This document shows positions 1 through 64,000 of a DNA stretch of 64,000 bases, piece after piece. Below the pieces are notes generated by a model. It made no database searches, was not told the DNA's origin, and saw only the letters and a list, made by a program, of their open reading frames with translations. Position 1 is the stretch's first letter, and each line of letters opens with the position of its first letter. Where the stretch lies: the NCBI GenBank assembly GCA_017416155.1, contig JAFQDE010000005.1, forward strand, positions 62,001 to 126,000. Reading direction: 5' to 3'. Origin of the DNA: Tyzzerella sp. Lineage in GTDB: Bacteria; Bacillota; Clostridia; Lachnospirales; Lachnospiraceae. The translations under genes and the position numbers were made by a program.

Positions 1-1
1 T

Positions 2-2080
2 GCGGTCGAAGATTCTCGTTTCTACAAACATAAGGGAATCGACGTGAAAGGAATTACCAGGGCTTTCGTAAAAGGTGTCACTTCGGGTGGTAATTTTTCA
101 CAAGGTGGAAGTACCATTACCCAGCAATTGATTAAGAACAGCGTTTTCCCAAACTTCAGTCAGGAAACGCAACTACAAAAAGTTGAGCGTAAAATCCAAG
201 AATTATATTTGGCAATTCAGATTGAAAAAATCGTTGAAAAAGATGAGATTCTGGAAAATTATTTGAACACGATAAATATGGGGCAGAACACGCTTGGTGT
301 GCAGGCTGCCTCAAAACGTTACTTTAACAAAGATGTCAGCGAACTTACACTTTCTGAATCCGCTACCCTTGCCGCAATCACAAAAAGCCCAAGCGGCTAT
401 AACCCAATTACCAATGCTGCTGCAAATTCGAAGAGACGTAAAAAAGTTCTCGACGATATGCTCGCTCAAGAAATGATTAACCAAGAGCAATATGATGCTG
501 CAATCGCAGATACGAATGGTGTATATGAACGTATTCAAACAGCAAATGCGGCATATCAGGAAAATCTCTCCGTTAATTCATATTTCGTAGATGAAGTAGC
601 AAAAGCGGTCATGAAGGATTTACAAAGTGAGTTGGGTTACTCTGAGACACAAGCGCATAATGCTGTATATAGTGGAGGTCTGAAAATCGTTTCAACTCAG
701 GACCTTAAGATGCAGACCATCTGCGACGAAGAGATGAATAACGAAAAGAACTATCCAAAACAAATTGATTGGACTGTCACAGGTGCTATTTCTATCGTAC
801 AACAAAATGGAACACAGAGACATTTTGATTCCACTACTTTTGGAAAATATGTCGCAAAGAAGTATAAAGAGAAAAATGGAAAAGAATTGGAGTATCCAAC
901 AACATTCTCTTCTAAAGAAAAAGCAAATGAAGCGGTTGATGAGTATATTGAATCATTAAAGAAAAGTCCTGATGACATCGTGTACTCTACCATTAAACTG
1001 ATTCCTCAGCCTCAAGCTACTGTTGTAGTAATGGATCAACACAATGGTTATGTGAAAGCGATGGTCGGCGGACGTGGTGAAAAAACAGGAAACATGAGTT
1101 TGAACCGTGCAACACAGTCTACCAGACAACCAGGGTCTACTTTCAAAATATTATCAACCTATGTTCCCGCTCTGGACATGAATAACGATACACTTGCCAC
1201 CACGATCCTGGACGCCCCATATAATTACAAAACCGGAGAGAAAAAACCTGTAAATAACTGGTGGAGTGGCTACAAGGGAAACATGACCATTCGCAAGTGT
1301 ATTGAACAATCTGCGAATGTCTGTACCGTCAAAAAATACACGGAGATCACTTCTGAGGTTGGAATGCAGTATTTGACAAAAAATTTCAGTTTCACTACAT
1401 TGCATGCAACGAATGATGCCGGACAAGCAACTGCTCTCGGTGGATTGACTAATGGTGTGTATAACATCGAACTGACTGCCGCTTATGCAGCTATTGCAAA
1501 CAAAGGTGTGTACACGGAACCAATTCTCTACACACACATTTATGATAATAACGGCAGTCTGTTATATGAAAATACGGCTAAGACACATACAGCAATGAAA
1601 GATTCCACAGCGGCACTAATCACAAGCGCTTTGGAAGACGTAGTAAAATACGGAACCGGTACGGCAGCCAGACTTTCAAAAATGACCTGCGCCGGAAAAA
1701 CAGGTACTACGACGGATACTAGGGACTTATGGTTCTCTGGTTTTACACCTTATCTTACTGCTTCTGTTTGGAGTGGTTATGATGACAACCAGGAAATCTC
1801 CGGATCAAGTAGTTATCACAAAACAATCTGGAAAAAGATTATGCAACGTATCCATGATACAAATAAGTATGAGTCTGTAAAATTTGAGATGCCGAAGTCA
1901 GTGGTTAAAAGAACCATTTGTACGCAAACAGGACTCATAGCAAGTAGCGATGCATGTAGCAAGCGTACAGAATATTTTGCTGAAGGAACTGTACCAAAGA
2001 AGAGTTGTCCGGGCCATGCTCCGGAGGCTCCTGCGGAGGGAGAAGCTGGAGGAACAACAGAGACTCCTGCTACAGAATAA
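2..2080 (+). CDS. class A penicillin-binding protein (PBP1A-like), 5' partial
   Basis: Bifunctional peptidoglycan synthase: a GT51 glycosyltransferase polymerises lipid II and a transpeptidase crosslinks stem peptides outside the membrane. The reading frame is open from base 2 and starts with the GT51 motif EDSRFYKHKGID, so the cytoplasmic tail, membrane anchor and first part of the GT domain lie before the window; the GTG at 44 is internal. Later GT motifs are GGSTITQQ and KDEILENYLN. The transpeptidase has STFK (nucleophile Ser codon at 1136-1138), SAN in the QSANV stretch and KTGTT. The C-terminus is a low-complexity tail rich in Glu, Pro, Ala and Thr. It stands alone on the plus strand and ends at a hairpin terminator. 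Family call is very safe; which PBP1 paralogue it is cannot be told. Confidence 0.95.
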   Translation, partial: AVEDSRFYKHKGIDVKGITRAFVKGVTSGGNFSQGGSTITQQLIKNSVFPNFSQETQLQKVERKIQELYLAIQIEKIVEKDEILENYLNTINMGQNTLGVQAASKRYFNKDVSELTLSESATLAAITKSPSGYNPITNAAANSKRRKKVLDDMLAQEMINQEQYDAAIADTNGVYERIQTANAAYQENLSVNSYFVDEVAKAVMKDLQSELGYSETQAHNAVYSGGLKIVSTQDLKMQTICDEEMNNEKNYPKQIDWTVTGAISIVQQNGTQRHFDSTTFGKYVAKKYKEKNGKELEYPTTFSSKEKANEAVDEYIESLKKSPDDIVYSTIKLIPQPQATVVVMDQHNGYVKAMVGGRGEKTGNMSLNRATQSTRQPGSTFKILSTYVPALDMNNDTLATTILDAPYNYKTGEKKPVNNWWSGYKGNMTIRKCIEQSANVCTVKKYTEITSEVGMQYLTKNFSFTTLHATNDAGQATALGGLTNGVYNIELTAAYAAIANKGVYTEPILYTHIYDNNGSLLYENTAKTHTAMKDSTAALITSALEDVVKYGTGTAARLSKMTCAGKTGTTTDTRDLWFSGFTPYLTASVWSGYDDNQEISGSSSYHKTIWKKIMQRIHDTNKYESVKFEMPKSVVKRTICTQTGLIASSDACSKRTEYFAEGTVPKKSCPGHAPEAPAEGEAGGTTETPATE

Positions 2081-2091
2081 GGTGCATAGCA

Positions 2092-2123
2092 AAAGGGACA
2101 ATCGAACGGATTGTCCCTTTCTT
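2092..2123. terminator. hairpin terminator between convergent genes
   Basis: Perfect 12-bp stem at 2092-2103 and 2109-2120 with a 5-base loop and T-rich 3' side. It lies 12 bases after the PBP stop and 9 bases before the stop of the convergent U32 gene, so it probably serves both; the A-run on the left arm gives the U-run for the minus strand. Confidence 0.85.
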
Positions 2124-2131
2124 ATTAGATT

Positions 2132-3355
2132 CTACTCTGCTCTTCTTAAAATATCGTACTGTTCTACCTTGATTCCAAGATCTACATACAGTACTTGCTT
2201 CGGATGTGGAGCGCTTTCCTGTTCAATACCATCCTCTGTCAAAATGCGTTTTACTGTCACTTCCACATTATCTCCATTTGGTTTCATGACCTCAATAGTC
2301 TCACCAACGGAAAATTTATTTCTCTGCTCAATACGATAAGTACCATCTTTCTCTTCTCCAATAATTCCAAGATAGGTGTATTCTTTTACATAGGTATTAC
2401 TATCGTATATCTGACTGTCTTCATTCGGCTTTCCAAAGAAGAATCCGGTTGTGAACTGTCTGTAAGTACAATTGGATATCTGATCAAGGTACCATGGCAT
2501 GTTCTTCTTGTAGAGTGCCGGATCTTTTTTATAATCATCAAGTGCTTTGCGGTAAGTTCTTGCAACCGTTGCAACATAGAGGGCTGTCTTCATACGTCCC
2601 TCAATCTTGAGGCTGTCTACACCCGACTCCACAAGTTCCGGAATGTATTCAATCATACACAGGTCCTTGGAATTGAAAATATAAGTTCCTCTCTCATTTT
2701 CAAATACCGGATAATACTCACCAGGTCTCGTTTCCTCTACAATTGAGTATTTCCAACGGCAGGGATGTGTGCATGCTCCTTGGTTTGCATCTCTTCCAAC
2801 CATGTAGTTACTCAGAAGACATCTGCCTGAATAAGAGATACACATTGCCCCATGTACAAATGTCTCTATCTCCATATCCTTCGGAATATTTGCACGAATT
2901 TCCTTAATCTCCTCCAAAGAAAGTTCACGCGCTGTCACTACACGTGTTGCACCCTGCTTGTACCAAAAATTAAAAGTTCCATAGTTTGTATTGTTCGCTT
3001 GTGTGCTGATATGACGTTCAATCTCAGGGCAAACCTCTCCTGCAATCTCGAAGATAGCCGGGTCAGCAATAATCAGACCATCTGGTTTGAGTTCCTTTAA
3101 CTCTTCAAAATACGCCCTCACACCTACAAGGTCATTGTTATGTGCTAAAATATTGGCCGTCACATACACCTTTACATCATACTCATGTGCAAATGCGATA
3201 CCTTCACGCATCTCATCCATTGTAAAGTTCTTTGCCTTTGCGCGAAGTCCAAACGCTTCTCCACCAATATAGACAGCATCTGCTCCAAAGATAACTGCTG
3301 TCTTTAATACTTCCAGACTGCTTGCCGGAATCAATAATTCAGGATGTCTTGCCAT
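2132..3355 (-). CDS. trhP: U32 family protein, tRNA U34 hydroxylation (TrhP-like)
   Basis: 407 aa U32 protein. Once annotated as peptidases or collagenases, these proteins are now known in E. coli (TrhP/YegQ) and B. subtilis (YrrN/YrrO) to be needed for prephenate-dependent 5-hydroxylation of uridine 34 in tRNA. The N-terminus MARHPELLIPASSLEVLKTA and the GADAVYIGGE stretch are typical, and a Cys-rich core (GAMCISYSGRC, then GACTHPCRW) carries the cluster-binding cysteines of the family. It starts 3 bases after the TrmR stop, with its ribosome site inside the trmR end, so the two are translationally coupled. B. subtilis has two U32 genes next to trmR; here only one is seen. Substrate is inferred from the neighbour. 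Confidence 0.8.
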   Translation of the reverse strand: MARHPELLIPASSLEVLKTAVIFGADAVYIGGEAFGLRAKAKNFTMDEMREGIAFAHEYDVKVYVTANILAHNNDLVGVRAYFEELKELKPDGLIIADPAIFEIAGEVCPEIERHISTQANNTNYGTFNFWYKQGATRVVTARELSLEEIKEIRANIPKDMEIETFVHGAMCISYSGRCLLSNYMVGRDANQGACTHPCRWKYSIVEETRPGEYYPVFENERGTYIFNSKDLCMIEYIPELVESGVDSLKIEGRMKTALYVATVARTYRKALDDYKKDPALYKKNMPWYLDQISNCTYRQFTTGFFFGKPNEDSQIYDSNTYVKEYTYLGIIGEEKDGTYRIEQRNKFSVGETIEVMKPNGDNVEVTVKRILTEDGIEQESAPHPKQVLYVDLGIKVEQYDILRRAE

Positions 3356-3358
3356 TTT

Positions 3359-4009
3359 CTATTCCTCTCTCACTTTCGTACTTAATGCCACTCCGTCCCC
3401 CAGCGGGATAATGGAGGTCTCTAATAATTTATGATGCTTGAGTTCATACAGATATTCACGCATACGACTGTGGATGGTTCGATTGCGTCTCTCTACTGCA
3501 AAGCGAGACTCAATAATATCGCCGTCCTGTAGCACATTATCCGAAATCAATACACCATCTTTGGTAAGCAGACGCACTACCTCCGGCATATAGTATATAT
3601 ACTGTGCCTTTGCTGCATCCATAAAGATAAAATCAAACTCACCTTCCATACCTTTTAGAATCTCAAGTGCATCTCCCTCTAACAGTGTAATCTGTTCCTC
3701 TTTACCTGCCCGCCGAAAATTCTCTCTAGCAATTGGGATACGTGGTTCATACTTTTCAATCGTAGTAATATGGCAATCACACGGAGCATACTCACTCATT
3801 AATATCGCTGAAAATCCAACTGCTGTCCCCACTTCCAATATGTGTTTCGGTTTCTTAATTGCCAAGAGCACCTTGAGAAAACTCTGCATTTCCTTGCGAA
3901 TAATCGGCACAAACGTATCGAGCGCTTCTTTTTCAATTGTCTCTAATATTTCACTGTTTTCTGTCTCCAACGAGTGAATAAACGTCACCATGCGTTCATC
4001 TACAATCAT
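3359..4009 (-). CDS. trmR: tRNA 5-hydroxyuridine methyltransferase TrmR (O-methyltransferase)
   Basis: 216 aa SAM-dependent class I methyltransferase of the COMT-like family. The B. subtilis orthologue YrrM/TrmR methylates 5-hydroxyuridine at tRNA position 34 to 5-methoxyuridine. Visible features are the SAM loop LEVGTAVGFSA, the acidic residues after motif II (TTIEKYEP) and FIFMDAAKAQY with metal-binding Asp, followed by the DNVLQDG motif. An upstream extension of the frame to 4162 is rejected: ATG at 4009 has the site AGGAAGG about 8 bases before it, the length then matches the family, and the extension would translate a palindromic intergenic region. Gene order trmR to trhP matches the pathway order reversed (hydroxylation precedes methylation). 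Confidence 0.85.
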   Translation of the reverse strand: MIVDERMVTFIHSLETENSEILETIEKEALDTFVPIIRKEMQSFLKVLLAIKKPKHILEVGTAVGFSAILMSEYAPCDCHITTIEKYEPRIPIARENFRRAGKEEQITLLEGDALEILKGMEGEFDFIFMDAAKAQYIYYMPEVVRLLTKDGVLISDNVLQDGDIIESRFAVERRNRTIHSRMREYLYELKHHKLLETSIIPLGDGVALSTKVREE

Positions 4010-4036
4010 CTTTTTTATCCTTCCTATTTCCACAAT

Positions 4037-4160
4037 CAAGGACGGAGAAAAATCCCCGTCCTTGTGTGTGTGCCACACACACCGCTCCGCGCGGATGCGC
4101 AGAGGCGCGTGTAAGGTAATCATTGCTTCGCAATCGCGCCTCGCGCAAGACTTTGCAAGC
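4037..4160. repeat. cluster of palindromes in the rnj-trmR gap
   Basis: About 125 bases, GC-richer than the surroundings, made almost wholly of inverted repeats: a 9-bp stem 4037-4045/4056-4064; GTGTGTGTG 4064-4072 against CACACACAC 4074-4082; the 10-base palindrome TCCGCGCGGA at 4086-4095; and a nested pair AGGCGCG 4103-4109/CGCGCCT 4135-4141 holding ATTGC-TTC-GCAAT at 4122-4134. Nothing codes here on either strand. It may be a REP-like dispersed unit or an RNA processing/stability element in a polycistronic message; no U-run follows, so it is not a simple terminator. Confidence 0.6.
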
Positions 4161-4174
4161 AAACTCTTATAAAA

Positions 4175-5848
4175 TTACACATCCATAATAATTGGAAGAA
4201 TCATCGGTTTTCTCTTTGTCTTCTTCCAGATAAAATCATTCATTGTATCTCGAATAACCATCTTGATACGGTTCCAATCTGCATATCGGTTGTAAGAAAG
4301 ACAATTCTCAATCGCGTCACAGAGTACTTGTTTCGCCTCTTCCATAAGGTCTTCTGACTCTCTCACGTAGACAAAGCCTCGCGACACAATATCCGGTCCT
4401 GCAAGTACCTGATTGGTTCCACGTTCCAAAGTAAGAACGACAATCATAATACCATCTTCTGCAAGATGCTGTCTGTCTCTGAGCACGATATTTCCAACAT
4501 CTCCGACACCAAGTCCATCCACTAAGATAGATCCGGTCTGAACTTTATCAATAACCTTTGCTTCATCCTGGTCGATTGAAAGAACATCACCTGACTGAAT
4601 CATAAAGATGTTTTCTTTTGGAATACCAAGTGCTTCTGCAATACCTGCATTGGCTTTCCTATGTCGATATTCACCATGCACCGGAATTGCATATTTCGGT
4701 TTTAATAACGAATAAACCAGTTTCAACTCTTCCTGACAAGCATGTCCGGATACGTGTGCATCTTTGAATATAACGGTTGCACCTTTCTGTTGTAATTCAT
4801 TGATTACCTTCGAAACTGCCTTCTCATTTCCTGGAATCGGTGAAGAACTGAAAATAACCGTATCGCCCGGTTTGATAGACACCTTCTTGTGAATATCTGC
4901 TGCCATACGTGACAGAGCGGCCATTGATTCTCCCTGACTGCCGGTTGTGATAAGAACAGTCTTCTCATCCGGATAATTCTTTAACTCATCAATCTGTATC
5001 AATGTATTTTCCGGCACATCCAGGTAGCCGAGTTCTGACGCAGTCTCAATAATATTGACCATACTGCGACCTTCAACGACAACCTTTTTACCATATTTGT
5101 ATGCCGAACTAATAATCTGACGCACACGGTCCACATTGGATGCAAATGTTGCAATAATAATTCTGCTGTTGCAGTGTTCCGCAAACAAATGGTCAAAAGT
5201 AATTCCTACAGTTCTCTCTGACATTGTAAATCCAGGTTTTTCCGCATTCGTACTGTCTGACATCATGGCAAGAACACCTTTCTTACCAAGTTCTGCAAAT
5301 CTCTGCAAATCTATTGCATCGCCGAATACCGGTGTGTAATCCACCTTAAAATCACCTGTGTGTACCACTATTCCCACCGGTGAATAAATTGCGAGCGCCG
5401 CCGCATCTTGAATACTATGATTCGTCTTGATAAATTCAATACGTAAATGTCCTAAGTTAATAGACTGACCATAAGTAACCACTTTGCGTTTCGTTGTGCG
5501 AAGCATATTATGTTCTTTTAGTTTGTTGTCAATAATACCCATTGTAAGCTTTGTTGCGTATATTGGGACATTAATATCTCTAAGCACGTAGGACAATGCG
5601 CCGATATGGTCTTCATGACCATGCGTAATAACAAAGCCTTTGACTTTGTCTATGTTATCTTTTAAATATGTGACATCCGGAATGACAAGGTCAATTCCAA
5701 GCATATCGTCCTCCGGAAACGCGAGTCCGCAATCCACAACCACAATACTGTCTTCATATTCAAAGGCAGTAATATTCATACCTATCGATTCCAAACCACC
5801 GAGTGGTATAATCTTCAATTTTGATTTCACATTCATTTCTGTTTTCAC
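4175..5848 (-). CDS. rnj: ribonuclease J
   Basis: 557 aa metallo-beta-lactamase/beta-CASP nuclease with 5'-3' exoribonuclease and endonuclease activity in mRNA decay and rRNA maturation. The zinc site motif HGHEDH is at residues 76-81, followed by GDFKVDYTPV (GDF), MSDSTNAEKPG and the beta-CASP segments GRSMVNI, TTGSQGE, SSSPIPGNE and HVSGHA; PVHGEYRH is the last metal motif. A C-terminal RNase J domain closes the protein. The start is GTG at 5848: GGAGG lies 6 bases before it, while the in-frame ATG at 5836 would be 18 bases away. Follows the DUF1292 gene and precedes trmR. Whether it is J1 or J2 cannot be decided alone. Confidence 0.95.
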   Translation of the reverse strand: MKTEMNVKSKLKIIPLGGLESIGMNITAFEYEDSIVVVDCGLAFPEDDMLGIDLVIPDVTYLKDNIDKVKGFVITHGHEDHIGALSYVLRDINVPIYATKLTMGIIDNKLKEHNMLRTTKRKVVTYGQSINLGHLRIEFIKTNHSIQDAAALAIYSPVGIVVHTGDFKVDYTPVFGDAIDLQRFAELGKKGVLAMMSDSTNAEKPGFTMSERTVGITFDHLFAEHCNSRIIIATFASNVDRVRQIISSAYKYGKKVVVEGRSMVNIIETASELGYLDVPENTLIQIDELKNYPDEKTVLITTGSQGESMAALSRMAADIHKKVSIKPGDTVIFSSSPIPGNEKAVSKVINELQQKGATVIFKDAHVSGHACQEELKLVYSLLKPKYAIPVHGEYRHRKANAGIAEALGIPKENIFMIQSGDVLSIDQDEAKVIDKVQTGSILVDGLGVGDVGNIVLRDRQHLAEDGIMIVVLTLERGTNQVLAGPDIVSRGFVYVRESEDLMEEAKQVLCDAIENCLSYNRYADWNRIKMVIRDTMNDFIWKKTKRKPMILPIIMDV

Positions 5849-5899
5849 GCCACACCTCCATGTCTAATTTTATCTAGCTGTTTTCTTTGGCATATTTTC

Positions 5900-6160
5900 T
5901 TACATCTCAATATCTACGTCTTCCAACAGTTCCTCGAACACTTTTAAAACACTTGAAAGTTCTACATCGTCTTCTACAATCTCATACACACTTTCTGTGT
6001 CCTCTGCTGAACTCATATCTCTTAGAATTAGGCACTCTGCCTCATCTTCCTCTGAGTCTGTTACCAAGATGTAATTTTTTCCGCTGATTCTTGTCTGTTC
6101 CAGCACAAAGAACTCTACTTCTTCCTTTGTGTCTTCAAATGTAAACTTAATTTTTTCCAT
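5900..6160 (-). CDS. DUF1292 family small acidic protein
   Basis: 86 aa, strongly acidic, beginning MEKIKFTFEDTKEEVEFFVLEQTRISGKNY. Matches the DUF1292 (YrzB-like) family by the pattern of an N-terminal Glu-rich beta region, the ILVTDSEEDEAECLILRD core and an acidic tail. No biochemical role is established. Its place directly after ireB and yqgF is the usual Firmicutes arrangement. Ribosome site GAGGGAG lies just before the ATG. The C-terminal half (SVYEIVEDDVELSSVLKVFEELLEDVDIEM, here 30 residues not further resolved) looks helical and negatively charged. Confidence 0.85.
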   Translation of the reverse strand: MEKIKFTFEDTKEEVEFFVLEQTRISGKNYILVTDSEEDEAECLILRDMSSAEDTESVYEIVEDDVELSSVLKVFEELLEDVDIEM

Positions 6161-6179
6161 GCTACTCCCTCATCATCTG

Positions 6180-6608
6180 CTATTTTCCAATACAAAGTGA
6201 ATCCAAATATCCCTGCAAAATAAAAACCGCAGCAATCTTGTCCACATACTTCTTGCGATTTTCTCTTCGGACATTGCTCTCTATAAGTGTTCTCTCGGCT
6301 TCAACGGTTGTAAGCCTCTCATCCCACATAATAACCGGAATGCCGATTCTTCTTTCAAGCATTGCCTTTAATTCTAAAGATTTTTCCGCACGTTCACCGA
6401 TTGTATTGTTCATATTTTTTGGAAATCCGAGTACAATCTTCTCTACTTTATATTCTTTTACAAGTTCCTCAATTCGCGCAAGCGTTTTTCGAAGCTTATT
6501 CTCTTCCTTGCGCTCAATCGTCTCAATGCCCTGTGCCGTAATACCTAATGGATCGCTGATTGCCACGCCGACCGTCTTAGATCCATAGTCTAATCCCATA
6601 ACTCTCAT
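6180..6608 (-). CDS. yqgF: YqgF/RuvX, putative Holliday junction resolvase or pre-16S nuclease
   Basis: 142 aa RNase H-fold nuclease. Catalytic acidic residues sit in [13 protein letters not shown] (first Asp), the [11 protein letters not shown] segment, [10 protein letters not shown], and a C-terminal Asp in [17 protein letters not shown]. The family was named Holliday junction resolvase-like, and E. coli YqgF is needed for 5' processing of 16S rRNA. Length is typical (about 140 aa). It begins 6 bases downstream of the ireB stop with only a weak ribosome site, suggesting translational coupling. Confidence 0.93.
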
Positions 6609-6614
6609 AATATC

Positions 6615-6878
6615 TTATTCCCAAGAATGATGTTTGATATACGTCTTTAACATCTCTTCTACCAATTCGTCGCGCTCCATCTTCATAATCAGACTTCTCG
6701 CCCCATTGTAACTTGTAATATAAGTCGGATCTCCTGACATAATATATCCGACCATCTGGCTCACCGGATTGTAGCCTTTTTCTCTCAGAGCCTGGTACAC
6801 AATTTCAAGAATATCTTTTGCTTGAATCTGTGGTCCGTTTTCTACTTGGAAAAATTGTGTGTTACTTAATTTGCTCAT
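6615..6878 (-). CDS. ireB: IreB family regulatory phosphoprotein
   Basis: 87 aa. Orthologue of IreB (DUF965), which in Enterococcus faecalis is phosphorylated on N-terminal threonines by the PASTA kinase IreK and tunes cephalosporin resistance. The conserved body is plain: NGPQIQAKDILEIVYQAL, REKGYNPVSQMVGYIMSGDP, and TYITSYNGARSLIMKMERDE. A Thr is present at residue 7 near the N-terminus. First gene of the ireB-yqgF-DUF1292-rnj-trmR-trhP run; the site AAAGGA lies before the ATG. No kinase or phosphatase gene of that pathway lies in the window. Confidence 0.93.
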   Translation of the reverse strand: MSKLSNTQFFQVENGPQIQAKDILEIVYQALREKGYNPVSQMVGYIMSGDPTYITSYNGARSLIMKMERDELVEEMLKTYIKHHSWE

Positions 6879-6936
6879 ATGCTCACGTCCTTTTATACTT
6901 CTTCATTCTTCATTCTAATATAAATAGTCATCAAAT

Positions 6937-8211
6937 TCAATGAATAATTTGCGAATGATTATCAATTCGAACATTTGTTAGTTGATTTTGCAAATTTTCT
7001 TCGGTTTGTAGTGCAATTTTGACATATTCTTTGGTATGTCCCACCCAAAAATCAGTCTCTTTTTTGGTGATTTTTTCCTCAAACAGTACTTCGACCTCCA
7101 TACCGATAAAACTCATTTCATACGCTTTTCTTTTCTGCTCATCCATCTCAAGCATGACGTTACTTCGCAAACTTTTAATCTGCTCCGGCACTTGATTTTC
7201 CATCACTGCCGCCTTGGTTCCCTGGCGCTTTGAGTATTTGAAAATATGTGTCTCATAAAAATTCACCTTGTCAACAAACGCCCTTGACTGTTCAAACTCT
7301 TCCTCTGTCTCTCCCGGAAATCCTACGATTACATCTGTTGTCAATGCAGGATTATCAAAATATTTGCGCAAAAGCTGACATTTCTCATAATATTCTTCGG
7401 ATGTGTATCTTCGGTTCATTCTGCGAAGGGTTTCATCACATCCACTCTGCAAGGAGAGATGAAAATGCGGACACATCTTTGGAAGTTCCGAAATCGTTTT
7501 CGCAAATTCTTCGGTAATAATTCTCGGTTCAAGAGAACCCAGACGTATTCGCTCAATACCTTCTACCCCATGGACCGCCAGAATGAGCGACAGCAAATCC
7601 TCATTTCCTAAATCCACACCGTAAGAACTCAAGTGGATACCTGTGAGAACAACCTCTTTGTATCCGTTGTTGGCTAAAGCTGTCACTTCACGGATAACAT
7701 CCTCTTTTGCACGGCTGCGAACACGCCCTCTTGCAAACGGAATAATGCAATAAGTACAAAATTGATTGCAGCCATCCTGCACTTTAATATAGGCTCTTGT
7801 ATGCTCTGCCGTCTTACTAAGATGCATCTCTTCGTATTCTTTTGTATGATTGATATCTATGACAGACTTCGGAGTATGCGTTTCCAATATCTCAATCAAG
7901 TCTTTTTTCTTATTATTGCCAATGATGATGTCTATACATTCATCCACTTCTCCATTTTCTTCCTGCGCCTGTACATAACACCCGGTAGCAACCACTATCG
8001 CATCCGGATTCAGCTTCTTTGCACGATGTAACATTTGGCGAGACTTCCTGTCTGCCATATTAGTTACGGTACAAGTGTTGATGATATAGATATCGGCTCC
8101 CTCTTTAAATGGTACAATCTCGTAACCGTGATTTTCCAGCATTTCCTGCATTGCCTCTGTTTCATATGCATTTACTTTACATCCCAAGTTGTGTAATGCA
8201 ACTTTCATCAT
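6937..8211 (-). CDS. mtaB: tRNA (N6-L-threonylcarbamoyladenosine(37)-C2) methylthiotransferase MtaB
   Basis: 424 aa radical SAM methylthiotransferase converting t6A37 to ms2t6A37 in tRNAs for ANN codons. The N-terminal domain has the three auxiliary-cluster cysteines (HNLGCKVN, NTCTVTN, ATGCYVQ). The radical SAM motif is CNQFCTYC, followed by the TGIHLSSYG and GFPGETEEEF motifs; a TRAM domain is expected at the end. The frame extends to an ATG at 8238, but ATG at 8211 is preferred: the site GAAAGGAC is about 9 bases before it and the family N-terminus starts there. Stands on its own, divergent from the HPr-like gene. Confidence 0.93.
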   Translation of the reverse strand: MMKVALHNLGCKVNAYETEAMQEMLENHGYEIVPFKEGADIYIINTCTVTNMADRKSRQMLHRAKKLNPDAIVVATGCYVQAQEENGEVDECIDIIIGNNKKKDLIEILETHTPKSVIDINHTKEYEEMHLSKTAEHTRAYIKVQDGCNQFCTYCIIPFARGRVRSRAKEDVIREVTALANNGYKEVVLTGIHLSSYGVDLGNEDLLSLILAVHGVEGIERIRLGSLEPRIITEEFAKTISELPKMCPHFHLSLQSGCDETLRRMNRRYTSEEYYEKCQLLRKYFDNPALTTDVIVGFPGETEEEFEQSRAFVDKVNFYETHIFKYSKRQGTKAAVMENQVPEQIKSLRSNVMLEMDEQKRKAYEMSFIGMEVEVLFEEKITKKETDFWVGHTKEYVKIALQTEENLQNQLTNVRIDNHSQIIH

Positions 8212-8292
8212 ATTTTTTGTCCTTTCTTTCCTTGACATTTTCTTCCATAAAGCATAAGATATGTCTTGTGAAAACTCTCAAGGAGGTTATTT

Positions 8293-8526
8293 ATGAAAAC
8301 TATAGATATTTCTTTAAATTCCATTGACAAGGTGAAAACATTTGTCAATTTAATTAACAGATTCGATTATGATTTTGACCTTGTATCCGGAAGATACGTA
8401 ATCGATGCAAAATCTATCATGGGAATCTTTAGTTTGGATTTGTCAAAACCAATCACACTGAATATTTACGCTGAAGATGAGATTGCTGATGACATTATAA
8501 AACAATTAGCACCTTACTTAGTATAA
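8293..8526 (+). CDS. HPr/Crh-like protein lacking the phosphorylatable His
   Basis: 77 aa with the HPr fold pattern. The region around HPr Ser46 is conserved as AKSIMGIFSLDL (Ser41 here), followed by the usual PITL beta strand. The HPr active-site sequence GLHARPA is absent: the matching place reads SIDKVKTF with no His. This is the pattern of Bacillus Crh (no His15, Ser46 kept), suggesting a regulatory rather than PTS-carrier role, possibly as an HPr kinase substrate and CcpA partner; that is inference. Start is strongly supported by AAGGAGG at 8279-8285. Single-gene unit with its own terminator. Confidence 0.75.
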   Translation: MKTIDISLNSIDKVKTFVNLINRFDYDFDLVSGRYVIDAKSIMGIFSLDLSKPITLNIYAEDEIADDIIKQLAPYLV

Positions 8527-8531
8527 TTCAT

Positions 8532-8564
8532 AAAGCCCCACCATTCAATATGGCGGGGCTTTTT
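8532..8564. terminator. terminator after the HPr-like gene
   Basis: 13-bp stem AAAGCCCCACCAT (8532-8544) against ATGGCGGGGCTTT (8550-8562) with one mismatch, followed by a T-run. Lies between the convergent HPr-like and thiI genes and may also stop thiI. Confidence 0.85.
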
Positions 8565-8583
8565 AAATCAAAAACTTCTCAAC

Positions 8584-9765
8584 TTATTTTACCACAATTG
8601 TCTCAACCGAATTGATTGCTTCTGCCATCAGTTCATCAATCTTTTCTGTCAGATTCTCTTCTGAGCGGCGAATAATATTAATATTCGGTTTTGTCACCGG
8701 ATGTTTTGCAACGAAGATTGTACAACAATCCTCGAATGGCTGAATAGAAGTCTCAAATGTGTTAATCTTTTCAGAGATTGTAATAATCTCCTGCTTATCA
8801 AAACCAATCAACGGACGATATACCGGCAAGGTACAGACATCATTGGTAGCCGCAAGACTCTGCATAGTTTGGCTCGCCACTTGTCCAATGCTCTCTCCTG
8901 TAATCAATCCTAAACATCCGCTCTCTTTTGCAAAATATTCTGCAATCTTCATCATATAACGTCTCATGATGATAGTAAGTTCCTCATGTGGACATTTTTC
9001 ATAGATATATAACTGAATATCTGTGAAATTTACCACATTCAACTTAATTGGTCCTGAATATTTAGAAACTATTTTTGCCAGATCCACAACCTTCTGTTTT
9101 GCTCGCTCGCTTGTATACGGCGGTGCATGGAAATAAGTTGCTTCTAATTGTACCCCACGTTTTGCAATCATATATCCGGCTACCGGACTGTCGATTCCTC
9201 CGGACAAAAGAAGCATTGCCTTTCCGTTTGTTCCGACCGGCATTCCACCCGGTCCCGGAATAATCTCAGAATAGATATAAATCAAATCGCGCACTTCGAT
9301 ATTCAGCATGATGGCAGGCTTGTGCACATCTACTCGAATCTCCGGAAATGCATCTAAAATGGCTTCGCCCAAGTCACAGTTGATTTCCATAGATGTCTTT
9401 GGATAGCTCTTTTTTCCTCTTCTTGCTTCTACCTTAAAAGTTGTATTCTTATCTGAATACATCTCATCCATATAATTTACAACTACTTTCTTTAGTTCAT
9501 CAAATCCATTATCTTCTACAACTACAACTGGACAAATTCCGACAATACCGAACACTCTCTTTAGTGCATCTACTGTCTCGTCATAATCATAGTATCCTTC
9601 ACATTCCACATAGATTCTCGCCTGAGACTTGTGAACGTGGAAGGTTCCGTCTACGTCTTTTAGTGAAAAGCGAATCTGATTCATCAGGGCATCTTCGAAC
9701 ATATATCGATTCTTACCCTTGAGACCAATTTCACCGTATTTTATCAAAAAAGTCTGAAATGTCAC
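8584..9765 (-). CDS. thiI: tRNA uracil 4-sulfurtransferase ThiI
   Basis: 393 aa enzyme that adenylates and thiolates U8 of tRNA to 4-thiouridine. Order: NFLD and THUMP domains (residues about 1-165), then the PP-loop ATP site LLLSGGIDSPVAGYM (about 180-195), then the AANH-like domain with GESIGQVASQT and RPLIGFDKQEI. No C-terminal rhodanese domain is present, so sulfur probably comes directly from the cysteine desulfurase encoded 13 bases upstream. That pairing is standard in Firmicutes. The start is a GTG (9763-9765) with AGGAGGAAAGG before it. Confidence 0.95.
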   Translation of the reverse strand: MTFQTFLIKYGEIGLKGKNRYMFEDALMNQIRFSLKDVDGTFHVHKSQARIYVECEGYYDYDETVDALKRVFGIVGICPVVVVEDNGFDELKKVVVNYMDEMYSDKNTTFKVEARRGKKSYPKTSMEINCDLGEAILDAFPEIRVDVHKPAIMLNIEVRDLIYIYSEIIPGPGGMPVGTNGKAMLLLSGGIDSPVAGYMIAKRGVQLEATYFHAPPYTSERAKQKVVDLAKIVSKYSGPIKLNVVNFTDIQLYIYEKCPHEELTIIMRRYMMKIAEYFAKESGCLGLITGESIGQVASQTMQSLAATNDVCTLPVYRPLIGFDKQEIITISEKINTFETSIQPFEDCCTIFVAKHPVTKPNINIIRRSEENLTEKIDELMAEAINSVETIVVK

Positions 9766-9778
9766 TTTGCCTTTCCTC

Positions 9779-10933
9779 CTAATATCTTGTGTATCTCCTC
9801 AGCATCGGTACACAATTATATAATGTTTTGAGTGTATAGTCAATTTCTTCTTTTGTTGTAAATTCTGACATACTAAATCGCAATGTAGAATCCAAATACT
9901 CTGAACGCACACCGATTCCACGAAGCACCCCACTGATTGCCGGATGATTCGATGCACATGCAGAGCCTGCAGATACATAGATTCCTTTATCCTCTAACGT
10001 ATGAAGCAACACTTCACTTCGAATTCCGGCAAAACCGACGCTGATGATGTGAGGTGCACTGGTTTCATCCGTGCGACCGTGAACCACTGTCTTTTCGATC
10101 TCTCGAATTCCTTCTATGAAATATCTTTTAAGTTCACGCATCTTCTCAATCTTGGCATCAAAGTCTGTGTAAATTTCTTTCGCAGCAAGACCAATCCCTG
10201 CAATACCCGGAACATTTTCTGTCCCAGAGCGCACATTCTTTTGTTGCTCACCACCAAACACGATTGGCTTAATCTTCACTCTCTCATTAATATAGAGTAC
10301 TCCTGTTCCTTTCGGTCCGTGAATCTTATGTCCGCTGATTGATAGCAAATCGATACCCATTCTCTTCGGGTGGATGCGATATTTACCAAATCCTTGAACT
10401 GCATCCACATGGAACAGAATTCTTGGATTGTAGTGCTTAATAATCTGAGCCGCCTCTTCAATTGGTTGTACTGCACCTATCTCGTTGTTCACATGCATAA
10501 TGGATACTAAGATAGTATCTTCGCACAATGCTCGTTTGAGCGCCTCTAACTTCACACAACCATTCCTATCTACCGGCAGATAAGTTACGCGGAATCCTTC
10601 ACTCTCTAAATACTGCATCGTATTTAAAATTGCAGGATGCTCGATGGTTGTCGTAATGAGATGTCTTCCTGCACGACTGTTTGCCTTGGCACATCCAATG
10701 AGTGCAAGATTATCACTCTCCGTTCCTCCGGAAGTGAAAAAGATTTCTTTTTCTTGCACCTTGAGAAGCTTTGCAAATGTTTCTTTCGATTCACGCACAT
10801 ATTTCTCTGCTTCTACACCTTTTTTGTGCATAGATGACGGATTGCCATAATCATCACACATGACTTTTCCGACAAGTTCGCGAACGCTTGTATAACATCT
10901 TGTCGTTGCCGAATTGTCCAAATAAACTTCCAT
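9779..10933 (-). CDS. iscS: cysteine desulfurase (IscS/NifS family)
   Basis: 384 aa PLP enzyme releasing sulfur from cysteine as a persulfide. Landmarks: N-terminal YLDNSATT, His99 in TIEHPA stacking on PLP, Asp177 in HVDAVQ, the Schiff-base Lys203 in SISGHKIHGPKG and catalytic Cys326 in SAGSACAS. Directly upstream of thiI, so it is most likely the dedicated sulfur donor for 4-thiouridine (NifZ-like role in B. subtilis). No iscU or other cluster assembly gene is nearby. AGGAG precedes the ATG. Confidence 0.95.
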   Translation of the reverse strand: MEVYLDNSATTRCYTSVRELVGKVMCDDYGNPSSMHKKGVEAEKYVRESKETFAKLLKVQEKEIFFTSGGTESDNLALIGCAKANSRAGRHLITTTIEHPAILNTMQYLESEGFRVTYLPVDRNGCVKLEALKRALCEDTILVSIMHVNNEIGAVQPIEEAAQIIKHYNPRILFHVDAVQGFGKYRIHPKRMGIDLLSISGHKIHGPKGTGVLYINERVKIKPIVFGGEQQKNVRSGTENVPGIAGIGLAAKEIYTDFDAKIEKMRELKRYFIEGIREIEKTVVHGRTDETSAPHIISVGFAGIRSEVLLHTLEDKGIYVSAGSACASNHPAISGVLRGIGVRSEYLDSTLRFSMSEFTTKEEIDYTLKTLYNCVPMLRRYTRY

Positions 10934-10958
10934 ATCATTCTCCTATTTTTATTCTTAC

Positions 10959-11711
10959 TTATAAGTTATGTGTTTTGCTTTCTAAATGATACATCAAAAT
11001 AGAAAGTGTCGTAAGTCCCGCTGTCTCCGTGCGAAGAATGCGTTTGCCAAGTGTAATTGCTTTTGCTCCATGTTCCATAGCATACTCCACTTCCTGCGTC
11101 TCAAAGCCACCCTCCGGTCCAATAAATATAGCAACAGACTGTCCCGGCAGTATGCTTTCTATAATCTGTCTGGTCTCTTCCATTCCTTCTGCCAACTCAT
11201 AAGGAATCAGAAGCACATCCAGACTCTCTGCATACTGAATTGCCTCTTTGTAAGACATAACCGGTCTCACTTGCGGAACTACATTTCTTCCTGACTGCTT
11301 TGCACCGCCTTCGGAAATGGCATTCCAACGTTCTACTTTTTTCGCTGACTTCTTGTCATCCAACTTCACGACTGCACGCTTTGTTGCCACCGGAACAATC
11401 TCATACACACCAAGCTCCACTGCCTTTTGTACAATCAACTCCATTTTATCGCTCTTTGGCAAACCCTGAAACAGATATATCCTAGAAGGTAGCTCTGTGT
11501 CTGACTTGAGTTCTTCCTTAATGTGCAGACAGATCTCATCGGATGTCAAAGACGCAATCTCACACAGATATTTTTTATTATTGCCATCACTAATCTGCAG
11601 TTCTTCTCCGTTTTTCATACGAAGCACATTCTTGATATGATTCACATCAGAACCGACAATCTGAATCTCTTCGCCTTTCACCTGCTCCGGTGTTACAAAA
11701 AAATGATACAT
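10959..11711 (-). CDS. rsmE: 16S rRNA (uracil(1498)-N(3))-methyltransferase RsmE
   Basis: 250 aa SPOUT methyltransferase acting on U1498 of 16S rRNA in the 30S subunit. N-terminal PUA-like domain (MYHFFVTPEQV ... HIKNVLRMKNGEEL), then the SPOUT knot with IYLFQGLPKSDKMELIVQKA, a GGAKQSGR stretch, and the SAM-binding knot FIGPEGGFETQE with LGKRILRTETA near the end. Directly downstream of prmA (10-base gap), the normal partner; both modify the ribosome. AGGAG lies before the ATG. Confidence 0.95.
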   Translation of the reverse strand: MYHFFVTPEQVKGEEIQIVGSDVNHIKNVLRMKNGEELQISDGNNKKYLCEIASLTSDEICLHIKEELKSDTELPSRIYLFQGLPKSDKMELIVQKAVELGVYEIVPVATKRAVVKLDDKKSAKKVERWNAISEGGAKQSGRNVVPQVRPVMSYKEAIQYAESLDVLLIPYELAEGMEETRQIIESILPGQSVAIFIGPEGGFETQEVEYAMEHGAKAITLGKRILRTETAGLTTLSILMYHLESKTHNL

Positions 11712-11721
11712 GAATTCGCTC

Positions 11722-12675
11722 CTAATTCTTTCTGGCTGTCACAGACACCCATTCTCCTTGATATGTCACTTCCAATACTTCAAGACCTGCTTCTTTCACG
11801 CAGTTGACAACAGTCTCTTCCTTGTCATCAATGATACCGCTCGTAATATAGATTCCACCCGGTTTTAATTGATGTAAGATTACCGGTGTCAACGGTACAA
11901 GCACATCTGCCAAAATATTGGCAACTACGATATCATACTTTTCGTAGCCAACCTTGTCCTGAATCTCTTTATCGTCAATGATATTGCCAATCATCACTTC
12001 ATACTGGTCTCTGGTGATGCCGTTTACCTCCATATTCTCATATGTGGCATCGATGGCACATGGGTCTAAATCAGTTCCCACAGAATATTTTGCACCGAAC
12101 TTCAGTGCAAGCATGCCGAGAATACCGCTTCCACATCCAACGTCTAAAATCGTTGTATTCTCTGTCACAAACTTACGAATCTGGCGAATACAAAGTTGTG
12201 TCGTCTCATGCATTCCGGTACCGAAAGCTGTACTCGGATCGATGTGAATAATCATTTTATCCTCATCCTCCGGCTTCACTTCCTCCCATGATGGAATAAT
12301 CAGCACATCATCCACATAGAACTGGTGGAAATATTGTTTCCAGTTGTTCACCCAGTCTACATCCTCCGTCTGTGATTCCTCAATCGTACACTCACCCACA
12401 TTTGCATAGGCACGCATATCCTCCAATTCTTGTCTTACATTTGCAAGAATACTGTCCTTGTCTTCCTCTTCTTCCAAGTAGAAGCTGATATATGCAACTC
12501 CGTCATCTTCAGCAATCTCCGGCAAAATGTCCACAAACATCTGCTCCTTGTCTGACTGCGTCAGTGGAATCTTATCTTCTATCTCAATCCCTTGTATCCC
12601 CAGGTCCATCAGCATACTGCTGACCAAATCTTCGCTCTCCGTCAAAGTCTTTAATCTGAATTTATTCCATTTCAT
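11722..12675 (-). CDS. prmA: ribosomal protein L11 methyltransferase PrmA
   Basis: 317 aa SAM-dependent enzyme that trimethylates L11. The N-terminal half binds substrate; the catalytic half has DPSTAFGTGMHETT, the SAM loop ILDVGCGSGILGM and the NILADVLVPL motif in place of NPPY. The frame opens with GTG at 12678 then ATG at 12675; I take the ATG, with GAGGTG upstream, though the GTG is 3 bases nearer that site and cannot be excluded. Followed by rsmE. Confidence 0.93.
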   Translation of the reverse strand: MKWNKFRLKTLTESEDLVSSMLMDLGIQGIEIEDKIPLTQSDKEQMFVDILPEIAEDDGVAYISFYLEEEEDKDSILANVRQELEDMRAYANVGECTIEESQTEDVDWVNNWKQYFHQFYVDDVLIIPSWEEVKPEDEDKMIIHIDPSTAFGTGMHETTQLCIRQIRKFVTENTTILDVGCGSGILGMLALKFGAKYSVGTDLDPCAIDATYENMEVNGITRDQYEVMIGNIIDDKEIQDKVGYEKYDIVVANILADVLVPLTPVILHQLKPGGIYITSGIIDDKEETVVNCVKEAGLEVLEVTYQGEWVSVTARKN

Positions 12676-12693
12676 CACTCAATCACCTCGTTT

Positions 12694-13881
12694 TTAACCT
12701 TCTAAGAGTATAACAGATAATACCACTTTCATCAATTCTTCTGTGGCAAACATTGGCATTTTTTCACAGATTTTTTCCAGACGAATTAGGTTTACATCGG
12801 AATGCTCAATTTCCCTGGATACCTTGTGCGCAATATCCACAACATCATGAAAACTAAACATTTCCTCTTGCACCATCCATCTTGCAATAGAAAGTTCCTG
12901 AATGAGAATCGTAGATACTACCGCCGTCTGCATCTTGCCTAGAATATTATCGTCATAGACAGCTCCACAGAAATATGTGAAGACAAAATATACCATCAGT
13001 TGCTCTAAATAATTGGACCAGTTCTCATATTGACTGCTCTTTAGACCAATTGACTTATGAAATGCACGTCGGTTACTCTCGTAGTTGTTCTGACCGTCAG
13101 CATACAAAGTAAACTCTGCTTTTTTTACGTATTCCGTCCACTCTTCTTTCAAAACCTCGAGTTTGCTGAACACTCGAAACATTTTTCTCATGGTAGCACA
13201 ATACTCATTTGCGCCCATTCTGTATTTGGCAATCCCCTTTTCAAACTCCAACGTTGCTTCCATTTGGCCAAATGACTCAAGAAGATCATCCATTCGGAAT
13301 ATTTCTCCATCATCCAGAGCATCCTGCATTTTTTGTGCAAGTTCCAGAACCATTCCGATTCGCATCATGATGTCTATCTCGCGATTCTGAAGCACCTTGA
13401 GCATCTTCTCCCGCGCATCTGCCAATTTCGTATAGAGGAGATAATCAAAATCTTCGTAATCTTCATCCTCCACATCGTCCTCAAAAGAAAAGAACTGTAC
13501 CGGCTGCTTACATCCTAAAATCAACTTCGCTGCTTCAATGCAGGACAAAGACAGCGAGCCCTCTCGCACCCCTTCAAATTCCTCCATATGTCTCGGATAA
13601 TCACGGCAGGTGTTGCAAAGCATATGCTCCCCCGCCTCTAAATGGAGGTCACAAAGATTGTCCTCATTCAGAAATGCACATCTCTTCTCATATTGACAGA
13701 ACGAACCGTTCTCCCAATCAATCGAATTGCGCAGACGATTGCCGAATGCACCTTCCATGTTCTTGTATTTTGCCAATGTATCTTCATCTATCATAATGGC
13801 CCATCCTGCACAGCAAGTATCCTCACACTCTGCTGCTACGCATTTGAAATCCTCAAAATAATGTGGTATCGTGTATTTCAT
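12694..13881 (-). CDS. fliB: FliB-like protein (flagellin lysine-N-methylase family)
   Basis: 395 aa, beginning MKYTIPHYFEDFKCVAAECE. The N-terminal third has the cysteine pattern of the FliB/YkgJ type: CVAAECEDTCCAGW, CQYEKRCAFLNEDNLCDLH, CNTCRDYPRH and LSCIEAA, which probably hold a metal or Fe-S cluster. The rest is helical. FliB methylates flagellin lysines in Salmonella, but no flagellar gene is in the window, so the substrate here is open. The start overlaps the end of the radical SAM gene by 29 bases, pointing to coupled translation. The gap to prmA is 18 bases. Confidence 0.8.
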   Translation of the reverse strand: MKYTIPHYFEDFKCVAAECEDTCCAGWAIMIDEDTLAKYKNMEGAFGNRLRNSIDWENGSFCQYEKRCAFLNEDNLCDLHLEAGEHMLCNTCRDYPRHMEEFEGVREGSLSLSCIEAAKLILGCKQPVQFFSFEDDVEDEDYEDFDYLLYTKLADAREKMLKVLQNREIDIMMRIGMVLELAQKMQDALDDGEIFRMDDLLESFGQMEATLEFEKGIAKYRMGANEYCATMRKMFRVFSKLEVLKEEWTEYVKKAEFTLYADGQNNYESNRRAFHKSIGLKSSQYENWSNYLEQLMVYFVFTYFCGAVYDDNILGKMQTAVVSTILIQELSIARWMVQEEMFSFHDVVDIAHKVSREIEHSDVNLIRLEKICEKMPMFATEELMKVVLSVILLEG

Positions 13882-14788
13882 TTAGTTTCCACCCTTCATT
13901 ATCAAACGCCGGAATAAAACTCTCCTCCGCCGTTTCTCCTTCTTGTATAAACCCATGTTCCACGCCAAGCTCAATTGCATAGTTGACAAGCTCCTCATAT
14001 TCCGCCTCAGTTACTTTCCGATTAATCTCCGGAAAATCCTTCACTTGTGGCAGTGGCGTGTATTGATTCATGAGACTTAGGTACACCTTATCTCCGTAAG
14101 ACTCATAGACATATTGTACTACACTTTTCGCATTTTTCAAATGCCCCGGAAGCAGTAAATGTCTGACAATCACACCTTTTTGCATCATTCCCTGCTCATT
14201 GAACTCAGCCTCCGGACACTGCCGCACCATCTCCGCTAAAGCAAGCTTTGCTACCTCCGGATAATCCGGTGCTTTCGAATATCGTTTTGCCGGTTCTACT
14301 TCCATATATTTAAAATCCGTGAGATAGATATCCACAATACCATCAAGCATTTGCAAGGTTTCCACCTTCTCATAACCACTGCAATTATACACGATTGGAA
14401 GTCCAAGTCCCTTCCTCCTTGCTATCTGAATTGCCTCGATGATTTGTGGAGTATAATGTGTCGGTGTTACCAGATTAATATTAGCTGCCCCCTTTTCCTG
14501 CAATTCCAAAAAAATATCCGAGAGGCGTTCTAGCGTAATCAATTCGCCTTGTTTAGCGTGTGCCAACACATAGTTTTGACAGTAGACACAGCGTAGCGGG
14601 CATCCGCTAAAAAACACTGTGCCGGAACCTGTCTCTCCTGAAATACAAGGCTCTTCCCACATATGGAGCGCTGCTCTTGCACCGAGGATCCATTTTCCAC
14701 TTACACCACATATTCCGTTTTCACCACTTGTACGGTCTGCATTACATTCTCTAGGGCAGATCATGCAGCCTTTTGTCTTTATTTCCAT
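13853..14788 (-). CDS. radical SAM protein, PflA-like activating enzyme family
   Basis: 311 aa. The radical SAM cluster motif is GCPLRCVYCQN (CxxxCxxC), preceded by an N-terminal Cys-rich patch (CMICPRECNADR ... GICG) that may hold a second cluster. The GTVFFSGCPLRCVYC context and NLVTPTHYTPQIIEA are typical of the PflA-related uncharacterised group often labelled pyruvate formate-lyase activating enzyme-like; no glycyl radical enzyme is nearby, so that name is not safe. Coupled to the FliB-like gene by a 29-base overlap. Its ATG sits only 14 bases past a terminator stem, so its promoter must overlap that stem or it depends on read-through. Confidence 0.85.
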   Translation of the reverse strand: MEIKTKGCMICPRECNADRTSGENGICGVSGKWILGARAALHMWEEPCISGETGSGTVFFSGCPLRCVYCQNYVLAHAKQGELITLERLSDIFLELQEKGAANINLVTPTHYTPQIIEAIQIARRKGLGLPIVYNCSGYEKVETLQMLDGIVDIYLTDFKYMEVEPAKRYSKAPDYPEVAKLALAEMVRQCPEAEFNEQGMMQKGVIVRHLLLPGHLKNAKSVVQYVYESYGDKVYLSLMNQYTPLPQVKDFPEINRKVTEAEYEELVNYAIELGVEHGFIQEGETAEESFIPAFDNEGWKLNEIHDTTLF

Positions 14789-14802
14789 CTTTTTCTCCGC
14801 TA

Positions 14803-14835
14803 AAAAACGGCAATGTTCATTGCATTGCCGTTTTT
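14803..14835 (-). terminator. terminator after degV
   Basis: 13-bp perfect stem 14803-14815 against 14823-14835 with a 7-base loop; read on the minus strand it ends in a U-run. It follows the degV stop and lies just before the radical SAM start, so it separates the two units or attenuates read-through. Confidence 0.88.
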
Positions 14836-14867
14836 ATTATTCATTGATTATTTTTTCATCTCATGAA

Positions 14868-15698
14868 TTAACATTCAATTCCGACAAGCATTCCACCCTG
14901 CTCTGCATAGAAGCTGCAAAGTCCTCTGGTTGTGCTTATCTTAACAACAGCATGAGCGAATTCCTGCTTAATCATCTCAGCAAGCTGCTTAGCCGCCTCT
15001 TCATTGAAGCAGTGGTCAATAATAACCTTTCCGCCCTTATATCCCAACTCTTTCATCTGATTCCACAAAGAAATAATTGCTTTCTTTTCACCGCGAGACT
15101 TCGCTTTTTGTTCCAAAGTCCCTACTGTGCTGGCAATACCTACAACATGAATTCCGAGCACACCTGCAATTTTCGCAACTGCCGGGCTTACACGACCGTT
15201 ATTTGCCAGATTGGTAAGAGATTTTAGCATAAACAACAAATGTGTTGACTTTTGGTATCCTGTCACTGCTTCACAAACCTCTTCGAATGATTTTCCTGCT
15301 GCCAAAAGGTCTTCTATCTTCTCTTTAATTAACTTCATCTCCGGTCCTGTGGAAAGAGAATCTATCACACAAACTTTTTTCTCAGGATTATCGGATTCAA
15401 AAGTCTCTTTTGCTACCATTGCAGAATTGTAGCTTCCTGATAAATTGCTGGTAATCGTGATACAAAAGATTCGATCAGCATCTCCAAATGCATCCAGCCA
15501 GTCCCCGACTCCCGGACATGCACTGCCTGATTTACCGTGATATGCTGCCAAATCCTCTGTCATCTCTTTGATATCCAGATTCTCATTATCTACATATTCT
15601 TTCTCGTTTGTCATAATTTTCAAAGGAACAGATACAACACTGTTGTCTTCAGTTGTAAATAAATCCGCACTTGAATCAACTACTATTCTAAATTTCAT
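14868..15698 (-). CDS. DegV family fatty-acid-binding protein
   Basis: 276 aa. DegV proteins bind a fatty acid and, as FakB subunits, can present it to the kinase FakA. Start MKFRIVVDSSADL and the segments SACPGVGDW, ITITSNLSGSYNSA (Ser-rich lipid headgroup loop) and VIDSLSTGPEMKLI are diagnostic; LKSLTNLANNGRVSP is the usual distal motif. No fakA gene is in the window, and several DegV paralogues per genome are common. It lies 17 bases downstream of the ABC exporter genes but has its own terminator. Confidence 0.92.
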   Translation of the reverse strand: MKFRIVVDSSADLFTTEDNSVVSVPLKIMTNEKEYVDNENLDIKEMTEDLAAYHGKSGSACPGVGDWLDAFGDADRIFCITITSNLSGSYNSAMVAKETFESDNPEKKVCVIDSLSTGPEMKLIKEKIEDLLAAGKSFEEVCEAVTGYQKSTHLLFMLKSLTNLANNGRVSPAVAKIAGVLGIHVVGIASTVGTLEQKAKSRGEKKAIISLWNQMKELGYKGGKVIIDHCFNEEAAKQLAEMIKQEFAHAVVKISTTRGLCSFYAEQGGMLVGIEC

Positions 15699-15715
15699 TT
15701 TCTTTTTTCTCCCAT

Positions 15716-17620
15716 CTAAGCCTTCATGGCATTTCCTGTATATAATTGATAATACTTTCCTTGTTCCTCGATCAGTTGATCATGTGTTCCACGCTCAATA
15801 ATGCGCCCTTGTTCCAATACCATAATGCAATCAGCATTGCGAACTGTTGAAAGACGATGTGCAATGACAAATGTGGTTCTTCCCGCCATCAACTTATCCA
15901 TACCATCCTGTACAATACGTTCTGTTCTTGTATCAATGGAACTTGTCGCTTCATCTAGAATGAGTACCGGTGGGTCTGCAATTGCGGCACGTGCAATCGC
16001 AAGGAGCTGTCTCTGTCCCTGACTAAGGTTCGCGCCATCACCGACAAGCATCGTATCATACCCTTGCGGCAAACGTTTGATAAATCCATGAGCATTTGCT
16101 AGTTTCGCTGCTGCAATCACCTCTTCATCTGTCGCATCTAATTTTCCGAAACGAATATTGTCTCTGACTGTTCCCGTAAACAGATGTGTATCCTGCAATA
16201 CGATTCCCAGAGAGCGTCTAAGATCCGCTTTCTTAATCTTATTGATGTTAATTCCATCGTAACGAATCTTACCATCCTGAATATCATAAAAACGATTGAT
16301 TAGGTTTGTAATCGTCGTTTTTCCTGCACCTGTAGAACCAACAAAAGCGATTTTCTGCCCCGGTGTCGCATACATCTTAATGTCGTGAAGTACCATTTTC
16401 TCATCCGTGTAACCAAAATCCACACCGTCAAACACAATATCTCCTTTGACCTCTACAAAGTCCACACTGCCGTCTGCCTGATGTGTGTGCTTCCATGCCC
16501 AGCGTCCGGTTCTCTCCTTACATTCTGTAAGTTTGCCATCTTCCTCTTTTGCATTGACTAAAACCACGTAACCATCGTCTGTCTCTACTTTCTCATCTAG
16601 CAGATTGAACACACGCTCTGCACCTGCCAAGGCCATAACAATCGAGTTGAACTGTTGGCTAATCTGGTTTATCGGCATACTAAAACTCTTATTAAATGTA
16701 AGGAAACTTGCCAGTTTACCAAGTGTAAATCCCCAAACATTTCCAAGCGCGAGAGCTCCTCCCACAATCGCACAAAGTACATAGCTGATATTACCAATTT
16801 GTGCGTTAATCGGCCCTAAGACATTTGTAAACGTATGTGCCTTGTCCGCGCTCTCGAAGAGTTCGTCATTAAGTTCCTTGAATCGTCTCTTGTTTTCTTC
16901 CTCTCGGCAAAATACCTGTACAACTTTCTGCCCATTCATCATTTCTTCAATAAAGCCGTTAACTTTACCGAGATTTTGTTGTTGTTTTACAAAATATTTT
17001 CCACTGTTTCCCGCCGCATATTTCGTTGCCACAAGCATGATACATACCATGATTAGTGTGACAAATGTAAGCGGTACACTCAGAATAATCATACTTGTAA
17101 ACACGCTAACAATCGTAACAAAACTATTGACTACACTTGGAATGCTCTGACTGACCATCTGGCGAAGAGTATCGATATCATTGGTATACACTGACATGAT
17201 ATCTCCATGCGCATGTGTATCGAAATACTTAATCGGCAATTTCTCCATATGTTCGAAGAGTTCATTTCGGAGGTCACGAAGACATCCCTGTGTTACATAA
17301 GTCATAATCAAGTTCTGAAGATAAGATGCTACTACACCCAACAGATAAAAGCCTGCCACTCTCACGATTGCTATACCAAGTGGCCCAAAATCAGGAGATT
17401 CAACTCCCAGCATCGGTGTGATATAATCATCAATCAGACGTTGTGTAAACATTGTACCCTGTACACTTGCTAAAACGCTTACAAAAATCAATGCAATGAC
17501 AGACAAATAATGCCATTTGTATGTGCGGAAAACATAGTTCATGAGTCGCATAAACAGTTTTCCCGGATTTTTCACTTGAGGCTTCATTCCTCTCGGTGGT
17601 CTTCCCATAGGTCCTGCCAT
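15716..17620 (-). CDS. ABC exporter half-transporter, catalytically competent NBD
   Basis: 634 aa: Pro/Gly/Arg-rich N-terminus, six-helix ABC exporter transmembrane domain (about 30-330), then an ATPase domain. Walker A is GSTGAGKTT, Walker B LILDEATSSID with the catalytic Glu, and the switch His is present in VIAHRLSTV. The signature is altered to LSQGQ. Between the domains there is an insertion of about 30 residues rich in Lys/Glu (KEEDGKLTECKERTGRW). Starts 2 bases after its partner gene. Together they form an asymmetric heterodimeric multidrug-type exporter like BmrCD, LmrCD or TM287/288; substrate unknown. Confidence 0.92.
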   Translation of the reverse strand: MAGPMGRPPRGMKPQVKNPGKLFMRLMNYVFRTYKWHYLSVIALIFVSVLASVQGTMFTQRLIDDYITPMLGVESPDFGPLGIAIVRVAGFYLLGVVASYLQNLIMTYVTQGCLRDLRNELFEHMEKLPIKYFDTHAHGDIMSVYTNDIDTLRQMVSQSIPSVVNSFVTIVSVFTSMIILSVPLTFVTLIMVCIMLVATKYAAGNSGKYFVKQQQNLGKVNGFIEEMMNGQKVVQVFCREEENKRRFKELNDELFESADKAHTFTNVLGPINAQIGNISYVLCAIVGGALALGNVWGFTLGKLASFLTFNKSFSMPINQISQQFNSIVMALAGAERVFNLLDEKVETDDGYVVLVNAKEEDGKLTECKERTGRWAWKHTHQADGSVDFVEVKGDIVFDGVDFGYTDEKMVLHDIKMYATPGQKIAFVGSTGAGKTTITNLINRFYDIQDGKIRYDGININKIKKADLRRSLGIVLQDTHLFTGTVRDNIRFGKLDATDEEVIAAAKLANAHGFIKRLPQGYDTMLVGDGANLSQGQRQLLAIARAAIADPPVLILDEATSSIDTRTERIVQDGMDKLMAGRTTFVIAHRLSTVRNADCIMVLEQGRIIERGTHDQLIEEQGKYYQLYTGNAMKA

Positions 17621-17622
17621 AT

Positions 17623-19371
17623 CTACTCACCTGCCCTTTCGTCAAAATCTCCGCCGCCTTGAGTCTGCGTCTCATATACTTCACGGTAAATCTCATTGCT
17701 CACCATAAGTTCTTCATGAGTTCCAAATCCATTGACCTCTCCGTTTTCCATTACAATAATGCGGTCTGCATGCTGAATGCTGGACACTCTCTGTGCGATA
17801 ATAAATTTGGTCGTATTCGGAATTTCTTCTGCAAAAGCTTTGCGAATTTTGGCATCTGTAGCCGTATCCACTGCGCTGGTACTGTCATCAAGAATTAGGA
17901 TTTTCGGTTTTTTAAGAAGCGCACGTGCAATACACAGCCTTTGCTTCTGTCCACCTGAAACATTCGTGCCACCTTGTTCTATATAAGTATTGTATCCTTC
18001 CGGAAATCTCTGAATGAATTCATCGGCACACGCCTGACGACATGCTTCCATACACTCTTCCTCTGTAGCTTCCATATTACCCCAACGCAGATTATCTAAA
18101 ATTGTTCCTGAAAACAACACATTGTTCTGAAGTACTACGGAAACCTGATTTCGAAGGCTCTCCAAATCATATTCTTTTACATTATGACCACCTACTAAAA
18201 CCTCTCCTCCTGTCACATCATAGAGACGACTAATCAGATTGACAAGGCTTGTCTTAGCGCTTCCGGTTGCACCCATGACACCAATCGTCTCACCGGAATG
18301 AATATTGAGATTAATATTCTTAAGAACTGGCTCCTCACTGTCTGCTTTGTATGCGAAATTCACATTTCGAAATTCTACACTACCATCTGCAACGTCATAA
18401 ATCGGTTCATTCGGATTCGTAATATCGCTAGTCTCACGAAGGACCTCTGCCACACGTTTCATTGCAGCCATGCTCATCGTGATCATAATAAATACCATAG
18501 AAAGCATCATAAGGCTCATCAAAATATTCATGCAATACGCAAGAAGGCTCATAAGTTCGCCCGTAGTCAACGCATCTGCCACAATCATCTTCGCACCAAG
18601 CCAACTGATTAAAAGAATACAACTGTATACTGTAATCTGCATAATCGGACCATTGTAAATGATGTTTTTCTCTGCTTTTACAAAAATCTTATAAATGTTT
18701 TCACTGGTTTTCTTGAATTTGCTTGTCTCCTGTTCCTCGCGCACATAGGCTTTAACCACACGAATTGCAGATACGTTCTCCTGAACTGCTGCATTCATCT
18801 CATCATACTTTGGAAACGCCTGTTGGAAATACTTCGTTGCTCTCTGCATAATAAAAATAAGCGCAAATCCAAGCAAAACTACTGCTATCAAATAGATGCT
18901 TGCAATGCTTGGATTGATATAGAATGCCATTGCCATTGCACAGATAAGGCTTGCCGGAGCTCTGGTGAACATACGAAGAGACATTTGATATGCCATCTGT
19001 ATATTTGTGATATCTGTCGTCAGTCTGGTTACAAGACCTGCCGTACTGAATTTATCAATATTGGAGAACGAAAAAGTCTGAATATGATTAAACATTCTTT
19101 CACGTAAATTCTTTGCAAATCCGGTAGATGCCTTGGCGCCAAGACGTCCGCCCATCAAACCGGCAAACAATCCCACACCTGCTGCCACAATCATAATCGC
19201 ACCTACTTTATAGATGTGTCCCATATCCCCTTTATCCACCCCGTTATCGATAATGGATGCCATCAAAAACGGCACACACATCTCCATTGCAACTTCTAAA
19301 ATCATAAAAAGTGGGGTTGCAATCGATGCCTTCTTATATTCTTTTACTTCTTGCAATAATAGTCGAAGCAT
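17623..19371 (-). CDS. ABC exporter half-transporter, degenerate NBD
   Basis: 582 aa partner of the next gene. Transmembrane domain about residues 15-310, then an ATPase domain whose catalytic residues are degenerate: Walker A reads GATGSAKTS (Ala for the usual Gly), the Walker B Glu is Asp (LILDDSTSAVD), and the switch His is Gln (IIAQRVSS). The signature VSGGQ is canonical, so it completes the one working ATP site with the partner's Walker motifs. Start chosen at ATG 19371 (AAGGAGG before it), not the upstream codon at 19398. First gene of the unit that runs on into degV. Confidence 0.92.
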   Translation of the reverse strand: MLRLLLQEVKEYKKASIATPLFMILEVAMEMCVPFLMASIIDNGVDKGDMGHIYKVGAIMIVAAGVGLFAGLMGGRLGAKASTGFAKNLRERMFNHIQTFSFSNIDKFSTAGLVTRLTTDITNIQMAYQMSLRMFTRAPASLICAMAMAFYINPSIASIYLIAVVLLGFALIFIMQRATKYFQQAFPKYDEMNAAVQENVSAIRVVKAYVREEQETSKFKKTSENIYKIFVKAEKNIIYNGPIMQITVYSCILLISWLGAKMIVADALTTGELMSLLAYCMNILMSLMMLSMVFIMITMSMAAMKRVAEVLRETSDITNPNEPIYDVADGSVEFRNVNFAYKADSEEPVLKNINLNIHSGETIGVMGATGSAKTSLVNLISRLYDVTGGEVLVGGHNVKEYDLESLRNQVSVVLQNNVLFSGTILDNLRWGNMEATEEECMEACRQACADEFIQRFPEGYNTYIEQGGTNVSGGQKQRLCIARALLKKPKILILDDSTSAVDTATDAKIRKAFAEEIPNTTKFIIAQRVSSIQHADRIIVMENGEVNGFGTHEELMVSNEIYREVYETQTQGGGDFDERAGE

Positions 19372-19454
19372 ATTGTTCCTCCTTCTAATAATCATCACCC
19401 ATATATATTAACATATTTTGGTTGATTTGATTATGAATTTTTTATGAACATTGT

Positions 19455-19491
19455 AAAAAATCAAGGCGTAAACTCTTGCAAATCTACGCCT
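19455..19491 (-). terminator. terminator after mntP
   Basis: 7-bp stem AGGCGTA/TACGCCT (19464-19470 and 19485-19491) with a 14-base loop; on the minus strand it runs into a U-stretch at 19455-19460. It ends the HAD-mntP unit. Confidence 0.7.
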
Positions 19492-19498
19492 CTCATCT

Positions 19499-20068
19499 TT
19501 ATAACACACTCAAGCCCTCAAGCAAAGTTTTCACTCCCATAATGATAAGCACAATTCCACCTGCCAGCTCCGCTTTTGATTTATATTTGTTTCCAAATAT
19601 ACTTCCTATCTTCACGCCTACTCCTGACAAGATAAATGTAACCACACCGATAAAGGTCACTGCCGGAACTATATCGACCTGGAGAAAAGCAAATGACACA
19701 CCTACTGCCATTGCATCAATGCTGGTTGCAATTGCCATAACGAACATTGTCTTTGCGTCCATCGCTGTTTCTCCGCAACAGTCACACGTATCTTCTTTCT
19801 CGAAGGATTCCTTAATCATATTTCCACCGATGATAGCTAACAAAATAAATGCAACCCAATGTGCGTACTTCGTCACCATATCAGCAAACAGGCTTCCGAG
19901 AAAATATCCGATTGCCGGCATAAGTGCCTGAAAACCGCCAAACCAAAGTCCCGCAATACACATATGCTTGAGTTTTATTTTGCCAAGCGATAAACCTTTA
20001 CAGATCGATACAGCAAATGCATCCATGGAAAGTCCTATTGCAATAATAAACAGTTCTGCTAATCCCAT
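19499..20068 (-). CDS. mntP: manganese efflux pump MntP
   Basis: 189 aa integral membrane protein with six predicted helices, made of two related halves. Each half has a membrane-embedded Asp motif: GLSMDAFAVSICKGL near residue 13-27 and ATSIDAMAVGVSFAF in the second half, the metal-conducting acidic residues of the MntP (YebN) family. The loop carries DTCDCCGET, a Cys-rich patch not seen in E. coli MntP. No yybP-ykoY-type riboswitch space exists: only 10 bases separate it from the HAD gene upstream. Confidence 0.92.
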   Translation of the reverse strand: MGLAELFIIAIGLSMDAFAVSICKGLSLGKIKLKHMCIAGLWFGGFQALMPAIGYFLGSLFADMVTKYAHWVAFILLAIIGGNMIKESFEKEDTCDCCGETAMDAKTMFVMAIATSIDAMAVGVSFAFLQVDIVPAVTFIGVVTFILSGVGVKIGSIFGNKYKSKAELAGGIVLIIMGVKTLLEGLSVL

Positions 20069-20078
20069 AAATCTCCCT

Positions 20079-20903
20079 CTATGCTCCCAAGATCAATTTA
20101 TCAATCACTTCTGCGATTGCGTCATGATTGTTGTCATTCTCTGTGATATAATCTGCCACCGCTTTGGCTTCTTCCACGGCATTTTTCATTGCAACACCGA
20201 CTCCGGCCGCCTCAATCATGGAAATGTCATTCCGCTCATCTCCTGCTGCATAGGCATTTTTAATATCAACATGCAACATCTCACACAAGGTGCGAACACC
20301 ATTTCCTTTGCTCACGCCTTCCGGCATATATTCCAACAATTGCCGACTGGAAAATGTACTCTCACATTTTCCTTCTGCCCACTCTCGTTGTTCATCTCGA
20401 AATTTCAAGAGTTTTTCTTCGTTCATGTCAATCAACAACACTTTATTAGGTTCTTTATCAAGCACAGCAAATACATCATCACATATCTCATGTTCAAGAG
20501 CATGACGATTATTCCCTGCCAGATAAAATTGCAGTTCCGGAGTATCTTCCGTAGTTAAGACTTTATCATTCACTCCGTATGTCTGAACGTGTAAGCCGCA
20601 CTTCTTAGCTTCTTGAAACAAATGTCTCACGAATTCTATAGGAAGTGTTCTCTCACTCCGTATTTCCTGCTTGGAACAATCGAAAATCGTACCTCCGTTA
20701 TAGGAAAGCATATAACATCCCGGCATCGTAAGCCCCAATCGCTGCACTACCTTAAAAGCACTCTTTGTAGGTCTTCCGGTTGAGACAACCAGATAATGTC
20801 CCGCGTCAAGGAGTCTCTGAATCGCTACACGATTCCCTTCTGAGACCTGTTTATCATCATTCAATAAAGTTCCGTCTAAATCTGTAAAAAGTATTTTCTT
20901 CAT
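20079..20903 (-). CDS. Cof-type HAD family phosphatase
   Basis: 274 aa. HAD motif I is LFTDLDGTLLND (nucleophile and acid Asp), motif II VVSTGRP, then a C2B cap, and motifs III/IV are KGNGVRTL with AAGDERNDISMIEAA. The family dephosphorylates sugar phosphates, nucleotides or PLP; substrate not predictable. The frame opens at a TTG (20927) with no ribosome site; ATG at 20903 starts exactly at the conserved N-terminus. Forms a two-gene unit with mntP, divergent from the CapA gene. Confidence 0.9.
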   Translation of the reverse strand: MKKILFTDLDGTLLNDDKQVSEGNRVAIQRLLDAGHYLVVSTGRPTKSAFKVVQRLGLTMPGCYMLSYNGGTIFDCSKQEIRSERTLPIEFVRHLFQEAKKCGLHVQTYGVNDKVLTTEDTPELQFYLAGNNRHALEHEICDDVFAVLDKEPNKVLLIDMNEEKLLKFRDEQREWAEGKCESTFSSRQLLEYMPEGVSKGNGVRTLCEMLHVDIKNAYAAGDERNDISMIEAAGVGVAMKNAVEEAKAVADYITENDNNHDAIAEVIDKLILGA

Positions 20904-20984
20904 CCTGCGTCTCACTTTTCTTATCAAATTTATTCTACACGGAGATATTATACTCTTTTATGCTCATAATCGCAATCAGAATTA

Positions 20985-21013
20985 TTGACGAAACATCTCA
21001 AAACCTCTATACT
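20985..21013 (+). promoter_or_regulatory. sigma-A type promoter of the CapA-like gene
   Basis: TTGACG at 20985-20990, a 17-base spacer, and TATACT at 21008-21013; transcription would start near 21020, giving a leader of about 33 bases with AAGGAGG at 21041-21047. Confidence 0.75.
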
Positions 21014-21052
21014 GAAACTAATTATAATCTACCAATGGACAAGGAGGTTGTT

Positions 21053-22228
21053 ATGACTCAATCAACACAAAACATTGCAAAATCAACACAACCGCGAAAA
21101 CCTTCCCCGATTAAGCAGCACTATCGAAAAAAACGTCGCAAAGCAACTCTATTTGCGGTGATTTTGGTTGCTATTGTTCTGCTGATTGCAGGTTTTATGA
21201 TTTATAGTATTTTATTTGCAAAACCAACAGAAAAGTCCAACGTTTCCGGAATTTCTACTGAAGAAGTCTATGATAAAATTGACGTTCCGATAGAAATCAC
21301 CACGCCGGAACCTGAGATTTCGTTTACAGTTTCCGTTGTAGGCGACTGCACACTCGGAACGGACGAGCATTTCAATTATGCAAGAAGTCTAAATGCATAC
21401 TATGAAAAACACGGGCCGGCATATTTTTTAAAAAATGTAAAGAGCATCTTTGAAGCGGATGATCTTACAATTGCTAACTTAGAAGGCACATTTACCGACT
21501 CGACTTCCAGAGTGGATAAAACCTATGCGTTTAAAGGACCTAAGGAGTTCGTAAATATTCTTACAAACGGTTCTGTAGAAGCCGTGACACTTGCCAATAA
21601 CCACAGCCGTGACTATGGCACCAAAAGTCTCTCTGACACAAAGGCAACTTTAGATTCTGCAGGTGTGATTCATTTTGGATATGAAGAGACGTCTGTCGTT
21701 GATGTAAAGGGTGTAAAAGTCGGTCTTATCGGTATCTATGAACTGATTGACCACACCGGACGCGCTAAGCAGGTGAAAGAGCACATTGCAAAGGTGAAAT
21801 CCGAAGGTGCTGAAGTTATAATTGTTATCTTCCATTGGGGAATTGAGCGTGATGCTGCTCCGAATTCTCATCAGACCATGCTTGCTCGTCTGGCGATTGA
21901 CGAAGGCGCAGACCTTGTATGCGGTCACCACCCACATGTTCTGCAAGGCATTGAGGTCTACAAAGGAAAGAATATTGTGTACAGTCTTGGTAACTTCTGT
22001 TTCGGTGGAAACTCTAATCCAAGCGATAAAGACACGATGATATTTCAACAGACTTTTACGCTTACAAAGGATGGTTTGAAAGAGGATAATGTGACAAATG
22101 TCATTCCATGCTCCCTTTCTTCCGAAAAAAACCGAAACAACTATCAGCCGACACCTGCAACAGGGGATGAGGCTGCACGTATCCTGAAAAAAATCGAGGA
22201 TCGCAGTGCCTTGATTCCAAAGCCATAA
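21053..22228 (+). CDS. CapA family protein (PGA_cap metallophosphatase-like), membrane anchored
   Basis: 391 aa. Short basic cytoplasmic N-terminus (KQHYRKKRRK), one membrane segment at about 39-58, then an extracellular PGA_cap domain: VVGDCTLG, ANLEGTFTD, LANNHSRDYG, HWGIERD, GHHPHVLQG and YSLGNFCFGG are the metal-binding motifs of the calcineurin-like fold. CapA proteins take part in poly-gamma-glutamate capsule formation in Bacillus, but no capB/capC is present, so the role here is open. Start ATG 21053 is fixed by AAGGAGG; the upstream frame opening at 20960 is leader sequence. Confidence 0.88.
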   Translation: MTQSTQNIAKSTQPRKPSPIKQHYRKKRRKATLFAVILVAIVLLIAGFMIYSILFAKPTEKSNVSGISTEEVYDKIDVPIEITTPEPEISFTVSVVGDCTLGTDEHFNYARSLNAYYEKHGPAYFLKNVKSIFEADDLTIANLEGTFTDSTSRVDKTYAFKGPKEFVNILTNGSVEAVTLANNHSRDYGTKSLSDTKATLDSAGVIHFGYEETSVVDVKGVKVGLIGIYELIDHTGRAKQVKEHIAKVKSEGAEVIIVIFHWGIERDAAPNSHQTMLARLAIDEGADLVCGHHPHVLQGIEVYKGKNIVYSLGNFCFGGNSNPSDKDTMIFQQTFTLTKDGLKEDNVTNVIPCSLSSEKNRNNYQPTPATGDEAARILKKIEDRSALIPKP

Positions 22229-22296
22229 GGAAATAATTTACACTTTTTTAATTTGTCTATCCGAATGTTTTATGATATACATAGAAGAAAAACATC

Positions 22297-23094
22297 ATGC
22301 GACAAGGAGGTTCTACACACACGGCCATCAGAGATGAAATTAAGGCAGCACGAAAAGACTTAGTTGAAAATGGTACCTTTAAAGAAAAAGTGGCTTACTT
22401 TTTTGATTATTATGCCATTCACACAATTGTGATTGCTGTAATACTTATATTTACAGTTGCTTTCATCTATCACCAGGTGACAAAACCGGAAATTGTTTTT
22501 AACGGACTGCTATTAAACGTGTTAAGTTTTGAAGAGGGTAATCCCGTAGAAGACTTGGAAAGTGGATTTATGGACTATATTGACATGAATACAAAAGAAT
22601 ATGACTTCTCCGTAAATTCCTCTCTCATATATAAGTTGGGGGATGACTCTGGTCAAACACAGATGAATGACTATCAATCTTCACAAGCGATTATGACGCT
22701 TTGTTCTGCCGGAGCTGTTGACTTCATCTCCTCCCCTCTAGATTCCATTTTGGAATACGGATATGGTGATTTGATAGCCAACTTAGAAGATGTTCTAACT
22801 GAAGAAGAATTGGAAAAATACAGACCGTATTTTCTCTATGCGGATCTTACCGTCGTTAAACAAAAGGCTGAAGCATTCGACAACAACATCAAGGCCAGTG
22901 ATATTCCATGTCCTGACCCAACAAAGCCGGAAGAAATGAAGGAGCCGATACCGATATTTATTGATGTGTCAAAATGCGAAAAGATGGCAAATATCTATGA
23001 TTACTCGTCAGATACAATTGTTGTTGCGTTTGCAGCAAATGCTCCAAATCGGGATAGATTCCCAGATTTTCTAGCGTATATATTTGAAGAATAA
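22297..23094 (+). CDS. unknown protein with one membrane helix
   Basis: About 265 aa from the ATG at 22297. Charged N-terminus, one membrane segment near residues 45-65, then an acidic extracellular domain with no family I recognise. The start is doubtful: a near-perfect AAGGAGG lies at 22303-22309, inside the first codons, and the only in-frame codon at fitting distance is ACG at 22321. Either the ATG at 22297 is used with a poor site, or the gene starts at a rare codon (ACG, or ATC at 22327). Follows the CapA gene by 68 bases and ends at a terminator. Confidence 0.7.
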   Translation: MRQGGSTHTAIRDEIKAARKDLVENGTFKEKVAYFFDYYAIHTIVIAVILIFTVAFIYHQVTKPEIVFNGLLLNVLSFEEGNPVEDLESGFMDYIDMNTKEYDFSVNSSLIYKLGDDSGQTQMNDYQSSQAIMTLCSAGAVDFISSPLDSILEYGYGDLIANLEDVLTEEELEKYRPYFLYADLTVVKQKAEAFDNNIKASDIPCPDPTKPEEMKEPIPIFIDVSKCEKMANIYDYSSDTIVVAFAANAPNRDRFPDFLAYIFEE

Positions 23095-23110
23095 AACTTT
23101 TCATAAAATT

Positions 23111-23145
23111 AAATGCTGTAACAGGATAACCCCGTTACAGCATTT
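23111..23145. terminator. bidirectional terminator
   Basis: Perfect 12-bp stem AAATGCTGTAAC (23111-23122) against GTTACAGCATTT (23134-23145), 11-base loop, between convergent genes ending at 23094 (plus) and 23151 (minus). Confidence 0.88.
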
Positions 23146-23150
23146 TAAAT

Positions 23151-24059
23151 TTATAACATTACCATCAATATAATCACAATGAAAGTGATACTACATACAA
23201 TAGAAATCGAATTCAATGCACTTGACAGCCCCACATCACCTTCTAAATCATCTGTATAAATCGGCGATGAGGAAGGAAACGGACCAAACGCTAATATCAT
23301 AAGTGCAACCTTTACTTCTCGCGGAAATGGTAGTAAATAAAAACAACTGAGTGCAAATACGAGTCCAACTCCATAGCGTACGAATAAGGTACGGACAATT
23401 CTTCCAATCTTTTTCTTGTCTCCACTTAATTTGAATCCAACACCAATCATGAGCATCGCAATAAATGGATTTGCATTTCCAATAAGCTGTGCAAAAGATA
23501 AAATTGGTGATGGTAACGTAATCTTCGCCATACCGATAAGCAACATAATCAGATATGTGTCAAATGCGACTGACCTCAACATGGTCCTGATAATTTTTTT
23601 GATTGACAATTTCCCGCCCTGCTTGAGACAGATACCTATTCCATGTGAGCCACCAAGACATACAAACGCATTCCCTACATCGAACAAGCTTGTAGAGATG
23701 ACTCCCACGGGTCCTAAAAAACTCTGCACAAACGGCATCGTAAATGCACCGATATTATAACCAGACAAATTGACAACATCAAAAATAGTATCCTCTTTCG
23801 TTTTGCGTCGATTGAGTGCAAATGCCAATCCAATATACACAGCACCTATCCCGATGCCCATAAGAGACAAAAGCAGCATGGAAAGCTCCACCTTTTTACC
23901 GGCAAAGCTGGTAACAATAGCTGCCGGCAACGTGATTCGGAGCACAATCTTCGATAACACTGTAAAATCTTCTTCTTTAAAAAATTTTATTTTGCGCAAT
24001 ACACCGCCAAGAATAATAATACCCACAAAGCACCCTGCACGTACTAAAATATCAAGCAT
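23151..24059 (-). CDS. AEC family permease (auxin efflux carrier type)
   Basis: 302 aa with about ten membrane segments from end to end, the size and pattern of bacterial AEC transporters (MleN/YfdV-like). Characteristic segments are LRITLPAAIVTSFAGK in the third helix region, NLSGYNIGAFTMPFVQS, and ILAFGPFPSSSPIY near the end. Members export or import small organic acids; the substrate is unknown. Its start overlaps the upstream ABC permease stop by 8 bases, so it is translated from the same message as the NatAB-like genes. Confidence 0.88.
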   Translation of the reverse strand: MLDILVRAGCFVGIIILGGVLRKIKFFKEEDFTVLSKIVLRITLPAAIVTSFAGKKVELSMLLLSLMGIGIGAVYIGLAFALNRRKTKEDTIFDVVNLSGYNIGAFTMPFVQSFLGPVGVISTSLFDVGNAFVCLGGSHGIGICLKQGGKLSIKKIIRTMLRSVAFDTYLIMLLIGMAKITLPSPILSFAQLIGNANPFIAMLMIGVGFKLSGDKKKIGRIVRTLFVRYGVGLVFALSCFYLLPFPREVKVALMILAFGPFPSSSPIYTDDLEGDVGLSSALNSISIVCSITFIVIILMVML

Positions 24060-25329
24060 TTTTCTTCACCTTTCTAAGTGCAGTTTTAAATTTAATCGGA
24101 TTGCCATAATGCAGCGTACCGAATCGGAATATCTTTGCAGCCAGCACTCCTGCTATCATACAGCTTACTCCCAATATAATTGCAGAAACAATCACTTCCC
24201 AGACTGCCACACTTCCCATCGATACACGAATAAACATTGCATTTCCTGAAGTGAATGGGATATAAGAAGCAACCTTCATCAAAATACTATTGCTGTTGCT
24301 TGTCATGCCAAAAATTGCAATCATAAATGATGCGATATAAAGCATCAATACCGGTGATGAACTCTTACTGATATCTTCAGTCTTAGAAACTAACGCACCA
24401 AGCATACCAAAGATAAATGCATACAAAAGATAACTCAGTACTGCGAATATAGCGTATACAACCAGCACATTGGCAGGAATGTCAAATAAGAAGTCAAGGA
24501 GTCCATCCCAAGCCTCTTGAACAAAACTGTATGACACAAATCCGCTACCGAGAATAATTGCCGCCTGCAGAACACCGGCAATTGCACCTGCCAGAACCTT
24601 ACCACAGATAAGGCTGGTAGAGTTCACACTTGTCACAAGAATCTCGATGGCACGATTGCTCTTTTCTGTAGTAACAGACGTTGCAATCATCTGACCATAA
24701 AAGATAATCAAGAAGTATACAACAAACACCAACACATAAGTATACCAGTAATTCTGTCCACCGTCTTTTCCAAGCACCTCTTCCGTTATATTTACATGAA
24801 AACTCTCTGACTCAGCGATCTCTTCTGCAGTCAATCCCTTATCTAATAAGTATTGTTGTTTGTAACATGCAGACAATGTTTGGCTGAACATTTCCCCCAG
24901 ATAATCATACATAGACAAATCATTCACTACATACATAACATCTGTTGGACTGTTCATAATAAAGCCGGCTTCCACATCTCCTGTTTCTACAGCCTCCTTG
25001 ATCGCATCCTCAGAGTCATAGTTCTTCCACTCTGCCGGGAACGCTACGCATATCATATCCACATCGACATCTGTCGCATCTTTTGCCACACAAATACCAT
25101 ATCGAGATAATTCTGCACCCTCATCCTCAATTGCGTCATCTACAATAATTTCCTCCGAGGTTCCAGGAGCCGTGATATCTTCTTCGTCATCTAACAGTCC
25201 CGGTATCACCGTCGGAACAATCACGACTGCTGCAATGATAAATGCCAGCACAAGGGTCGTAATCACAAAACTTTTATTTTTAAAATAATTATCGAGTTCA
25301 AATTTTAAAACGGTCAAAAACTGCTTCAT
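24052..25329 (-). CDS. ABC-2 type exporter permease (NatB/YhaP-like)
   Basis: 425 aa. One N-terminal membrane helix (about 20-45), an extracellular acidic domain of roughly 130 residues (DDEEDITAPGTSEEI and on), then five to six helices in the C-terminal half, the ABC2_membrane_3 layout seen in the sodium exporter NatB. The motif TSVTTEKSNRAIEILVTSV marks the cytoplasmic coupling region. It overlaps the ATPase gene at an ATGA junction (25329). Substrate could be Na+, a peptide or a drug. Confidence 0.9.
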   Translation of the reverse strand: MKQFLTVLKFELDNYFKNKSFVITTLVLAFIIAAVVIVPTVIPGLLDDEEDITAPGTSEEIIVDDAIEDEGAELSRYGICVAKDATDVDVDMICVAFPAEWKNYDSEDAIKEAVETGDVEAGFIMNSPTDVMYVVNDLSMYDYLGEMFSQTLSACYKQQYLLDKGLTAEEIAESESFHVNITEEVLGKDGGQNYWYTYVLVFVVYFLIIFYGQMIATSVTTEKSNRAIEILVTSVNSTSLICGKVLAGAIAGVLQAAIILGSGFVSYSFVQEAWDGLLDFLFDIPANVLVVYAIFAVLSYLLYAFIFGMLGALVSKTEDISKSSSPVLMLYIASFMIAIFGMTSNSNSILMKVASYIPFTSGNAMFIRVSMGSVAVWEVIVSAIILGVSCMIAGVLAAKIFRFGTLHYGNPIKFKTALRKVKKNA

Positions 25330-26243
25330 TACTCGTCACCTGCCTTCTCTACAAATATGTCATTCAGTGACGGCTCATATAGGCCGAAGTATTCCAAATC
25401 TACACCCTGCTCAACCAAGCGTTTGAGAATCTCGGCTTTATTCTCTTTCTGCTTCTTGCGAATAATCACGCGGTCCTTCTGTACCTTTTCTACATCCAAC
25501 AAATCGGAGAATCCATCCTGTAATCGGTTTGCAAGTTCCTCCGGCGTCTCTCCCAGACTTGATAACACTAGTCGGTCCTGACCAAATTCACGTTTAATCT
25601 CTTTTAGATTGCCGCTGAGCACAACATCACCATGATTCAAAATGGCAATATCGTCACAGAACTCTTCCACATAGCTCATTTGATGACTCGAAAAGATGAC
25701 AAACTTGCCTTCCTCAATCTGCTCTTTAATAACATCTTTTAGAATCTGTGCATTGACAGGATCCAGTCCCGAAAATGGTTCATCAAAGAAAATAAGTTGT
25801 GGCGATGTCAAAAGCGTCTGTGCCAACTGTACCTTCTGCTGATTACCTTTTGAGAGTGTCTCCAACTTGCGGTCCTCGTATTCTGCTACGCCCATGCGTT
25901 CCAGCCACTTCTTCATCTGTGCCTTGGCATCTTTCGCGCTCATTCCACGAAGCTGAGCGAGATATACTAATTGCTCCCCAACTTTTTTCTTCGGATAGAG
26001 CCCTCGCTCTTCTGGCAGATACCCAATTTGATAATCCTTCGTCGCAAACGGTTTTCCATCTATCGTAATGGTTCCACTATTTGCCTTAAATACATTCATT
26101 AATATTCTAATTGTTGTCGTCTTTCCGGCTCCGTTTCTTCCCAGAAGACCAAGTGCGCGTCCACTCTCCACTGAGAATGAAACGCCGTGAAGCACTTCTG
26201 TTTCACCGAAAGACTTTCGTAAGTCCTTTACTTCCAGTTTCAA
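25329..26243 (-). CDS. ABC exporter ATPase (NatA/YhaQ-like)
   Basis: 304 aa. Walker A GRNGAGKTT, signature LSKGNQQ, Walker B LIFFDEPFSGLDP and switch His in FSSHQMSYVEE; a C-terminal DUF4162-like extension of about 75 residues follows, usual in NatA-type proteins. The LSKGN signature is normal in this subfamily. The start is TTG (26241-26243), supported by GAGGTG 6 bases before it. First gene of the natA-natB-AEC unit. Confidence 0.92.
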   Translation of the reverse strand: MKLEVKDLRKSFGETEVLHGVSFSVESGRALGLLGRNGAGKTTTIRILMNVFKANSGTITIDGKPFATKDYQIGYLPEERGLYPKKKVGEQLVYLAQLRGMSAKDAKAQMKKWLERMGVAEYEDRKLETLSKGNQQKVQLAQTLLTSPQLIFFDEPFSGLDPVNAQILKDVIKEQIEEGKFVIFSSHQMSYVEEFCDDIAILNHGDVVLSGNLKEIKREFGQDRLVLSSLGETPEELANRLQDGFSDLLDVEKVQKDRVIIRKKQKENKAEILKRLVEQGVDLEYFGLYEPSLNDIFVEKAGDE

Positions 26244-26271
26244 TCAAATCACCTCTTGTTTTAAAGATAAT

Positions 26272-26298
26272 TTAAGGATACAACGATTGTATCCTTAA
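26272..26298 (-). terminator. hairpin after the m5U methyltransferase gene
   Basis: 12-bp stem 26272-26283/26287-26298 with a 3-base loop, just past the stop at 26311; on the minus strand followed by a moderately U-rich stretch. It also sits 29 bases before the TTG start of the NatA-like gene. Confidence 0.65.
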
Positions 26299-26310
26299 TG
26301 CAAATATAAT

Positions 26311-27675
26311 TTAATTTTTCTGAAGCAGGGCGATTACCTCAACATGCACCGTATGCACAAACTGATCCACAGCCACAGCCTTCACCACGCGATACCCTTT
26401 TGCCTGCATCATCTCCAAGTCCCTCGCAAGACTTGTCACTTTACAAGAGATATAAACGATGGTATCCACGCCATAATCCAATATCTTCGGCAATGCCTTC
26501 GGATGAATACCGTCTCGAGGTGGGTCAAGCACAATGACATCCGGTTTCTCTTCTATCTCATCGAGCACCTTGAATACATCACCTGCAAGGAACTCACAGT
26601 TCGTGATACCGTTGTGCTTCGCATTCTCGTTCGCGGCCACGACTGCCTCCTTCACAATCTCCACACCGATAACCTTCTCTGCAACCGGCGATAGAATCTG
26701 TCCAATCGTTCCGGTTCCGCTAAAGAGGTCATAAAGTGTCTTTCCTTTCATATCACCCAGATAATCTCTCACAGTGCTATATAACACTTCGGCTGCTCTA
26801 GAGTTCGGCTGAAAGAATGAAAATGGTGTAATCTTGAATTCCATACCAAGCAGTTTCTCATAGAAATAATCCTGACCATAAAGTACACGTGTCTCATCGC
26901 TCTGTACCACATCTGAGAGAGAATCATTCAGAATATGAAGAATTCCAACAATCTTTCCCTCCAAATTAAGTGCAAGGAGTGCTTCGACAAACGGTGTTAA
27001 ATCATACTCTTCCTGCGTGGTTGTTACAAGATTCACTAAGATTTCTCCCGTAATATCTCCACGACGAAGAAGAAGGTGGCGCAAATATCCCTCATGTTGC
27101 ATTTTTTTATAATATGATACATTTCTTTCTTTAAAATAATTGAGTACACAAACAAGGATCTTGTTCATGTCTTCGTGCACCAGCTTACAGTCAAATGCAG
27201 TCAGCACATCGTAAGTACTTCCTTTTTTATGTAAACCGAGCGACAGTGGTCCGTCCTTATACTCATCGCCAAAGGAGAACTCCATCTTATTTCGATACGC
27301 AAATTCCTTTGGGCTGGCTTTCACTCCCTCGAACTCATAATCCCCAACAATCGCAGCATCCAAAATCTCCTTCACCTGAGCCTCTTTCATCTTCATCTGG
27401 TCATCATAAGACATGGTCTGATACATGCAACCTCCGCAGGCTGGGAAGATGCTGCAGACCGGTTTTTTTGTCTCCAACGAGGATTGCTCCAGCACTTCTA
27501 AAAGGCGTCCCTCTGCCTTACCTTTTCTCATCTTATTGACAGCAAATCGAATCTTCTGTCCCGGAATCCCATTTTTGACAATCACTTTCTTGTCTTCACC
27601 CTCTACTGTTACAATTCCTTTATTAGGAAACTCTACTTTTTCGATTAAGCCTTCATACACTTGTCCTTTTTTCAT
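26311..27675 (-). CDS. rlmD: 23S rRNA (uracil-5-)methyltransferase, RumA/RlmD type
   Basis: 454 aa TrmA-family enzyme. N-terminal TRAM domain (residues 1-60), then the Fe-S cysteines CSIFPACGGC with a fourth Cys further on (FDCKLVH), a central domain, and the methyltransferase with SAM motif LYDLFSGTGTIG, DPPRDG and the catalytic Cys in VYISCKVTSLARD. In Firmicutes a single member often modifies both U747 and U1939 of 23S rRNA (RlmCD); which site applies here is not visible. AGGAG precedes the ATG. Confidence 0.92.
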   Translation of the reverse strand: MKKGQVYEGLIEKVEFPNKGIVTVEGEDKKVIVKNGIPGQKIRFAVNKMRKGKAEGRLLEVLEQSSLETKKPVCSIFPACGGCMYQTMSYDDQMKMKEAQVKEILDAAIVGDYEFEGVKASPKEFAYRNKMEFSFGDEYKDGPLSLGLHKKGSTYDVLTAFDCKLVHEDMNKILVCVLNYFKERNVSYYKKMQHEGYLRHLLLRRGDITGEILVNLVTTTQEEYDLTPFVEALLALNLEGKIVGILHILNDSLSDVVQSDETRVLYGQDYFYEKLLGMEFKITPFSFFQPNSRAAEVLYSTVRDYLGDMKGKTLYDLFSGTGTIGQILSPVAEKVIGVEIVKEAVVAANENAKHNGITNCEFLAGDVFKVLDEIEEKPDVIVLDPPRDGIHPKALPKILDYGVDTIVYISCKVTSLARDLEMMQAKGYRVVKAVAVDQFVHTVHVEVIALLQKN

Positions 27676-27693
27676 TTATTTCTCCTATCACGT

Positions 27694-27724
27694 AAAACTC
27701 GCCCGCGCTTTATCCGCGAGCGAG
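27694..27724 (-). terminator. terminator of the small membrane protein gene
   Basis: 10-bp stem with one G-U pair, 27698-27707/27715-27724, 7-base loop, running into UUUU (27694-27697) on the minus strand; 15 bases past the stop at 27740. Confidence 0.8.
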
Positions 27725-27739
27725 CTTTTTCTTACTCTC

Positions 27740-27979
27740 CTAGATATTTTCTTCCTCGAAGTAGTCATCCTCGAAATCATCCTCAAAATCCTCTTCGAAA
27801 TCTTCCAAATAATCCGGTGCAAAGTAACGATATACTCCGTAAGCGATTGCTGCAATTGCTGCCACTGTGCCAACAATAGCAAGAATCCAGAGAATCGTTT
27901 TCTTGATCTTATCGTCATCTCTTTTTCTTAAAATATCATTTAACTTTGTTGCAGAAACCATTTCTTCTATCCTTTCCAT
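27740..27979 (-). CDS. small single-pass membrane protein with acidic tail
   Basis: 79 aa: a charged N-terminal helix with SATKLNDILRKRDDDKIKK, one hydrophobic segment (about 30-50, ILWILAIVGTVAAIAAIAYG), then about 28 residues almost all Asp, Glu, Phe and Tyr in a repeating ED-F pattern. N-in topology is expected from the Lys-rich flank, which puts the acidic tail outside. I recognise the type from Clostridia but know no function. Own ribosome site (AAAGGACGTG) and terminator. Confidence 0.75.
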   Translation of the reverse strand: MERIEEMVSATKLNDILRKRDDDKIKKTILWILAIVGTVAAIAAIAYGVYRYFAPDYLEDFEEDFEDDFEDDYFEEENI

Positions 27980-28063
27980 ATATACACGTCCTTTCCACTT
28001 TTTCTCATTATACCATTCTCAAATCAATATTACTATACGTAGATTACAATATTTTATGCAAAA

Positions 28064-30301
28064 TTAAATTTTTTGTAATTTAGCAAAGCCTGCGAACATC
28101 TTTTTCACACCAACCGAATCGAACTGCACCGTCACTTCATAATCTCGTCCGCCTTGTACCATAGCTGTAACAAGACCCTCGCCAAACTTTGTATGACGCA
28201 CACGGTCACCGACATCGTATCCCGGTCCTTCACCTGTCTTTGCACCGAAATTCTGCACTGGTTTTGCCACGATTTTCTGTGTACTAAATGGTTGTGCTTT
28301 AAATGCCTGCTTTGCCTGGAAATATATATTCTGCATCGGCTCCTGAGTCTCCTTCTGCACTGCATTTCCACCTACGGAAAATAAGTGTACCGGAATCTCT
28401 TTTAAGAATCTTGACATCTTATTATACTGCACCTCGCCACGCATCATTCTTCGTCTTGCGCAAGTCAGTGTCAGGTTCTCCATTGCCCTTGTAATACCGA
28501 CATAGCACAAGCGTCTCTCCTCCTCGATTTCACTCGGGTCATCTGCAGTAATTGTCATATAACTTGGGAAGATACCATCCTCCATACCTACCAGATAAAC
28601 CTCTGGGAATTCCAATCCTTTAGCACTGTGCAATGTCATAAGGACCACATAGTCACTACTTTCATCCAGACTATCGATATCTGCCACCAGTGCTACTTCC
28701 TCAAGAAATCCACTGAGTGTCGGCATCTCATCCTCACAGGATTCTTCGTATACAGCAATCTTACTGAGAAGTTCATCGATATTCTCGATTCTTGCCTCGG
28801 CCTCTTCGCCGCCTTCTTCCTTTAACTCTTCCATATACCCCGTATAATCCAGAATCTCTTGCATCAGCTCTGACACTAACATTATCTTGGCGCTCTCTTT
28901 AAAATGCTCAATCAATGCCACAAATGATTCTAGTTTCGCCACGCCTCTTCCGATTCCCGGAATCATATCTACTGTGCGAAGCGCTTCATAAAAACCGACT
29001 CCGCGCTCCGTCGCATTCTCCTGCACACGGTTAATCGTAGTAAGACCTATTCCTCGCTTCGGTACATTGATAATTCTCTTAACCGACAAATCATCTAATC
29101 CATTGTCAATCGTTTTCAAATATGCAAGTAAATCTTTGATTTCTTTTCGCGCATAGAAATTGATACCACCAACTACTTTGTACGGAATATTTGCCGTAAC
29201 AAACTTCTCTTCAAACATACGGGACTGTGCATTCGTGCGGTAGAGAATTGCATGGTCATTGTACGAACGAATGCCTTCCCTGACATGGGAACGAATATCG
29301 CTCACTATATAATCCACCTCATCATAAGCATTGTCAAACTGCTGAAATACAATCTTATCTCCCACACCATTTTCCGTCCAAAGCGCCTTGTCTTTTCGTC
29401 CGTAATTATTACGGATGACGCCGTTTGCCGCATTCAAAATATTTTCGGTAGAGCGGTAATTCTGCTCTAGTTTAATCACCTTCGCATCCTCGAATACATG
29501 TTCAAAGTTCAGGATGTTCTTGATATTTGCCCCGCGGAATTTATAAATGGACTGATCATCATCACCAACCACACAGAGGTTACGATACTTCTTTGCCAGA
29601 ATACTGATTAGTTTAAACTGCACGGTATTGGTATCCTGATACTCGTCCACCATGATATAGCGAAAACGGTCCTGATAATATTCCAGAACATCCGGCTGTG
29701 TCTGCAAGAGTTGTACAGTCTTTACAAGCAAGTCATCGAAATCCAGCGCATTATTGGAACGAAGTTGCTTCTCATATTCGCGGTACACTTTTGCAATCTT
29801 CTGCTTGTGGTAATCACCTGCCGCTTGGAGTTCATACTCGTCCGGAGAAATCATCTCATCCTTTGCCGACGAAATGGCAGCCAAAAGGCTTCTCTCTTTG
29901 TATATCTTTGTATCGATCTGCAATTGCTTACAGACATCCTTCATCAGTGTCTTCTGGTCATCTGCATCATAGATTGTAAAATTTGTACTGTAACCCAATC
30001 GTTCAATGTGTCGTCTTAAGATACGCACACAAGTCGAGTGAAAGGTGCTTACCCAGATACTCTCTGAACCAAATCCGACAATATGGTCCACACGTTCTCG
30101 CATTTCTCCTGCTGCTTTGTTCGTAAACGTAATGGCAAGGATGTTCCAAGGATTCACGCCCTTCTCATCTATCAAGTATGCAATGCGATGCGTCAGTACG
30201 CGAGTCTTGCCGGAACCTGCCCCCGCAAGAATAAGGAGTGGTCCTTCTGTGTGAAATACTGCTTCTCTCTGTTCCTTATTTAACATATCGTAAATGCTCA
30301 T
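28064..30301 (-). CDS. pcrA: ATP-dependent DNA helicase PcrA
   Basis: 745 aa UvrD/Rep-type superfamily 1A 3'-5' helicase for nucleotide excision repair, rolling-circle replication and clearing RecA or RNA polymerase. Motif I is AGAGSGKTR (Lys32), motif Ia TFTNKAAGEMRER, motif II VDEYQDTN, motif III GDDDQSIYKFRGA, motif IV QNYRST, motif V VVLMTLHSAKGLEFPEV and motif VI ITRAMENL. The C-terminus carries the Tudor-like RNA polymerase-binding domain (GDRVRHTKFGEGLV). AAGGAG precedes the start. Confidence 0.96.
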   Translation of the reverse strand: MSIYDMLNKEQREAVFHTEGPLLILAGAGSGKTRVLTHRIAYLIDEKGVNPWNILAITFTNKAAGEMRERVDHIVGFGSESIWVSTFHSTCVRILRRHIERLGYSTNFTIYDADDQKTLMKDVCKQLQIDTKIYKERSLLAAISSAKDEMISPDEYELQAAGDYHKQKIAKVYREYEKQLRSNNALDFDDLLVKTVQLLQTQPDVLEYYQDRFRYIMVDEYQDTNTVQFKLISILAKKYRNLCVVGDDDQSIYKFRGANIKNILNFEHVFEDAKVIKLEQNYRSTENILNAANGVIRNNYGRKDKALWTENGVGDKIVFQQFDNAYDEVDYIVSDIRSHVREGIRSYNDHAILYRTNAQSRMFEEKFVTANIPYKVVGGINFYARKEIKDLLAYLKTIDNGLDDLSVKRIINVPKRGIGLTTINRVQENATERGVGFYEALRTVDMIPGIGRGVAKLESFVALIEHFKESAKIMLVSELMQEILDYTGYMEELKEEGGEEAEARIENIDELLSKIAVYEESCEDEMPTLSGFLEEVALVADIDSLDESSDYVVLMTLHSAKGLEFPEVYLVGMEDGIFPSYMTITADDPSEIEEERRLCYVGITRAMENLTLTCARRRMMRGEVQYNKMSRFLKEIPVHLFSVGGNAVQKETQEPMQNIYFQAKQAFKAQPFSTQKIVAKPVQNFGAKTGEGPGYDVGDRVRHTKFGEGLVTAMVQGGRDYEVTVQFDSVGVKKMFAGFAKLQKI

Positions 30302-30365
30302 CTTATCTGCTCCTTATACTCTCTGAACAACTCAAAATCACCCTATTAGTATAATATAAAGAGGC

Positions 30366-30400
30366 AAAAAAGAAAAGTAGGAAGCAAAAACTTCCTACTT
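30366..30400 (-). terminator. terminator overlapping the yerC stop codon
   Basis: Perfect 10-bp stem 30375-30384/30391-30400, 6-base loop, U-rich tail on the minus strand (30366-30374). The yerC stop codon at 30395-30397 is inside the stem. Confidence 0.85.
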
Positions 30401-30685
30401 GTTGTTAATCCTCTCAAACACCATATCGTATCCATCATTCCCATAATTCAGTGAACGATTGACACGGCTGATAGTTGCTGTCGACGCCCCTGTTTTTTCT
30501 GCAATCTCCAGATATGTCTTCTGCTCACGAAGCATTTTTGCAACCTCAAATCGCTGACTCAGAGATAATAATTCGTTAATTGTACATATGTCTTCAAAAA
30601 AAGTATAACATTCTTCTTTATTCTTTAAACTTAAAATCGCCTCAAACAAATAATCGACTGATTCGGTTCTAACATTCTTACCCAT
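30395..30685 (-). CDS. YerC/TrpR-family DNA-binding protein
   Basis: 96 aa. All-helical TrpR-like helix-turn-helix: LLSLSQRFEVAKMLREQKTYLEIAEKT, split here as helix LSLSQRFEVAKML then turn, with the recognition helix TGASTATISRVNRSLNYG. B. subtilis YerC lies beside pcrB-pcrA-ligA, and this copy also precedes pcrA, so the link is conserved; no tryptophan genes are near. Start at ATG 30685 (GAAGGAG upstream); codons further up to 30754 have no ribosome site. Its target is unknown. Confidence 0.88.
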   Translation of the reverse strand: MGKNVRTESVDYLFEAILSLKNKEECYTFFEDICTINELLSLSQRFEVAKMLREQKTYLEIAEKTGASTATISRVNRSLNYGNDGYDMVFERINNK

Positions 30686-30829
30686 GTCCAAAGTCTCCTT
30701 CTCTGAGTTTTGTTCCTTTACCATTTTAACACAGTAAATTGCGAAAGTCCACACTTTTTTATGAATATCTTAACCATTTTCGATTATCCTAATACATCAT
30801 ATATACTAAATGTCAAGGAGACTGCCTTT

Positions 30830-31015
30830 ATGAAAAAAGAAAAGACAAACGAAGAGATTATTGACTCTTACGATTACCTTACAAACGCGGCTTCAAGTAT
30901 GGAATGCACCGGACTTATGCCGACGCCGGCTGATACTCCTGAACAGCGCGAAGCCTATGATGCCATCTATCATTTTAAAGCTACACCTCTGAATTCAGAA
31001 AAAGAGGAAGATTAA
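30830..31015 (+). CDS. small acidic protein, unknown
   Basis: 61 aa, MKKEKTNEEIIDSYDYLTNA at the start, a Cys in SSMECTGLMPTPADT, and an acidic end. I recognise no domain. A start at 30710 is rejected because AAGGAGA lies before the ATG at 30830. Could be a small cytosolic partner; a weak promoter may lie upstream (TATACT at 30802-30807). Stands alone between yerC (divergent) and the lipoprotein gene. Confidence 0.65.
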   Translation: MKKEKTNEEIIDSYDYLTNAASSMECTGLMPTPADTPEQREAYDAIYHFKATPLNSEKEED

Positions 31016-31080
31016 ACAACACGAACCTTTTTATAATTCTTTCATATAGTATTAGGAAAAAGACATTACATGGAGGAATT

Positions 31081-32085
31081 ATGAAAAAACGTATTATAGC
31101 GTTGCTTCTCATCACGGTTCTCGCTGTTACCTCTTTGCTCGCTTGCTCCAAAGAAGAAACAAATAAACCGGGAATGACTAAAGTTGTACTTAGTGAGGTT
31201 GCTCACTCAATCTTCTATGCCCCAATGTATGTTGCTATTGAAGAGGGATACTTTGCTGAGGAAGGAATCGACTTGGAATTAGTCACTGCATTTGGCGCCG
31301 ATAAGGTAATGACTGCCGTGCTCTCAGGTGAGGCAGATATTGGATTCATGGGTTCTGAATCTTCTATCTATACTTACAACGAAGGGGCGAAAGATTATGT
31401 TGTAAACTTTGCTCAACTCACACAGCGTGCAGGAAATTTCCTTGTTGCACGCGAAGAAATCACAAATTTCAAATGGGAAGATCTAAAGGGTTCTTACGTC
31501 CTTGGCGGTCGTAAAGGTGGCATGCCACAGATGGTATTTGAATACATTTTAAAACAGAACGACATTGACCCAGATAAAGATTTGGAAATCAATCAAAGTA
31601 TTGATTTCGGATCTACTGCGGCTGCATTTTCTGAAGGTCAGGGTGCATATACAGTAGAATTTGAACCTCATGCAACTTCATTGGAAGAAGCCGGCAAAGG
31701 TTATGTTATCGCTTCCCTTGGCGAAGACAGTGGATATGTTCCTTACACCGCATTTTCCGCAAAAGGCAGCTATATCAAAGAAAATCCGGAGATCATTCAA
31801 AGTTTTACCAATGCACTTCAAAAAGGTATGGATTATGTGAAAAAACACTCTCCGGAAGAGATTGCAGAGATTATTGCACCTCAATTTAACGAGACAGATG
31901 TGAAAACAATCACAACGATTGTGAAACGTTATTACGACCAAGATACATGGAAATCAGACCTTGTTTTTGAAAAAGAAAGTTTTGAATTATTGCAGGATAT
32001 TTTGGATATGGCAGGTGAACTTTCTAAGCGTGCTTCCTATGATGATTTGGTAAATACAGAGTATGCTAGGAAAGCAGCAAGATAA
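31081..32085 (+). CDS. NMT1/SsuA-like ABC substrate-binding lipoprotein, orphan
   Basis: 334 aa. Signal peptide with lipobox LLAC (Cys22), then a two-lobed type II binding protein: APMYVAIEEGYFAEEGIDLEL is the hallmark of the SsuA/THI5/NMT1 family, followed by GADKVMTAVLSGEADIGFMG. Family members bind sulfonates, nitrate, pyrimidine thiamine precursors or riboflavin; none can be chosen from sequence alone. No permease or ATPase is adjacent on either side, so it must share a transporter encoded elsewhere. GGAGG precedes the ATG. Confidence 0.88.
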   Translation: MKKRIIALLLITVLAVTSLLACSKEETNKPGMTKVVLSEVAHSIFYAPMYVAIEEGYFAEEGIDLELVTAFGADKVMTAVLSGEADIGFMGSESSIYTYNEGAKDYVVNFAQLTQRAGNFLVAREEITNFKWEDLKGSYVLGGRKGGMPQMVFEYILKQNDIDPDKDLEINQSIDFGSTAAAFSEGQGAYTVEFEPHATSLEEAGKGYVIASLGEDSGYVPYTAFSAKGSYIKENPEIIQSFTNALQKGMDYVKKHSPEEIAEIIAPQFNETDVKTITTIVKRYYDQDTWKSDLVFEKESFELLQDILDMAGELSKRASYDDLVNTEYARKAAR

Positions 32086-32151
32086 TCTGTCAATGTGTGC
32101 ATTTTACCCAAAAAACAAGGAAAAATAATGTTTTTTATTTCATTCTCACGA

Positions 32152-32180
32152 TTGACATTGACACTTGATTATGCTACTCT
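32152..32180 (+). promoter_or_regulatory. candidate promoter of the cold-shock gene
   Basis: TTGACA at 32152-32157 (and a second TTGACA at 32158-32163), with TACTCT at 32175-32180 after a 17-base spacer. The -10 is weak; with transcription starting near 32187 the leader would be about 46 bases. Confidence 0.45.
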
Positions 32181-32232
32181 GTTAAAGAATTAACTATACA
32201 GAAGTTACAAGCTAATAATGGAGGACAAAAGC

Positions 32233-32433
32233 ATGAGTAAAGGTACAGTAAAGTGGTTCAATAACCAAAAAGGTTACGGATTCATTTCTGATGAAGCCGG
32301 CAATGATGTATTCGTTCATTACACCGGTTTAAACATGGAAGGGTACAAGACATTAGAAGAAGGTCAGGCAGTTGAATACGACGTAACTGAGGGAGAAAAA
32401 GGACCACAGGCAGTCAACGTAGTTAAACTTTAA
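32233..32433 (+). CDS. csp: cold-shock protein (CspA family)
   Basis: 66 aa single-stranded nucleic-acid-binding OB fold. RNP1 is KGYGFIS and RNP2 [26 protein letters not shown] is the standard N-terminus. Start is ATG 32233 with GGAGG 8 bases before it; the in-frame ATG at 32218 overlaps that site. Acts as an RNA chaperone in cold or stationary phase. Single gene with a strong terminator. Confidence 0.96.
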
Positions 32434-32520
32434 TCCGAATTTGTATGTGCCTTTTATGATGTTATTTTATATAAAAAGCATTGATAAAATGAGATTAAAA
32501 ACTAGCGCAAGCTGAAACAG

Positions 32521-32551
32521 GGGATACGATGTAAAATCGTATCCCTTTTTT
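32521..32551 (+). terminator. terminator after the cold-shock gene
   Basis: Perfect 10-bp stem GGGATACGAT/ATCGTATCCC (32521-32530, 32536-32545), 5-base loop, then TTTTTT. It lies about 90 bases after the stop, leaving an AT-rich 3' untranslated stretch. Confidence 0.92.
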
Positions 32552-32621
32552 GTTCTCTCCTTCACATTCTACCACATGTTCAAAAAACTTGTCTTTCCAT
32601 GTTGAATCATCTACAAATAAA

Positions 32622-33290
32622 TTATTCTATCTGCCAGTCAATTGGCTCTACTCCATTCACTTCCAAAAATTGATTTGTCTGACTGAATGGTTTACTTCCA
32701 AAAAATCCACGATAAGAAGATAGTGGACTCGGATGCGGTGCTTCAAGAATCAGATGTTTCGGATTATTGAGCATCGCTTTTTTCATCTGCGCCGGTCTTC
32801 CCCACAAAATAAATACAATCGGTCTATCCTGCGCATTCAACACCCTGATCGCTGCATCTGTGAATTCCTCCCAGCCGATTCCACGATGAGAGTTTGCTTG
32901 ATGAGCTCGCACGGTAAGCACGGTATTCAGTAACAGCACGCCCTGTTTTGCCCATTTTTCCAGATATCCATGACTTGGTATTGTACATCCTAAATCATCA
33001 TGTAATTCCTTATAGATATTTACAAGTGACGGCGGTATCTCCACACTCGGTTTTACAGAAAAACAAAGCCCATGTGCCTGATTCTCCCCGTGATATGGGT
33101 CCTGTCCAAAGATAACCACCTTGACATCCTTAAGTGGCGTAAGATGAAATGCGTTAAACAAATCATTCGCCGGTGGAAATATCCGATATGTACGATATTC
33201 CTCGTTCACCTTTGTAAACAGTTTCTTATAGTAGTCTTTCCCAAATTCACCTTTGAGTGCTTCTAGCCAATCTCCGTTAATTGCCGGCAT
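32622..33290 (-). CDS. ung: uracil-DNA glycosylase
   Basis: 222 aa family 1 UDG that removes uracil from DNA for base excision repair. Catalytic water-activating motif GQDPYHG, then the Phe-bearing LCFSVKP, and the Leu-intercalation loop HPSPLSSYRGF with catalytic His. Length is typical. Last gene of the tight run response regulator, kinase, hisH, hisF, ung (9-base gap to hisF); AGGAGG precedes the ATG. Confidence 0.96.
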   Translation of the reverse strand: MPAINGDWLEALKGEFGKDYYKKLFTKVNEEYRTYRIFPPANDLFNAFHLTPLKDVKVVIFGQDPYHGENQAHGLCFSVKPSVEIPPSLVNIYKELHDDLGCTIPSHGYLEKWAKQGVLLLNTVLTVRAHQANSHRGIGWEEFTDAAIRVLNAQDRPIVFILWGRPAQMKKAMLNNPKHLILEAPHPSPLSSYRGFFGSKPFSQTNQFLEVNGVEPIDWQIE

Positions 33291-33299
33291 GGTTCCCTC

Positions 33300-34061
33300 C
33301 TACAATCTGACAGACACACCCCTGTCTCTCAGATACTCTTTTACTTCTTTTATCTCTAATTCTTTAAAATGGAACAATGAAGCAACCAATGCTGCATCCG
33401 CCTTCCCTTCTGTAAATGCATCATAAAAATGTTCTAACGTTCCAGCACCGCCTGATGCAATCACCGGAATGGACACGCTCTCTGAAATCGTTCTGGTGAG
33501 TTCCAAATCATATCCGGCCTTGGTTCCATCACAATCCATACTGGTAAGCAATATCTCACCCGCTCCAAGTTCTTCTACCTTCTTTGCCCATTCTACTGCA
33601 TCAATTCCAACATCAATGCGACCGCCGTTTTTATAAATATTCCAACCGGTTCCGTCTGCACGTCGTTTTGCATCAATCGCAACAACCACACACTGGCTTC
33701 CGAACTTGTCCGCCGCCTCGCGAATAAGCTCCGGTCTGTTGATTGCCGATGAGTTTATCGATATCTTATCAGCACCTTCTCTAAGAAGCGCCTTAAAATC
33801 ATCTACCGTGCGAATTCCACCTCCAACTGTGAACGGAATAAATACATTCTTTGCAACCTCTCGCACCATATCGACGACTGTCTCTCTCGCATCTGAGGAA
33901 GCCGTAATATCCAAAAATACAATCTCGTCTGCGCCCGCTTCATCATACGCTTTCGCAATGGCCACCGGGTCACCTGCATCTACCAGATTCACAAAGTTCA
34001 CACCCTTTACTACGCGTCCACCATGTACATCCAGGCAAGGAATAATTCGTTTCGTAAACAT
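33300..34061 (-). CDS. hisF: imidazole glycerol phosphate synthase cyclase subunit HisF
   Basis: 253 aa TIM barrel that makes imidazole glycerol phosphate and AICAR from PRFAR and ammonia in histidine synthesis. N-terminus [20 protein letters not shown] with catalytic Asp11, [16 protein letters not shown] and the second catalytic Asp in [14 protein letters not shown]; phosphate loops VIASGGAG and the C-terminal FHFKE are present. Its glutaminase partner hisH lies 15 bases upstream. No other his genes are in the window. Confidence 0.96.
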
Positions 34062-34076
34062 GTCTTCTCCTCCAAG

Positions 34077-34682
34077 TTAAAGTTCCACAAAATTTTTCAA
34101 AATCTTAAGTCCCACGTCACTGCTCTTCTCTGGGTGGAACTGACAGGCAAAGACATTATCTTTCTCCACGGATGCATGAATGTTTACACCGTAATTCGTG
34201 GTTGCCTTTACGATCGATTCGTCCTCTGCCTTCAAATAATAAGAATGTACAAAATATACGTAATCGTTTTCCTTCAATCCTTCGAACAGTCTTCCATTAT
34301 ATTGCAAATGCAGAGAATTCCATCCCATGTGTGGAATTTTAAGGCCATCTGCATCCGGAATACGAAGAATCTCACCTTTCAAGATGCCAAGACCGACTGC
34401 TTCCGGAGACTCGTCACTTCGCTCAAATAAAAGCTGAAGTCCGAGACAGATTCCCAAAAATGGGGTCCTGTTTTCCACCACCTGATGAATGACTTCATCC
34501 AGACCATACTTTGTCAGATTATTCATTGCATCGCCAAATGAACCAACTCCCGGCAAAATAACTTTATCTGCACTTAAGATTTCCTGTGGGTCTTTTGTAA
34601 TTACCACATCGGCTCCTAACTTCTGCAATGCCTTCTCTACACTTTTGATATTTCCCGCATCATAATCAATCATCGCTATCAT
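34077..34682 (-). CDS. hisH: imidazole glycerol phosphate synthase glutaminase subunit HisH
   Basis: 201 aa class I glutamine amidotransferase delivering ammonia to HisF. Nucleophile Cys in LGICLGLQLLFE, catalytic His and Glu in CQFHPEKSS, oxyanion strand LPGVGSFGDAM. AAGGAGG lies 9 bases before the first ATG (34682). It starts 14 bases after the histidine kinase stop, so it is likely on the same message as the two-component genes. Confidence 0.96.
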   Translation of the reverse strand: MIAMIDYDAGNIKSVEKALQKLGADVVITKDPQEILSADKVILPGVGSFGDAMNNLTKYGLDEVIHQVVENRTPFLGICLGLQLLFERSDESPEAVGLGILKGEILRIPDADGLKIPHMGWNSLHLQYNGRLFEGLKENDYVYFVHSYYLKAEDESIVKATTNYGVNIHASVEKDNVFACQFHPEKSSDVGLKILKNFVEL

Positions 34683-34696
34683 AAAGATAAGCCTCC

Positions 34697-36178
34697 TTAT
34701 TTCAAGTCAAGTTCAAACCAGAATGCGACTCCATTCTCATAATTGTCCACGCCGTATTCCTGATGGAATGATTCCATAATCGCCCGAACAATCGAAAGTC
34801 CGATACCATGTCCACCATACTCTCTCGTGCGAGCCTTGTCAACCTTATAAAACTTATTCCATATCCGTTCTTTCTCTTCTTTTGGAATCTGTGCACCGGT
34901 ATTAAACACAGACACCCGAGCCTTCTGTACATCCTCTCGCACAGTCAATCGAATATCGATAATCCGCTCATTGTCCAAATGGTTGAGTGCATTGCTGAGA
35001 TAATTGCGCAAAACCTGCTCTGCCTTGAATTCATCTGCCCAGACATAGACTGGTTTCTCCGCCTTAAATCTTACCTCTGCCTGTTTTTGTCCAATCAAAA
35101 TCTCGTTGCTCTGCAAAATACCTTGAATCAATTCTACAATATCGAAACGCTCAAATGCAACCTCTTCTTCACCAAATTCCAACTGGTTCAGCGTCAAGAG
35201 ATTCTTTACAAGCTGATTCATCTTATTTGCTTCATCCATAATGACTTCACAATAAAATGCACGGCTCTCAGGATCGTCAGAGATTCCTTCCTTCAAGCCT
35301 TCCGCATACCCCTGAATCAACGCAATCGGAGTTTTCAGTTCATGGGAAACATTTCCGATAAATTCCGTACGCATGGTATCTATCTTCTCTTTTTTCTCAA
35401 TATCTTTCTGCAGTTCATAATTGGCATTCTTTAATTCTGATACGGTCTCTTCCAATTTCTCAGACATAGTATTAAAGTTCTCACCAAGCACACTGATCTC
35501 ATTTTTACCACCGCTGCAATATTTGGCCTCAAAGTCCAGATTTGCCATACGTTCAGAAAGTCGCGTAAGTTCCAAAATCGGATTCGTAATCTTTCTTGTA
35601 AAAAACCATACAAAAACACTTCCGATGCACCCCATCACCAGTGTAATGTAGATTAAAAATTTATTAGAGATAGTCGCACTTTCACGTATACTCTCTAGGG
35701 AACTTCTTAAAATAAATGCATTTCCTGTCGACAGATATCCCCACATCTCAATATACTCGCCCCCACCGACAACATCCTCGGCACTGCGAATTTCATAATT
35801 CTGTGTAGACTTTAATAGTTTACCCTTGTCCTGGTTCTGATTCACCAGATATCCCATGAGTTGCGTAATCATCTCTCTCGTCCGCACCTCATTCGTTGTG
35901 GCTGTCAGATAACTTTTATTGTCATTATTGACAACAACCAAAGAAACATTGCCGACCTCTACAAGTTTATTCAAACGATCTACAAACCTTTCCGATGTCA
36001 ACTCACCTGCTGTAGAAGCCGTATCAATCGCATTATATACACCGATGAGCGTGCTCTGCTTGTTGCGAATATAAAAACTTTCCAAAAACCAGCTGTTAAT
36101 CAAAATCGAAACTAAGAGTACAAATCCCACCAAGGTAATGAAGATGGTGGCTATCTGCCTTCTGATTGATTTTTTCAT
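34697..36178 (-). CDS. sensor histidine kinase
   Basis: 493 aa membrane kinase: TM1 about 11-32, an extracellular sensor of about 140 residues with no recognised fold, TM2 about 173-193, HAMP (about 195-248), a coiled stretch, HisKA with phospho-acceptor His279 in NVSHELKTP, and HATPase_c with N, G1 (KARTREYGGHGIGLS) and G2 boxes. Starts at an ATGA overlap with the response regulator stop (36175-36178). Signal unknown; the layout resembles VicK/PhoR/ResE-type kinases but lacks a PAS domain. Confidence 0.94.
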   Translation of the reverse strand: MKKSIRRQIATIFITLVGFVLLVSILINSWFLESFYIRNKQSTLIGVYNAIDTASTAGELTSERFVDRLNKLVEVGNVSLVVVNNDNKSYLTATTNEVRTREMITQLMGYLVNQNQDKGKLLKSTQNYEIRSAEDVVGGGEYIEMWGYLSTGNAFILRSSLESIRESATISNKFLIYITLVMGCIGSVFVWFFTRKITNPILELTRLSERMANLDFEAKYCSGGKNEISVLGENFNTMSEKLEETVSELKNANYELQKDIEKKEKIDTMRTEFIGNVSHELKTPIALIQGYAEGLKEGISDDPESRAFYCEVIMDEANKMNQLVKNLLTLNQLEFGEEEVAFERFDIVELIQGILQSNEILIGQKQAEVRFKAEKPVYVWADEFKAEQVLRNYLSNALNHLDNERIIDIRLTVREDVQKARVSVFNTGAQIPKEEKERIWNKFYKVDKARTREYGGHGIGLSIVRAIMESFHQEYGVDNYENGVAFWFELDLK

Positions 36179-36855
36179 TTTTCTACCTCAAATTTATATC
36201 CCATACCCCAAATGGTCTTAATGTAATTACCTTTCTCGCCCATCTTACTGCGCAGTTTCTTCACATGCGTGTCAATCGTTCTCGCATCGCCAAAATAATC
36301 ATAATTCCAGACATGATTCAGAATTTTCTCTCTGGAAAGTGCCATCTTCTGATTTTCCAAGAAATATGCCAAGAGTTCGAACTCCTTAACACTCAAATCA
36401 ATTGGCTCACCATCTATCGTCACAATATGCGCCGCCTTATCCATGACAATTCCGCCGGCATTCACTGCCGCCTCTTCTGCCGCATTTCTAGCACGTTTTA
36501 AAAGAGCACCTACTCTTGCAACTAAAATCTTCGGACTAAACGGCTTTGCCACATATTCATCTACGCCGAGTTCGAAGCCCTTGAGTTCATTCTGCTCTTC
36601 CGTTCTTGCCGTCAGCATCATAATTGGAACCTTCGAATGCTCCCTTACTTCCCTCAGCACCTGCCATCCGTCCATGCGTGGCATCATAACATCTAGAATA
36701 ATCAGGCTGATATCCTTCTCTGAATAAAACCGATCCATTGCTTCCACACCGTCAGCTGCCTCCAGAATCTGATAGCCCTCTCGCTCTAAAAAGTCACGAA
36801 TCAGTTTGCGCATTCTGCTCTCGTCATCTACTATTAAAATCTTAATCTTTTCCAT
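36175..36855 (-). CDS. OmpR/PhoB-family response regulator
   Basis: 226 aa from ATG 36855. Receiver domain with acidic pocket Asp10/Asp11 and phospho-acceptor Asp55 (IILDVMMPRMDGW), Thr in MLTARTEE and Lys in YVAKPFSP; C-terminal winged helix (ILNHVWNYDYFGDARTID, VKKLRSKMG). Typical of the family in length and order. AGAGGTG is upstream; a GTG two codons earlier is less likely. First gene of a five-gene run with the kinase, hisH, hisF and ung. Confidence 0.95.
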   Translation of the reverse strand: MEKIKILIVDDESRMRKLIRDFLEREGYQILEAADGVEAMDRFYSEKDISLIILDVMMPRMDGWQVLREVREHSKVPIMMLTARTEEQNELKGFELGVDEYVAKPFSPKILVARVGALLKRARNAAEEAAVNAGGIVMDKAAHIVTIDGEPIDLSVKEFELLAYFLENQKMALSREKILNHVWNYDYFGDARTIDTHVKKLRSKMGEKGNYIKTIWGMGYKFEVEK

Positions 36856-36869
36856 AACCACACCTCTTA

Positions 36870-36899
36870 AAATCTCTAATGGTATATTAGCAGAGATTT
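36870..36899. promoter_or_regulatory. inverted repeat around a -10-like box before the two-component genes
   Basis: Arms AAATCTCT (36870-36877) and AGAGATTT (36892-36899), 14-base centre holding TAATAT on the minus strand (36884-36889). It may be an operator/promoter of the response regulator gene or a weak terminator for the XRE gene ending at 36919; the tail is only UUUUAAG, so both remain open. Confidence 0.45.
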
Positions 36900-36918
36900 A
36901 TGTCGAAATTGTGTTTTC

Positions 36919-37557
36919 TTATCCCAACAAATCCTCAACATCACATCCAAGCGCCTTAGCAAGACTTAATACCACCTGTGCCTGCGCTTTCTGAATATCA
37001 TTCTGTCCTTGCTCATAGAGTTGTATCATTCTTAGGCTAACGCCCGAAGCCTCCGCGAGTTGTTGCTGTGTAAACCCTCTCGCCTTGCGTATTTCTTGAA
37101 GTTTTGATGGTTGTTTCTGTTTGTTTCTATTCAAAATCTCATTGGCAGACTCCACAAATTTACTCTCATCTGCTTCATGAAGAATATACATGGAAAATAC
37201 AGTAGACAACGGAAGTCCACCCTTCACAATGTCTTCAAAACGTTTACCTGTCAACCATTGATAATAAGCAAGTATCCATCCGCCCCAGTATTCTCTTCCC
37301 TTATACTCAATATGAAGCGGCTCAATTTTTTTGTATTGAATATTGGTTTCACTTAGTACTGTTTCCGCCAATTCATATCCTGACATACCCGTAACATACT
37401 TGGGATTACCTTTTTCGAATTTATCAGCAATTCCGGACGATATGAACCACTCGAAAAACTGATCGGGATCATATCCCATATCACACACAGCATACTCCAC
37501 CATGTCACCAAGATTATGCATGGCGTCATCCAAGTACAACTCGTTGTAAGCGTTCAT
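36919..37557 (-). CDS. two-domain regulator: unknown N-terminal domain plus XRE helix-turn-helix
   Basis: 212 aa. The first about 145 residues form an unnamed conserved helical domain with landmarks FFEWFISSGIADKFEKGNP, GMSGYELAETV and EYWGGWILAYYQWLTGK. The last about 65 residues are an XRE/Cro HTH: LQEIRKARGFTQQQLAEASG, SLRMIQLYEQGQNDI, ending ALGCDVEDLLG. Three ATGs open the frame; 37557 has GGAGG at 7 bases. It overlaps the ART-like gene by 32 bases, so expression is coupled. I infer an antitoxin or autorepressor that binds the repeats upstream of the partner gene; this is not proven. Confidence 0.75.
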   Translation of the reverse strand: MNAYNELYLDDAMHNLGDMVEYAVCDMGYDPDQFFEWFISSGIADKFEKGNPKYVTGMSGYELAETVLSETNIQYKKIEPLHIEYKGREYWGGWILAYYQWLTGKRFEDIVKGGLPLSTVFSMYILHEADESKFVESANEILNRNKQKQPSKLQEIRKARGFTQQQLAEASGVSLRMIQLYEQGQNDIQKAQAQVVLSLAKALGCDVEDLLG

Positions 37558-38230
37558 CATCATTCCTCCATCCTTCCCTTATAATATCAAGAATGTATTT
37601 TTCACTCAAAAGAGAACCTCTTCCTTTTTCTTTCCGGAACTCTGCTCTCGCAGCGGTATCACGAGCAAGTTTTTTCGGATAGTATATTTCCTTAGATGCT
37701 ACAAATGCATTTTCAAATTGAAATGCCCTGATTGCATTTTCACTCATAGCAACTACTTGCTCACCAAGTTTCCCAAGCACCATCGCCTTTTCCAACTGAG
37801 ACAAGGATATCGTATTATTCAAAAAAGCTGTCGCAAAAGAAAAATACGAATCGTCTGCACGATATCCCTTGATAATATCATATTGTCTATAGTCTACTGC
37901 AAAATTTTCAAAAATATAATCTTTCGCCTGTTTTGCAATGTCACCTGCAATTCGAAACGTACGATTTTCAAGCAGTACATAAAGCCAATTTAAAATATGA
38001 TAATCACCATTTGTCAGAGATAGTATAGAGAGGTTTGATATTTCCAAAGTATACTGGTTCGCATATCCATCTGATTCTGCTGAGCAGGCCCACTCTTTTG
38101 CCAACTCTAAGGTCTCAGTACAATAAAAACCCAAACCATAATCATTATTCGGATTACCCGCACCGAAAACAGGCTTTTCGACAACTTTGTTGGAACCGTG
38201 ATATACTGTTATCTTGTTTCCCATAACCAT
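37526..38230 (-). CDS. DUF3990-type protein, predicted ADP-ribosyltransferase-like toxin
   Basis: 234 aa. The N-terminus ITVYHGSNKVVEKPVF followed by NDYGLGFYCTETLELAKEWA is the DUF3990 pattern (His/Gly/Ser and the GFYxT block), a family I place in the ADP-ribosyltransferase-like fold on this pattern. The last 60 residues are basic (KKLARDTAARAEFRKEKGR). No signal peptide or membrane segment, so it acts in the cytosol. Followed by an XRE-domain gene in overlap, and preceded by a consensus promoter with duplicated repeats: a toxin-antitoxin-like layout, toxin first. Start is at 38230 or at the ATG two codons later. Confidence 0.7.
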   Translation of the reverse strand: MVMGNKITVYHGSNKVVEKPVFGAGNPNNDYGLGFYCTETLELAKEWACSAESDGYANQYTLEISNLSILSLTNGDYHILNWLYVLLENRTFRIAGDIAKQAKDYIFENFAVDYRQYDIIKGYRADDSYFSFATAFLNNTISLSQLEKAMVLGKLGEQVVAMSENAIRAFQFENAFVASKEIYYPKKLARDTAARAEFRKEKGRGSLLSEKYILDIIREGWRNDDERLQRVVLG

Positions 38231-38248
38231 TTCCCTTTCCTTGTTTTT

Positions 38249-38312
38249 ATTATATCGTTGTGGCGACAGTTCTATTTGTTTTTATTGTATCGTTATGCCG
38301 ATAGTTTGTCAA
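38249..38312 (-). promoter_or_regulatory. promoter with tandem operator repeats for the DUF3990-XRE genes
   Basis: On the minus strand: TTGACA (38312-38307), 17-base spacer, TACAAT (38289-38284). The spacer overlaps a dyad, written on plus as TATCGTTATGCCGATAGTT at 38288-38306. A second copy, TATCGTTGTGGCGACAGTT, lies at 38253-38271, exactly 35 bases away, and also abuts a perfect -10 box (TATAAT, 38254-38249) but has no -35. Each copy carries a TATCG/CGATA-type inverted repeat. Fits autoregulation by the XRE protein. Confidence 0.75.
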
Positions 38313-38323
38313 TGATTTGAAGT

Positions 38324-38371
38324 AAAAAATCCCTTAAGTAAACTTGGGTTATACCTTGTCTACTTAAGGGA
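38324..38371 (-). terminator. terminator after the GPH symporter
   Basis: 11-bp stem TCCCTTAAGTA (38330-38340) against TACTTAAGGGA (38361-38371), 20-base loop, then UUUUUU on the minus strand (38324-38329). Ends the GH2-GH3-symporter operon. Confidence 0.88.
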
Positions 38372-38403
38372 ATCTGCCGACTCACATACGGTTGTAATCA
38401 TTT

Positions 38404-39939
38404 CTATTGTATCTTCTCCATCGCTTCTTCAAGGCTCATGCCTCCCGCAATGGCATCTTTACGTTTTGCATTAATTTCCTGAATCTCTTTCATTCTGGCG
38501 CCGGTCAGTTTATATCCCTTCATTGCCCACAATGTTGCAATCCATGCCACCATCGGAACAATACAGAACAAGATAATAACTACGCCTTTCATGCCTGGCA
38601 CATATGCAACGTCAGCATCCGGAAGTTCTTTCGTAAATCCGATGAAACCTACTACCACACCTACGATTGCTGTACCTAAGGAAGATACTAACTTATCCAC
38701 AAGACTGAATAACGTCCCCATAATACCCGGTACATATTTCCCGCTTCTCCATGTCTCATAATCCGAGCAATCGGCAACCATCGGAATCGGCATATCTGCT
38801 GTTGCATAGTATGCACCATATCCGATTCCAAAGAACAGGATAAATGCGATTGTATATAAGTTAATTGTTAACTTACCGCCACTCATCAGCGAAAGTGTAA
38901 GTTGCGGTGCTCCGCCCTTCCATAACAGAAGTAATGCAAGTACACCCACATACATAAAGAGTGCCACTTTGACATAAGTCATCAGAGATGCCTTTTGTCC
39001 GTGCTTCTGAGATGTGCGGACTGTCAAGAGGAAGAATGGTGCTGAGAACACATATCCGACAATCATCATCGGCAGATACAGTCCATCATAGTTTCCCATC
39101 AAACCACCATATAACATACAGAGTACCGGCATGCCGGTTGCAATCGAGAATGCCAGTTTACATCCTGCACCTGCAACCATCAGACGCTGCAATTCTTTGT
39201 TGTCCTTTAAGATTGCCACATATTCTTTTATCTTTACCTTTTCCTGCTTTCCACCGATACCCCAGTATTCCGGTCTATCCTTTTCAGCGATACCAATTAC
39301 CGCTAAAATCGTCATGATAAAGGAAACTATAATACAAAGTGGAATCATGAAATCATAGAATCCTGTGCTATTATATCCGCCGAGGCTTTTTTGCAAAATC
39401 GGTGCCAGAAACTGTACAAGTCCCATACCAATAAGGCTCGCAACTGTATTAAATACGGTAAATAACGGTCTCTGATTCGGGTCGTTTGTGAGACATGTCT
39501 GCCCTGAACGTGTACATGCTGTCTGGAATGTATATCCGATAACATAGAGCGCATAGAACAGAACGAAGAGAACCATCTTCATCGCTGTTGCATCCTCCGG
39601 AATCAGACGTGTGCCAAAGTACAACAGGATTGCGCTGACAATCATAATCAGATTACCAAGAATCATGAAGGGTCTGAATTTTCCGAAACGAGTCTCTGTC
39701 TTGTCAATCATTGCTCCGATAATCGGGTCGGTTACTGCGTCAAAAAGACGCATAAACGTAACCATTGATGTTGCAAACGCAACCAATAACCCGAGAACAC
39801 CGCTTGCATAATATGCGATAAAGTTCAGTGTCAAAATGTAATATACATTTGTCGCACCATTATTCATCGGGAACAAAACCAGTTGATACAGTTTTGCACG
39901 GTTCGTTCCCTGCTTTGTCACTACATTTTCATTTTCCAT
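38404..39939 (-). CDS. GPH family sugar:cation symporter (MelB-like)
   Basis: 511 aa MFS_2 transporter with twelve predicted helices, moving glycosides, pentosides or hexuronides with Na+ or H+. Typical marks: the loop FDAVTDPIIGAMIDKTETRFGK, here the family's DPxxG/DKTxxRFGR-type block after helix 2, with the cation-site Asp residues, and RPLFTVFNTVASLIGMG after helix 4. A 35-residue cytoplasmic end (ITGAR-like KLTGARMKEIQEINAKRKD) follows. Third gene after GH2 and GH3 (19-base gap), so the imported sugar is probably a glycoside these enzymes cut. Confidence 0.92.
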   Translation of the reverse strand: MENENVVTKQGTNRAKLYQLVLFPMNNGATNVYYILTLNFIAYYASGVLGLLVAFATSMVTFMRLFDAVTDPIIGAMIDKTETRFGKFRPFMILGNLIMIVSAILLYFGTRLIPEDATAMKMVLFVLFYALYVIGYTFQTACTRSGQTCLTNDPNQRPLFTVFNTVASLIGMGLVQFLAPILQKSLGGYNSTGFYDFMIPLCIIVSFIMTILAVIGIAEKDRPEYWGIGGKQEKVKIKEYVAILKDNKELQRLMVAGAGCKLAFSIATGMPVLCMLYGGLMGNYDGLYLPMMIVGYVFSAPFFLLTVRTSQKHGQKASLMTYVKVALFMYVGVLALLLLWKGGAPQLTLSLMSGGKLTINLYTIAFILFFGIGYGAYYATADMPIPMVADCSDYETWRSGKYVPGIMGTLFSLVDKLVSSLGTAIVGVVVGFIGFTKELPDADVAYVPGMKGVVIILFCIVPMVAWIATLWAMKGYKLTGARMKEIQEINAKRKDAIAGGMSLEEAMEKIQ

Positions 39940-39958
39940 GTAATATACCTTCTTACTA

Positions 39959-42900
39959 TTACTTGTTTTTCAAAGATTTTTTAAATTCTTTATAAGTCGC
40001 ATAAGCTTCTGTCTGTTTAAACTTACGAACCTTCAAAATCCACATCACGAGCGACGCAACAAAGATTGCACTAAGGATAATGGCTACTGTCTTGCAGGTT
40101 CCGATAATACCAGGCTGTACTGCCTTAATTGTAGTATTCGGTCCAATACCATTCATTGCCTGTGAATTTGCAATTGCATATAAGTTATGGTGACAAGCTT
40201 CTCTCATAGCACTTACTGCTACAGGATCATTTTCATAACCTGCTAAACCGCTCTTACCTGTAATCATAAATGCGAGCATAGAGTCGAATGTTGTTGTGCC
40301 ACCCATGACACCATCAATACCATTTACCATAGAGTTGAGCACGTTGTCAGTAATCTGTAATCCATTACAATTCCATTCGCCGTTCATAACGCCTTTTACA
40401 AGACCTTCGTTAGCACCTGACCACTGTACTCCCCAACGGGTATAGGCCATCATAACACCATTGCCGCCTGCCTGTGATTTTTCCAATGCACCTTGGAATG
40501 CTCTTAAATAGATTTCACGTGCAGCCTGCTCATTCAACCATACACCAAGACCGATTCTGTCTTGTTCACAGTCGTTTAATGCGAAGTGTTTCATGACTAC
40601 ACGAACACCTTTTTCTTCGATCCCCTGTACTTCGTATCTTCCGATTTCAGATGAAAGTACTCCATCTTCTGAATAGTACTCAAAGTTACGTCCGCTGTAT
40701 GGAGAACGGTGAATATTTGCACCAGGTCCATAGAGGAAGGTTACCTTTGCATCCAAGCAGTCGTTTCCTACGATTTTACCAATTTCATATACTAACTCTT
40801 TATTAAATGTAGCTGCAAGTACATCTTCTGATGTAAGCGCTGTGGTCTGAACACCTAGTTGGCTACCAAAAAGCGCAACTGTAAGTCCCTGTGGACCATT
40901 TTCATCACGAGTACCAGGAGCTTGCACTGAGAGAACCGGCATTGTCCAGTGGAAGGAATCTCCAATCAGAGAAACCATCTCTGCAAAGGTTAACTGATCT
41001 AACAGTTTGTCCCACTTCGGATCATCGTATGCAAGTCCCATCATGTCATAAAGTTTCAAACCATTGTCAGCACCAAGTGTTGGCATTTCTGCCTTCGCAT
41101 CTTTGTCTGTCGCATACTGTTGATCCTGAAGACCTTTCACCAAGTAATCGTTAAGTGCAATCTTCACTGTCTTTTTCAGATTTGGCATGGTGCCTTCCCA
41201 ATCATTACGTGTCAAGTAAGTAACCTTCGTTCCTACTTTTTCGTTTAAATTAGGGTCTGCAGAGCTTAATTGATTCTTAATCTCTGTTCCCGCATCACTC
41301 GTAGCATAGGTTGTTGTATCTAATCCCGGATTGTTCCATACTGCTACTAATGAAACATTTCCTGCTGCATCCATACGGCCTTCTGTACTTTCTGCCGTGT
41401 ATCCTTTTGCTGCCAATACGTTGTTTGCTGCATTGTGTGCATCTGTAGCTGCTGTGAAGTAATAATCACCGGCATCTAAAATGTATGTGCCTGCACCATA
41501 TGCATCATAGCTTGCTACATAATCTCCATCAACTTCAATAGTAAGTTCTTCTGATTCACCCGGTTTTAAGATGTCTGTTTTATCAAATCCTACTAATGAT
41601 ACAGAAGCCTTTTCTATTTTGTTATCAATATCATACTGCGTGTATGGACTGGAAACGTAGATTTGAACTGTCTCCTTACCTGCTACATCGCCTTTGTTTG
41701 TAACTGTTACTTTAATTGTATATGTTGTTTTCTCTTCATCATATTGTAATGACATATTGCTGTATTCAAACTCTGTATAGCTGAGACCATAACCGAATGG
41801 GAATGCAACATCATCAGCATATTCATAGTTTCCTGCATTTCCTTTGCCCATTACATAGTCTTCATAACGCGTCTCATAATATTTATATCCTACATAGATA
41901 CCTTCCTGATAAAGCATGTAAGTGTCTGCATGTCCAGGAATCTTACTTGTATCACCATCATATACGATAGGTGTGAAGTTCTGCATTACAGGGCTTGAAT
42001 AGTTATCATAGCAGTAAGTATCCGGAAGACTTCCTGATGGATTTACCTTACCGCTTAAAATCTCAGCTACTGCATTAAGACCGGTCTGTCCTACTCCGCC
42101 AATCCAAAGCGTTGCATCAACGCCGTACTCATTATTCTTTAAGAAATCAACCTGAAGTGCGTTTGATGTATTGATAAGTACAATTACCTTCTTAACTTTT
42201 CCGTCATCCTTCATTTTCTTGATTCCGGCCAACATGTCTTTTTCATCTTGGCTTAATGCAAGGTAATTATAATTCATCTTTTCATTGTTCGTACCATTTT
42301 CTAATGTGTTGTCAAAATAAGCATCCGCACCTTCACCACCGATACGTGACAATACAACAATCGCTGCATCACCATAATCTTCTACAGACGCTAATACGTC
42401 TTTAGTGTAAACCTTCCACGGAGCCTCTACAATCTCTGCAGTACCATATCCTCCGCTTCCTTGTGAATCCTGTGCTGTAGCGCCTGCATCCTCACGAGTA
42501 TATTTTGCAGCATCTCCTGTCAAATAGAAATCCCACAATGTTTTATTGACTGCAAATCCTTCTTTTTCCAATGCAGTTTTTAAATCATCACATTTTGTCG
42601 TATCTACATTCGCTGAACCTGTACCGCCATAAACAATGTTTACAGATGATGTGGAGAACAAACTAACCTTTGCCTTTGAAGCAAGAGGAAGTGCCTTGTT
42701 TTCATTCATCAGAAGAGAAGCTCCTTCTGCCTCAACCTGTTTTACAAGCTCGGCACCTGCTTTCGTTCTCTCTTCTTCTGTCTTATAGTCTCCTTCATAA
42801 TAAACTGCTTCTGCATCTGCATTTTCCAGTTCCCAGAATGTTCCTCCTACAAATAATGCCATAGTATTATCAAACATCGTTACCACTACAGTTGCAATAA

Positions 42901-43021
42901 TTAAGATTACTGCAAGCGGAGCGCTAAATAATGTAAGAAACTTCCACGGTCTTCTCGCTCTTCTGCGAGCTTTTTTGAAAGCCTTTTTCTGAGCTTTCTT
43001 TTCTTGTTTTGTTACTTCCAT
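39959..43021 (-). CDS. glycoside hydrolase family 3, inverted domain order, membrane anchored at both ends
   Basis: 1020 aa. A very basic N-terminus, a membrane helix at about 28-50, then the domains that usually come last in GH3: the sandwich domain starting near EGASLLMNENKALPL (about 95), the acid/base region RIGGEGADA (Glu near 230), and FPFGYGLSYTEFEY (about 410) leading into a fibronectin-like domain. The TIM-barrel domain follows: SGRNFEYYSEDG (about 775), MKHFALND (about 810) and nucleophile Asp892 in LQITDNVL. A second helix (about 975-995) and a basic tail end it. Both tails should be cytosolic with the enzyme outside. Likely beta-glucosidase/xylosidase-like; substrate open. Second gene of the operon. 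Confidence 0.88.
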   Translation of the reverse strand: MEVTKQEKKAQKKAFKKARRRARRPWKFLTLFSAPLAVILIIATVVVTMFDNTMALFVGGTFWELENADAEAVYYEGDYKTEEERTKAGAELVKQVEAEGASLLMNENKALPLASKAKVSLFSTSSVNIVYGGTGSANVDTTKCDDLKTALEKEGFAVNKTLWDFYLTGDAAKYTREDAGATAQDSQGSGGYGTAEIVEAPWKVYTKDVLASVEDYGDAAIVVLSRIGGEGADAYFDNTLENGTNNEKMNYNYLALSQDEKDMLAGIKKMKDDGKVKKVIVLINTSNALQVDFLKNNEYGVDATLWIGGVGQTGLNAVAEILSGKVNPSGSLPDTYCYDNYSSPVMQNFTPIVYDGDTSKIPGHADTYMLYQEGIYVGYKYYETRYEDYVMGKGNAGNYEYADDVAFPFGYGLSYTEFEYSNMSLQYDEEKTTYTIKVTVTNKGDVAGKETVQIYVSSPYTQYDIDNKIEKASVSLVGFDKTDILKPGESEELTIEVDGDYVASYDAYGAGTYILDAGDYYFTAATDAHNAANNVLAAKGYTAESTEGRMDAAGNVSLVAVWNNPGLDTTTYATSDAGTEIKNQLSSADPNLNEKVGTKVTYLTRNDWEGTMPNLKKTVKIALNDYLVKGLQDQQYATDKDAKAEMPTLGADNGLKLYDMMGLAYDDPKWDKLLDQLTFAEMVSLIGDSFHWTMPVLSVQAPGTRDENGPQGLTVALFGSQLGVQTTALTSEDVLAATFNKELVYEIGKIVGNDCLDAKVTFLYGPGANIHRSPYSGRNFEYYSEDGVLSSEIGRYEVQGIEEKGVRVVMKHFALNDCEQDRIGLGVWLNEQAAREIYLRAFQGALEKSQAGGNGVMMAYTRWGVQWSGANEGLVKGVMNGEWNCNGLQITDNVLNSMVNGIDGVMGGTTTFDSMLAFMITGKSGLAGYENDPVAVSAMREACHHNLYAIANSQAMNGIGPNTTIKAVQPGIIGTCKTVAIILSAIFVASLVMWILKVRKFKQTEAYATYKEFKKSLKNK

Positions 43022-43048
43022 CTTTTTATTTCCTTTCTTTTTATTCAG

Positions 43049-44980
43049 CTACATCCAGTTTGAGCTGTCGCCTTTTTTTAGCTTGTACTCTGGTCTCGCT
43101 TTATCCGTTTTATAAATCACAGCACTGTCCTGATACTCTCCGGCACGCACTTCTAACCGGTTCGTATCCTCCATGGAAAGTTTGAACTTAAAAACATGCT
43201 CTCCGCTCTTGGTTGCTACATGTTTTCCGTTATTGTAAAGTGATACTTCCTTCTGGTTGGAGTACACTGTAATTTCTGTTACGTTTTCGGTACGATATTC
43301 ATATCGTTTGCCTGCCATATATACGAATGGCTTCTCTGTCCAATATGCTTTATAAAGGTAGAATACATCCTTTTTCACTTTTCTGTCAAAGGTAATCATA
43401 CCCTTGTGATTCATACCCGGCTCGCCGCCCTGATTTCTCGCATCTGCCGCGAAATCAAACATATTCCAGTAGTAATGTGCCCACATGTATGGGTGGCGTT
43501 TGAAGCACTCTAACATGTATTCATGATATTTGTTCTGATATTCTTCTGTGTTGTCTCCGCGTTTTGGCTTTGCACTATGAAGATTTGGCATGCCTTCTGC
43601 ACCGTACTCCGAATAACAGAGTGGTCTGTTCGGATACAACAGATGCCAGAACCATATCCACAAATCATTTAACCATAAGAAAGGAACGTACCATCCGAGA
43701 TACAAGTTCCATCCAACCAAGTCCGTGATATGTGCCACCGGATTGAAATGCAGGCACATTGCAAAGCAGGCGAGTGTCGTCGGTCTTGTCGGGTCCATCT
43801 CCTTCACAAGCTTTTGCAGCGCGCGGTGGTTATCCAGCATGTCCTTCTTATACCTTCGTCCGGATATGGTAATCTCATTCGAAATTCCCCAAGTCACAAT
43901 ACTCGGATGATTGTAGTTCTGCACAATCAATTCCTTCATCTGTGAAAATGTATTCTCACGCCCCTTTGGCATATGTTCGGAGATATACGGAATCTCTGCC
44001 CAAACAATCATGCCTACCTTGTCACACAGGTCATAGAAATACTGGTCGTGCTGATAATGTGCCAGACGAATGGTATTTGCCCCTACTTCACGTATCAGTT
44101 CCATGTCTCTATCATGGTGTTCTGTTGCAATGGCATTCCCCAACTCTTTAAAATCCTGATGACGGGAGACTCCATGAAGCGGATACGCTCTTCCGTTTAG
44201 GTGAAATCCGTCTTTTGGACTAAATTCAAAGGTTCTCACACCGCAATTACAAGCAATCTCGTCCACTTCCTTACCGGACTTATACATCGTCGCCTTAATT
44301 TGATACAAATACGGGTCGGAAAGTCCATCCCAAAGATGTACTTTCGGTACATGAAGTGTCACTTCCGTACCTTCCTCTTCTGCAACCACATTCCCTTCTA
44401 CATCCAAAAGTTCTACCACTACCTTCACGTCCGAAACTTTTGCTTCTTTATTGATAAACGTAATCACATTGACATCTGCATCTTTTCCGTGAACCTCTGT
44501 GGTATACCTAAGCCCCGGTCCGCCATAGTAATCCAAGTCAAAATGTTCCTTCTTCACAATCAGGAATTCTACGTCACGATAGATTCCTCCGTAGAATGTA
44601 AAATCGGCCTTCTGTGGGTACACGCGGTCGTTCGCACTGTTGTCCACTTCCACCACAATCTGATTCTCTTCTTCTAGTTCATCCGTCACATCTACGCGGA
44701 AAGTAGAATAACCGCCATGATGCTCCTTCACTTCTCTTTCATTCAAAATCACTTTAGCACTCGCATTCACCCCATGGAACTGCAGGTAAACACGCTCTGT
44801 CTCTTCATCGAACTGTGGTTTTGCAAATGTATTGTCATAGACACATGTGCCTCTGTAATAATCATTGCCTCCATCCTGTCCGTCTTTTCCATTCCATGTA
44901 TGAGGTAAGCTTACAGCCTGTCTGTTTCCATCGCGGCCCGTAAAGCTCCAGCCTTGCATCAACTTCTCAATTCTTCTCAT
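43049..44980 (-). CDS. glycoside hydrolase family 2 (beta-galactosidase/glucuronidase-like)
   Basis: 643 aa without signal peptide, so cytosolic. Sugar-binding domain first (LPHTWNGKDGQDGG, YYRGTCVYD), an immunoglobulin-like domain, then the TIM barrel: GVSRHQDFKELGNA, acid/base Glu in WGISNEITI (about residue 368) and nucleophile in LCYSEYGAEG (about 458). A short C-terminal domain follows. The exact glycosidic activity (galactoside, glucuronide, mannoside) is not fixed by these motifs. Start at ATG 44980 (GGAAAGGG upstream) rather than 45010. First gene of the operon with the GH3 and GPH genes. Confidence 0.92.
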   Translation of the reverse strand: MRRIEKLMQGWSFTGRDGNRQAVSLPHTWNGKDGQDGGNDYYRGTCVYDNTFAKPQFDEETERVYLQFHGVNASAKVILNEREVKEHHGGYSTFRVDVTDELEEENQIVVEVDNSANDRVYPQKADFTFYGGIYRDVEFLIVKKEHFDLDYYGGPGLRYTTEVHGKDADVNVITFINKEAKVSDVKVVVELLDVEGNVVAEEEGTEVTLHVPKVHLWDGLSDPYLYQIKATMYKSGKEVDEIACNCGVRTFEFSPKDGFHLNGRAYPLHGVSRHQDFKELGNAIATEHHDRDMELIREVGANTIRLAHYQHDQYFYDLCDKVGMIVWAEIPYISEHMPKGRENTFSQMKELIVQNYNHPSIVTWGISNEITISGRRYKKDMLDNHRALQKLVKEMDPTRPTTLACFAMCLHFNPVAHITDLVGWNLYLGWYVPFLWLNDLWIWFWHLLYPNRPLCYSEYGAEGMPNLHSAKPKRGDNTEEYQNKYHEYMLECFKRHPYMWAHYYWNMFDFAADARNQGGEPGMNHKGMITFDRKVKKDVFYLYKAYWTEKPFVYMAGKRYEYRTENVTEITVYSNQKEVSLYNNGKHVATKSGEHVFKFKLSMEDTNRLEVRAGEYQDSAVIYKTDKARPEYKLKKGDSSNWM

Positions 44981-45027
44981 ACTAGTTCCCTTTCCAATTT
45001 CTTCTAACATAATGTTATTGTTTATAT

Positions 45028-45092
45028 TTTAACATAAGTTAAACAATTTTTCCTTACTTTTATAAAATATTATATTGGTTTTCTCTACCAAT
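45028..45092 (-). promoter_or_regulatory. candidate control region of the GH2-GH3 operon
   Basis: Holds a perfect inverted repeat TTTAAC-ATAA-GTTAAA (45028-45043), a second one ATTGGT/ACCAAT (45074-45079, 45087-45092) and on the minus strand a perfect TATAAT (45074-45069) with no recognisable -35. A -10 box without -35 next to inverted repeats suggests activator-dependent, sugar-inducible transcription. Confidence 0.45.
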
Positions 45093-45156
45093 TTATAGAG
45101 ATTATTGTTTTTAGAGTAAGCAAGTAAAATAAGCACTCACAATTTACTCAAAAGAC

Positions 45157-45183
45157 AAAAAAGAGAGCAAAAAATTTGCTCTC
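45157..45183 (-). terminator. terminator of ssrA
   Basis: 9-bp stem GAGAGCAAA/TTTGCTCTC (45163-45171, 45175-45183), 3-base loop, U-run on the minus strand (45157-45162), 7 bases beyond the tmRNA 3' end. Confidence 0.9.
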
Positions 45184-45193
45184 CATTTTCTAG

Positions 45194-45537
45194 TGGACCT
45201 GAGGGGAATCGAACCCCTGTCCGAAAGCCCATTCATCAAGGCATCTCCCATCACAGTCATTATTTTGACATTCCCTCCATCATCCGCCGAATGACAGGCT
45301 GATGACTTTAGTAGCTTCATAAGTTCTTCCATCCCCTCAAAGCTTTGGAAACGAAGTGCCTCACCTCGTTGAAGCCGGTGACTTAGGCAGTGAGCGACCT
45401 AAGGCCGACTGCTGCAACTAGGCAGCGAATGCTAACTTATCGTTTGCGTTTAATTTTAAAATACGGATTGTTACGCGGTCCCGTCCCGCGGATGGCTTCC
45501 TCAACTTCAAAACCCCCGTCGAAACCAGTACAAGCCC
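45194..45537 (-). ncRNA. ssrA: tmRNA (transfer-messenger RNA)
   Basis: 344 bases, rescues stalled ribosomes and tags the product for proteolysis. The 5' end has GGGCTTG followed by TACTGGTTTCGACGGGG; the 3' end has the T-arm GGGGTTCGATTCCCC and CAGGTCC, pairing with the 5' end in a 7-bp acceptor stem (two G-U pairs). The tag reading frame is 45421-45447 with stop TAG at 45418-45420, giving ANDKLAFAA. After discriminator A the genome reads CTA, not CCA, so the CCA tail must be added enzymatically. Gaps up to the neighbours (44981-45193 and 45538-45663) otherwise hold only promoter and terminator signals. Confidence 0.96.
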
Positions 45538-45571
45538 TAATATCACATGTCTGGTTCGCAAACGCATTTGT

Positions 45572-45600
45572 ATTATATATGAGCCAAAGCATAATGTCAA
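45572..45600 (-). promoter_or_regulatory. consensus promoter of ssrA
   Basis: On the minus strand TTGACA (45600-45595), 17-base spacer, TATAAT (45577-45572): a perfect sigma-A promoter, about 28 bases before the mature 5' end. Confidence 0.92.
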
Positions 45601-45663
45601 GACGAATCTCTCGACATTATACTACAAGTTTAACTCCAATTACTGTCAAATTGTCATCACTTG

Positions 45664-46554
45664 TTATTTTCTTTTTACCAAATGCAACACTACATACACG
45701 CCAACAAGCACTGCTACGCTCACACCAAGTATTCCATACATAGTCGGAAGCCCTACTTTCTCACCAAAGAAATACACATTGCAGTCAATCCCATCTCGAA
45801 GTGATTCAATCACTGCACTCGGATAGCCATCTGCCTCAAGTTCTTCAAATATACCGCGAAGTGCATGGTTGCGAAGAAGTGAGGTTGCATAGGTTCCCGG
45901 TAAAAGCGATATTACCTTCTGAAGTCCTTCACTAAATTGAGAGATTGGCATGTATGCACCGCAAAGAAATCCGTACATCGAACTCACCATACTTCCGACT
46001 GCTGAAATCTGTCCTTGCGTCGATAACATAAGATTGATAATGGATGAGAGTGCCACACCAAACATCACCAACAAAAACACATCCAAAAGCAAAAATACCA
46101 CATCACTTCCTGATAGATACCAACCCACTTCCCCGAGATATAAAAATCCTGCACCCGTGGTAATCAAACATATGATCAAAGTAGAAATCAACGTAGACAC
46201 ATAATAACCAAGTGCCAACGTACTTCCCTTTACCGGTGTTACCACAAAATCTTTTCTTGCACCTGTCACCTTATCCTGCACCATCAGCATATTTGAACAG
46301 CAAGCAACCGTCACACAACATACTGCCAAGAGAGAGGAAACAAGTTGTCCTCCCACTGCTGCATCCAACAACTTTCCAGGTATCTCCATTCCTTCCGGAA
46401 ATGACATCGCAAAACTGTCACGATACACCTTTCCAAGAAACGATATATATAACACTAACAGAATCAATGGTGTAATCAGTGATGTGAAGAACAATCCTTT
46501 GTCCTTGAAAAACATCTTGATATTACGCTTGATCAATAGTCCTAATCCAATCAT
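45664..46554 (-). CDS. ABC-2 type exporter permease
   Basis: 296 aa with six predicted helices: one at the N-terminus (LFFTSLITPLILLVLYISFLG), four in the middle and one at the very end followed by KRK. Fits the ABC2_membrane/DrrB group: the PGTYATSLLRNHALRG stretch near residue 220 is the usual cytosolic motif region. Start overlaps the ATPase stop (46551-46554). Substrate probably a drug or antibiotic, given the TetR regulator upstream. Confidence 0.9.
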   Translation of the reverse strand: MIGLGLLIKRNIKMFFKDKGLFFTSLITPLILLVLYISFLGKVYRDSFAMSFPEGMEIPGKLLDAAVGGQLVSSLLAVCCVTVACCSNMLMVQDKVTGARKDFVVTPVKGSTLALGYYVSTLISTLIICLITTGAGFLYLGEVGWYLSGSDVVFLLLDVFLLVMFGVALSSIINLMLSTQGQISAVGSMVSSMYGFLCGAYMPISQFSEGLQKVISLLPGTYATSLLRNHALRGIFEELEADGYPSAVIESLRDGIDCNVYFFGEKVGLPTMYGILGVSVAVLVGVYVVLHLVKRK

Positions 46555-47465
46555 TTTTCCGTACCTCCTGTCAGTTTTTTCCCTGTCACAGCAAGGAATA
46601 CATCATCCATCTTACCCTTTGTAATCTCATAATCAGCAAAAATTTCAGGATGCGCAATGATTAGCTCTGTAGCCTCTGCCGTATTAGAAACTGATACACG
46701 GTAGGCATCTCGAATCGCCTCATATGGTTTTTGCAATAATTCTACCTGCGTCTCATTGATTCCATATATCGTAATAAAGTCACCCGTGTGTGTATTCTTA
46801 AGTTCCAATGGTGTCGCCTCTGCAACAATCTTTCCTGCATCCAGAATGACAACATAATCTGCCTCCGCTGCTTCTTCCATATAATGTGTGGTGAGAAACA
46901 CTGTCATATTCTCCTTCTCGCGAAGTTCTGATATAACAGACCACAGTAATCTTCTAGTCTGCGGATCAAGTCCTGTAGTCGGCTCATCAAGTATCAATAT
47001 CTTGGGTCTGTGAAGTAATGCTCTTGCAATATCGATTCGTCTTCTCTGACCGCCTGATAATTTTCCCACAGTACGTTTTAATAAGTCTTTAAAATCAAGT
47101 AACACTGATAACTCTTTCAGACGCTCTTTAAATGCTTCGCCCTTAATTCCATAAAGTGCTGCCCTACTCTCGAGATTATCTTTTACCGACAAAGACTTAT
47201 CCAGCACAGAATCCTGAAAAACAACTCCGAGTTCCCGTTTTATTTGTTCTGAATTGTCATCTAATGTATGTCCATCTATAATCACTGTTCCGGAATCTTT
47301 CATCAGACCACCACAGATAATAGATATGGTTGTAGATTTTCCGGCACCGTTCACTCCCAGAAAGGCAAACAACTCACCTTCTCTTACGCTAAAACTAATA
47401 TCTTGTACTGCTTTGACATCACCAAAACTTTTGCTCAAATGTTCAATCTCTATAATATTTCGCAT
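46551..47465 (-). CDS. ABC exporter ATPase (DrrA-like)
   Basis: 304 aa. Walker A GVNGAGKST, Q-loop VVFQDSVLD, signature LSGGQRRR, Walker B LILDEPTTGLDP, switch His in TTHYMEEA; C-terminal extension of about 80 residues with IYGINETQ and KMDDVFLAVTGKKL, the DrrA-type end. Middle gene of tetR-ATPase-permease, 3 bases after the regulator stop. Confidence 0.93.
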   Translation of the reverse strand: MRNIIEIEHLSKSFGDVKAVQDISFSVREGELFAFLGVNGAGKSTTISIICGGLMKDSGTVIIDGHTLDDNSEQIKRELGVVFQDSVLDKSLSVKDNLESRAALYGIKGEAFKERLKELSVLLDFKDLLKRTVGKLSGGQRRRIDIARALLHRPKILILDEPTTGLDPQTRRLLWSVISELREKENMTVFLTTHYMEEAAEADYVVILDAGKIVAEATPLELKNTHTGDFITIYGINETQVELLQKPYEAIRDAYRVSVSNTAEATELIIAHPEIFADYEITKGKMDDVFLAVTGKKLTGGTEK

Positions 47466-47468
47466 AGT

Positions 47469-48038
47469 CTATTCCTCCGTAAAAACATATCGTGCCCTGA
47501 TTCCATGGTATGCATTTGTTACCAATTCACTAATCTCCTCCCACTCTAATGGTAGGTAGGATGTCACAAGCAAACTCGCAATTCCATGCACATAAATCCA
47601 CATTTCCAAATGAAATTGATTTGCCTTCTCATAAGATAATCCCAATTTCTTCTGTATTACTGCGATGCTCATTTGGGTGCTCTCATCAAATTCATCCGCA
47701 ATCTTCTCCTTAGAACGATCCCTCATAAAAAGCAGTTTAAAAAGTTCCCTCTCCTCCTTGGCAAACCGAATATATCCCATCCCAGCCGCCTTATATGGCG
47801 GATATTGATTGCTCTGTGTTTCCAGCCTCAAAAAATCCATATATATACTGTACGCGCTGTCCATGACATCCTGTTTTAATTCATCCATGGAAATATAGTT
47901 TGAAAAAATAGGCTGCGTAGAACATCCCATATGTGTTGCAATTGCACGTGCATTCAGTACATCTGCTCCCTTTTCTCTCACCATATCAATAGCTGCTGTT
48001 ATGATGTCTTCTTTTGTAACTTTCACTTTTGGTGGCAT
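47469..48038 (-). CDS. TetR family transcriptional regulator
   Basis: 189 aa. N-terminal helix-turn-helix: TKEDIITAAIDMVREKGADV, LNARAIATHMGCSTQPIFSN; helical ligand domain of the TetR_C type follows (RERELFKLLFMRDR). First gene of its own operon, so it most likely represses itself and the exporter until a ligand binds. Direct repeats overlapping its -10 region are the likely operator. Confidence 0.92.
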   Translation of the reverse strand: MPPKVKVTKEDIITAAIDMVREKGADVLNARAIATHMGCSTQPIFSNYISMDELKQDVMDSAYSIYMDFLRLETQSNQYPPYKAAGMGYIRFAKEERELFKLLFMRDRSKEKIADEFDESTQMSIAVIQKKLGLSYEKANQFHLEMWIYVHGIASLLVTSYLPLEWEEISELVTNAYHGIRARYVFTEE

Positions 48039-48057
48039 ATTGAACTCCTCACTTTGG

Positions 48058-48112
48058 ATAACGTTTGTTATATATCGTTCGTTATATTATCACTTTATTT
48101 GCTGTATGTCAA
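48058..48112 (-). promoter_or_regulatory. promoter and likely operator of the tetR-ABC operon
   Basis: Minus strand: TTGACA (48112-48107), 17-base spacer, TAATAT (48089-48084). Overlapping the -10 and the start site are direct repeats CGTTTGTTATATAT (48062-48075) and CGTTCGTTATATTAT (48076-48090), and an inverted repeat ATAAC-GTTT-GTTAT (48058-48071). Confidence 0.75.
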
Positions 48113-48115
48113 CAT

Positions 48116-48166
48116 TTTAAAAAATATTGGGTATAAAAGAGAAACAAAATCTCTTTTATACCCAAT
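48116..48166 (-). terminator. terminator of the gal operon
   Basis: Perfect 17-bp stem (48126-48142, 48150-48166) with a 7-base loop and a U-rich tail on the minus strand (48117-48125); 18 bases past the galM stop. Confidence 0.92.
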
Positions 48167-48183
48167 TTCTACCCGCTATACCT

Positions 48184-49218
48184 CTATACAAATTTATAAA
48201 CAGTTCTTGTGCAATATTCCTCGCCCTTCTTCACGATTGGACTTGGAAAGTTCTCATGATTGATGGCATCCGGATAATGCTGTGTCTCAAAGCAAATGCC
48301 CTGGCGATGCTTATACACTATGCCTTGCTTTCCTATTTCTTCTTTTAGGAAATTCCCCGAATATACCTGAACACCCGGAAGATCCGTATATACTTCCATT
48401 GTAATACCACTAAGTTCAGAAGATAGTTCAATGACTTTTCTAAACTCACCCTGATTATTTAGGCACCAATTATGGTCATATCCGCCACCAAAAATCAAAG
48501 CCTCATACTGCTCTTCAATGTCTCTTCCAACAAGCTTTTTCGTGCGGAAGTCCATTGGTGTTCCTTCCACCGGAACTATTTCCCCTGTTGGAATCAACTG
48601 TTCATCAGTTGCTGTAAATGTATCAGCATCCATCCACAATTCATGGTCCAAAACATTGCCCGATGCATGACCATTGAGGTTGAAATAAGAGTGATTTGTC
48701 ATATTTACAATCGTATCTGCATCCACCATGCCATAGTAATCAATACAAAGTTCATTATCGTCTGTCAAAGTGTAGGTTACGTCCACATCCAATGCGCCCG
48801 GATATCCTTGGTCACCATCTTGACTATGAAGCGATAACGTAATACTGTTCTCTGTTGTATTCTTCACTTCCCACTTGCGATAGTGATAATAATCAAGTCC
48901 ACTATGTAGATTGTTTCCATTATTATTCTTATCGAGTTCATAGACTGTTCCATTTAATGTAAACTGTGCTTTTCCAATACGATTCCCATTTCTTCCAATC
49001 GTAGCCCCAAATCCCGTGCCGCTTGGTCCTTCATATCCTAGTGGGCTATCGTATCCAAGCACGACATCAACTGGGTTCCCGTCCTTATCCGGTACTAAAA
49101 GGGAATACAAAGTTGCCCCAAAATCTGTGACTTCCATAATAACCCCATTGGCATTTTCAAATGTATATAGTGTTGCTTTTTCATTTTTTGAATTTGCACC
49201 AAAATCTCTTGTTCTCAT
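48184..49218 (-). CDS. galM: aldose 1-epimerase (galactose mutarotase)
   Basis: 344 aa, interconverts alpha and beta anomers of galactose at the entry of the Leloir pathway. Landmarks: FGATIGRNGNRIGKAQF, the catalytic His in TNHSYFNLNGH, DHELWMDAD, the GGYDHNW motif and catalytic Glu near the C-terminus in ICFETQHYPDA. Last gene of galK-galT-galM. Confidence 0.95.
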   Translation of the reverse strand: MRTRDFGANSKNEKATLYTFENANGVIMEVTDFGATLYSLLVPDKDGNPVDVVLGYDSPLGYEGPSGTGFGATIGRNGNRIGKAQFTLNGTVYELDKNNNGNNLHSGLDYYHYRKWEVKNTTENSITLSLHSQDGDQGYPGALDVDVTYTLTDDNELCIDYYGMVDADTIVNMTNHSYFNLNGHASGNVLDHELWMDADTFTATDEQLIPTGEIVPVEGTPMDFRTKKLVGRDIEEQYEALIFGGGYDHNWCLNNQGEFRKVIELSSELSGITMEVYTDLPGVQVYSGNFLKEEIGKQGIVYKHRQGICFETQHYPDAINHENFPSPIVKKGEEYCTRTVYKFV

Positions 49219-49242
49219 AATACTATTCCTTCCACATATCCT

Positions 49243-50733
49243 CTATAAAACAGAAATGAATCTCTTGAATGCCTCTCGTCCTTCCTTTGTGCATTTGAAG
49301 ACACCTGCGTCCTCAAGTACATGAACAAACACTTCTCCGATTTCACGCTCTAAAATTCCCATTACATTCTCTGTAGTAATTGAGTTGTATTGACTAACAA
49401 ATCCCTCTGCCCAATCTGCATGTTTTTCAATCTTCTCGTTTGTTCGAATATCCTTACCTTCCACAAGATACTCTGCAAGAAGTTCCATCTCTTCCTTCAG
49501 TCTGGCAGGAAGTACGGCAAGCCCCATAACCTCGATAAGACCAATGTTTTCTTTCTTGATATTGTGCTTTTCAGCATGCGGATGGTAAACACCAAGCGGA
49601 TGCTCCTTGGTTGTAATATTGTTGCGAAGCACAAGGTCTAACTCATAGATATCACCCACTTTTCTTGCAATTGGAGTAATCGTATTGTGTGGCTCTCCTT
49701 CTGTCTCTGCAAAGATAAATGCATCCTCGTCTGTATATCCACGCCAAGCTTGTAAGATATGATCACCAAGCTCAATCAATCGCACCTCATCTATTCCTCG
49801 AAGTCTCAGTACTGACATCGGCCATTTCACAATACCAATCTCGACATCCTCGTAACCTTTCACTTCTACATGCTCTTCTATCTCAGCTTTCGCCATCGCA
49901 AAGGTATAGTGACCTCCTTGGAAATGATCATGACTAAGGATAGAGCCACCCACAATCGGAAGGTCTGCATTTGAACCGAGGAAATAATGTGGAAACAGTT
50001 TCACGAAGTCAAATAACTTCACAAACGTTGCCTTCTCAATCTTCATCGGTGTATGTTCTCCGTTGAATACGATACAATGCTCGTTGTAATACACATATGG
50101 CGAGTACTGGAATCCCCAAGCACTGTCATTGACTGTGATTGGGATGATTCTATGATTCTCTCTTGCCGGATGATTGACGCGTCCCGCATATCCTTCATTC
50201 TCCACGCAGAGCATACATTTCGGATAACTGCTCTGCTTTGCAAGTTTTGCGGCAGCAATCGCCTTCGGATCTTTCTCCGGTTTTGAAAGGTTGATTGTGA
50301 TATCTATCTCGCCGTACGGACTCTCTACCTTCCACTTACGGTCCTTGATGACGCGATAACGGCGAATGTAGTCACTGTCCTGACTAAGTTTGTAATAATA
50401 ATCAGTTGCTTCCTCCGGTGAATTCTCGTAGTGCTTTGCAAACTCGGCCTGTACCTGAGACGGTCTTGGCATCAGACAGTTCATAAGCTTCGTATCAAAC
50501 AAATCGCGATAGACAATACTGTCCTCGATGATACCGCGTGACACCGCTTCATCCAAAAGTTCCCTCAGCACATCTCCAAGAAGAATCTCTCGACCCGAGA
50601 TGTCAACATCCTCCCACGCATCTTCTTGAAACATTTCTAACAAGAGATTCCTTGTGTAAATGCGTTCGCACTCCGGCATTAATCCTGTATCGATTCCGTA
50701 TTGTACTAACTTTTCTATATTTTCAAATAACAT
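49243..50733 (-). CDS. galT: UDP-glucose--hexose-1-phosphate uridylyltransferase (class II GalT)
   Basis: 496 aa. Transfers UMP from UDP-glucose to galactose-1-phosphate. The long form of Gram-positives (about 490 aa, no sequence likeness to E. coli GalT except the active site). Helical N-terminus, SYPKCMLCVENEGYAGR, the SPYVYYNEHCIVFNGEH region and the catalytic block GGSILSHDHFQGGHYTF with the HDH-type histidines. 15 bases downstream of galK; AGGAGG precedes the ATG. Confidence 0.95.
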   Translation of the reverse strand: MLFENIEKLVQYGIDTGLMPECERIYTRNLLLEMFQEDAWEDVDISGREILLGDVLRELLDEAVSRGIIEDSIVYRDLFDTKLMNCLMPRPSQVQAEFAKHYENSPEEATDYYYKLSQDSDYIRRYRVIKDRKWKVESPYGEIDITINLSKPEKDPKAIAAAKLAKQSSYPKCMLCVENEGYAGRVNHPARENHRIIPITVNDSAWGFQYSPYVYYNEHCIVFNGEHTPMKIEKATFVKLFDFVKLFPHYFLGSNADLPIVGGSILSHDHFQGGHYTFAMAKAEIEEHVEVKGYEDVEIGIVKWPMSVLRLRGIDEVRLIELGDHILQAWRGYTDEDAFIFAETEGEPHNTITPIARKVGDIYELDLVLRNNITTKEHPLGVYHPHAEKHNIKKENIGLIEVMGLAVLPARLKEEMELLAEYLVEGKDIRTNEKIEKHADWAEGFVSQYNSITTENVMGILEREIGEVFVHVLEDAGVFKCTKEGREAFKRFISVL

Positions 50734-50748
50734 GTGTCTTCCTCCTGC

Positions 50749-51912
50749 CTATAAAACGTGTGCACCTTCTCCGATGTCCACCACATAGAATTCTGCTTCG
50801 TGTCCGACTTTTTCTTTGTACTTCGCGCCAATGTTTGTGACAAATCCGTCTACTGCTTCATTTTTTACGATGCTGACAGTACAGCCACCGAACCCACCGC
50901 CTGTGATGCGGGAACCGATAACCCCCTCTGTCTCCCATGCAAGGTTCACTAAGATGTCGATTTCCTCACAAGAGACTTCATAATCATCGCGAAGAGAAAC
51001 ATGCGATGCATTCATCAATTTCCCGAAAGTCTCTACATCATTTGCCTTGAGCGCCGCTACTGCACGAATTGTACGCTGATTCTCATACACTGCATGCTTT
51101 GCTCGTTTCTGTCTCACCTCAGACTTAATGGCATCCTTGTGAGCCTCATACTCCTCTTCTGTCAAATCACCGAGAGTCTTAATATCAATAACTGTCTGCA
51201 ATTCCTTCAGTGCTGTTTCACACTCATTTCTGCGGTCATTGTATGCTGAATCCACAAGGCTGTGTTTCACTTTACTGTTAATAATAACAATCTTTGCATC
51301 CTCAAGAACAACCGGTGCATATTCGCACTCCAATGTATTCGTATCTAAGAAGATTGCGTGATCCTTCTTGCCCATCGCACTTGCAAACTGGTCCATAATT
51401 CCACAGTTACATCCATTAAAGTTGTTCTCTGAATATTGTCCGATAAGCGCAATGTCTACCATAGATACAGCAAACCCAAACATATCTTTGAGTACAAGTC
51501 CTGTCAGAACCTCCAAAGAAGCTGATGAAGACAAACCAGAGCCATTTGGGATATTACCGTAAATCAAAATATCAAGTCCTGACGGCATCTTGTATCCTCT
51601 TTCTTCAAATGCCCACATGACGCCCTTCGGATAATTTGTCCAACCTGCTTCCTTGTAAGGTGTCAAATCGTCCAAACTCGTTTCAATTACACCTCTCTGT
51701 TCAAAATTCATAGAATAGAGACGAAGCTTATTGTCCTCTCTTTTTCTCGCAACTGCATATGTACCAATTGTAAGCGCACACGGAAAAACATGCCCTCCGT
51801 TATAATCCGTGTGCTCACCGATTAAGTTGACACGACCCGGTGCAAAATATGCACGGACATCTCCATTACCGCCAAATGTTTCTTCAAATTTTTGTTTTAA
51901 TTTCTCTAACAT
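50749..51912 (-). CDS. galK: galactokinase
   Basis: 387 aa GHMP kinase. Galactose signature GRVNLIGEHTDYNGG, GHMP ATP loop PNGSGLSSSASLEV, catalytic Asp region CGIMDQFASAMG and motif 3 GSRITGGGFGGCTVS are all present. First gene of galK-galT-galM; no galE is adjacent. CGGAG ribosome site. Divergent from the lipid kinase gene across a 121-base gap that holds a long palindrome. Confidence 0.96.
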   Translation of the reverse strand: MLEKLKQKFEETFGGNGDVRAYFAPGRVNLIGEHTDYNGGHVFPCALTIGTYAVARKREDNKLRLYSMNFEQRGVIETSLDDLTPYKEAGWTNYPKGVMWAFEERGYKMPSGLDILIYGNIPNGSGLSSSASLEVLTGLVLKDMFGFAVSMVDIALIGQYSENNFNGCNCGIMDQFASAMGKKDHAIFLDTNTLECEYAPVVLEDAKIVIINSKVKHSLVDSAYNDRRNECETALKELQTVIDIKTLGDLTEEEYEAHKDAIKSEVRQKRAKHAVYENQRTIRAVAALKANDVETFGKLMNASHVSLRDDYEVSCEEIDILVNLAWETEGVIGSRITGGGFGGCTVSIVKNEAVDGFVTNIGAKYKEKVGHEAEFYVVDIGEGAHVL

Positions 51913-51964
51913 ATCACATTCTCCGTTCTTTCTATTGCAAAACGCTTCGTTTCGCTTTATATTT

Positions 51965-52007
51965 ATAATAATGATTTTTCAATATTATTGCAACAATAAT
52001 ATTGAAA
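51965..52007. promoter_or_regulatory. 14-bp palindrome overlapping the galK promoter
   Basis: Perfect inverted repeat TTTCAATATTATTG (51977-51990) and its complement (51994-52007) around CAA. It covers a candidate minus-strand promoter for galK: TTGCAA (51993-51988), 17-base spacer, TATTAT (51970-51965). Placement at the -35 of a sugar operon suggests an operator for a galactose-responsive regulator; no regulator gene is adjacent. Confidence 0.55.
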
Positions 52008-52033
52008 TGTTTTACAAGAGGAGGAAAACTCTA

Positions 52034-52960
52034 ATGTACCATTTTATCGTAAATCCAAACGCCCGTTCCGGTCTTGGACAAAAGGTTTGGGATGGTTTGG
52101 AAACTATACTTAGGACAAAACAAATTGAATATGAGGTTCATTTTACCAAATACCAAAAACATGCCACGATGCTAACCAAAAAAATCACTTCTGACGGAAA
52201 TGAACATACCGTTGTAGCGCTTGGCGGCGACGGCACAGTCAACGAAGTGGTAAATGGCATTGTTGATTTTGATAAAACAATTCTTGGATACATACCGATT
52301 GGTTCCAGCAATGATTTCGCGAGAGGCTTAAAACTTCCAAAAGAACCGGAAAAAGCCTTGGAAACCATCTTGACATGCCCGCATCTGCACCCGATGAATG
52401 TAGGGGAACTGAGATACAAAGATAAACTGCGTCGCTTTGCGGTAAGCTGCGGACTTGGCTTTGATGCTGATATCGTACATGAATCTGTTGTATCTCCCGT
52501 GAAATATGTATTGAATAAAATGAAACTCGGTAAGCTGACTTATGTGTTGGTTGCTGTCCATCGTCTATTCCTCACCACACCATGTACGATGACGATAACA
52601 TTGGATAACAAAGAAAAACTAACCTTTCAAAAGGCATATTTTGTCGCACTGATGAATAATCGTTATGAAGGCGGTGGAGCCATGTTCTGTCCGAATGCAG
52701 ACAATGGAGATGATATGCTTGACTTTGCTGTTGCATATGATATGCCGAAGTTAAAAGTGCTCTGCATGTTCCCAACCGCATTTGTAGGTAAGCATACACT
52801 CTTTAAAGGTGTGTATGTCGGCAAAGCATCTCAGATAGAGATTGTATCGGAAAATCCGCTTCCGGTCCACACCGACGGAGAGCCGATTTTTCTGCAAAAC
52901 AAATTATCTGCATGCTGTGCCACTAAGAAGATACGAGTAATAACATCACAAAGTTTTTAA
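52034..52960 (+). CDS. diacylglycerol/lipid kinase family protein (DagK/YegS-like)
   Basis: 308 aa. Nucleotide-binding kinase domain with NPNARSG, the GGDGTVNEVVNG motif, and PIGSSNDFARGL; C-terminal half has NRYEGGGAMFCPNADNGDD and the metal site region VHTDGEPI. Phosphorylates diacylglycerol or a related lipid, recycling it to phosphatidate in Gram-positives. The frame is open upstream to 51809, but ATG 52034 starts the family N-terminus and has GAGGAGG before it. Single gene. Confidence 0.93.
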   Translation: MYHFIVNPNARSGLGQKVWDGLETILRTKQIEYEVHFTKYQKHATMLTKKITSDGNEHTVVALGGDGTVNEVVNGIVDFDKTILGYIPIGSSNDFARGLKLPKEPEKALETILTCPHLHPMNVGELRYKDKLRRFAVSCGLGFDADIVHESVVSPVKYVLNKMKLGKLTYVLVAVHRLFLTTPCTMTITLDNKEKLTFQKAYFVALMNNRYEGGGAMFCPNADNGDDMLDFAVAYDMPKLKVLCMFPTAFVGKHTLFKGVYVGKASQIEIVSENPLPVHTDGEPIFLQNKLSACCATKKIRVITSQSF

Positions 52961-52967
52961 AAAATCC

Positions 52968-53004
52968 AAAACGGGAGCCTACCATATCGTATATGCTCCC
53001 GTTT
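52968..53004. terminator. bidirectional terminator
   Basis: Stem AAACGGGAGC/GCTCCCGTTT (52969-52978, 52995-53004) with a 16-base loop between the lipid kinase stop (52960, plus) and glf stop (53012, minus). Confidence 0.85.
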
Positions 53005-53011
53005 GTTATAT

Positions 53012-54160
53012 TCATCTCAACTTTTCTGCCAACTCCATCGCCTTCTCGACCATCACATCAATATTGTAATACTGATACTCCGCTAATCTTCCAAGCAAAT
53101 GAAAGTTTGGAATCTCTTCCACCTCTGCCTTATATTTGGCGAATAATGCATGATTCTCTTCGTTTGCAATTGAGTAATACGGAATCTGTCCGGCTTCTCC
53201 CGTATAAGCACTTGGATATTCTTTGGATATTGTCGTACCCTTACACTTCTGTCCGGTGAGATACTTATATTCTGTAATTCTCGTATAGTCTTGGTCTACG
53301 GTATAATTCACAACCGAATGTCCTTGAAAATCATCCTTCTCATAATATTCAAACACAAAATCCAAGGTGCGATACGGCAATCTTCCGTATTTGCAGTCAA
53401 AGAACTCGTCAATCGGGCCTGTAAAAATCACATCACCACCGAATTCTTCTCCTTGATATAGAACCTTACTGTCCTCTACGCGAAGCATATCCTTTGCTTC
53501 TTTGCCTAATTCTACTGTAATATTCTTATGCTCCACCATATTCTCAAACATCGCTGTGAAACCATGAAGTGGCACTCCCTGATACTTATCTGAAAAGTAA
53601 CAATTATCATAGGAAATGTTTACCGGAACTCTTGCTGTCACTGCAGGATCAATTTCCTCCGGCTTCTTCCCCCACTGTTTCATAGTGTAGTAGACATAAA
53701 TATTGTCGTATACGAACTTGCCAATCATCTGCAAATCCGCATCTTCATGATTCATAAGGTCTAGAATCGGCACCTTTGTACCCATGCCGTAAATGCAAAC
53801 TAATTTTTCTTCCAATTCCTTCGCGCGTTCCTCGCCGTATGCCGCCTTTAGGGTGTGGAGATTAAACGGAACCGGCATATATTGCCCATGCACATTGGCA
53901 ACCACTTCATGACGAAATGCATACCACTCTGTAAAACGAGATAAAAACTCATATACATTTTCTTTACTCGTATGAAAAATATGTGGCCCATACACATGAA
54001 TCAACATGCCATGTTCATCCTTCGTATCATAGCAATTTCCTGCAATGTGATTCTTCTTTTCAAGAATCAGTATCTTTTTCCCTTGCTCCGCGAGTTTACG
54101 TGCCACTGTGCATCCAGCCGTTCCCGCGCCGACTATAATTACATCATACATATTTTTCAT
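53012..54160 (-). CDS. glf: UDP-galactopyranose mutase
   Basis: 382 aa flavoenzyme making UDP-galactofuranose for surface glycans. FAD-binding GAGTAGCTVARKLAEQG, the HVYGPHIFHTS segment, active-site RVPVNISYDNCYFSDKYQG and TGPIDEFFDCKYG, then Arg in YRTLDFVFE. Lies one gene from galK-galT-galM, which can supply its UDP-galactose (with a GalE elsewhere). A second ATG 3 codons later is possible. No glycosyltransferases are adjacent. Confidence 0.94.
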   Translation of the reverse strand: MKNMYDVIIVGAGTAGCTVARKLAEQGKKILILEKKNHIAGNCYDTKDEHGMLIHVYGPHIFHTSKENVYEFLSRFTEWYAFRHEVVANVHGQYMPVPFNLHTLKAAYGEERAKELEEKLVCIYGMGTKVPILDLMNHEDADLQMIGKFVYDNIYVYYTMKQWGKKPEEIDPAVTARVPVNISYDNCYFSDKYQGVPLHGFTAMFENMVEHKNITVELGKEAKDMLRVEDSKVLYQGEEFGGDVIFTGPIDEFFDCKYGRLPYRTLDFVFEYYEKDDFQGHSVVNYTVDQDYTRITEYKYLTGQKCKGTTISKEYPSAYTGEAGQIPYYSIANEENHALFAKYKAEVEEIPNFHLLGRLAEYQYYNIDVMVEKAMELAEKLR

Positions 54161-54163
54161 CCT

Positions 54164-55234
54164 TTATTCCTCAAATTTTTCCTGTCCAATCTTTACATTC
54201 ACATGCTTTACATAGTTTTCAAAAGCCGCCGGAATCGGATAGTTTTTTTCCACTTCGTCCGGATGAATAAAAATCATATTCTCTGTGCAGGAGTGTTCTA
54301 GCTCATCCACGCGAATGCTGTATCCAATCATCTGCCATTCCACATGACTGAAGATATGTTTTGCCTCCCCTAGTGGTTTGATTCGAAGCGGCGCAAGACC
54401 AATCGTTCGACTATAGGCAAGTGCCTCCTCCTGCGAAAGTTCCCCCTCTATATTTGGTAATTCATAAAGGCCTGCTAGCAAGCCCCTCGACGGGCGTTTA
54501 CGAATCGCTACATTTTCTCCGTCTTTAAATATAAATACAGTTCTCTTTTCTATCTTTCTCGCTTTTGCCTTGCTCTTTACAGGGAGTTCTCCCTGCACGC
54601 CATGCTGTTTGGCATAGCATAGATGTGCCAACGGACATATGTCACACTTCGGCGCACCATTTGGCACGCATACAATGGCTCCAAGTTCAATCAGTCCTTG
54701 GTTAAAATCACAAGCTGCATCTATTGGAATAATCTCCGACAGTTGCTCTTCCACTTTCGTCTTCGTGCTCGCCTTCATGATATCATCATAACTTCCAGTA
54801 ATTCTGGAAATCACACGTAGTACGTTCCCGTCTACTGCCGGCTTTGGAATGCCAAACGCAAATGAACTAATTGCACCTGCTGTATAATTACCAATTCCAG
54901 TGAGTTTTCGAAGCTTCTCATACTCTCGAGGAAATTCACCATTATATTCTACCATAATCTGCTGTGCAGCCTTCTGCATATTGCGGACACGATTATAATA
55001 TCCTAGGCCTTCCCACAACTTTAAAAGTTTATCTTCCTCTACATTTGCCAAATGAGAAACCGTTGGAAGTGCTTCTAAGAATCTTGCATAAAAGGGTTTC
55101 ACTGCCTCCACTCTGGTCTGCTGCAACATAATTTCTGACACCCAGATTCGATACGGGTCATCGATGTTTCGCCATGGAAGTTCTCTTCTGTTTTCACGGT
55201 ACCATTTCACCAAAGGTTCAACTATTCGTTTCAT
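54164..55234 (-). CDS. mutY: A/G-specific adenine glycosylase MutY
   Basis: 356 aa, removes adenine mispaired with 8-oxoguanine. HhH-GPD domain with catalytic Glu in WVSEIMLQQTRVEAV, hairpin LTGIGNYTAGAISSFAFG and catalytic Asp in AVDGNVLRVISR. The Fe-S cysteines are C-x7-C-x2-C-x5-C (CVPNGAPKCDICPLAHLC), one residue wider at the first gap than in E. coli or B. subtilis. A C-terminal NUDIX-like 8-oxoG recognition domain follows. Ends 3 bases before glf and begins 2 bases after the amino-acid ATPase gene stop. Confidence 0.95.
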   Translation of the reverse strand: MKRIVEPLVKWYRENRRELPWRNIDDPYRIWVSEIMLQQTRVEAVKPFYARFLEALPTVSHLANVEEDKLLKLWEGLGYYNRVRNMQKAAQQIMVEYNGEFPREYEKLRKLTGIGNYTAGAISSFAFGIPKPAVDGNVLRVISRITGSYDDIMKASTKTKVEEQLSEIIPIDAACDFNQGLIELGAIVCVPNGAPKCDICPLAHLCYAKQHGVQGELPVKSKAKARKIEKRTVFIFKDGENVAIRKRPSRGLLAGLYELPNIEGELSQEEALAYSRTIGLAPLRIKPLGEAKHIFSHVEWQMIGYSIRVDELEHSCTENMIFIHPDEVEKNYPIPAAFENYVKHVNVKIGQEKFEE

Positions 55235-55236
55235 TC

Positions 55237-56013
55237 TTAAAGAACCTTTGCCAAGAAATCCTGAAGTCTTGGGTCCTTTGGATTTTCAAAGAATTCTCTT
55301 GGCTCATTTTCTTCTTTGATGACACCTTCATCGATAAATACCACACGATTTGCAACTTCTTTGGCAAATCCCATCTCATGAGTCACAACGACCATAGTCA
55401 TTCCTTCATTTGCAAGTTCCTTCATGAGTTCCAGAACTTCTCCTACCATTTCCGGGTCAAGTGCCGATGTCGGCTCATCAAATAAAATTACATCCGGATT
55501 CATGGCAAGTGAACGAATAATCGCAATACGCTGTTTTTGTCCGCCTGAAAGAGTTGACGGATAAGCATCTGCCTTCTCTTCAAGACCGATTCTCTTAAGA
55601 AGCGCCATTGCTCTTTCTTTCTCTTCCGTCTTAATATCCTTCTTGGTCTTCTGATTATCCGGATTCTCTTTATTCCACTTTTTTAGTGCCTTGCATCTCA
55701 CATGCACTGGTGCTAACATAATATTCTGCAATACTGTCTTGTTGTTAAATAGGTTAAAATGTTGGAACACCATTCCCATATGTTGTCTGTGTTCATTGAT
55801 ATCAACCTTCATGTCAGCGATATCCACACCTCTGAACATTATGCTTCCCCCTGTCGGATCTTCCATACAGTTGAGGCAACGAAGAAATGTACTCTTTCCG
55901 GAACCGGAAGCCCCGATGACTGCCACGATATCACCCTTATTGATGGTGATATCGATGCCTTTTAAAACTTCTATATTACCAAAGCTTTTTCTAAGATTAA
56001 TTACGTCTATCAC
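55237..56013 (-). CDS. polar amino acid ABC transporter ATPase (GlnQ-like)
   Basis: 258 aa from a GTG start. Walker [11 protein letters not shown]-loop MVFQHFNLF, signature LSGGQKQR, Walker [18 protein letters not shown], switch His [13 protein letters not shown]. An insertion of about 20 residues rich in Lys ([19 protein letters not shown]) sits between Q-loop and signature. GTG at 56013 has AAAGGAG before it and gives the family N-terminus ([12 protein letters not shown]); the ATG at 56049 lies deep in the permease gene and is less likely. Overlaps the permease end by 17 bases. Confidence 0.93.
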
Positions 56014-56707
56014 TTTTTCCAAGGCTCCTTTCCATAAGTCTGATTGCAAAACTGATAATCAGCACAAGTACAATATAGATAAGTGCCATAACGATATATG
56101 GAACCATAAATTCATAACTGTTAGAACCGATTACATTGAATGCTTTATATAAGTCTGCTGCACCAACGAAACTTACAACCGATGTCTCTTTGATGAGCGC
56201 GATGAATTCGTTGCCGAGTGTCGGCAGAATATTTTTCACTGCCTGTGGAATAACAATCTTCATCATTGTCGTTCCAAAACTAAGTCCAACAGAACGTCCG
56301 CCCTCCATCTGTCCGATATCAACCGACTGAATACCGCTTCGCATAATCTCTGAAATATATGCACCACTATTCAGACCAAACACCATCATGGAAACCTCAA
56401 CTCCATCCATCTTAATTCCCATAATTGGGAACAAAACATAGTAGAAAATCAGAAGTTGTACTACCATTGGTGTTCCACGGAACAATTCTACATAAAAACT
56501 ACAAATACCATTCAAAACACGTGGTAATAATTTGTACTTCGGAAGCACACGTACTGTCGCAATCAAAGTACCAATCAAAATACCTATAATCAAGCCGACA
56601 ATGGCTATCGTCAACGTGTTCTTTAAACCTTCCAAAACAGTTACATAACCGTTTTGTTCAATAAATATTTCTAAAAACCTGTCTATCTTCTTGTCAAAGT
56701 TTCCCAT
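55997..56707 (-). CDS. polar amino acid ABC transporter permease
   Basis: 236 aa with five predicted helices, HisM/GlnP family: [20 protein letters not shown] at the start, [19 protein letters not shown] after helix 2, and the EAA loop [21 protein letters not shown] for ATPase contact. A basic tail ([14 protein letters not shown]) is normal. Lies between the binding protein and the ATPase in one operon. Confidence 0.93.
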
Positions 56708-56730
56708 AAAATCTCCCTAATCATATCAGT

Positions 56731-56758
56731 AGGGTGTCACACAACCGTGTGGCACCCT
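56731..56758 (-). repeat. intercistronic stem-loop between binding protein and permease
   Basis: 12-bp arms 56731-56742 and 56747-56758, 4-base loop, one A-C mismatch in the minus-strand RNA, without a U-run. Sits in the gap of the operon, where such hairpins often stabilise the abundant upstream binding-protein message. Confidence 0.65.
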
Positions 56759-56773
56759 GAACTGTTTTCATTA

Positions 56774-57631
56774 CTATCTCATTTCATTGATTGCTGCTGC
56801 AATAGCTGCTGCCGGAGCTGAGTCGATAATAACATAATCGATGTTACCATTTAACATATCCTGGATTGCAAGAGAACCATTCTTGTAACCTTTTGTTGTT
56901 ACATCGTATCCCTCGAAATCCCAATCAGCATCACCTTCTGTGTAGAACTGACCTGTTGTTCCACTCTGAACACCAATCTTGCAAGTGTCATCTTTTTTAT
57001 TTAAGATATCTTCCACTGCTTTAGCATCTTTACAGTCATCAAATTCTGTGTTGTCAGATGGTACTACGATTTTTTGTGATGCGTTGTAATATGTAGAACT
57101 GAATTCCACATGTTCTTTTCTGTCTTCTTTTACTGTAAGACCTGCCATAGCAATGTCAGCCTTGTGCAGTCCAACTGATAAACATACTGCATCAAAATCC
57201 ATGTTTACAATAACTAATTCTTTTCCAAGTTTTTCTGCAAGAAGTGCTGCGATTTCCATATCGATTCCGTAGTATTTGTCACCTTCTTTATATTCGAATG
57301 GTGCAAACTCCGCATTTGTTGCAACTAATAATTGATCTTTTGCGCTATCCTCTTTTGCTGATGTTACCGCTACAGGTTCTCCATCACCAAAATAGTGATC
57401 ACAGATTTCATCAAATTTGCCATTGTCCATAATCTCAGCAATGAAATCATTTACTTGCTTCAACAATTCCGGTTGTGCCTTGTCAACACCAAAAGCATAC
57501 TCTTCCTTCGTAAGTTCAACATCGATAACCTTTGCTGTTACTACGTCATCTTTGTCTTCTGCATTGCCTCCACATGCAACCATAGATAACATAAGAGCTA
57601 CCACTAATAATACGCTTAATAATTTTTTCAT
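56774..57631 (-). CDS. amino-acid ABC substrate-binding lipoprotein, apparently circularly permuted
   Basis: 285 aa. Signal peptide with lipobox SMVAC (Cys20). The SBP_bac_3 body appears in rotated order: residues about 31-83 (TKEEYAFGVDK ... AEIMDNGKFDEICDHYFG) match the segment that normally ends these proteins, and residues about 101-285 match the usual start and middle (LLVATNAEFAPFEY, GIDMEIAALLAEKLG, AGLTVKEDRKEHVEFS with the ligand Arg171, GVQSGTTG, and VIIDSAPAA). The chain then stops at the second hinge. A linker of about 15 residues joins the old ends. Binds a polar amino acid by family. First gene of the operon; AGGAGG upstream. Confidence 0.9.
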   Translation of the reverse strand: MKKLLSVLLVVALMLSMVACGGNAEDKDDVVTAKVIDVELTKEEYAFGVDKAQPELLKQVNDFIAEIMDNGKFDEICDHYFGDGEPVAVTSAKEDSAKDQLLVATNAEFAPFEYKEGDKYYGIDMEIAALLAEKLGKELVIVNMDFDAVCLSVGLHKADIAMAGLTVKEDRKEHVEFSSTYYNASQKIVVPSDNTEFDDCKDAKAVEDILNKKDDTCKIGVQSGTTGQFYTEGDADWDFEGYDVTTKGYKNGSLAIQDMLNGNIDYVIIDSAPAAAIAAAINEMR

Positions 57632-57696
57632 AATCGATTCCTCCTAGATTTATAAATATTACTTTTATTTGCATAAAAATTCAATCGATATTCTTT

Positions 57697-57724
57697 ATAT
57701 TACACATGTTTTCCACTTTGTCAA
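57697..57724 (-). promoter_or_regulatory. promoter of the amino-acid transporter operon
   Basis: Minus strand TTGACA (57724-57719), 16-base spacer, TAATAT (57702-57697). It starts right behind the uppP stop; the leader is about 60 bases. Confidence 0.7.
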
Positions 57725-57730
57725 GTACTT

Positions 57731-58567
57731 TTATGCAAAAATTCCGGAAATTATAAAGTATCCCAGCACTAAAATACCCAAAACAATTCGATAGTAACCA
57801 AATACCTTAAAATCATTCTTCTTGATATATCCCATAAGGAACTTAATCGCAATAACTGAAACCACAAATGCAACGATGCATCCAACACTCAGCATAGCGA
57901 CTTCCATACCTGTAATTCCTGCTCCTTCTCCAAAAAACTTTAAGAGCTTAATTCCGCTTGCACCGAACATAACCGGAATTGCAAGGAAAAATGTGAACTC
58001 TGCCGCCACATATCTGGATACACCAAGAAGCAATGCTCCTAATATAGTTGCTCCTGAGCGCGATGTCCCCGGAATTAAGGATAACACTTGGAACAAACCA
58101 ATAAAAAGTGCTGTCTTATACGAAAGTTCTGATAACTTTGTCACACTTGGTTCTGCCTTCTTATTCCAATTTTCCACCCAAATAAAGAGCACACCATACA
58201 CAATCAGCATAATAGCAACCACAATATAGTTGTGGAAATGCTCCTCCATCCAATCATCAAACAGAATTCCGAGAACTGCCGCCGGAATGCACGCCACAAC
58301 AACCTTCATCCAAAGCTGTATTGTGTGTACCTTTTGATTTCTTGTCTTCTTCTTCGAAAATGGATTCAATTTATTAAAATACAATACTACCACAGCCATA
58401 ATCGCGCCAAGCTGTACTACAACATTAAACATCTCTTTGAATGCATCGCTTGCATTGAGTTTGATAAATTCATCCACAAGAATCAAATGCCCCGTACTGC
58501 TAATCGGCAACCACTCTGTAATTCCCTCTACAAGACCTAAAATAATAACTTTAAAAATTTCAAACAT
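57731..58567 (-). CDS. uppP: undecaprenyl-diphosphatase UppP (BacA)
   Basis: 278 aa membrane enzyme that recycles undecaprenyl pyrophosphate to the monophosphate carrier for cell wall synthesis; overproduction gives bacitracin resistance. Eight-helix pattern with the active-site motifs [15 protein letters not shown] and [10 protein letters not shown]. Start at ATG 58567 (GAGAGGAAG upstream) instead of 58597. Single gene, divergent from the hydrolase gene. Confidence 0.95.
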
Positions 58568-58669
58568 TGTAAACACTTCCTCTCTATTTCTTAACAAATT
58601 ATCGTTCTTCTTCGTATTTATGCATACTTTGTACCTTCTTTATCATACTATACAGCATTATAACAAAAT

Positions 58670-58698
58670 TTGCATTCAAAAGCAATTTATAGTATAAT
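58670..58698 (+). promoter_or_regulatory. promoter of the cell-wall hydrolase gene
   Basis: TTGCAT (58670-58675), 17-base spacer, TATAAT (58693-58698); about 25 bases of leader follow before the ATG at 58730. Confidence 0.75.
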
Positions 58699-58729
58699 AT
58701 TAAGGCACGTCACTAAGAAAGGACTTTGT

Positions 58730-59782
58730 ATGAGATTAAGAAATACTAGACTACATGTTCGTATCAGTGCATTATTTCTGTCGTTCGTACTATTTTTACT
58801 CTCTGTCTCTCCGGCCTACGCTGCAAAGACTGTTGATAAATCAAAAAGCGAAACTGCAGAATTAAAATCAGAGTTGTCCGATATGGAAAAAGAACTGAAA
58901 TCTTTAGACAAAGAATTAAACCAGATTCTTTCTCAGATTAAGAAAACAAACTCTGAGCTAAAAAAAGTCAGAGAAGAACTTGCCATTGCAAAAGGACAAG
59001 AGCAAGCACAATACGAATCTATGATGACACGAATTAAATATATGTATGAAAATGGCAGTTCTACTATGTTAGAAATGCTTCTTTCTTCGAAATGTATGGC
59101 GGAATTTGTCAGCAAGGCTGAATATTTCTCTGCAATCACGGATTATGACCGCAAATTACTTGCTGAATATAACGCAATCCGTGAAACCGTTGCTGCAAAT
59201 GAAGCAAAATTGACAGAATCCCAAGAATATTTGAAGACACTGCAAAAGAAACTTGTATCTAAAGAAAAGACATTAAAAGACAAGATTACTGCAACTTCTG
59301 CTGAATTGATACAAAAAGCAAAATTAGAAGCACAAAAAGCCGAATCAGAAGCTAACAAAGAAGTAACTCCAATTGTTCCAGAAAAAGACCCTGTCTTTAA
59401 CAAGGCCCCTGCTACCACCAATGGTTCTGCCGTCTCTTACACAGAGGAAGATGTTATACTCTTAGCCGGGCTCATTGAATGCGAAGCAGGTTCAACCAAT
59501 TACGATGCACTGCTCGCCGTCGGTGCTGTTGTCGTCAATCGTATGAAGCACAGAAATTATCCGGATACCGTCTATGGAGTTATTAAGCAACCAAAACAAT
59601 TCCCTCCTGCCACAAATGGTAAGTTGGATAGGATACTTGCTAGAGGAACAAAACCTTTATGTGAGAAAGCTGCCAGGGATGCTCTAAACGGTAAAACAAA
59701 TGTAGAAGACTGCATCAGTTTTCGTGCTGCCAGTAGCGGACGTCCGGGAACAATTATCGGAGATAATGTTTTCTTCTTTTAA
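58730..59782 (+). CDS. secreted SleB/CwlJ-type cell-wall hydrolase with coiled coil
   Basis: 350 aa. Signal peptide (about 1-32, ending SPAYAA), a long coiled coil (about 40-215, PcsB-like heptads such as LKSELSDMEKELKSLDKELN), a Pro-rich linker, and a C-terminal Hydrolase_2 domain: LAGLIECEAGSTNYDALLAVGAVVVNR is the SleB/CwlJ catalytic start with Glu. The family cleaves spore cortex or vegetative peptidoglycan; the PcsB-like coiled coil hints at control by a membrane complex at division rather than a germination role. Start at ATG 58730 after AAAGGAC. Confidence 0.9.
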   Translation: MRLRNTRLHVRISALFLSFVLFLLSVSPAYAAKTVDKSKSETAELKSELSDMEKELKSLDKELNQILSQIKKTNSELKKVREELAIAKGQEQAQYESMMTRIKYMYENGSSTMLEMLLSSKCMAEFVSKAEYFSAITDYDRKLLAEYNAIRETVAANEAKLTESQEYLKTLQKKLVSKEKTLKDKITATSAELIQKAKLEAQKAESEANKEVTPIVPEKDPVFNKAPATTNGSAVSYTEEDVILLAGLIECEAGSTNYDALLAVGAVVVNRMKHRNYPDTVYGVIKQPKQFPPATNGKLDRILARGTKPLCEKAARDALNGKTNVEDCISFRAASSGRPGTIIGDNVFFF

Positions 59783-59787
59783 TACAC

Positions 59788-59828
59788 AAAACCTCGATTT
59801 TGGTTGTATTTCCATATATCGAGGTTTT
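59788..59828. terminator. bidirectional terminator
   Basis: 11-bp stem AAAACCTCGAT (59788-59798) against ATCGAGGTTTT (59818-59828) with a 19-base loop, between the hydrolase (plus) and truA (minus) ends. Confidence 0.85.
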
Positions 59829-59833
59829 ATTAT

Positions 59834-60571
59834 TTAATCATATTTAATTTCCATGAGCATAAGACCGTGCGCCGGTGCCGTGACCCCTGCTGCCTTTCGG
59901 TCTTTTGCCTCCAATATCTCTTTTACCCTTTCAGGCTCGTAAAATCCGCGTCCGACACGAATCAATGTACCCACAATAATACGTACCATATTATAAAGAA
60001 AACCATTGCCGGTAATACGAATTGTAATCTCATCTCCGTTTGTCAGAATATCGAGTGCCGTAATCGTGCGCACGGTATTCTCCACATCCGTTCTCACATT
60101 ACAAAAGCTCACAAAATCATGCTCTCCTACCAGATAAGAAGCCGCCTTTCGCATTTTCTCAATATCTAACACATAAGAGACAAAATAATTCGTTAATCGC
60201 TTTGTCGGAACCGGAATCCTTGTGTTGATAATGTGATACTCATAAGTCTTACTGCAGTCACAGTATCTCGGATGAAAATCCGATGCAACATCTTCAGACT
60301 TCACAACCACAATATCCTCCGGCAATCTCTGGTTAAGCGCTACCGCAATCTTCTCTGTCGGAATTGTGGTCGCTGTGTCAAACACAGCCACATTTCCCAT
60401 CGCATGAACACCGGAATCCGTGCGACTCGCACCAATCACCAAAATATCTTCGCCGGTTAATTTCTGCAAGGTGTGATTTAGTACTTCTTCAATTGTAATG
60501 CCGTTGGGTTGCACCTGCCACCCACAGTAATTCGTGCCATCATAGGCAATCGTTAACTTTACACGTTTCAT
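59834..60571 (-). CDS. truA: tRNA pseudouridine(38-40) synthase TruA
   Basis: 245 aa. Catalytic Asp52 in GASRTDSGVHAMGN, N-terminal KLTIAYDGTNYCGWQVQ, and the C-terminal GNGFLYNMVRIIVGTLI motif. Modifies U38-40 in the anticodon stem. Overlaps the ecfT stop (60568-60571), the usual ecfA-ecfT-truA order of Firmicutes. Confidence 0.96.
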   Translation of the reverse strand: MKRVKLTIAYDGTNYCGWQVQPNGITIEEVLNHTLQKLTGEDILVIGASRTDSGVHAMGNVAVFDTATTIPTEKIAVALNQRLPEDIVVVKSEDVASDFHPRYCDCSKTYEYHIINTRIPVPTKRLTNYFVSYVLDIEKMRKAASYLVGEHDFVSFCNVRTDVENTVRTITALDILTNGDEITIRITGNGFLYNMVRIIVGTLIRVGRGFYEPERVKEILEAKDRKAAGVTAPAHGLMLMEIKYD

Positions 60572-61371
60572 ACAACTCTATCGATCACTACTGCAAATAC
60601 CACATATAGAACTGTGATTGCATAAGCGATATAATCCTTCCTCTCATATACCAAGGGCTTCATCTTCGTTCTACCCTCACCTCCGCGATAACATCTTGCC
60701 TCCATCGCCATCGCAAGATCATTCGCACGACGGAACGCTGATACAAAAAGCGGTACCAGAATCGGAATCATGGCTTTTGCCTTCTGAATAATATTGCCGC
60801 TCTCGAGGTCTGCTCCCCTCGCAAGCTGTGCCTTCATAATCTTATCCGTCTCCTCCAGTAATATCGGAATAAAGCGGAGTGCAATGGACATCATCATCGC
60901 AATCTCATGCACCGGAAATTTGATTTTCCTAAGTGGCCAGAGTAGTTTCTCGATACCATCTGTAAGTGCATTCGGCGTTGTTGTAAATGTCATGAGCGAC
61001 GAACCTAGTATCAGGTAAATCAAACGGATAGTCATGAACACCGCCGTTCGAAGTCCTTCATCTGTCACTTTGAAAATCCAAAGCGAAAATAACACCGTAC
61101 CTGTTTTTGTCAGAAACAAATTAAAGAGCACCGTTATCACAAGTAACATTACAACTGCCTTAAGTCCCTTGACGATAAACTTAAACGGAACCTTTGAGAT
61201 TCGAATCACTGATGCCAGAAATAGTGTAGCGATGATATAACCGCCAATACTTTGAAACAGAAACAGCGAAACCAGATATATGAGCGTACACACAATCTTG
61301 ACTCTCGGATCCAGACGGTGCAATCTACTGTTTGATGGGTAATACTGCCCGATTGTAATATCTCTAATCAT
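60568..61371 (-). CDS. ecfT: ECF transporter transmembrane protein EcfT
   Basis: 267 aa with about five helices; the scaffold joining the ATPases to interchangeable vitamin-binding S components. N-terminal YYPSNSRLHRLDPRVKI is the family mark; the coupling helices carry Ala-Arg-Gly motifs, one seen as AQLARGADLESG, the other as MAMEARCYRGGEGRT. No S component lies in the window. 12 bases downstream of the ATPase gene. Confidence 0.95.
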   Translation of the reverse strand: MIRDITIGQYYPSNSRLHRLDPRVKIVCTLIYLVSLFLFQSIGGYIIATLFLASVIRISKVPFKFIVKGLKAVVMLLVITVLFNLFLTKTGTVLFSLWIFKVTDEGLRTAVFMTIRLIYLILGSSLMTFTTTPNALTDGIEKLLWPLRKIKFPVHEIAMMMSIALRFIPILLEETDKIMKAQLARGADLESGNIIQKAKAMIPILVPLFVSAFRRANDLAMAMEARCYRGGEGRTKMKPLVYERKDYIAYAITVLYVVFAVVIDRVV

Positions 61372-61383
61372 ATAGTCTCCAAT

Positions 61384-63141
61384 CTATTTTTTGAGTACCT
61401 TTGAAATCGTTTCCACTGCTTCCGCAATGGTAGTAGCCTCTGTATCTACAGGGAAGCCTTTCTTTGCAAGTTCATGCATCATGTATGTCACCTGAGGTGC
61501 TGCAAGACCTACTTTTTCTAATTCCTCGTAATGAGCGAACACCTTCTTCGGCTCATCATCGTACATCTTGCTTCCTTTATTCATAACCACAATTCGGTCT
61601 ACATACTTTGCAATATCTTCCATACTGTGAGAAACAAGCACAACCGTCAGATTGCCCTCTTTTTGCAGATATGCAATCTGTTCCAATATCTCATCTCTTC
61701 CCTTCGGGTCAAGTCCGGCTGTCGGCTCGTCCAAAACAAGCACCTTCGGCTTCATGGCAAGCACACCGGCAATTGCCACACGGCGCTTTTGCCCACCGGA
61801 CAAATCAAATGGCGAAACCTCGTAATATTTCTCCGGAAGTCCCACAAGTTTTAATGCCTCTATCGCACGCTCCTTACATTCCTCCTGAGAAAGACCTTGG
61901 TTTTTCGGTCCAAAGCAAACATCCGTAAGAACGTCTGTCTCAAAAAGCTGATGTTCCGGATATTGGAAGACAAGACCTACGTTATTGCGTAATTCCCGTA
62001 AGTTATATTTCTCCCTGTAAATGTTCTCGCCCTTATAATAGATGTCCCCATCGGTCGCCTTGATAAGCCCATTCAAATGCTGAATCAAAGTAGACTTTCC
62101 GGAACCGGTGTGCCCGATGATTCCGATAAACTCACCCTCATAAATGTCAAGACTGATATCCTTTAAGGCATGCTTTTCAAATGCATTGCCCGGGCTGTAA
62201 ATATAATTGATATGGTCTACCTTTAAAAGCGGTTGTCCTACGTTCGATAGCGATTTCTTTGCTTCGCTTCCAAGTACTTGCGTTTTTATATCTGTGTTTT
62301 TACATTCGCTTAAAGCTGACAATAATTCCTCTGTTGTTAGAATCCCCTTCGGAATCGGATAACCTTTTTTGCGAAGTTCATAGGCAAGCAATGTTACCTG
62401 CGGAACGTCCAGTCGGTATTCCTTTAGAAGTTCTACCTGGCTAAACACTTCCCTAGCCGTTCCTTCAAGTACCACGTGACCTTTGTCCATCACAATCACT
62501 CGGTCTGCACCCACTACCTCTTCCATATAGTGAGTAATGAGAATAACCGTTACTTTCTCTTTCTTTCGAAGTTCCTCCACTGTTCTTAAGACTTCTCTAC
62601 GTCCATTTGGATCCAGCATTGCTGTTGGTTCATCTAGAACAATGCATTTTGGACGCATCGCAACAACTCCTGCGATTGCCACTCTCTGCTTCTGCCCGCC
62701 GGACAACTTATTTGGGGAATGATGACGATATTCTATCATTCCAACTGCTGATAAACTTTCTTCCACCCGTTGCCATATCTCTTCTGTCGATACACCGAGA
62801 TTCTCCGGACCAAATCCGACATCCTCTTCCACTATCGTTCCAATAATCTGGTTGTCTGGATTCTGGAACACCATGCCGGCTGTTTGACGTACATTCCAAA
62901 TATTCTCCTCCCGACTTGTATTCTTACCATCTACCCACATTGTTCCTTCTGTCGGAGACAGAATTGCATTCATATGCTTTGCAAGCGTAGATTTACCGGA
63001 ACCATTGTGTCCTAAGATGGCAATGAACTGTCCCGGTTCTATATCTATATTGACCTCGTCGATGGCACGACGTGTCCCGATGACATTACCTTCATCGTCA
63101 AATTTTTTATAATCAAAAACAAGATTTTTGGTTCTAATCAT
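61384..63141 (-). CDS. ecfA: fused ECF transporter ATPase (EcfA1 and EcfA2 in one chain)
   Basis: 585 aa holding two complete ATPase units. First: Walker [10 protein letters not shown] (44-52), Q-loop [14 protein letters not shown] (146-150), Walker [12 protein letters not shown]. Second: Walker [10 protein letters not shown] (343-351), Q-loop [15 protein letters not shown] (447-451), [11 protein letters not shown]. Each is followed by the EcfA C-terminal motif ([14 protein letters not shown] and [14 protein letters not shown]). The linker of about 45 residues (260-305) is in frame. In most Firmicutes these are two genes. Drives vitamin uptake with EcfT. Confidence 0.95.
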
Positions 63142-63164
63142 GCTTACGACTATCCTTTCACGTT

Positions 63165-63491
63165 TTATTTATCTTCTATCTTAACAATCTTTAATTCATA
63201 CCCCAAAGCATACATCGTATTGCAAAAAGATTTTAACGTAGGACTGTGTTCCTTACTTTCCATACGAGAAATTGCCTGCTGTTTATTACCTGTCAGTTCA
63301 GCTAATTGACGTTGCGAAATCTTCAGTTCTTTACGGATGACAATCATCTCATCAACCAATTGCTTTCCTCGATCTTCCACATAAAAAGTAGGTGCTGGCA
63401 TACCTTTTCTTTCCGACAAAGGAATGTTCCCTTTTTCTATAGCAATTGCTTCCAATAAACCCTGCATTGTTTCATCAAAAAACTTGCTCAT
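63165..63491 (-). CDS. higA: XRE-family antitoxin (HigA-like)
   Basis: 108 aa. C-terminal [41 protein letters not shown], with the usual final strand [14 protein letters not shown]. The N-terminal part ([14 protein letters not shown]) probably binds the toxin. The start is ATG 63491, 7 bases after AAGGAGG; a first ATG at 63497 is too close to the site. Overlaps the toxin stop. The palindrome in the promoter is its likely operator. Confidence 0.85.
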
Positions 63492-63493
63492 TG

Positions 63494-63823
63494 TCATTCC
63501 TCCTTCAAAAACTTGATAACCGCTTTAAATGCTTTCTTTTCGTCCTCTGTTAAATCATCTTTTTCATTCTTAGTATATACATTAACAAAATATATTGTTT
63601 CTTTCAACTCAATATCAACATAAAGGACTCTGCCGCCACTACGTTTGCCTGTATTTTCCAGTGGTATACGAATTTTTCTCAATCCCCCAGTACCTTGAAT
63701 AGTATCACCTGCTTTCGGATTTTTCAATAATATGTTTTGCAATTCTCGCAAACTCTCGTCTGATAATCCTAATTCTTTCCATTTCTTTGTAAACTGTGGT
63801 ACTTCTATAAATGTTCGATTCAT
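63494..63823 (-). CDS. higB: RelE/HigB-type toxin
   Basis: 109 aa. Basic RelE-fold protein: FTKKWKELGLSDESLRELQN, GTGGLRKIRIPLENTGKRSGGR, VDIELKETIYFVNVYTKNEKDDL, KKAFKAVIKFLKEE. Pattern of the HigB/RelE mRNA interferases that cut mRNA in the ribosome. Toxin before antitoxin is the HigBA order. Start ATG 63823 (AAAGGAC upstream) rather than 63850. Confidence 0.85.
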   Translation of the reverse strand: MNRTFIEVPQFTKKWKELGLSDESLRELQNILLKNPKAGDTIQGTGGLRKIRIPLENTGKRSGGRVLYVDIELKETIYFVNVYTKNEKDDLTEDEKKAFKAVIKFLKEE

Positions 63824-63854
63824 TATCTTCTGTCCTTTCCTATGTTCCATTTTG

Positions 63855-63883
63855 AATATACAACAAATTTGTTGTCATGTCAA
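63855..63883 (-). promoter_or_regulatory. promoter with operator palindrome of the higBA-like operon
   Basis: Minus strand TTGACA (63883-63878), 17-base spacer, TATATT (63860-63855). A perfect 16-base palindrome ACAACAAATTTGTTGT (63860-63875) lies in the spacer and touches the -10: where an antitoxin would block RNA polymerase. Confidence 0.85.
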
Positions 63884-63900
63884 TTCGTTTTAAAAAACTG

Positions 63901-63927
63901 TTGTATTTTTCAAAAACATGATATAAT
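63901..63927 (+). promoter_or_regulatory. promoter of the cyclophilin gene
   Basis: Extended -10 TGATATAAT (TATAAT at 63922-63927) with a weak TTGTAT at 63901-63906; AAAGGA lies about 11 bases before the ATG at 63967. Confidence 0.6.
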
Positions 63928-63966
63928 ATGTCTCGTAGATTAGAAAACAGAAAGGACATAAAAACT

Positions 63967-64000
63967 ATGGCAAACCCAATTGTAACATTTGAAATGGAAA
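63967..64000 (+). CDS. peptidyl-prolyl cis-trans isomerase (cyclophilin), 3' partial
   Basis: Only 11 codons are in the window: MANPIVTFEME. This matches the start of clostridial cyclophilins (PpiB-type), which go on with a Gly-rich beta strand. Promoter and ribosome site before it are good, so the gene is real; the family rests on this short match. Confidence 0.65.
   Translation, partial: MANPIVTFEME

Follow-up and report, generated by a model that had tools for sequence, protein, structure and literature searches.

The gene at positions 56774-57631 of the minus strand encodes an amino-acid-binding lipoprotein of 285 residues, whose blocks run in the order C-N-M in place of the usual N-M-C (open reading frame and profiles). 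Here N denotes the N-terminal part of lobe 1, M lobe 2 and C the C-terminal part of lobe 1, and the window is the whole 64,000-nucleotide stretch of DNA that was analysed. Judged by sequence, the circular permutation is real, and this substrate-binding protein (SBP) is type II by descent and new by topology. It is very probably a working lipid-anchored SBP of a polar-amino-acid ABC importer, permuted by a cut in lobe 2, with topologies that are exchanged as operons.

The gene and its operon

The gene is preceded by a ribosome-binding site, AGGAGG, recognized by inspection at 57640-57645. Behind it, and like all features described here on the minus strand, lie a single gene for an amino-acid ABC permease (55997-56707; PF00528) and one for an ABC ATPase (55237-56049; PF00005), with only 66 nt between the SBP stop and the permease gene. 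The ATPase reading frame overlaps the end of the permease and opens with TTG within the permease gene; the true start of the ATPase is probably further inside the frame. Two flanking genes served as markers of the site, namely uppP (BacA; 57731-58597; PF02673) and a mutY-like gene (54164-55234; PF00730 and PF14815). With both permease and ATPase present and the clamp residues invariant, the proposal of the initial annotation that the operon is intact and the protein probably functional holds as far as sequence can tell.

A hairpin is found between the SBP and permease genes (56731-56758; -21.2 kcal/mol over 70 nt). The stretches downstream of C-N-M genes (n=135) average -14.4 kcal/mol versus -9.6 for shuffled sequences, and 52 of the 135 lie 6 kcal or more below the shuffles, such a hairpin being common and not universal. 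A search of window positions 53000-64000 against Rfam gave no match above the gathering scores.

Block order of the binding protein

Profiles for each of the three blocks and for the full chain were built from 14 normal-order SBP_bac_3 relatives. Lobe 2 and the two parts of lobe 1 all resemble SBP_bac_3 and type II SBPs in sequence, although the usual type II chain order (N-terminal lobe 1, lobe 2, C-terminal lobe 1) is replaced by C, N, M. We looked for a match in normal order, which the initial annotation had named as evidence against its proposal of a circularly permuted SBP_bac_3 lipoprotein, and found the full profile matching in swapped order, with positions 2-165 at residues 101-283 and positions 166-214 at residues 33-81. 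In its natural order the chain scores 164.8 and 38.0 bits as two pieces. When the chain is rotated, a single match over profile positions 2-214 appears, which among the rotations tried is best when the chain begins at residue 93 or 99 (211.7 bits) and nearly as good when it begins at residue 83 (211.5 bits), with nothing lost and nothing doubled at the joint.

The block profiles agree with this arrangement. The N-block profile matches residues 101-190 (114.7 bits), the lobe-2 profile residues 215-280 (49.1 bits) and the C-block profile residues 34-81 (51.3 bits, i-E 4.5e-18 in a one-protein search). A normal C-terminal block, likewise named beforehand as contrary evidence, was searched for with the C-block profile; there is no second match in the 285-residue protein (next best -2.8 bits), and the C-terminus is without such a block. 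Aligning the two parts separately to Pfam SBP_bac_3 (PF00497), as had been recommended, places residues 101-215 on profile positions 1-98 and an N-terminal piece of about residues 11-82 on positions 97-131. The PDB sequences of the solved relatives 4zv1 and 5t0w also align in swapped order, the moved piece on its own giving weak matches (i-E 0.056 and 0.018, respectively). Hence, while the open reading frame taken alone does end without a C-terminal block, as it would if residues 31-83 were an extra N-terminal domain on a truncated, unpermuted SBP, the N-terminal piece is exactly the profile stretch that is missing (166-214 after 2-165), solved relatives align to it with their C-terminus and rotation restores one match, which makes an extra domain extremely improbable.

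Occurrence of the permuted orders

Among 61 near genomes, full-length relatives occur in the window's own genome and in 8 of the 60 others, the latter at 57-71% identity. Homologues with the same order in Lachnospiraceae, the existence of which the initial annotation had suggested checking, were indeed found: profile A1 (E ≤1e-60) matches in 40 of 397 family genomes and in 10 of 295 genomes of the order, 22 of 291 of the class and 2 of 299 of the phylum, these samples overlapping and each including the window's own genome. Both matches in the phylum sample belong to the window's family, and one of the 22 in the class sample (G783, locus L199) groups with normal-order proteins in free SBP trees. 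Of 542 confirmed named loci, the best 80 were inspected, and all 80 carry a C-N-M reading frame; these best 80 derive from Lachnospiraceae and from other Clostridia and Bacillota bins, with named genera such as Acetatifactor, Agathobacter, Butyrivibrio, Dorea and Roseburia. In a set of 139 C-N-M reading frames, which includes repeats of the same gene (about 120 are distinct), the permease is next in 131, fused in one and absent in 7, with 4 of these 7 sitting at the end of their locus. The fused case (L099, 4001-5602) is a type-A SBP joined in frame to its permease, giving a chain of 534 residues.

A draft assembly of 56 contigs and 84% completeness, such as that from which the window comes, may raise the suspicion of an assembly or gene-model artefact or of a decaying gene; yet the same order recurs in unrelated assemblies, the moved block is strongly conserved across homologues and the type-A matches are free of inner stops among the matches listed, so that this explanation has next to no probability.

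A second permuted order also exists. In a first survey, 30 loci comprised 14 with N-M-C, 9 with C-N-M and 7 with M-C-N. The M-C-N proteins have the first strand of lobe 2 (GlnBP about 90-95) at their C-terminal end; their cut is therefore also in lobe 2, and the anchor is again moved onto that lobe. Full-length M-C-N matches were counted by hand in 81 of the 397 family genomes, that is, in 96 genomes minus 15 set aside for partial matches, for a tandem (G227) or for a split gene (G241). In the latter, at the same place as locus L201, an M-C-N SBP-permease gene is split into two reading frames within the C block (L239), by a frameshift or an assembly error. The reading frame is 500-600 residues long in 27 of the 81, the size of an SBP-permease fusion, and seven M-C-N frames were confirmed as such fusions. 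A further M-C-N permutation, in another SBP subfamily, occurs at 6514-7354 of locus L070, where the lobe-2 block is weak (9.2 bits).

With these profiles, 121 of the 397 sampled family genomes hold a permuted protein (40 and 81, none shared). In none of the 397 were the two permuted orders found together, against 8.2 expected (P 6e-5, kinship ignored). Among the 146 genomes, out of 153, with listed matches, 72 have the normal order only, 49 M-C-N only, 24 C-N-M only and one a tandem; in this count G086, which had looked full-length, was recoded by hand as normal order and G227 as tandem. The exclusion is not absolute, since G200 holds a normal protein as well as a divergent type A. Permuted SBP genes of these kinds could easily be mis-annotated as truncated.

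Topology, ligand clamp and predicted structure

The cut site and lobe limits were placed by alignment to E. coli GlnH, with the GlnBP domain limits given in PMC7400645 used to assign lobes and hinge. The chain begins with a lipoprotein signal peptide (residues 1-20; 57572-57631; model helix 2-18), the lipobox of which ends in C20, invariant in 74 aligned rows. There follows a variable tether (residues 21-32; 57536-57571) that is gappy in alignment A1 and has a mean pLDDT of 57 over residues 21-30. Residues 33-40 (57512-57535; model strand 33-35) correspond to the last strand of lobe 2 (GlnBP about 174-180), residues 41-45 (57497-57511) to hinge crossover 2 (GlnBP 181-185) and residues 46-83 (57383-57496) to the moved C-terminal part of lobe 1. 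Behind a linker (residues 84-99; 57335-57382), the N-terminal part of lobe 1 (residues 100-180; 57092-57334) leads through hinge crossover 1 (residues 181-185, GlnBP 85-89; 57077-57091) into the remainder of lobe 2 and the new C-terminus (residues 186-285 and stop; 56774-57076). The chain stops after VIIDSAPAA as had been noted, with about 10 and not 14 further residues.

The cut (GlnBP 173|174) thus separates the last helix of lobe 2 from its last strand. By the GlnBP limits both hinge crossovers are kept, which rules out an early idea that a single crossover was left between the lobes. The usual nesting is inverted, lobe 1 having become uninterrupted in the chain and lying within lobe 2. Since the cut lies inside lobe 2, the lipid anchor shifts from lobe 1 to lobe 2; the initial annotation was correct that the anchor leaves lobe 1, although the moved block, to which it had assigned the anchor, itself belongs to lobe 1.

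The linker of about 16 residues bridges the old termini, which both lie on lobe 1. A linker at this place had been proposed as a low-complexity segment at about residues 85-100; its role in joining the old termini is borne out and its low complexity is not, as it is conserved, with G84 invariant in the 74 aligned rows and P86, V89, S91, A92, D95, K98 and D99 each at 90% or more. Also invariant in these rows are F109, F146, G164, T166, R171 and D270, which are equivalent to F13, F50, G68, T70, R75 and D157 of GlnBP. The clamp for the alpha-amino-acid moiety (GlnBP Arg75, Thr70, Gly68 and Asp157) is therefore present as R171, T166, G164 and D270, while D10, K115 and G119 of GlnBP are replaced by N106, Q222 and T226. 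With the crossovers and most of the clamp retained, the protein is still expected to close around an alpha-amino acid and to hand it to the permease.

The full-length model has a pLDDT of 90.3 and a pTM of 0.77, and lobe 1 modelled alone in C-then-N order, as a monomer, reaches 93.1 and 0.88. The N part of the lobe-1 model (about model residues 59-145) superimposes on GlnBP-like structures at 1.4-2.0 Å over 86-89 residues in many rows. Against solved relatives, the full-length model reaches TM scores (by target length) of only 0.41-0.59 in 49 of 50 rows and 0.28 in the row of 6h30, with rmsd values of 4.1-7.8 Å, and the angle between the lobes is therefore unsure or different. The predicted packing of residues 33-83 draws on the alignment, the strand pattern and the lobe-1 model. 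OpuAC matches to the lobe-1 model (123-127 residues aligned) were set aside, as a continuous lobe may match by pseudo-symmetry.

Some class II SBPs swap their C-terminal part between molecules, for example the arginine-binding protein ArgBP of T. maritima. By analogy, the moved block might complete a neighbouring molecule in a domain-swapped dimer, with no intramolecular permutation, and the full-length pTM is moderate; but a linker of about 16 residues is of a suitable length for an intramolecular joint, and isolated lobe 1 is confidently predicted as a monomer. We consider the swapped dimer unlikely, and favour the permutation within a single chain.

Three topologies at one chromosomal site

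The site was compared in ten genomes of the window's genus drawn in the near-genome search. Each has its SBP, permease and ATPase genes as an operon flanked by uppP and mutY, and the extra DNA in front of mutY amounts to at most about 1.7 kb. The SBP has the C-N-M order in G000, G002, G004 and G009, the M-C-N order in G007 and G008, and the N-M-C order in G001, G003, G005 and G006. Identity to the window's permease is 82-85% in the three further C-N-M genomes and 42-47% where the SBP has one of the other orders. Whole operons have therefore probably been exchanged, as opposed to single genes being reshuffled in place; normal and permuted versions would replace one another as units at this site. 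In a midpoint-rooted tree of the flanking genes, M-C-N species are nested inside C-N-M species, and a single C-N-M clade is rejected (p 0.005), which suggests serial replacement at the site and hence similar function. Because all three topologies occupy the uppP-mutY site in one genus, they look interchangeable there.

The initial annotation had proposed an altered docking of the permuted protein on its permease. The anchor does shift to the other lobe, and between the permeases of the window's lineage and those of the other orders the identity is only about 42-51%. Against this, the permeases of two other C-N-M loci (L199 and L205) share 63-71% identity with the permeases of three unpermuted relatives, and the M-C-N permease of L070 (partial) is 64% identical to that of the normal-order locus L001; furthermore, a lone permease gene suggests that the permease is a homodimer, both faces of which would be equivalent for docking. 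An altered docking is thus improbable.

Three topologies at one orthologous site in one genus amount to a natural experiment on the tethering point and chain order in ABC import. They provide matched protein sets for tests of flytrap closure, folding and docking, as well as naturally permuted scaffolds for biosensors.

Number of permutation events and origin

In a tree of 65 rows built from the reordered blocks by a quick method, the three orders require 9 changes. A single clade of all M-C-N rows is rejected (p 0.0003; p 0.0036 when L070 is left out), whereas one of the 16 core M-C-N rows is not (p 0.24). The L070 protein is sister to the normal-order L001 of the window's genome with support of 99, both rows being flagged for odd letter make-up. 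For C-N-M, two origins had been expected (type A; L199 with L200); one clade is not rejected with either the SBP (p 0.46) or the permease (p 0.55). Permutation has thus probably occurred three times or more, once for C-N-M and at least twice for M-C-N, unless some of the changes are reversals, which would themselves also be permutations.

The window protein probably arose when a binding domain was duplicated in tandem and both ends were then trimmed. Such a route is plausible because tandem SBPs exist and the permuted run finds its best PDB match across the boundary where the two tandem domains of GlnPQ (6h30) meet. Among the chains with several domains, one of 973 residues (L188, in G227) holds three normal-order binding domains and a permease, and one of 1149 residues (L202, 588-4034) reads M-C-N-M-C-N followed by permease and ATPase, with an inner normal-order unit according to Pfam. 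No tandem intermediate of the window's own lineage was seen.

SBPs of monoderms are usually lipoproteins, and the order might have been selected for tethering, a lobe-2 anchor favouring capture or docking in these cells, along the lines suggested for Tp0684. Both permutation classes, with different cuts, put the termini and anchor on lobe 2, and the rejection of a single M-C-N clade implies that this order probably arose more than once. On the other hand, normal-order lipoproteins occupy the same site in sister species, two normal-order reading frames are fused to the permease via lobe 1, a single C-N-M clade stands unrejected and neutral trimming of a tandem accounts for the pattern equally well. 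Selection for tethering is accordingly possible but doubtful, and we hold only tentatively to the broader picture in which type II SBPs of Clostridia were permuted several times, at two positions that are both in lobe 2 and with the anchor shifted from lobe 1 to lobe 2 on every occasion, because a lobe-2 tether is useful, and in which normal and permuted operons then compete for one conserved site.

Comparison with known systems

We found no description of permuted amino-acid (type II) SBPs, or of topologies swapped at one site, in the open-licence PMC literature, and the portion of PMC2861598 on OpuA that was consulted contains no term beginning with "permut-". PfVFT1 of Plasmodium (PDB 5jkq), a eukaryotic protein with 12% identity to the window protein, may share the permuted order. 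It is known here from match ranges and scores, and the range alone proves nothing about its order because the normal-order structures 3vv5 and 9e2b also start near model residue 52.

The window protein shares its lobe sequences, its ligand clamp and an operon with permease and ATPase with GlnH and SBP_bac_3 (PF00497), and differs from them in its C-N-M order, its cut in lobe 2 and the linking of the old termini. The run from C through linker to N resembles the junction in the SBD1-SBD2 tandem of GlnPQ (6h30), which offers a model for its origin, although the tandem domains are complete and in normal order.

According to PMC4990184, Tp0684 (TpMglB-2) is a naturally permuted type I sugar-binding lipoprotein ("Type Ic / Cluster Bc"), this type of permutation is said to occur in Gram-positives too, and a link between permutation and tethering is suggested. 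Both proteins are circularly permuted, lipid-tethered binding proteins of ABC systems. Tp0684, however, has a type I fold and a sugar ligand and gained a fourth crossover, whereas the window protein is type II by sequence, resembles amino-acid SBPs by structure and keeps the two type II crossovers.
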